Shown here: positions 1 to 24,851 of the stretch, in pieces
How the letters are laid out: the number at the start of each line of letters is the position of its first letter
Numbering within the stretch: position 1 is the stretch's first letter
The notes under the pieces: model-generated
What the model saw: only the letters and a program-made list of their open reading frames with translations
Database searches by the model: none
Told to the model about the DNA's origin: nothing
Made by a program: the position numbers and the translations under genes
DNA from: a virus
Length of the DNA: 24,851 nucleotides
Strand: one strand, 5' to 3'
IMG/VR virus record: IMGVR_UViG_3300017742_000113
Coordinates: 1 to 24,851 of that record

Positions 1-588
1 TTAATAACAGTAAACGAATATAAAGACGCAGAAGGCCTTCGAGGAGAGAAGGATGATGATCGTCTGGCTGTTATAGTACCTCAGGTATCTGATTTAGTTA
101 AAAAGTATTGTGGAATATCATTTATAGATTATTTTAGTACAAATAAAGTAGAAACTTTTAACATTGACGACACGCACACAAGCACCATAATTATGAGTGA
201 AAGTCCGTTAGTCACAGTTGATAGTGTAGAAGAAAGAACAACTTATTCAGAAGCATACCAGACTTTAACAACAGCTAAGTACCAGTACTATGTTGATTCA
301 GAAAGTGATGCAATAGTAAGAACTAATGAACAAGGAACACGTATAGCGTGGCCAAAAGGTTTAGGAGCAGTAAAAATAACATATAATGCTGGATATGCTT
401 CTACTCCAAAAGATTTACAACTAGCACTATTTGACTTAGTAAACTATTACATAAGAGACGAGCATAAAGAAAGAAGAACATTAGGCGGAGCTTCAACACA
501 GAACCAAGGAACTTCAGGAATTAGAGAAAGTTCAGATTTTCCAGACCATATAAAAAGAGTACTGGATTTGTACAGAGTGGTTATTTAA
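1..588 (+). CDS. Phage head-tail connector, gp6-like (5' partial)
   Basis: The frame is open from base 1 (first residues LITVNEYKDAEG), so the true start lies upstream and about 195 codons are visible. The methionine at 193 is internal: the upstream residues (DLVKKYCGISF, then an FNIDD segment) are the typical helical start of gp6-like connectors. Later come SPLVTVDSVEE, a GAVKITYNAGY strand and ALFDLVNYYIRDEHKERR, the usual order for HK97 gp6 / SPP1 gp15-type adaptors. Members form a ring under the portal that joins the DNA-filled head to the tail. The stop overlaps the next start (TAATG), and the downstream order neck, terminator, tube supports the call. Family placement is by motif pattern and position, without a profile search. 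Confidence 0.82.
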   Translation, partial: LITVNEYKDAEGLRGEKDDDRLAVIVPQVSDLVKKYCGISFIDYFSTNKVETFNIDDTHTSTIIMSESPLVTVDSVEERTTYSEAYQTLTTAKYQYYVDSESDAIVRTNEQGTRIAWPKGLGAVKITYNAGYASTPKDLQLALFDLVNYYIRDEHKERRTLGGASTQNQGTSGIRESSDFPDHIKRVLDLYRVVI

Positions 589-2096
589 TGTCAGCTAAGT
601 TAAGAAAAGGGCTTTGGGATGAAATCAATACTAGCTGGGCAAGAAAAAAAGGAACTACTGCATCAAGAGGTGGGGAATATTTTAACAAGGGCGAGATTAG
701 AATTGTAAAAAGCCAGTTTGATGCAAAAATGCAAGAAATACTTGATAAAAAGTTCAAGGGAAAAACAATAACACCAGTTCCTGTTGTAGATACTGACTTT
801 AACAAGCTAAGAGCATCTATATATGCGTCTTTACAGAAAGAAGATACTGGAAGTAAATCCTGGACACTAGCAAAAACACATAGAAGTAAAGGCAATGCAA
901 CTTTAATTGCAATCAGTTACATTAGAAATACGAGAAAGGATAAGGTGACGCCTAGAGCAGGTAACATAGAACAACAATTTTCCTTAGCTGTAAAAAAAGC
1001 TATAAAAGATTATCTGAAAAATGCAGGAGCAGATGTTACTAATATAGAATATGAACATGGTAAAACTAGGGAAAGTAGTTTTGAGCAAAATGCACCTCAA
1101 CAGATGGAGTTTGGTAAAGCACCTACAAAAGCTTTTGTTGGAGCACAAGGTAGTAATGCCGAACAAGTCTCTTATATGGAAATAGACAAATATCTAAGAG
1201 AGGGTGGTGCAGATAAGATTAGTAAAGATAAAAGATTATTAGGTTCGGTAGATAAAGTACTAACTCTAGGATTAGACAAAATTTTTGGAATAAGCACAGA
1301 TTTAAGTAAAAAAAGAACTAAAGACGGAATAAGAGACACTCTAATAATGCAAGGAGAGATGGTACCAGAAGACCTAGTAGTTAACCCTGGAACAGTTGAT
1401 AAAAAAATTAAAGATCAAGTAAAAGCTTTACTTCAGGATCAAGCTACCTTTGTCAAATTAGCAGTAGAAAGTAAAGCAAAGAAAAGTAAAGACGGAGCAG
1501 AACAGCTTTTTACAGATTCTCCAGGACCTTTAACTGCTTTAGATGCTCTTAGTAAAAAACAGATAGTTAGTGGCATGTTCTCTCATAAATCTAACCCTGA
1601 TATGAGATTAAGAGTAAATAAAAGATTATTAGAGGAAGGCAAAAAAGCAGTATCAAGAGGCCGTAGTAAAACAAAGCCAAAAAGAAGAAGAGCAACATTT
1701 GCAAGTAAAGCAACTGCAGCAGGAGCGGTAAAAAGTAAAGGTAAAAGAAGTACTAACACTATGAAAACTGGTGGAGCAGCAACTAACCCAATGGCTCTAA
1801 AAGCACTACTTAATGAAGTGTTGCCAGCACAAGTTGCACAAAATATGCAGTCACCTGCTTTGCAATTTAGAACAGGAAGATTTGCAAATAATGTAAGAGT
1901 TCAAAATATAACACAAGGTCCAAGAGGAGGTAACACAATGATAGAAACTAGTTACCAAAACGATCCTTATGAGACTTTTGCAAGAGGAGGAAAAATGTAT
2001 ACTCCCCAAAGAGACCCTGATAGATTAATAAGAAAGTCAGTAAGACAAGTAGCCATGGGGATATTAGGCGGTAGATTCGGAGTAAATGTACTATAA
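588..2096 (+). CDS. Putative neck / tail-completion protein
   Basis: This 502-residue protein sits between the connector and the tail terminator, the place of lambda gpZ or HK97 gp10. Only the last 100 or so residues look familiar. They hold a FRTGRFANNVRV segment, a YQNDPYETFARGG segment and an RDPDRLIRKSVRQVA helix, a pattern I associate with phage neck proteins. The first 340 residues are lysine-rich and mostly helical with no fold I recognise. Around residues 355-395 there is a strongly basic, low-complexity linker (SKTKPKRRRATF and onward). At about 500 residues it is two to four times longer than gpZ or gp10, so it may be a fusion of an unknown domain to a neck domain. The start overlaps the connector stop by one base and the stop overlaps the next ATG. 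A role in head-tail joining is inferred from the C-terminus and position. Confidence 0.5.
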   Translation: MSAKLRKGLWDEINTSWARKKGTTASRGGEYFNKGEIRIVKSQFDAKMQEILDKKFKGKTITPVPVVDTDFNKLRASIYASLQKEDTGSKSWTLAKTHRSKGNATLIAISYIRNTRKDKVTPRAGNIEQQFSLAVKKAIKDYLKNAGADVTNIEYEHGKTRESSFEQNAPQQMEFGKAPTKAFVGAQGSNAEQVSYMEIDKYLREGGADKISKDKRLLGSVDKVLTLGLDKIFGISTDLSKKRTKDGIRDTLIMQGEMVPEDLVVNPGTVDKKIKDQVKALLQDQATFVKLAVESKAKKSKDGAEQLFTDSPGPLTALDALSKKQIVSGMFSHKSNPDMRLRVNKRLLEEGKKAVSRGRSKTKPKRRRATFASKATAAGAVKSKGKRSTNTMKTGGAATNPMALKALLNEVLPAQVAQNMQSPALQFRTGRFANNVRVQNITQGPRGGNTMIETSYQNDPYETFARGGKMYTPQRDPDRLIRKSVRQVAMGILGGRFGVNVL

Positions 2097-2557
2097 TGGA
2101 AACAGCACTAGCAAGGAAACATACCACGCGTAGGCGAGCCATAGTAGAAGCACTAGCCGTAGAGCTAGAACAGATTAACGGAATGCAACCTTTCAGAACA
2201 GCAGTCTCAACAGTAGAAAGAAGACTAAAGTTTTGGGATGAAGTAGTAGAATTTCCTGCAATACATATAGGAGCAGGAACAGAAACTCGCGAATATGATG
2301 GAGGCGGGTTTAGATTTAGATTTTTAAGAATAACGATTCGATGTTATGTTTCAGATGACAATGATGTCATCGAAGCACTCGAAGAGTTGTTAGAAGATGT
2401 TGAAACAGTACTAGAGGATAAAGATCCCTTAACGTATTACGATTCGACAGGAGCATCTCACTCTACAGTACAGACAACAATCGGTACAGTAGACACAGAT
2501 GAAGGAGTACTCGAACCTCTTGGTGTAGGAGAAATCACCTTAGAGATTCGATATTAA
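2096..2557 (+). CDS. Tail terminator protein (gpU-like)
   Basis: This 153-residue protein has the size and layout of siphophage tail terminators (lambda gpU, SPP1 gp17 type). An N-terminal helix with IVEALAVELEQING is followed by FWDEVVEFPAIHIGAG and by FRFRFLRITIRCYV, a central strand. Next comes an acidic helix (DVIEALEELLEDVETVL), and the end is GVGEITLEIRY. Terminators cap the tail tube when it reaches the length set by the tape measure and make the surface that docks on the head. The gene lies directly before the tail tube gene, as gpU precedes gpV in lambda. It starts in a TAATG overlap with the neck gene. The middle (SDDNDVIEALEELLED) is more acidic than its neighbours. The call rests on fold pattern and gene order. 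Confidence 0.78.
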   Translation: METALARKHTTRRRAIVEALAVELEQINGMQPFRTAVSTVERRLKFWDEVVEFPAIHIGAGTETREYDGGGFRFRFLRITIRCYVSDDNDVIEALEELLEDVETVLEDKDPLTYYDSTGASHSTVQTTIGTVDTDEGVLEPLGVGEITLEIRY

Positions 2558-2570
2558 ATAGGAGAAAAGA

Positions 2571-3842
2571 ATGGCATTTTTCTTTAGTAGAGATACCAAA
2601 GTATTTATGACCCACAGCCTAGATGGAACGAGCGCTAAAACAGCTCTTTACGAGATACCTGTGTTAGACGGTTTTTCTTTCAGTCAAGGGACAAATACTT
2701 CAGAGGTTACTCTGAACGAAGCAGCCACCAGTGCTGGATATTCTAAAAGAGGTCGAGCAATGTTTACGGACTCTTTTGCCCCAGCAGAATGGTCGTTTTC
2801 AACCTACATGAGACCTACTACATCAGGAAGTGCAGCACCTAGTGCAGCAACTGATGGTGTTACTAATGGTCAACATGCTGGAGCCGCTAAAAAATTCGCA
2901 GTAGAAGGGCCTTTATGGTCTGCTATGTCTGCGAAAGACTATGACAAAGGAGCAGGACAGAATTCTGCAGGAACTATGACTGATTATGAGCCAAATGTTT
3001 TTAACTTTGCGAACTCTAATCAGGTCACTCTTGGAGTATTTGATTTGTTCTTTGTACTAGGAGCGTCTAAGGATAGTGAAGGTAATACTTACACTACAGG
3101 TACAGACGGTGTAACCGTTTATAAAGTAGCGGACTGTTCTATTGGATCAGCTTCCGTAGACTTTGACATTGAAGGATTAGCACAAGTTGCTTGGTCTGGA
3201 AATGGTAAATCTGTAGAAGAAGTAGCAACTCTAGAAACTAGAGCTACTGATTCAGGTAATAGTGTAACTGGAACTACCACTTTAGGTATAGTAAACGAAG
3301 GCATAAGTTCATCAAGTAACTTTATAAGACAAAAATTAACAGACTTAGCAATTAGCTTTGATGTATCAGCATCAACAGGTACATTAGGCGCATTGGCAGT
3401 AGACGGTGTAAATGATGTAACATACGGTGTTACATTAACAGGTGGTAATATTACAATCGAAAATAATCTTACTTATCTAACACCAGAAACATTAGGTACA
3501 GTTAATCTTCCATTAGGACATGTAATGGGAACAAGGTCAGTTTCAGGTAACTTCACGTGTTATCTAAATGACACAGCAAATGGGTCATTAGACTTATTTG
3601 AGAGACTACAAGAGTCTAGAGGCGTAATTACTAATGCGTTTGATTTAAACTTTGGCATCGGTGGAAGTGGAAACACTCCAAGATGTAATATTGAAGTTGG
3701 CAAAGCACATTTAGAATTACCAGCCCACAGCTTTGAAGATGTAGTATCAGTAGACGTGGCTTTCCACGGACTAGCAACTGATTTATCATCAAGCACAGCT
3801 GCAAGCGCGACAAACGAAGTTAAAGTAACTTACACGTCGTAA
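2571..3842 (+). CDS. Major tail tube protein
   Basis: This 423-residue protein forms the stacked rings of the tail tube. A good Shine-Dalgarno (AGGAG at 2560-2564) precedes the ATG by six bases, the strongest in this part of the operon and fitting for the most abundant tail protein. The N-terminal half has EIPVLDGFSFSQG and APAEWSFSTYMRP. The C-terminal half has TLTGGNITIENN, GTRSVSGNFTCYL and ELPAHSFEDVVSVDVAFHG. The segment FDLFFVLG at residue 157 is echoed by FDLNFGIG at residue 357, which suggests two copies of the tube fold in one chain. It is far longer than lambda gpV (about 246 residues) and nearer the two-domain T5 tube protein pb6. It is followed by an intrinsic terminator and the chaperone genes, the standard context. 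Confidence 0.85.
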   Translation: MAFFFSRDTKVFMTHSLDGTSAKTALYEIPVLDGFSFSQGTNTSEVTLNEAATSAGYSKRGRAMFTDSFAPAEWSFSTYMRPTTSGSAAPSAATDGVTNGQHAGAAKKFAVEGPLWSAMSAKDYDKGAGQNSAGTMTDYEPNVFNFANSNQVTLGVFDLFFVLGASKDSEGNTYTTGTDGVTVYKVADCSIGSASVDFDIEGLAQVAWSGNGKSVEEVATLETRATDSGNSVTGTTTLGIVNEGISSSSNFIRQKLTDLAISFDVSASTGTLGALAVDGVNDVTYGVTLTGGNITIENNLTYLTPETLGTVNLPLGHVMGTRSVSGNFTCYLNDTANGSLDLFERLQESRGVITNAFDLNFGIGGSGNTPRCNIEVGKAHLELPAHSFEDVVSVDVAFHGLATDLSSSTAASATNEVKVTYTS

Positions 3843-3855
3843 TAAAAACAAACTC

Positions 3856-3881
3856 GGAAGGGCTTCGGCCCTTCCATTTTT
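3856..3881 (+). terminator. Intrinsic terminator after tail tube gene
   Basis: A perfect 8-bp stem, GGAAGGGC (3856-3863) with GCCCTTCC (3868-3875), closes the stable tetraloop TTCG (3864-3867). It is followed by ATTTTT (3876-3881). It lies 13 bases after the tail tube stop and ends 11 bases before the next start. In such clusters a terminator here lowers expression of the chaperone and tip genes relative to the tube. Since no promoter is evident between it and the next gene, I infer partial read-through or antitermination. Confidence 0.9.
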
Positions 3882-3892
3882 AGGAATTAATA

Positions 3893-4330
3893 ATGACAGA
3901 ACAGAATGTAAAAAAAGAACCAGTATCGCTTAAGAGTTTATTAACTCCAAGCAAGACAGTAGGAATAGATTATCCAGGATATGATGGCTTCACAATTGAA
4001 CTTTGTTATTTAGGCAGAGAAGAATTACTCAAGCTAAGAAATAAGTGTTTAAAGCAAAAGTTTAATAAAAAGACTAGAGCCTTTGAAGATTCGTTAGATG
4101 AAGAGCTATTTGTAAATCAGTATAGTGCAGCGATAATTAAAGGTTGGACAGGATTAAAATACAAGTACCTCGAAGAGTTTCTGTTGGTAGATGTATCTCA
4201 ACTAAATCTAGAAGATGAACTTGAATATACACAGGATAACGCAGAGCTATTAATGAAAAATAGCGGCGATTTCGACCAATGGGTTACTGATACAATAGGT
4301 GATCTGGAAAATTTTACACAGAGCAAGTAG
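3893..4330 (+). CDS. Tail assembly chaperone, gpG-like (zero-frame product)
   Basis: This 145-residue protein lies between the tail tube and tape measure genes, the invariant place of tail assembly chaperones (lambda gpG). A helper RBS, AGGAA at 3882-3886, precedes the ATG. The N-terminus is polar (EQNVKKEPVSLKSLLTPSKTVGID). It then has a compact helical region with FTIELCYLGREELLKLRNKC, NQYSAAIIKGWTGLKYKYLEEFL and an acidic tail ending DTIGDLENFTQSK. G-type chaperones bind the tape measure and keep it soluble while tube subunits are recruited; they are absent from the finished virion. A slippery heptamer five codons before the stop lets some ribosomes continue in the -1 frame to give a 272-residue G-T fusion. 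Sequence similarity in this class is weak, so the call depends on position and on the frameshift. Confidence 0.82.
   Translation: MTEQNVKKEPVSLKSLLTPSKTVGIDYPGYDGFTIELCYLGREELLKLRNKCLKQKFNKKTRAFEDSLDEELFVNQYSAAIIKGWTGLKYKYLEEFLLVDVSQLNLEDELEYTQDNAELLMKNSGDFDQWVTDTIGDLENFTQSK
4297..4315 (+). promoter_or_regulatory. Programmed -1 ribosomal frameshift signal
   Basis: Seen directly: A AAT TTT at 4309-4315 fits the canonical X XXY YYZ heptamer in the gpG frame, and re-pairing as AAA TTT enters a frame that is open from 4303 to 4710. The zero frame stops at 4328. Just upstream, AGGTGATC (4297-4304) is complementary to the 3' end of typical 16S rRNA (GATCACCT), so it could act as an internal Shine-Dalgarno stimulator like the one known in E. 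coli dnaX. I see no clear downstream hairpin. Efficiency cannot be judged from sequence. Confidence 0.82.
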
Positions 4331-4710
4331 AACAAATACTTGCGCTAATCAAGAGAACTTTTAAAGACACAGGAATAGACCTGGATAAGTATTTAAAAGT
4401 TTGTGAACAATTAAATCAAGAGCCAGATCCTGATAAGATGCCTCCTTCTATGGATTCATTTCCAATAGAAGTTCAACAGGCATTTTTTCTACACCAAATG
4501 TTATCAGATAAATGGGAAGGTATGAGTGGTTTTCATATGGGAAAAGATGTAAGTGCTTTAGGTACTTATTTAGACCTTTATGATATAAAAGACAAAAAAC
4601 AAACTCTATACTTTTTTAAACATATAGAAAATGAACATTCACAGCTTATAAACGAAAAAATCAAAAAGAAGCAAGACGCCCAAAAAAATAGGGTTGGTAA
4701 AGGAACATAA
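4315..4710 (+). CDS. gpT-like extension, made by -1 frameshift from gpG
   Basis: This is the -1 frame part of the gpG-GT fusion. After slippage on TTT (4313-4315) the ribosome reads from base 4315 as YTEQVEQILALIKRTF and ends at 4710, adding 131 residues to the first 141 (272 in all). The frame has no start codon near the junction; the first methionine is at 4438, inside a conserved-looking helical stretch (DPDKMPPSMDSFPIEVQQAF), so independent initiation is unlikely. The region is helical and ends in a lysine-rich tail (INEKIKKKQDAQKNRVGKG). In lambda the T part binds the tail tube protein while the G part coats the tape measure, and the same role is inferred here. Its stop overlaps the tape measure start (TAATG). 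Confidence 0.82.
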   Translation, partial: YTEQVEQILALIKRTFKDTGIDLDKYLKVCEQLNQEPDPDKMPPSMDSFPIEVQQAFFLHQMLSDKWEGMSGFHMGKDVSALGTYLDLYDIKDKKQTLYFFKHIENEHSQLINEKIKKKQDAQKNRVGKGT

Positions 4711-7700
4711 TGGCAAAGATAAAAGGCGCAACTATTACCTTTGAGGTTACTGATGATGGTAGCCTTAAAATGCTTGACACACAAGCTAAAAAGACTGGCA
4801 AAAGTGTAGCCAAAGTTGGTAAATCTGCGGGAGATACTCGTAGAAATATGCAGGCTATGTCTGGACGTGTAGAATCAGGTACCAAAGGATTTGCACGTAT
4901 GCAACAAGGCACAGGTGGTCTTGTACAATCTTATGCTATTTTAGCTTCCACACTATTCGCTGTTGGCGCAGCCTTCCGTGCACTTCAAAATGCCGCCAAC
5001 GTAGAAAATCAAATCAAAGGATTCCGCGCACTAGGAGAAATAACTGGACAGTCAATGATGGGTGTTACTGCTTCAGTTAGACAAGCTACAGGCGGACTTT
5101 TAAACTTTCAAGACGCTGCTCAACAAGCCGCAATCGGTATGGCAGCAGGATTTACCTCAGAACAACTAACAGGATTAGCCGAAGGAGCTAAACTTGCTTC
5201 TGTTACTTTAGGTAGAGACTTAACCGATTCTTTCAACAGACTTATTCGAGGTGTTACTAAAGCAGAACCAGAACTATTGGATGAATTAGGTATCATTTTA
5301 CGACTAGACATTGCTACAAGAAAATTCGCAAATGCTAATGGACTAGTTGCAGAAAAGCTCACTATTGCACAAAGAAGAGCTGCTGTATTTGAAGAAGTTC
5401 AAAGACAGTTAATTGGTAACTTTGGTGCTATGAAAGACAAAGGAGACGAACTACTTAATCCATTCGATAGATTACTCACAAAAATAAATGACTTTGTAAT
5501 TAGTGTACAAGGCCCTATTGTAAAGGTGTTCGGAGGATTAGCAAACTTTTTATCAGACAACTTTGCAGCTCTAGTAACTGCTGTAAGCGCGTTCGCATTA
5601 AGTATACTAAGACAAATAGTACCTTCTTTTTCAGCAATGGGAGCCGCCGCAGTTAAAGCAGGGTCAACTGCAACTATAAAAATGCGTGCGTTAAACATAC
5701 ATATAATAAAACAGAAAAAAGCTATTAAAGCAGTAGAAGCTCAGTTTGGAGCAAGTGAAGTTAAGAAAAATCAATTCCTTCTTAGAGCTCTTAAGAAAAG
5801 AGGAATATCAGAAAAAGCATTTACATCTATGTCACTCAAAGAGCAGGCAAAAATTACAAGAAGTTTTATACTACAAGAAGAGAAAAAGAAAGCATTAGGT
5901 AAAAAGTACAACAAACAAAAATTAGCTGCTTTTATAGCTGTAGAAAAAAGAATTCAACTTGAGATGACAAAAACAACTCTGACTGCCAAAGCTCAGGCGA
6001 GAATTATTGGAGCACACATAAAAGCAGGTATTGCTATGCCCGCCTTAAAAGCACAAGCGGCAATTGCTGGTATAGGTGCTGCTGCTGCTAGAGCTGGCCC
6101 TGCAATAGCTATGTTAGGAACAGCAATGAATATCGCTTTTGGTGTTATTATGGCTTTCTTTACTGCTAAATTCATACTAGATTTACTACCTGCAACTAAA
6201 AAAATAAATGAGGCTTTTTCAGAAATAAACAGAAGAGTTACAGTATCAAATGAAGTAGTAAAAGACTTAGCATATACTTTATCTGGAGATTTAGCACAAA
6301 AAAGAGTAGAAGCAATTAAAGAAGAGTTTGTAGGCTTAGAAGGTAGCGTAAAAGCAGCAAACTATGAAATGGAAAGACTTAATAATATATTGAATAGAGG
6401 TCAAAGTTTTAAGACTTTTAAGAAAAACTTTGATGACTCAATAATTAAAAACTTCTCTTCTAATGAAGCTCAAAGCATGTTGGGAAATGTTATGCAGGCT
6501 GGAAATATATTTGCAGGTATGTATACTCAAGATGTTTCCGCATCTTCTATAGGATTTACTAGTACTGCTTATGATGCTGCAGCTAAGGAAATTGTTAATG
6601 AGTTTTTAGTAGCTTTCCAAAAAGAATATGCAGCAGAACAACTTAAAGTTGACGGGGCTCACTCTGATGGAGTACTAATGAGATTATTTGGTGCTACCGA
6701 CTTTAGTATGCTACAGCCGTTTAAAAAAGAATTTGCAGAACTTATGACCATTACAGATATTACTGATAGACAGACTGCAATTGCTGCTTTTATGAAAGAT
6801 ACTGCATCTGCCATTGTGAACCAAGGCGAAGCAGCAAGAGGTTTACTAGGTATTACGAATGATGGCAATGTCTTTATGACATCCGAGGCTGTAAAATCAA
6901 TGGAAGCAAATGAAAGAAATTTGAATTCCCTTAAAGCTATTACAGAAGTTATACCTAATACTAAAGCTGCTGCAGCAGAACTTAAAGAAAGTCTACAAAA
7001 TATGATGCCAAAACCTTCACAAGCAGAAGCAGCTATGTCGGGAATTGAAAGTGTACTAAATCAATTTAGTGACTCAGTAGAGGACGGCAATGGAGGATTA
7101 GAAAGACGACTAAAAGTATTTAGTAAAACAGAGGAAGGGCTGGAGAGTATATCTCAAGTTATGAGTGAACAATTAGGAATTCAATTTGAACTAACTGACC
7201 TTCATAAAGAAGATGCACAAAAAGTATTAGAGATACTAGAAACAGAACTAGAAAGATTAGCCCTTGCGGATAAATTAATAGACACTGCAACAGCATTTAG
7301 TGCTGCTTTAAAAACACAAGTAAATATGGTTAAATTTTTAAAGACAAGTGCAAGTAAACGTATGCAAATAGATTTAAATATACTAAAGTTACAACAACAG
7401 ATAATACAAAACAACGCAAAAGAAGTAATAACTAATTCAACTCTCGTAAAATTAGGCGAAAAAGTAGAAGAAAATAGAGAGAGAGGAATTCTAACAACAC
7501 AAACAGTCAATAGAGAATTAGAGTCACAAATAGACTTATTAATAGCAATGAAAGACCCTATAGAACAACTAGGAAAAACAATGCTAGAGTCTTTTGATAA
7601 ATCAGGAATACAGAATTTAACAACACTTATTGATACTATGGATTTAAGTGAATTTGGTGGTGATGAGCTTATAAATAATGTCGCTAAAGACATGAAGAAG

Positions 7701-8771
7701 TCACTTGCAAAATTAGCTGCAGAAAGTATCATGACACCTATAACAGATAAGTTAACTCCCGAAGCTTTTAAATTAAACAAATCATTAAATCCAGCAGAGC
7801 AGATGCTATTAGCTCATAAAAAACACGTTGTTGGACTTGCAGATGTTTTAAATCAACATGTTGTAGCAATGGGAGCAACACTAGGAGTTAAGGCACCAGA
7901 TATATCTAGCGGAGGAGCAATACCAGAAGCAAAAGGTCGAGATTTATACACAACTGGTGGAGATACTTTACCTGGTGGTTTCAAAGAAAAATTTAAGGAA
8001 ATAGGAGGTGGGCTTAAAAATTTCCTCTTCGGAAAAGCAGGTACGCAAGACTACACTAAAGATTATGATGCAGTAGGCGAAGACGGTGTTGAACAAGTAG
8101 GAGTAACTGCGACTAAACCAAAAGCAGGATTATTTGGAACTTACGGAGGTACTGATATATTTGGAATAAAATCAGTATTTGAAAGGACTTTTGGTGACGG
8201 TGGTACGTTTGAAGGGGTAGGCAAAAAGTTATTTGGTGAAGATGGAATGTTTGCAAAAATAGGTAGTAGCTTATTTGGAGAAGATGGATTATTATCAGGA
8301 CTATTCTCAGGTGGAGGAGGTTTACTAGAAGGGCTCAAAGGTGCGTTTAGCGGAATATTTGGAGCACTCAAAGGTGCTGGAGGTGGCATAATGTCATTTA
8401 TAGGCGGTATGTTTGGTATGCCTACTGGTTTAGCTAAAGGTGGCATCATAGGCGATATACAAGCTATGGCTAAGGGTGGTATAACAGGATATAATAGAGG
8501 CGGAATCGCAACTCAGCCTACTTATCTTGTAGGAGAAGGAAAAAACAACGAAGCAGTAGTACCACTACCTGATAACAAAAGTATACCAGTAAATTTAGGT
8601 GGAGCAACAGGCTCTACAAATAATACAAATATTAGTGTAAATGTATCAGATGGAGGAGTATCTACAAAAATGGAAGCAGACGGAGCTAAAGAAATGGCAA
8701 GCGCAATTAATATGGCAGTACTAGCCGAAATAGAAAAACAACAAAGACCAGGTGGATTACTAGGAGCATAA
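4710..8771 (+). CDS. Tail tape measure protein
   Basis: At 1353 residues this is the longest gene of the tail body and lies directly after the chaperones, the place of lambda gpH. The protein sets tail length and later leaves the tube ahead of the DNA. By the usual rule of about 0.15 nm per residue it implies a tail near 200 nm (inference). The N-terminus is a coiled, Lys/Gly-rich segment (SVAKVGKSAGDTRRNM). There are hydrophobic stretches at about residues 71-92, 285-301 and 462-486, the last (AMNIAFGVIMAFFTAKF) a good membrane helix. Long helices fill residues 500-1100. Residues 1170-1240 are glycine-rich with a repeated LFGEDG motif. The end, PTYLVGEGKNNEAVVPLPD, is the usual tape measure C-terminus. 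It has no peptidase domain that I can see. Confidence 0.92.
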   Translation: MAKIKGATITFEVTDDGSLKMLDTQAKKTGKSVAKVGKSAGDTRRNMQAMSGRVESGTKGFARMQQGTGGLVQSYAILASTLFAVGAAFRALQNAANVENQIKGFRALGEITGQSMMGVTASVRQATGGLLNFQDAAQQAAIGMAAGFTSEQLTGLAEGAKLASVTLGRDLTDSFNRLIRGVTKAEPELLDELGIILRLDIATRKFANANGLVAEKLTIAQRRAAVFEEVQRQLIGNFGAMKDKGDELLNPFDRLLTKINDFVISVQGPIVKVFGGLANFLSDNFAALVTAVSAFALSILRQIVPSFSAMGAAAVKAGSTATIKMRALNIHIIKQKKAIKAVEAQFGASEVKKNQFLLRALKKRGISEKAFTSMSLKEQAKITRSFILQEEKKKALGKKYNKQKLAAFIAVEKRIQLEMTKTTLTAKAQARIIGAHIKAGIAMPALKAQAAIAGIGAAAARAGPAIAMLGTAMNIAFGVIMAFFTAKFILDLLPATKKINEAFSEINRRVTVSNEVVKDLAYTLSGDLAQKRVEAIKEEFVGLEGSVKAANYEMERLNNILNRGQSFKTFKKNFDDSIIKNFSSNEAQSMLGNVMQAGNIFAGMYTQDVSASSIGFTSTAYDAAAKEIVNEFLVAFQKEYAAEQLKVDGAHSDGVLMRLFGATDFSMLQPFKKEFAELMTITDITDRQTAIAAFMKDTASAIVNQGEAARGLLGITNDGNVFMTSEAVKSMEANERNLNSLKAITEVIPNTKAAAAELKESLQNMMPKPSQAEAAMSGIESVLNQFSDSVEDGNGGLERRLKVFSKTEEGLESISQVMSEQLGIQFELTDLHKEDAQKVLEILETELERLALADKLIDTATAFSAALKTQVNMVKFLKTSASKRMQIDLNILKLQQQIIQNNAKEVITNSTLVKLGEKVEENRERGILTTQTVNRELESQIDLLIAMKDPIEQLGKTMLESFDKSGIQNLTTLIDTMDLSEFGGDELINNVAKDMKKSLAKLAAESIMTPITDKLTPEAFKLNKSLNPAEQMLLAHKKHVVGLADVLNQHVVAMGATLGVKAPDISSGGAIPEAKGRDLYTTGGDTLPGGFKEKFKEIGGGLKNFLFGKAGTQDYTKDYDAVGEDGVEQVGVTATKPKAGLFGTYGGTDIFGIKSVFERTFGDGGTFEGVGKKLFGEDGMFAKIGSSLFGEDGLLSGLFSGGGGLLEGLKGAFSGIFGALKGAGGGIMSFIGGMFGMPTGLAKGGIIGDIQAMAKGGITGYNRGGIATQPTYLVGEGKNNEAVVPLPDNKSIPVNLGGATGSTNNTNISVNVSDGGVSTKMEADGAKEMASAINMAVLAEIEKQQRPGGLLGA

Positions 8772-8772
8772 T

Positions 8773-9150
8773 ATGGCAATAGGATTTAATGTAGGCGGCA
8801 CACTTGGAGTAGTCGTACCAGATAAAGGATTTACAAGAAGTAACAAACCTGTAGTATACGTACAAAAATTTGGCGATGGATATGAGCAACGTATAGCAAA
8901 TGGTATAAATAATTTAGAACAACAATTTAGTCTTAACTTTGCAACTAGACCAAAAGATGAAATAGATGATATAATTGCTTTCTTTGAATCTAAGAAAGGA
9001 GCAACTGCATTTGATTATATCTTTTCAGATACAAATGCAGGAAGCAATGAAGAAACAGTAAAAGTAGTCTGCGAGGATTGGAATCAAACCTGGGACTACG
9101 ATGATTATTACAGCTTAACAGCTACATTTAGGAGAATATACGAAGCATAA
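8773..9150 (+). CDS. Minor tail protein, gpM-like
   Basis: This 125-residue protein carries the family hallmark: KFGDGYEQRIANGINN matches the VRFGDGYSQR..AGLN signature of lambda gpM (Phage_min_tail family). KVVCEDWNQTWDYDDYYSLTATFRRIYE matches the closing KVTCAKW...EF strands, and AFFESKKGATAFDYIF corresponds to the middle helix-turn. gpM and its relatives form the ring at the distal end of the tail tube, joining tube and tip. The gene starts one base after the tape measure stop and its stop overlaps the gpL-like start (TAATG). The order tape measure, M, L, K, I, J is preserved. Length is close to lambda gpM (109 residues). Confidence 0.88.
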   Translation: MAIGFNVGGTLGVVVPDKGFTRSNKPVVYVQKFGDGYEQRIANGINNLEQQFSLNFATRPKDEIDDIIAFFESKKGATAFDYIFSDTNAGSNEETVKVVCEDWNQTWDYDDYYSLTATFRRIYEA

Positions 9151-10346
9151 TGTCAAATATAGTAGAAGATGTACAAAAGCTAGATCCCGCCTCAGAACTA
9201 ATACATTTATTTGAAATAGAAGTATCTAAGGGAGTATTTGCTTATTTTTCAGGAAGTGGAGTAGAATCAAATCTAGCTAGTCTTAAATTCAGAGACTACG
9301 ATTCTCCTAGTACAATTAGAACATACTCTCCTATACCAATAGAAGCACAAAATTTTGAAACAAAGAATGATGGAGCAATGGCAAGACCAAACGTTACTAT
9401 TGCAAATGTTACTAATGTTTTAAGTACTGCTACAGGAAGTATTAACTACCATGGCCTACTAGGGTTAAAACTAATTAGAAGAACCACCTTAAAAAAATAT
9501 TTGGATGATGGTTCTGGAAATAGTGCAAATCCTCCAGTAGAGTTCGCAAGACAAGTCTGGATAATAGACAGAATCAAAGCTAGAAGTAAAACAGCAGTAC
9601 AGATGGAGCTAGTTTCTCCATTTGATATAGAAACAGTACAAATACCTGCAAGAAAAGTATATGCAGATAGATGTTCTCATAAATACCAAGGAGCAAGTCC
9701 TCATTTAGATAGATGGAAGAAAGCACAGAGTGGGTGTCCTTGGGCTATAGATGGATCATACTTTGTAGATGGTACTTCTCAGGTAGTTTTTGTAAATCAA
9801 GATAACGAGTACGTAATACCTAGTTCAACTACTTTTACAGCATATACTTCTGGTAGCATAGTAAAAAATGCTTATTATAGGACTACTAAAACAACAACAA
9901 GATTTAACGCAGATGGAACAAGTAGTTCTGTAACTATAAATAATTATTGGCAAGCTGTGTTTGGAAGTAATAGCCCTGGAACTCCCACAGACTCAAATAC
10001 AAATTTCAAAAGAGTACGAATATATAGTACTTATAGTGCTAGTACAGAATACTACACTTATTTAGATGATCGAGACAACGACTATGTAGTATATACAGAT
10101 GCTGTTTCTTCTTCTGAAAATTATAACAAATCATTATTATGGAAAGCTGAACAAGCTAATGAAGGACAAACACCGACTTATGGAGAATTTTGGGAAAAAG
10201 GAGATGTTTGTAGTAAAACAACTACAGCATGCAAAATGAGATTTGGGTGGAGAAAAAATTCTGGCACAAATAACGGAAGCGTAACAACAGACACAAGAGT
10301 TGTACTACCTTTTGGAGGATTCCCAGCAGCAAGGACATTTAAGTGA
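9150..10346 (+). CDS. Minor tail protein, gpL-like, with [4Fe-4S] cysteines and large insert
   Basis: This 398-residue tail-tip protein begins like lambda gpL (ASELIHLFEIEVSKGVFAYF) and ends with the family signature TTACKMRFGWRKN and RVVLPFGGFPAAR. Lambda gpL-type proteins bind a [4Fe-4S] cluster through four cysteines. Four are present here at the matching places: C175 (ADRCSHKYQ), C196 (QSGCPWAI), C354 (KGDVCSKT) and C361 (TTACKMRF). These are the only cysteines in the protein. The second and third are separated by 158 residues, far more than in lambda, whose gpL is about 230 residues in all. The extra segment (about 205-350) is rich in Tyr, Ser and Thr and holds two units resembling chitin-binding CBM5/12 modules, at about 232-292 and 295-350. 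It therefore may add a surface-exposed glycan-binding domain to the tip. The stop overlaps the next gene's GTG. Confidence 0.88.
   Translation: MSNIVEDVQKLDPASELIHLFEIEVSKGVFAYFSGSGVESNLASLKFRDYDSPSTIRTYSPIPIEAQNFETKNDGAMARPNVTIANVTNVLSTATGSINYHGLLGLKLIRRTTLKKYLDDGSGNSANPPVEFARQVWIIDRIKARSKTAVQMELVSPFDIETVQIPARKVYADRCSHKYQGASPHLDRWKKAQSGCPWAIDGSYFVDGTSQVVFVNQDNEYVIPSSTTFTAYTSGSIVKNAYYRTTKTTTRFNADGTSSSVTINNYWQAVFGSNSPGTPTDSNTNFKRVRIYSTYSASTEYYTYLDDRDNDYVVYTDAVSSSENYNKSLLWKAEQANEGQTPTYGEFWEKGDVCSKTTTACKMRFGWRKNSGTNNGSVTTDTRVVLPFGGFPAARTFK
10331..10335 (+). promoter_or_regulatory. Ribosome binding site deciding a GTG start
   Basis: AAGGA lies seven bases before the GTG at 10343 and inside the end of the gpL-like gene. 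The first ATG in the peptidase frame is at 10438, which would remove the catalytic glutamate region, so this site and the GTGA stop/start overlap fix the GTG as the start. Confidence 0.7.
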
Positions 10347-10660
10347 TAGAAGAAATATATGAGCATGCGGCAAAGTGTGCCCCATTAGAATGTTGTGGAC
10401 TTATTGTAGAGGATGATAATAACAAACGATATATTCCGATGGAAAATATTTCTGAAAAAGAAAATTACTTTGAAATGGACGAGTTAGCTTTCGCATCCTT
10501 TCAAGCTATTTTCAAAATATTATATGTAGTCCATAGTCACTATGAGCAAAAATCTTGCCCAAGTGACCTTGACAAAACGAACTGTAACAATCTTGGTATA
10601 CCATACTTTATCGTATCGTACCCAGACAAAGAATACACAATTTTAGAACCAAATGAATAG
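10343..10660 (+). CDS. JAMM/MPN metallopeptidase, gpK N-terminal-half-like
   Basis: This 105-residue protein is a near-minimal JAMM (Mov34/MPN/PAD-1) zinc peptidase. The motif is complete: E16 in PLECCGLIVE, H64 and H66 in VVHSHYEQ, then S74 and D77 in CPSDLD, giving HxH-x7-SxxD. Lambda gpK has this domain followed by an NlpC/P60 cell-wall peptidase; here the second domain is absent and the gene ends after the MPN core, directly overlapping the gpI-like gene. Its place between the L- and I-like genes fits tail-tip assembly, where gpK acts, although its substrate in phage tails is not settled. It starts with GTG in a four-base overlap with the previous stop. Short length for the domain (usually about 120 or more) suggests a trimmed fold, but no catalytic residue is lost. 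Confidence 0.86.
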   Translation: MIEEIYEHAAKCAPLECCGLIVEDDNNKRYIPMENISEKENYFEMDELAFASFQAIFKILYVVHSHYEQKSCPSDLDKTNCNNLGIPYFIVSYPDKEYTILEPNE

Positions 10661-11294
10661 AAAAATAATACTAAAAGGACAAATGGGAAAACTATTTGGA
10701 GAAGAGCATAATTTAAATGTACGAAGTGTGCAAGAAGCAATGCATGCTATAGATGTTATAAAGGGTGGTCTTCGTAGATACTTAATGGAATGTACAGACC
10801 AAGGAACACTATTTACAGTACAAAAAGGAAAAGCAGTCAAAGATTACACAAAAGAAAATATGTCTGACTTTTTAGCCGCAGATGAATTAAGTTTTATAGA
10901 AGATGAGGATATAATTATCACACCAGTACCTTCAGGGGCTGCTAGTAAATTAGAAAGCTGGGCTAAAATTATTATAGGAGCTATACTTATGATTATATCT
11001 TTAACTGTAGATATGACAGGTCAAACAGCTGCAGCTATATTTAGTACAGGTATGCAATTAGCCCTAAAAGGAATTATAGAATTAACAACGCCAGATCCTG
11101 ACGGTAATAATGAAGACTCAGCAGCTCTGTTCAACGGCCCTGTAAACACTAGTAAAACAGGAGTTCCGATACCAATGGCTTACGGCAAAGTAGCAGCAGG
11201 CGGAGTTGTAACTAACTTTGCCTTCACAAAAGCAAGAATACAAAACTCAGCAGGCTATAGTAAGAATGCCTACGGATATAACTGGAATTTATAA
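10653..11294 (+). CDS. Tail assembly protein, gpI-like
   Basis: This 213-residue protein matches lambda gpI in place and layout. Residues 1-90 look like a beta-grasp (ubiquitin-like) domain starting MNRKIILKGQMGKLFG. A hydrophobic helix follows at about 104-120 (WAKIIIGAILMIISLTV), then a second apolar stretch (AAAIFSTGMQLALKGIIEL). The end holds the family motif FNGPVNTSKTGVPIPMAYGK, then VAAGGVVTNF. gpI is needed to build the tip together with gpJ, K and L, and the C-terminal motif is often shared with J-associated tip proteins. The start overlaps the JAMM gene by eight bases and the stop overlaps the gpJ-like start (TAATG), so translation is probably coupled. The apolar helices suggest contact with membrane or with the tape measure end; this is inference. 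Confidence 0.85.
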   Translation: MNRKIILKGQMGKLFGEEHNLNVRSVQEAMHAIDVIKGGLRRYLMECTDQGTLFTVQKGKAVKDYTKENMSDFLAADELSFIEDEDIIITPVPSGAASKLESWAKIIIGAILMIISLTVDMTGQTAAAIFSTGMQLALKGIIELTTPDPDGNNEDSAALFNGPVNTSKTGVPIPMAYGKVAAGGVVTNFAFTKARIQNSAGYSKNAYGYNWNL

Positions 11295-14200
11295 TGGCTA
11301 TAATATTAAGAAACGATAACGAAAACGAACCTGTTGTTGGTGGGGATTTACCAACTACTTCTTCTAATGGAATGACAAGAGAGCAAACAGCTGTTATATA
11401 CGATACTATATCAGAAGGACCAATTGAAGGATTAGTTGACCAAGGAGCTAGTATAAAACTTAATGGTAATCCTGCATATAACTACGGAGATAAAGATATA
11501 GTAGCAATTCTAGATAGTAATGATGTTAGTTATGTAGCTTCAACCGGAGTAATTACTGATAATAACAATCCTAGTTTTATAGACTCAGCAAACACAGCTC
11601 AAGGCTCAAGAGACGTACTTATTGTAGGCGGATCAAAAGCAGGTACAATTACTACTACTATTGGAAACACTACAATCACAAGTGCTTCTGGATTTACTTT
11701 TGCAGCTAGTGATGTTATTGGCGAAGGAGAGAAACGACTACAACCACAGATTAGAATAACGTCAGCAGGAATAGATGGTTCAGATTTAATTACAACAATA
11801 ACAGAATTTGTTAGTAGCACATCAGTCAAAGTAGCTTTAGCACCTTCTGCTAGTGTATCAGGAACAGCAGTTGAATTAGACTATGTTGGTACAGTAAGTA
11901 GCTATGACAACTCAAACAACAGAGTAACAATTACAGCAGGAGGAAGAAACGTAAGTAATGTTTCAGCAACTTTAAGTACTCCTGAAAGAACGTCAGAACA
12001 AGCCCCTTTAGCAAAATACGATAACTTTTTATGGGCATTTAGAAATGGAGAAAGAGAGCAATCATACCTACCTACACCTTCAGGAGTTGGTAGTGGCTCT
12101 GCTGCTCATACTGTATCAGGCGGAGATTTAAAAACAGTTCCTAACACAGGATATCCTGCATGGAATCAATTAAGAGTAAGTATAGGTGATAACCCTACAT
12201 ACACTGGCACTACAAAAACTGTAACAGCAGATGAAATGGGTATTGATAATCCTGGAGAAGTTGATTTAATAAGATGTACTTTCAATTTTCCCCAAGGATG
12301 TTACAAATGGAAAGCAAAAGATAGTACTTTAAGACACGCAGGTGCATTAATTAGAATTAAATTTCACTATCAAAGAGGCAGTAATGCTTACAAAACCGTT
12401 ATTGTAAACGGAGCTTCATCATATTCTAACTTACCAAGAAAAGAAGGGTATACTCCAGACGATGGCCATTACGCTGCAGGAGGTTTTAGTAATAAGACAA
12501 AACAAGGATTTAATTATTTATTTGAATTTGACATAAGTAAGTACGGCCCTTTTGACGACTACTATTTAACTTTTGAAAGAATAAATGAAGTCGGGGGAGA
12601 ATACGGCAACTGGGTAGTATCAAATAATGCAGTATTAAAAGTTGTAGAAAATATAGTAATGGACAGATTAAGTTATCCTTACTCTGCTTTCGGAGCAGTA
12701 ATTGTAGACGCACAAGATTTTTCCTCAATACCAAAAAGAAGTTATGAAATAAGAGGACTAAAAGTACAAGTTCCAACTAACTACTTTCCAAAAGATGAAT
12801 TAATACAGGGCAGTTCTGTAAGAAGAACAACTCCTTCTTATACAAGAAATGTTACTAGCGGTGTAGATACTTCAAATTATACAGACTGGGATGGTAATTT
12901 TAGAGGAGACATAAAAACATTTGCTCCTGGACACGCAAACTATGATACAGTTTATACTAGTAATCCTGTATGGATTTTTATGGACTTAATGACTAATCCA
13001 AGATATGGACTAGGACAATATATTAATCCTGATTTTGATTTTGCACAAATAGATAGATATACTTTATTTGGACTAGCAAAATATTGTGATGAACTCGTAC
13101 CTGATGGAAAAGGCGGACAAGAACCTAGATTTGAGTGTAATATTTATATTCAAAAATCTACTAATGCTATAAAAGTATTAAAAGACTTTAGTTCTACAAT
13201 GAGAAGTATGTTAATCTGGTGGAACGGGTCAGTTACTTTAGGGGCTAATATACAAAAAGGTGCAGTTTATACCTTTACAAAATCCAACGTTATAGACGGT
13301 ACATTTAGTTATGCAGGAACTTCGAGCAGATTCAAACACAATCAAGTAATAGTAACTTGGACTAATCCAGAAAAACAATATAAACAAGACAATGTAGTTA
13401 TTGAAGATAGCAGTAATATCGCTAAAACAGGACAAGTTAAAACAAAAAATGTTACAGCATTTGGTTGTACTTCTAAAGGACAAGCAATACGATATGGTAA
13501 ATGGCATTTATTTTCTGAACTAAATGAAGAAGAAATTGTTAATTTTAGCACTGGTATAAACGGAGCTATGCTACGACCAGGGGATGTACTAAATGTACAA
13601 GATCCAGACGTGCATGATGTAGTAGCAAGTGGAAGAGTAACAACAACAACTAGTTCTAGTTCTACAGTCATAAAAACAGATAGAGACATAAGTAGTTTCT
13701 TAAATACTACTGATAATTTTAATCTTCATTTAATCTACCCCCTAGGTGGAGCATATTTAACACAACAGAGTGCAACTATAAATAGTGTAGATTATAAACA
13801 AGGGGATTTAGTATTAGTAGATGAAAGCGGAGCAGCTATAGATACAGATGTTAAAGCTTCTAATGTACGAGACGATTCAGGTTCTATAGTTCAATTATTT
13901 TGGTCAGACGAAGTAAGAGTTGAGACTAAACCAATATCTTCATTTAATACTACATCAATAACTGTTAGTTCAGCCTTCTCTTCTGCACCAAATGCTGAAG
14001 TTATTTATACAGTATCAGGTCAAGAAGAAGATGGAGGTAATGTAGCAGGAAGCTTAAAACAGTACATCGTAACTTCTATAAAAGAAGATATTCAAAACTT
14101 AACGTTTGCAATAAGCGCACAAGAGTATAAACCAGAAAAATTTACAAAAATCGATAGAGGATATCTAATACCAGATATTCCAACAGTAATGCAACCGCCT

Positions 14201-17200
14201 AAAGATACTGACGCAGTTCCAGAGCCTACAAGTGTAGCTCTTGAGATGGTAGCTTCAGGATTTGGATCAGAAGTAGGGTCTACCACAGATAGAGACTTGT
14301 TAATTTCATGGCAACATCCTGTAACAACAAGAGTAGACGATAATGGTAATAATATTAATGATGTATATGAACATTTATCAGGATATGAAATTGCTTACAG
14401 ACACCCAGGAGTAGACGATCCAGACAAGTTTATTAGAATAACTATTCCTAGTTTAAATACTACTTCTTATAATCTTTCAGAGGTTAGCGGAAACGGTGAA
14501 ATAATAGTTAGAGTTAGAACAATAAATACTTTAGGAATTACTTCTTCTTGGGAACAAAGAAGACTTACTGTGAATGAAGAAAAAATTCTACCTTTTGGTG
14601 TACCTACTTTAGGAGAAGGACTAAACGGTGGAATAATGAAGGGTGGTATATTATCTTGCCCTATAAATATAGAATCTGCAAATGGTACTGTAACTTTTGC
14701 AAGTAGTAGCTATACATTCGATTCTCCTAGTTCAGAAGAAGAAAGTACAATAACAGTTAGTTCTGGAAATACAGCATTTACAACACAAGCAGACTTTGAT
14801 AACTTATCAGATGGACAGACTGGATATTTATTACTAGACCATGATGGTAGTTTATCACGAGGAGCAACTCGTACTGACTTATTACAACCTATCGTATTCC
14901 ATACAGAAGAAACAACAACAGACATAGATGGCACTGAAAATTATTTTAAATATGTAAAAAGACTTGGAGAATCAAACGAAGATTTTGTACAAGCAAGTGG
15001 TACTATAACTTTATCTGCAAACTCAACAGAAGTTTCAGGTAGCAGTACAGCATTTACAACAGACTTTCAACCAGGAGATGTTATAATAATAGACACCGCT
15101 GGTGCAACTAGATTCTTTTCTACAGTAAGTCATATAACAAGTGATACAGCACTTAGCCTATCAACAGTTTCAACAAGATCATATAGTGGCAAAAACGTAT
15201 TTAGACAAGCTCTTAGAATCTCAAATGCAGAAGATTGTATACTAGGTTCAGTAACTAATACATCAGGCGTTTACTCCTTCATAAACTTCTCTAGTGGAAA
15301 TAGAGGAACAGATGCTTACAGTATAAATGGTACAAATGAAAACCATAACTTCCCTTCAAATGCAGCAGGAGTTGTTAGTGACTTCTCAAGTTTTTCAAAT
15401 TCATACACAGTCAATAAAGGCACTATAAGCTATACTTTTGCAAGTAGTGGCTCAGCAACAAACACTTTTGGACTATCTACTGCAACTACAAACTGTACTG
15501 CAGTAGTAAACTCTAGCACTGGTGCTATTACAGTTACAGCAATAACAGCTGATACAGCCTCTTTCATAGTCACAATAACAGATAGAGGAACTAGTGAAAC
15601 TATAGGAACAAGAGTAGTTTCTTTAGGTAAAAGTATTCCAGGAGCGGCAGGAGCAGGTACAGACTCAAGAACAGTAAATTTAACAGCAAGTGATTACTCA
15701 ATAACTTATGCAGCAGACGGAACAACACCGACTCCTAGTGGAACAATCACACTAACAGCAACTTCACAAAACTTTTCTAACCCTTTCTTTAAATTTACAG
15801 GAGATGGTATATCAGATGAAGGGACTTTTACAGATGGCTCAGGTGCATCAGATACCTTTAGTTTTAGCATACCTTCTAATATCGTAACTACTCCACAAAC
15901 AATTAAAGTTGGGGTATCAGAAGCAAACCAAACAGAACTTGCATTTGATACAATTACGCTCACTTCTCTACAACAAGGTAGCCAAGGTACAGACGGTGCA
16001 CCAGCTTATACAGCAATCATTACAAATGAAGCCCACACGTTCCCTTCTTCTAACACAGGAGTTGTAAGTAGCTTCGGAGGATCAGGCACAAAAATAGAAG
16101 TTTACAAAGGAGCAACTCAACTTACTCCAGTAGCAAATACAGGTACTCCTGGAACAGGTCAGTATGATATAACTACTACAGCAACTAATATAACTGTAGG
16201 AAGTTTTACACTAAACACAGGAAGCGAAAAAAATATTACAGTCGCAGACCACAGTGGTGTTGCAAATGGTACTGATAATTCAGAAATAGAATACAGCATA
16301 AATATAGAAAACGACGTAACACTCACAAAAGCACAGACATTTACAAAATCTAAAAAAGGTACAGATGGAGATGATGGTGCTACAGGTAAAAAAGTAAAAG
16401 AGTTAATTCTATACTACCCAGCCAATTTCAATAATAATACGTTTAGTATACCAACAACTCCTACTTCAGGAGTATATCATTTTGGGAATAACGTTATAGC
16501 AAGTATAGCTTCAGGATGGCAACAAGCAATACCTGATGATGCAGCAGGAGCAATTTATTGGACATCAGAAACTCTGGCTACAGAAAGCTCAACAGCTAAT
16601 ACTTCTGGAAGTTTATCTTGGTCTACACCAGGTAATTCTAGAACTCCACAATTTCAGGTAGAGTTTATATTTCAAAGAAGTGCTAATCAACCAACTACTC
16701 CAAGTATAACAAACTTTCCTGTTATACCAACTAATTGGTATGATGATATAGCAGACGTGCCTTCAGGTAGTGATGCAATATGGGTATCTAAAGGAACAAC
16801 ACAGTTTAGTTTAGTGGGTGGAACTTATGGATTCAAAACTACTTGGCAAGCTGCTACAAGAATAGAAGGTTCAAATGGAACAGATGGCACAGATGGAGAT
16901 GATGGAAATGACGGAGCATCAAACTTTACAGTATTCCAAGAATCAAACACTCCGCCATCTCAACCAAGTGCAGGAACTTCAAATCCACCAACAAGCTCTT
17001 GGTATTCTACTCTTACTGCTGCAAGAAACGCAGTATCTGGAGATGGATTAGTATGGTTCTCTGTAGGAACAAAACCAGGAACAAGTAATACGATTACTTG
17101 GAGTGTACCTATAAGATACGTTGAAGAATATGACCATGTAGGGGGAACAAAACCACCTTTTGACGCAAACAAATTTCTTGTCCCTGTAAATACTACGGAT

Positions 17201-18817
17201 GGTATATTTAGTTTCAGTATAGATGGAGTTAGTGATACTTATGAAGTACTTGACTCAACAAGTAGAACTCGTTTTGGAAGACTAAGAGCTGGAACAGACC
17301 CTATTGACGGAACAAACAGTATACGAAATGCTGGTATAACTTTAACGTCTGCTGGAGTTTTAGGAGGAGCCGGTGGCGGAACACTAGACCTCAACGATGT
17401 TAATGATACAGGAAGTACTAAAACAGGAGCTGCAAGAGCTAATGCAGGGCTAACTTCAGATGGAGATGTAGACAGAGCAGTACCAGTAGGTGTAGGTGGA
17501 ACAGGACAAACAAACACAAACAAATTTTTAAATAGCGGCATAGCTATTAGCCAAGGAAACTCTGGTGTATTTACACTAACAAAAGGGGATGGTACAACTG
17601 ATACCACTACTATAACAAAAGGTAAACTAGGACTTTCATATACAGACGGTGCTGACGTTACTGGAGACAATACTGCTAATGATGTTAGTAATGTAAATGG
17701 TACAGCAGCCTCTACCGTACAGGGCGGAGCTGCAAGAGCCAACGCAGGTCTAACTTCAGTTGGAGATGTCAGTAGAGCAGTACCCGTAGGTGCAGGTGGT
17801 ACAGGTCAAACAAATACAAATAAATTCTTAAATAGTGATTTAGGAATTACCTTAGATGGTAATAATATTACACTTACAAAAGCAGGAGATACTAATTCAA
17901 CGGACACAGTACCTACTGCACTTAAAAACTCTAATATAGCAATTAATGGTAGCGGACAGCTAACTGGTATTGGTACCGGGGTAAATACTGTTATATCAAA
18001 CGCATCGATAGTAGCAGGAGACATAAGCGGCTCTGGAAAAGCATTCGCAGTTTTACCAGCTTCAGGAGCTACAGTAGGTGCGGTATTAGGTACTAACCTT
18101 AAAGCATCCAACGGTACAACTACTCTAGGAGACAATGATGTTAAGAATACTGCACTTGATGTTGATATAGATGGAACAAGTATGAGGTTAAAAATAGGCT
18201 CAACTGTAACATCAACAGTAACAGCAACTCAAGGACTTGTTGGATTAAGTGGAGTATCTAATAATGCAGACCAAACAAGTAGTAATACTGCTAATGATGT
18301 TAGTAATGTAAACGGTACAGCAGCCTCAACAGTGAAGGCAGGAGCTGTAAGAGCAAATGCAGGTTTAACTTCAACTGGAGATGTTAATAGAGCAGTCCCT
18401 GTAGGAGTAGGCGGAACAGGTCAAACAGCTACAAATAAATTCTTAAATAGTGATATTGGTATTGCTATGGATGGAACTAATGTAACTATAACCAAAGCGG
18501 GAGATACTAACTCAGCTGTTGCTATTCCAGGTACTTTAAAAAATACTAATATTAGTTTTAGTAGACCAACTACGGGAACTTTAAGATTAAACAATGGCTC
18601 AAATAATGACATAACACTAACAGCAGCTGATGCTCAAATAACATCAGATTCAAGCGGTATAAATGTAGCAAGTGTGCGAAAAGCAACACATAATGGTAAT
18701 GCTATAAACTCTTCTGGAAATGTAACTTCAAGTATGAGTGTTGCAAGTGGAGGAAGTATAGTAGTAGGAAATATAACAATAGATGGAACAAACGGGAGAA
18801 TTTTAATTACAGACTAA
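11294..18817 (+). CDS. Tail tip attachment protein, gpJ-like, with giant fibre-like C-terminus
   Basis: At 2507 residues this is more than twice lambda gpJ (1132). The N-terminal 950 residues are the tip hub: TISEGPIEGLVDQGASIKLN at 38-57, VWIFMDLMTNPRYGLGQYI near 556, and GINGAMLRPGDVLNVQDPD near 755. A fibronectin III-like domain follows at about 972-1093. Beyond it are beta-rich modules: two related Ig-like units opening with NENHNFPS (near 1348) and NEAHTFPS (near 1578), and two units of the type WYDDIADVP...IWVSKG and WYSTLTAARN...VWFSVG. Collagen-like Gly-X-Y runs (near 1565, 1688 and 1859) join them. The C-terminus has three near-identical 36-residue repeats centred on VPVGVGGTGQTNTNKFLN. 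gpJ binds the host receptor; here the far C-terminus is the likely contact point. The stop overlaps the next ATG. Confidence 0.92.
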   Translation: MAIILRNDNENEPVVGGDLPTTSSNGMTREQTAVIYDTISEGPIEGLVDQGASIKLNGNPAYNYGDKDIVAILDSNDVSYVASTGVITDNNNPSFIDSANTAQGSRDVLIVGGSKAGTITTTIGNTTITSASGFTFAASDVIGEGEKRLQPQIRITSAGIDGSDLITTITEFVSSTSVKVALAPSASVSGTAVELDYVGTVSSYDNSNNRVTITAGGRNVSNVSATLSTPERTSEQAPLAKYDNFLWAFRNGEREQSYLPTPSGVGSGSAAHTVSGGDLKTVPNTGYPAWNQLRVSIGDNPTYTGTTKTVTADEMGIDNPGEVDLIRCTFNFPQGCYKWKAKDSTLRHAGALIRIKFHYQRGSNAYKTVIVNGASSYSNLPRKEGYTPDDGHYAAGGFSNKTKQGFNYLFEFDISKYGPFDDYYLTFERINEVGGEYGNWVVSNNAVLKVVENIVMDRLSYPYSAFGAVIVDAQDFSSIPKRSYEIRGLKVQVPTNYFPKDELIQGSSVRRTTPSYTRNVTSGVDTSNYTDWDGNFRGDIKTFAPGHANYDTVYTSNPVWIFMDLMTNPRYGLGQYINPDFDFAQIDRYTLFGLAKYCDELVPDGKGGQEPRFECNIYIQKSTNAIKVLKDFSSTMRSMLIWWNGSVTLGANIQKGAVYTFTKSNVIDGTFSYAGTSSRFKHNQVIVTWTNPEKQYKQDNVVIEDSSNIAKTGQVKTKNVTAFGCTSKGQAIRYGKWHLFSELNEEEIVNFSTGINGAMLRPGDVLNVQDPDVHDVVASGRVTTTTSSSSTVIKTDRDISSFLNTTDNFNLHLIYPLGGAYLTQQSATINSVDYKQGDLVLVDESGAAIDTDVKASNVRDDSGSIVQLFWSDEVRVETKPISSFNTTSITVSSAFSSAPNAEVIYTVSGQEEDGGNVAGSLKQYIVTSIKEDIQNLTFAISAQEYKPEKFTKIDRGYLIPDIPTVMQPPKDTDAVPEPTSVALEMVASGFGSEVGSTTDRDLLISWQHPVTTRVDDNGNNINDVYEHLSGYEIAYRHPGVDDPDKFIRITIPSLNTTSYNLSEVSGNGEIIVRVRTINTLGITSSWEQRRLTVNEEKILPFGVPTLGEGLNGGIMKGGILSCPINIESANGTVTFASSSYTFDSPSSEEESTITVSSGNTAFTTQADFDNLSDGQTGYLLLDHDGSLSRGATRTDLLQPIVFHTEETTTDIDGTENYFKYVKRLGESNEDFVQASGTITLSANSTEVSGSSTAFTTDFQPGDVIIIDTAGATRFFSTVSHITSDTALSLSTVSTRSYSGKNVFRQALRISNAEDCILGSVTNTSGVYSFINFSSGNRGTDAYSINGTNENHNFPSNAAGVVSDFSSFSNSYTVNKGTISYTFASSGSATNTFGLSTATTNCTAVVNSSTGAITVTAITADTASFIVTITDRGTSETIGTRVVSLGKSIPGAAGAGTDSRTVNLTASDYSITYAADGTTPTPSGTITLTATSQNFSNPFFKFTGDGISDEGTFTDGSGASDTFSFSIPSNIVTTPQTIKVGVSEANQTELAFDTITLTSLQQGSQGTDGAPAYTAIITNEAHTFPSSNTGVVSSFGGSGTKIEVYKGATQLTPVANTGTPGTGQYDITTTATNITVGSFTLNTGSEKNITVADHSGVANGTDNSEIEYSINIENDVTLTKAQTFTKSKKGTDGDDGATGKKVKELILYYPANFNNNTFSIPTTPTSGVYHFGNNVIASIASGWQQAIPDDAAGAIYWTSETLATESSTANTSGSLSWSTPGNSRTPQFQVEFIFQRSANQPTTPSITNFPVIPTNWYDDIADVPSGSDAIWVSKGTTQFSLVGGTYGFKTTWQAATRIEGSNGTDGTDGDDGNDGASNFTVFQESNTPPSQPSAGTSNPPTSSWYSTLTAARNAVSGDGLVWFSVGTKPGTSNTITWSVPIRYVEEYDHVGGTKPPFDANKFLVPVNTTDGIFSFSIDGVSDTYEVLDSTSRTRFGRLRAGTDPIDGTNSIRNAGITLTSAGVLGGAGGGTLDLNDVNDTGSTKTGAARANAGLTSDGDVDRAVPVGVGGTGQTNTNKFLNSGIAISQGNSGVFTLTKGDGTTDTTTITKGKLGLSYTDGADVTGDNTANDVSNVNGTAASTVQGGAARANAGLTSVGDVSRAVPVGAGGTGQTNTNKFLNSDLGITLDGNNITLTKAGDTNSTDTVPTALKNSNIAINGSGQLTGIGTGVNTVISNASIVAGDISGSGKAFAVLPASGATVGAVLGTNLKASNGTTTLGDNDVKNTALDVDIDGTSMRLKIGSTVTSTVTATQGLVGLSGVSNNADQTSSNTANDVSNVNGTAASTVKAGAVRANAGLTSTGDVNRAVPVGVGGTGQTATNKFLNSDIGIAMDGTNVTITKAGDTNSAVAIPGTLKNTNISFSRPTTGTLRLNNGSNNDITLTAADAQITSDSSGINVASVRKATHNGNAINSSGNVTSSMSVASGGSIVVGNITIDGTNGRILITD
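17426..18448 (+). repeat. Three 36-residue fibre repeats in the gpJ-like C-terminus
   Basis: Units of 108 bases lie at 17426-17533, 17726-17833 and 18341-18448, all in frame, with the core ARANAGLTS.GDV..AVPVG, then .GGTGQT.TNKFLN. A further stretch encoding TANDVSNVNGTAAST precedes units two and three (from 17672 and 18287) and is almost identical in DNA over about 40 bases. Spacing is 300 then 615 bases. GGTGQT-type motifs recur in many phage fibres. The DNA identity makes the region prone to in-frame deletion or duplication by recombination. Confidence 0.85.
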
Positions 18818-19728
18818 TGGCAAATCGAATATTATTAGGAGACATAGGAAGTACCTTTGGACTCAAAGTATCTAGAGCAGGTACTGATGTTACTACTGGA
18901 GCAGATAAAGATATGCTCTTTGACTCTACAAAAAATAGAACAGGGCAAATATATGGAGGAGGGGCTGGTATAACATTTGTAGATAGCTCTAGTGATCAAG
19001 AAGCATATGTAAGAGGAACAGCAAACTTATATGCTACTCCTTTTACTGGACAACCAAATGGGGGTTACACAGGAAAAAAGATAATAATAGATGGAACTAC
19101 TGTAACACTTAGTACTACTAGTAGTTACTTTAACTATACTTATACTACTGTAGATAACATGAAAACAGATATTAATGCTGCAGGTATAACAGGAGTAACA
19201 GCTTTTAGAAGCACTCTTTCTAGTACTGACCATAGGTTAGGGCTTAGAAAAACAACTTCTGATATGGTAATAACTTATCCCGCTTCAGACTCATTAGAAG
19301 CAATAGCAGGAATATCTGCAGGAACATATGACTATCCTGATTTGTCTTCTGCTGGATTAAACTTTTTAACTGGAGGAGCATCAAATAAACCTAATTTAGG
19401 ATATATACCTTTAGTACTTTTATCGGAGCAACATGCAGGAGGATATGAAGGTGAAAACAGCGAAGACGAAATATATGAATCTGTAAATAGACTCAATCTA
19501 TTCAAAACAACTTCTAGTACTATACACCCAGTAGCTGCACAAGCATCTCTACCTGCTGATCAAAGCAGCCAAGGTACAGCTGTAGGCGCTCCTGTAGCTG
19601 TAGGAAGATTTTATGAATATAGCGACGGTGACTATGCGCAAGAAACAGAAATGGTCAATGCAAATTTCTTTATAATAAGAATACCTTGTGCATATGGCTA
19701 TATGACAACTACTTATTTTGGAACATAA
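18817..19728 (+). CDS. Tail-fibre-associated paralogue 1 (MANR..LG tag)
   Basis: This 303-residue protein is the first of three neighbours that share an N-terminal tag: MANRILLGDIGSTFGLKVSR, then AGTDVTT and a MLFDSTKN segment. After about residue 45 the three have no obvious similarity. This one continues with a glycine-rich stretch, a serine/threonine/tyrosine-rich beta region (TTVTLSTTSSYFNYTYTT) and a mixed C-terminal domain ending RIPCAYGYMTTTYFGT. I know such proteins only as uncharacterised genes beside tail fibres in marine phages. Position directly after the gpJ-like gene, TAATG overlap included, suggests an accessory tip or fibre protein whose tag docks on a shared site. No enzymatic motif, signal peptide or membrane helix is visible. 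Confidence 0.6.
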   Translation: MANRILLGDIGSTFGLKVSRAGTDVTTGADKDMLFDSTKNRTGQIYGGGAGITFVDSSSDQEAYVRGTANLYATPFTGQPNGGYTGKKIIIDGTTVTLSTTSSYFNYTYTTVDNMKTDINAAGITGVTAFRSTLSSTDHRLGLRKTTSDMVITYPASDSLEAIAGISAGTYDYPDLSSAGLNFLTGGASNKPNLGYIPLVLLSEQHAGGYEGENSEDEIYESVNRLNLFKTTSSTIHPVAAQASLPADQSSQGTAVGAPVAVGRFYEYSDGDYAQETEMVNANFFIIRIPCAYGYMTTTYFGT

Positions 19729-19730
19729 TC

Positions 19731-20213
19731 ATGGCAAATAGAATAATACTAGGGAAAAACACAAATAGTAATCATGGACATAGTTCAGGTACTCCAGGAT
19801 TTGGACTTTATATATCAAGACCAGGAAAAGATGTAACTACTTGTACTGCAGATGAATTAATTTTTAATACTGACAATGGAACAGGAACAAGTTTAGGAAG
19901 AATAATATCTATGTATCAACTTGCACCTATACCACAAGCAGGAGGAGGAACAAACACCACGACTACCTCTAGTATAACAGCAGGAAACGCAGTAACTTTA
20001 GATATAAGTAGTATAGATTTTGGTATTGATTTTGGATTCATTAGTTTCGGACTTTTAGCTCCAGTAACATATGGAGCAGGGTCAACTGCAAGTTCTTACG
20101 ATTATAATGTGAGTGAGTCTTTGGAAACAATAACTATTGAAAATACAGGAACAACATCTTTAACTGTAAAATCATATGTAGTACCTAGGTACTCTAATTT
20201 GGCACTATTCTAA
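19731..20213 (+). CDS. Tail-fibre-associated paralogue 2 (MANR..LG tag)
   Basis: This 160-residue protein begins MANRIILGKNTNSNHGHSSG, then GFGLYISRPGKDVTTCTADELIF, so it has the same tag as its neighbours but with about nine extra residues between the LG and the GL. The start at 19731 was chosen over an earlier in-frame ATG at 19686 because the tag aligns exactly there and the earlier start would run into the upstream coding region; it lies two bases after the previous stop. The remainder is a small beta-rich domain with a run of Thr/Ser (GGGTNTTTTSSITAG) and an apparent Ig-like core (AVTLDISSIDFGIDFGFISF, VKSYVVPRYSNLALF). It probably belongs to the tail tip or fibre set. Function is unknown beyond that. 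Confidence 0.6.
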   Translation: MANRIILGKNTNSNHGHSSGTPGFGLYISRPGKDVTTCTADELIFNTDNGTGTSLGRIISMYQLAPIPQAGGGTNTTTTSSITAGNAVTLDISSIDFGIDFGFISFGLLAPVTYGAGSTASSYDYNVSESLETITIENTGTTSLTVKSYVVPRYSNLALF

Positions 20214-20830
20214 TGGCAAATCGAGTATTATTAGGTAAAAGAGGAAGCACAGACCATGGTCTATTTGTTTCTAGATCGGGACAGGATGTATTAACTTCTA
20301 CTCAACCTTTAGGGTTTGATTCAAGAGCTGCAGAAAGTCTAATTCTACATTCAGCCTCACAAGGAATACTAGTTCCAAATGTTCAAGATAGCTCAGGAGT
20401 ACAAGTTAGTTTTACATTTAATGGAGTAACTGAAAATCAACATACCGCGACTATTACACATAATTTAGGTTATGTACCTTGTTTTGCAGTACGATGGTGT
20501 ACTTATAATCAAATTACTAGTGGCTTAGCAACTGAAGTTTATCCTCCTTTCTCATACTACTTAGATCAAAGTTCGAGAGTAGAAGAGGGAGACGAAGAAG
20601 GAGAAGAAGTAGAATTCCCAGGAAGTACTGCAGAATCGGGACTAATAGTAAGCAGTACAACAAATAATACTATAGTATTAAAAAACACAGTAAGACAACA
20701 TCATGACGATGATACAACAGAAACAGCAGCAGGGTACATGAGAGGAACATTTCCTTATACTGATTCTAGATATTTTTGGAGTTGTGTAATATTTACAGCA
20801 GAAAATTTTTTAAACGGAGAAAGTTTATGA
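20213..20830 (+). CDS. Tail-fibre-associated paralogue 3 (MANR..LG tag)
   Basis: This 205-residue protein starts MANRVLLGKRGSTDHGLFVS and continues RSGQDVLTSTQPLGFDS, the third copy of the shared tag, in a TAATG overlap. Its body carries FNGVTENQHTATITHNLGYV followed by PCFAVRW; the T-I-T-H-N-L-G-Y motif is common in beta-structured tail fibre and tail knob domains. A very acidic loop (VEEGDEEGEEVEF, near residues 124-136) and a histidine/aspartate-rich loop (RQHHDDDTTE) follow. Such loops could bind metal ions, but this is only a suggestion. The stop overlaps the next start (ATGA). Role in host surface recognition is inferred from the motif and context. Confidence 0.6.
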   Translation: MANRVLLGKRGSTDHGLFVSRSGQDVLTSTQPLGFDSRAAESLILHSASQGILVPNVQDSSGVQVSFTFNGVTENQHTATITHNLGYVPCFAVRWCTYNQITSGLATEVYPPFSYYLDQSSRVEEGDEEGEEVEFPGSTAESGLIVSSTTNNTIVLKNTVRQHHDDDTTETAAGYMRGTFPYTDSRYFWSCVIFTAENFLNGESL

Positions 20831-21246
20831 TATATAATATATTTTATGATAATGATAAAAGCATAGTGTGGTCTACTACAGGACTAATCAATGACGCAAT
20901 AAAAAGCGCACAAGCAGATTTAGGAAACAGTCACGTTGCCTTAGAATCTGAAAATATACCTGATGGCAATTTCTATGTAAATAGTGATGCAACTGCCTTG
21001 GTTGAAAAAAGTATATTTAACTGTGTGTTTTCAACAACAAATCCTGCTATTGATGAAGTAGTTAATGTAACAGGAGTTCCAGTAGGCACAGAAGTATTTA
21101 AAGACGGTGACTCTATAGGAACTATGACAGATACTACATTAACCCTTACGACTCAAGAACCTGGGCAGTATATAATAAAATTTAAAAAACTCCATTATAA
21201 ACAACATAGTGGGACAACAGTAACAGTAAAGAGGTACGGACAATGA
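20827..21246 (+). CDS. Small fibre-cluster protein with beta-rich C-terminus
   Basis: This 139-residue protein starts at 20827 (MIYNIFYDNDKSIVWSTT): the ATGA overlap with the previous stop and GGAGA at 20816-20820 support it, whereas an in-frame ATG at 20776 lies deep in the upstream gene. The N-terminal half (residues 1-65) includes SAQADLGNSHVALESENIPD and NFYVNSDATALVEK. The C-terminal half is a compact beta domain: GVPVGTEVFKDGDSIGTMTD, TTLTLTTQEPGQYIIKFKKL, similar in feel to small Ig-like or PEGA-type sandwich folds. I cannot name a family. The tight coupling on both sides places it in the fibre operon, perhaps as an accessory or assembly protein. Confidence 0.5.
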   Translation: MIYNIFYDNDKSIVWSTTGLINDAIKSAQADLGNSHVALESENIPDGNFYVNSDATALVEKSIFNCVFSTTNPAIDEVVNVTGVPVGTEVFKDGDSIGTMTDTTLTLTTQEPGQYIIKFKKLHYKQHSGTTVTVKRYGQ

Positions 21247-21428
21247 ATATAAATTTAAGCAAAGGTAACACACCTGCAGAGAAAAGAGCAAACTATTACG
21301 CACAACTAAAAGAACAATTAGATTTACTATACCACGATATTGATTCTGGTAAGTTTGGCGATACAGCAAAAACTGGACAATTTTATTTAGCTAGGAAAGC
21401 TGTTAAAGACAAATTCCCAAACTCGTAA
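21243..21428 (+). CDS. Small helical fibre-cluster protein
   Basis: This 61-residue protein starts in an ATGA overlap with the gene before it (AGAGG at 21230-21234 precedes). It is highly charged and helical: AEKRANYYAQLKEQLDLLYH, then DIDSGKFGDTAKTGQFYLARKAVKDKFP. The segment QLDLLYHDIDSGKFG is a pattern I associate with many small conserved proteins near fibre genes of marine phages, but I know no function for it. Its size and helical nature would suit a fibre assembly helper or a short adaptor; this is a guess from position. It is the last gene before the strong promoter, so it probably closes the upstream transcription unit. Confidence 0.55.
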   Translation: MNINLSKGNTPAEKRANYYAQLKEQLDLLYHDIDSGKFGDTAKTGQFYLARKAVKDKFPNS

Positions 21429-21457
21429 GTCGAGCGTATACCGCTCAAAAATAGTTC

Positions 21458-21486
21458 TTGACACCACCTCATATTTTTGATATAAT
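21458..21486 (+). promoter_or_regulatory. Perfect consensus sigma70-type promoter
   Basis: TTGACA (21458-21463) and TATAAT (21481-21486) are exact consensus -35 and -10 boxes, separated by the ideal 17 bases. The expected start is near 21492-21494, only about 14 bases before the ATG at 21507, with a Shine-Dalgarno AGGAG at 21496-21500, so the leader is very short. This is the only gap of more than about 50 bases in the window. A housekeeping-type promoter here would let the downstream fibre genes be transcribed apart from the late operon. Confidence 0.88.
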
Positions 21487-21506
21487 TTAGCATATAGGAG
21501 TATAAT

Positions 21507-21845
21507 ATGGCAGCAGGAAATTATGATATAGTTATTGATCAAGGTTCAGATTTTTCACTTGAATTTAGTTTATCAGAAAACGGAACAGCAATCCCAATCA
21601 GTACACATACTGTAACGGCACAACTCCGTCCTACCCCTTCTTCCTCTACTCTTACAGCAACATTTACTTGCCAAATTACAAATGCAACCCAAGGAAAGTT
21701 TACTATGAAATTAGGACACGCCCTTACTGCAAATATAGCCGCAGGTAAATATTACTATGATACTGAAATATATAATTCTAGTGCAAATACAATTACTAGA
21801 CTTGTACAGGGTGTAGCGAGAGTTACTCAAAACGTGACAAGATAA
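21507..21845 (+). CDS. Small beta-sandwich structural protein
   Basis: This 112-residue protein is the first gene behind the strong promoter. It opens with NYDIVIDQGSDFSLEFSLSE and continues with THTVTAQLRPTPSSSTLTA and ITRLVQGVARVTQNVTR at the end. The Y-D-(I/L)-V-I-(D/E)-Q-G-(S/A)-x-F-S start followed by an alternating beta pattern is typical of small proteins next to fibre genes in many marine phages and recalls the N-terminal sandwich of baseplate/upper-fibre proteins of the BppU kind. That comparison is from memory of patterns and is tentative. The good RBS at 21496-21500 and TAATG coupling with the next gene suggest it is made in amount. It probably is a virion component of the tail tip. 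Confidence 0.55.
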   Translation: MAAGNYDIVIDQGSDFSLEFSLSENGTAIPISTHTVTAQLRPTPSSSTLTATFTCQITNATQGKFTMKLGHALTANIAAGKYYYDTEIYNSSANTITRLVQGVARVTQNVTR

Positions 21846-22225
21846 TGGCAACAACTATATCAATTACTCCACAAACAACTTCATTAGGCGCTACCACCAC
21901 TACCACAACATTAACGATATCTAACGCCGTAGGCGGGGATGTCTCAGATGCTGCAGGAATCACACTTACTTCCCCAGTAGGTACTCTGATAGGTAAAGAT
22001 AATGTACAAGATGCTTTAAACTTTTTAGCAAATCAATTTTTCGTATCAACAACAGCTCCTACGTCAAGCACAACAGACTTGGCAGAAGGGGATTTATATT
22101 ACGATACTGATGACAATCAGTTAAAGATCTACCGAGAAACAACAACTGGAAATTTTGAATTTGTTCCTATAATGATAGGCAACAACTCAGCGGACTCAGA
22201 TACGGTAGACGCAGGGAGCTTTTAA
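21845..22225 (+). CDS. Small tail-fibre-like protein
   Basis: This 126-residue protein has a threonine-rich N-terminus (TISITPQTTSLGATTTTTTL) and then GKDNVQDALNFLANQFFVST. A short beta unit follows: LAEGDLYYDTDDNQLKIYRE, then FEFVPIM. The GDLYYDTDDNQLKIY unit resembles the GELAYSSNSKKLFVG unit at the start of the next protein, a type of small beta module common at the ends of fibres. Its C-terminus (DSDTVDAGSF) also resembles the end of that protein (WTNTLDGGTF). These shared ends suggest proteins that assemble in the same structure. Start overlaps the upstream stop (TAATG). Function beyond the fibre set is unknown. Confidence 0.55.
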   Translation: MATTISITPQTTSLGATTTTTTLTISNAVGGDVSDAAGITLTSPVGTLIGKDNVQDALNFLANQFFVSTTAPTSSTTDLAEGDLYYDTDDNQLKIYRETTTGNFEFVPIMIGNNSADSDTVDAGSF

Positions 22226-22243
22226 GCTCGATAGGATAAAATC

Positions 22244-23818
22244 ATGGCACAAACCATTAAAATCAAAAGAAGTAGTAGTACCGCCGCTCCAACTTCACTA
22301 GGTGCTGGTGAGTTAGCGTATTCGTCTAATTCTAAAAAGCTCTTTGTAGGACACCCAAGTTCTTCAGCAGTAACAACAATAGGTGGAGACTTATTTGTTG
22401 AAATGCTAGACCACACAGCTGGTACACTTACAGCAAGTTCAGCTATAGTAGTTGATACCTCTAGTAAAATAGACCAGTTAAAAACTGGAAATATTGTAGT
22501 TACAGGTTCAAATAATACTATTAGTACAGCATCAGGCAACTTAACTATTAAACCAGCAGGTTCATTAATAGTACAACACGGCGGAACAGTAAGTTTAGCT
22601 AACCAAGCAACCTCTCTAACTATACAAGATAATGAAGCAGCAGCTTTAGACATAAACGAAGGCGGAACTTCTTATGTTAAATTTATCACAACAAATGGTG
22701 CAGAAGAAGTAGAGATTGGAAAAAATGTAGACTTAAATGGAGCATTAGATGTTTCAGGCGTAGCAACCTTAGGTTCAGCTGCAGTAACTGGAAACCTTAC
22801 AGTAAATACAGACAAATTCACAGTAGCAAGTGGTACAGGTAATACATTAGTAGCAGGTACTTTAGATGTAACTGGAAACTCCACCTTAACAGGTAACTTA
22901 GAAGTTGATGGTTCAACTCAATTAGATGGAAATGTTACTTTAGGTAATGCATCAGGAGATGTAATAACAGTAACAGGTACAGCAACCTTTACAGAATCCG
23001 CAGATTTTGATGGCGGTATATCAGTAGCTGGTTCACAGACTGTTAATATGGGTGGAAACAAAGTTACTAATATTGGTACTCCAGTACAAGCTACAGACGC
23101 AGTAACAAAAGCATATGTAGATGGTGTAAAACAAGCACTTGATATTAAAGATTCAGTAAGAATAGCTACAACAGCTAACTTATCAACAGCGTATAACAAT
23201 GGTACTAGTGGTGTCGGAGCGACACTAACAGCAGACGGAAATGGAGCTGTAACAATAGACAGCGTTGCATTAACTTCTGGAGATAGAGTACTTGTTAAAG
23301 ATCAAACAACAGGAACACAAAATGGTATATACTCTGTAACAACAGTTGGTGACGGTTCAAATCCATACGTTCTTACAAGAGCAACAGATGCAGATAGCTC
23401 CGCAGAAGTTACTGGAGGTATGTTTACCTTTGTAGAGGAAGGATCAGCAGCAGATGCAGGTTTCGTACTTTCAAATGTAACAGGTTCAGCAACAATCGGA
23501 ACGACTGCGTTAGTAATGACTCAGTTCTCTGGAGCAGGGTCAGTTACAGCAGGAGACGGATTATCTAAATCAGGTAATACTCTTTCAGTTAACGTAGATG
23601 ATGCATCAATAGAAGTTCATTCAAATGATAATCTTAGATTAAAAGGAGTATCAGCCGTACCAGAAGGCGTACTACTATATGGTGCAAATGGCGGTAGCTC
23701 TTTCGCTTCTTTATCAATCGGAACATATGATTCAACAAATTCAGTAGGACAAATGTTACAAGTTGGAGCAAATGGAACAATAGCATGGACAAATACTTTA
23801 GATGGAGGTACCTTCTAA
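22244..23818 (+). CDS. Tail fibre protein with beta-helical repeats
   Basis: This 524-residue protein starts after AGGA (22231-22234). Residues 1-40 (QTIKIKRSSSTAAPTSLGAG, then ELAYSSNSKKLFVG) are a small beta module found at fibre N-termini. Residues 70-280 are a run of short strands of the GNLTV / GTLDVTGNSTLTGNLEVDGS type, as expected for a trimeric beta-prism or beta-helix shaft. DAVTKAYVDGVKQALDIKDS near residue 285 is a widespread junction element. A globular part follows with GDRVLVKDQTTGTQNGIYSV (near 346), known in phage adhesin tips, then NTLSVNVDDASIEV and the end TNTLDGGTF. The protein is best seen as a side fibre that reads a host surface structure. No chaperone or peptidase domain is visible at its end. 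Confidence 0.8.
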   Translation: MAQTIKIKRSSSTAAPTSLGAGELAYSSNSKKLFVGHPSSSAVTTIGGDLFVEMLDHTAGTLTASSAIVVDTSSKIDQLKTGNIVVTGSNNTISTASGNLTIKPAGSLIVQHGGTVSLANQATSLTIQDNEAAALDINEGGTSYVKFITTNGAEEVEIGKNVDLNGALDVSGVATLGSAAVTGNLTVNTDKFTVASGTGNTLVAGTLDVTGNSTLTGNLEVDGSTQLDGNVTLGNASGDVITVTGTATFTESADFDGGISVAGSQTVNMGGNKVTNIGTPVQATDAVTKAYVDGVKQALDIKDSVRIATTANLSTAYNNGTSGVGATLTADGNGAVTIDSVALTSGDRVLVKDQTTGTQNGIYSVTTVGDGSNPYVLTRATDADSSAEVTGGMFTFVEEGSAADAGFVLSNVTGSATIGTTALVMTQFSGAGSVTAGDGLSKSGNTLSVNVDDASIEVHSNDNLRLKGVSAVPEGVLLYGANGGSSFASLSIGTYDSTNSVGQMLQVGANGTIAWTNTLDGGTF

Positions 23819-23821
23819 AAA

Positions 23822-24031
23822 ATGTCTCACGTAATAAAAGTCAAAAGGTCGGAAACAGCGAGTGCCACCCCAGATACAAGTGATTTGCAAACACACGAAT
23901 TAGCAATGAATGTAACAGACAAAAAAATATATACAAAAGCTGCAAATGGAAGTATAGTGACTATAGCTAGTCACAATCCAGACCAGCTAACCACAGAAGA
24001 TTTACTCGCTTTTTCAATAGCATTAGGATAA
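23822..24031 (+). CDS. Small protein related to fibre N-terminal module
   Basis: This 69-residue protein (MSHVIKVKRSETASATPDTS, then DLQTHELAMNVTDKKIYTKA) lines up with the N-terminal module of the preceding 524-residue fibre: IKVKRS with IKIKRS, HELAMNVTDKKIY with GELAYSSNSKKLF. It ends in a short helix (QLTTEDLLAFSIALG). It thus is the attachment module without a shaft, either a stand-alone capping or adaptor subunit or the remnant of a duplicated fibre gene. It starts three bases after the upstream stop and has no strong RBS, so translation may depend on coupling. The similarity is visible by eye; the role is inference. Confidence 0.6.
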   Translation: MSHVIKVKRSETASATPDTSDLQTHELAMNVTDKKIYTKAANGSIVTIASHNPDQLTTEDLLAFSIALG

Positions 24032-24035
24032 GATT

Positions 24036-24368
24036 ATGGCATCAGCATTTAAAACAGTATCAACGGCAAATGTAGGAACAGGACTAACAACAGTTTACAC
24101 TACTCCTTCAGGCACGACCGTTACTATCATTGGTTTATACCTTTGTAATCAAAGTGGCGGAGCATGTGAAGCTACTGTAGAATTTTATGACGCCTCAACA
24201 ACAACCCATGTAGGTATAGTTCATCAAATAGAAATACCAGGACAATCTACACTTGCACCGATAGGTGGGGATGCTAAAGTAGTATTAGAAGCAGGCGACG
24301 CAATAAAGGTTCAATCAAATATTGCAGATAGTCTAGATGTAATACTAAGTTATCTGGAGCAAACATAA
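24036..24368 (+). CDS. Small beta-rich structural protein
   Basis: This 110-residue protein (ASAFKTVSTANVGTGLTTVY, then TTPSGTTVTIIGLYLCNQSG) is almost entirely beta by pattern: TVEFYDASTTTHVGIVHQIE, GQSTLAPIGGDAKVVLEAGD and AIKVQSNIADSLDVILSYLE. This layout of a small jelly-roll-like domain, with a turn VLEAGDAIKVQSN before the last strands, is frequent in small genes beside marine phage fibres. I know no proven function. An AGGA lies in the end of the previous gene (24027-24030), six bases before this ATG. It may decorate the tail or cap the fibre, as a virion protein. Confidence 0.6.
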   Translation: MASAFKTVSTANVGTGLTTVYTTPSGTTVTIIGLYLCNQSGGACEATVEFYDASTTTHVGIVHQIEIPGQSTLAPIGGDAKVVLEAGDAIKVQSNIADSLDVILSYLEQT

Positions 24369-24369
24369 A

Positions 24370-24851
24370 ATGCCACTAATAGGTAAAGTTTTAGTACAAG
24401 AAAATGCAGTAGCAGGAAATGCTATATCTGCAACAAAAATAGCTGCAAATGCTGTCGGAACATCAGAGATTGCTGTAAATGCAGTAAGTGTTGCAGAACT
24501 TGCAACTAACTCAGTAGGAGCAGCACAGCTTCAAGCTACTGCAGTAACAGGAGTTGGAGACAATTCTATTACAGCGGCTTCTATAGCTTCAAACTCAGTA
24601 GATTCAGCACAATTAGTAACCGGAAGCATAGACGCTATACATTTGTCAACAGGAGCAGTAACAACAGCAAAGATAGCTGCAAATGCAGTTACTTCAAATG
24701 AGATAGCTGCTAACTCAGTAGATACTGCAGAAATAGCTACAGATGCAGTGGGAGCTTTACAACTTGCTGCAAACTCAGTAGATTCAGCAGAATTAGTTAC
24801 AGGTAGCATAGATTCAATACATATAGGAAACTTACAAGTAATAACAGGTAA
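24370..24851 (+). CDS. Decapeptide-repeat tail fibre (3' partial)
   Basis: The frame opens at ATG 24370, one base after the previous stop, and has no stop up to the end of the window, so at least 160 residues are encoded. It begins MPLIGKVLVQENAVAGNAIS and from residue 17 on consists of ten-residue units: KIAANAVGTS EIAVNAVSVA and so on, of the form (N/G/D)(A/S)(V/I)xxxx(I/L)xx, about thirteen copies. One unit pair is broken by a short insert (GVGDNSIT). Such decapeptide runs form extended, repetitive rods in phage fibres. It is the fourth fibre-type gene of the downstream cluster; the receptor-binding tip should lie beyond the window. Alanine, asparagine, serine and valine dominate; there is no aromatic residue in the visible part. 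Confidence 0.75.
   Translation, partial: MPLIGKVLVQENAVAGNAISATKIAANAVGTSEIAVNAVSVAELATNSVGAAQLQATAVTGVGDNSITAASIASNSVDSAQLVTGSIDAIHLSTGAVTTAKIAANAVTSNEIAANSVDTAEIATDAVGALQLAANSVDSAELVTGSIDSIHIGNLQVITG
24418..24828 (+). repeat. 30-base in-frame repeat array in fibre gene
   Basis: About thirteen 30-base units encode the decapeptides described for the partial fibre gene. One block encoding NSVDSAQLVTGSIDAIH (from 24592) recurs almost unchanged 180 bases later, from 24772, which equals six units and points to block duplication. The DNA of the units is related but not identical, and they are contiguous and coding, unlike a CRISPR array. Confidence 0.78.

Follow-up and report, generated by a model that had tools for sequence, protein, structure and literature searches.

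The window analyzed here, that is, the whole stretch of 24,851 bases, comprises an entire IMG/VR record and carries a lambda-type tail module, in which the minor tail proteins M and L, a Prok-JAB (K-like) protein, I, and gpJ were found. The M-L-K-I-J order and the homology of J are shared with the lambda tail tip, and this lambda-type tail-tip module lies upstream of three consecutive genes, designated here A, B, and C according to the slot they occupy and collectively referred to as the trio. The gpJ homologue is located directly upstream of A, with its stop codon overlapping the start of A, while the trio genes have hardly any spacing and the stop codon of B overlaps the start of C (Table 1). 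The values of 303, 160, and 205 residues, given as body lengths in a sequence-only reading of this DNA, are in fact those of the whole proteins. The C-terminal third of gpJ contains about three long near-repeats of the type SNVNGTAASTV..GA.RANAGLTS.GDV.RAVPVG.GGTGQT.TNKFLNS.

Table 1. Coordinates of the trio, its tags, and neighboring features in the window.
Feature	Position	Strand	Evidence or remark
gpJ homologue (central tail fibre / host specificity), 2507 aa	11294..18817	+	phrog_31 'central tail fiber J' E=1.7e-111; Pfam Phage-tail_3
C-terminal gpJ motif, conserved (GNITIDGTNGRILITD); candidate trio platform	18767..18814	+	motif R-I-x-I-x-D
A (slot 1 of the trio), 303 aa	18817..19728	+	same-slot orthologues in all relatives
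Tag of A, residues 1-39	18817..18933	+	matches the B and C tags by profile
Domain inserted in A, about residues 60-181	18994..19359	+	alignment; missing from L031, L032, and most relatives
B (slot 2 of the trio), 160 aa	19731..20213	+	orthologues found in 23 loci of IMG/VR
Tag of B, residues 1-49	19731..19877	+	hairpin loop exceeds those of the A and C tags by 10 aa
C (slot 3 of the trio), 205 aa	20213..20830	+	body residues 43-197, predicted beta-sandwich
Tag of C, residues 1-39	20213..20329	+	low confidence in monomer model
139-aa gene after the trio	20827..21246	+	place conserved in marine relatives; weak phrog_18216 match
61-aa gene after the trio	21243..21428	+	conserved in marine relatives; phrog_8886 (function unknown) E=3.7e-14

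Sequence comparison revealed that the three proteins start with a common N-terminal tag of ~40 residues, which reads MANRILLG...GLKVSRAGTDVTT in A, MANRIILG...GLYISRPGKDVTT in B, and MANRVLLG...GLFVSRSGQDVLT in C. The pattern is that of a strand, a loop, and a second strand (MANRVLLG-loop-GL.VS.PG.DV.T), followed by L.FDS. The tag had been proposed from the sequence alone and is borne out far beyond chance, both by single-pair BLASTP of the window proteins (A-C, E=7e-8; A-B, E=5e-7) and by profile-profile alignment with 40 sequences per slot (A-B, E=4e-22; A-C, E=2e-23; B-C, E=3e-20). These profile matches were limited to the tag for A-B and B-C, whereas the A-C match extended to an LGY.P motif. 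The likeness of the gene starts at the DNA level also held, as the record contains exactly three copies of their pattern and the reversed control none; it is explained by the likeness of the proteins together with the codon bias of start regions.

Conservation and slot specificity of the trio

Relatives were gathered by IMG/VR searches, for which the single proteins and a tag profile served as queries. About 70 loci were obtained, and reading them by their tags gave this arrangement of three tagged genes behind gpJ in almost every case; removal of duplicates at 80% identity left 40 divergent phages. In all 40, Rhizobium isolates included, A, B, and C are consecutive and follow gpJ in the same order, and the loci with fewer than three tagged genes were truncated by a contig end. 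Of 25 whole records, ranging from 7 to 117 kb, every one gave exactly three matches to the tag profile (E up to 1); among them are the complete genomes of RHEph10, RHph_Y1_11, RHph_Y2_11, and the Brevundimonas phage vB_BpoS-MaInes; since the whole records were chosen via the tag, this count describes tag-bearing phages rather than all phages. The trio follows the annotated J in the three Rhizobium phages and a putative tail fibre gene in MaInes. A search of bacterial genomes with the tag pattern gave 21 pattern matches, none of which was confirmed as a homologue. As to gene annotation, the middle trio gene of RHEph10 (L036, 6413-6766) is annotated too short (6509-6769), so that its tag is left out, and the first trio gene of MaInes (L109, 5001-5432) carries no annotation.

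The three slots were found to be distinct in both parts of the protein. For 109 of 120 tags, the nearest one in another phage came from the same slot, a count that dropped to 29, 12, and 15 of 40 for very distant phages (body identity <27%), and BLAST matches between bodies numbered 1873 within slots against a single marginal one across slots. Swapping of bodies across slots was rejected on these grounds, and the slots A, B, and C are, as judged from sequence, non-interchangeable. In three contigs from three metagenomes (L033-L035), A and B are joined in a single open frame that has the B tag in its interior, and all three tags are retained where the contig includes C (L033, L034); this fusion favors joint use of A and B over their alternative use.

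These results bear directly on the proposal, made in the sequence-only reading, that one docking site on the tail tip accepts any of several tagged adhesins, whose bodies are exchanged at the seam between tag and body. The common tag agrees with such a model, as does the stronger conservation of tags (0.53-0.58) than of bodies (0.28-0.33) within slots. It is nevertheless improbable, because the gene number is always three, the order is fixed, all three genes coexist in every whole record, tags and bodies are specific to their slots, and one lineage has A fused to B. In the phages found through the tag, the attached bodies were bound to their slots instead of exchanged between them. The constant association of the trio, in the same order and in very different phages, thus suggests joint building of the tip and not competition for one site.

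Divergence, insertions, and predicted fold of the bodies

The bodies had been described as seemingly unrelated, and at ordinary sensitivity this holds. With body-only hhalign profiles of 40 sequences, however, a weak A-C relation appeared (E=0.0015, 16% probability), while no relation was found for A-B or B-C with the same profiles; HMM searches of the bodies gave E about 2e-4 for A against C and 0.004 for A against one B body. The compact proteins of the Rhizobium and Brevundimonas phages can be aligned over their full length in all three slots (tag, I..G, P.V, and final Y.V strands), and the B and C bodies of MaInes align with a z of 7.5. The weak likeness between slots, the alignable compact proteins, and the MaInes alignment together favor a single ancestral gene that would have been triplicated long ago, with conservation of the tag and divergence of the body. 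The alternative named against an attachable tag, that it is an integral part of three similar folds, is accordingly borne out in part by this weak similarity across slots.

Insertions in the family are placed mostly within the tag hairpin or the body. Slot A proteins have 134-206 aa in most relatives, as compared to 299-311 aa in the window and its like, in which the inserted domain of A is located. In L034 and L055, about 210 and 80 residues, respectively, are inserted inside the tag, between the NRV.IGK strand and GL.(V/I)S. The slot A protein of L103 (1484-2482) has a Hint/intein-like domain within its body (Pfam Intein_splicing, E=9.9e-7), and the C proteins of L059, L081, L084, L085, and L088 have 277-339 aa, with internal insertions. 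Judged by these sites, the tag is most readily viewed as a hairpin with an insertion-accepting loop and the bodies as varying in their loops. The seam, which had been put forward as the point where bodies are recombined, thus does not appear to be the main recombination point, new domains being found there rarely, and this location of insertions in loops further disfavors the single docking site. That model does draw some support from the C protein of L069, whose tag is 74-84% identical to those of other same-slot proteins while its body is only 17-23% identical; for these few same-slot pairs, either fast divergence or occasional body replacement could account for the dissimilar bodies.

Structure prediction was informative for C. 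In the monomer model (16 sequences), residues 43-165 reached a pLDDT of about 75-90 and formed an all-beta sandwich, while residues 1-40 had a pLDDT of about 40, the tag being unfolded and predicted as disordered in the isolated monomer. Such disorder is what would be expected of a docking segment, also under the single docking site model. The A model was poor (mean pLDDT 47) and not usable for fold search, its best-predicted part falling within the inserted domain; a sandwich fold of the A and B bodies is probable by extension from C. Foldseek of the C model gave no match against the PDB at E 0.001 or better, and its two best matches among viral models were uncharacterised proteins; matches to picornavirus and rotavirus jelly-rolls were taken as generic beta-sandwich likeness. 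In VIA-align, the C body matched best the C-terminal domain of the Pseudomonas aeruginosa pseudaminidase (Z 7.7), followed by the C-terminal domains of tailspikes (Z 5.3-5.8), a baseplate protein of phiKZ (5.5), and, weakly, the H-type lectin Helix pomatia agglutinin (Z 5.4, 75 residues aligned). The beta-sandwich topology of C loosely resembles that of the trimeric heads of H-type lectins and tailspikes, with scores (Z 5.3-7.7) in the chance range and no sequence relation found. Because Z values <8 are also seen for unrelated beta-sandwiches, a lectin-like function is only a lead, and no lectin model was matched in Pfam searches with slot C, slot A, and compact members. Pfam and PHROG searches of the window trio proteins returned one weak match and no covering family, and PDB sequence searches found no significant relative of them. 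With slot profiles and single proteins, searches of Pfam, PHROG, and PDB gave scattered single-member matches, which were attributed to inserted domains or chance.

Assembly of the trio on gpJ

Tags of different slots from one phage resembled each other more than those from separate phages did (for A-C, 0.561 as compared to 0.508; p 2e-4 by permutation for all three pairs), although the excess is small (0.03-0.05 identity) and was lower without one clade (A-B, p 0.02; A-C, 2e-4; B-C, 0.005). No such within-phage excess was found for the bodies in the same comparison. Recent gene conversion of the tags was rejected as its source, because sharing of synonymous codons was equal within phages (observed/expected 1.22-1.31) and between phages (1.25-1.28). 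The covariation fits mutual contacts of the tags or a common platform. A plausible docking platform is the C-terminal end of gpJ, which is of the type ..ID....RI.I.D, closing with R-I-x-I-x-D, in at least 35 of the 40 divergent phages; covariation of this gpJ tail with the tags was weak (partial r 0.15). The part of the earlier proposal that treated the shared segment as a docking tag is supported by its position beside gpJ, its unfolded state in the C monomer, and the slight within-phage likeness, in so far as it is separated from the idea of alternative adhesins.

Taken together, these data argue, with a probability of roughly 0.6, for an ancient and obligatory trio of paralogous tail-tip proteins in lambda-like phages, which are non-interchangeable and would be co-assembled and have beta-sandwich bodies. 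The genetic context points to a place of the trio in the virion at the tail tip, where contact with gpJ, joint assembly, and binding of a receptor would be its probable functions. A, B, and C would all be produced from one operon and assembled together; the gpJ trimer would end in the conserved strand motif, which may hold the three tags, one protein per position, with the bodies forming the outer heads on its tip. The receptor-binding role that the gpJ C-terminus has in lambda might in this way be split among three added proteins. As to stoichiometry, we tentatively propose an A:B:C heterotrimer, in which each protein would occur once and which would cap the gpJ homotrimer as a pseudo-threefold ring with three different receptor-contacting heads. 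Such a 1:1:1 heterotrimer on a trimeric platform would account for the presence of always three tags, alike yet slot-specific, and for the tolerated fusion of A with B, and is probably the simplest explanation for the constant number.

Phage fibres are usually homotrimers, and the main rival would be a serial stack of homotrimers, with A on gpJ, B on A, and C on B, forming a segmented fibre tip. The conserved order J-A-B-C and the fusion of A with B as adjacent segments are compatible with this arrangement; each tag, however, would then be expected to have a different partner, yet the tags remain alike and covary, and drift in the number of segments would be expected, yet there are always three, which leaves the stack a rather doubtful candidate. 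That the trio encodes fibre assembly factors or chaperones absent from the final virion is quite unlikely, as the beta-sandwich of C, the fast-evolving loops, and the inserted domains are what structural proteins in an exposed position typically show, even though fibre genes are often followed by assembly-protein genes and RHph_Y1_11 has, further on, a gene with the annotation fibre assembly. For the 139-aa gene that follows the trio in the window, a role as an accessory protein or assembly factor is possible.

Conserved N-terminal anchors with exchangeable C-termini are known from T7-like fibres and from the tailspikes of Ackermannviridae. The trio resembles such anchor-type receptor-binding proteins in its conserved N-terminus and fast-evolving body, and differs from them in consisting of three fixed, slot-specific paralogues with no exchange of bodies across slots. 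In lambda, gpJ is a trimer with a central fibre and its C-terminus is the receptor-binding domain (PMC10721106), whereas here three separate proteins follow gpJ. The baseplate fibres of siphophage JBD30 are gp47-gp48 heterodimers (PMC11445458) and thus a precedent for hetero-oligomeric fibres, made of two proteins and encoded by genes other than those of the window. The closest counterparts are the Rhizobium phages RHEph10, RHph_Y1_11, and RHph_Y2_11 and MaInes, which like the window have three consecutive same-tag genes with compact bodies after the J or tail fibre gene, but with bodies of only about 80-125 aa; the trio proteins of the Rhizobium phages are annotated as hypothetical, and part of the Rhizobium and MaInes set has no gene annotation. 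No description of the trio was found in the literature covered, from which subscription papers were mostly absent. While tail-tip proteins beside gpJ were already known, a fixed set of three tag-sharing paralogues appears to be new.

The constancy of three paralogues in phages from marine metagenomes, Rhizobium, and Brevundimonas, with bodies often <30% identical, represents an unusual constraint on host-contact proteins and gives a functional context to genes so far annotated as hypothetical. If the heterotrimer on gpJ is true, three different heads would be displayed at one virion tip, which may bear on the combination of receptors; the cultured Rhizobium and Brevundimonas phages are a concrete target for cryo-EM.

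Additional genes were observed around the trio in some relatives. L008 has collagen-like GPQG repeats in its gpJ and, between gpJ and the trio, a gene (3625-4602) that encodes a capsule-synthesis domain (PF05159, E=1.5e-8); ORF ends similar to it were seen in L069 and L088. In L047 and L081, an ORF between gpJ and the trio, upstream of slot A, has an end that by eye is like a 2-oxoglutarate/iron hydroxylase (FPSYLTHRV...KGTRRSLVNW). After the trio of L026 (8588-12463), CsgF (Pfam E=8.8e-18), CsgG (1.9e-45), a secreted repeat protein, and FecR and CHASE2 proteins make up a curli-type secretion block near the tail module. Curli genes are reportedly mentioned in papers on marine phages (PMC9004378, PMC7029224, PMC9599517), and blocks similar to that of L026 are present in L021-L025, L027, L033, and L034.
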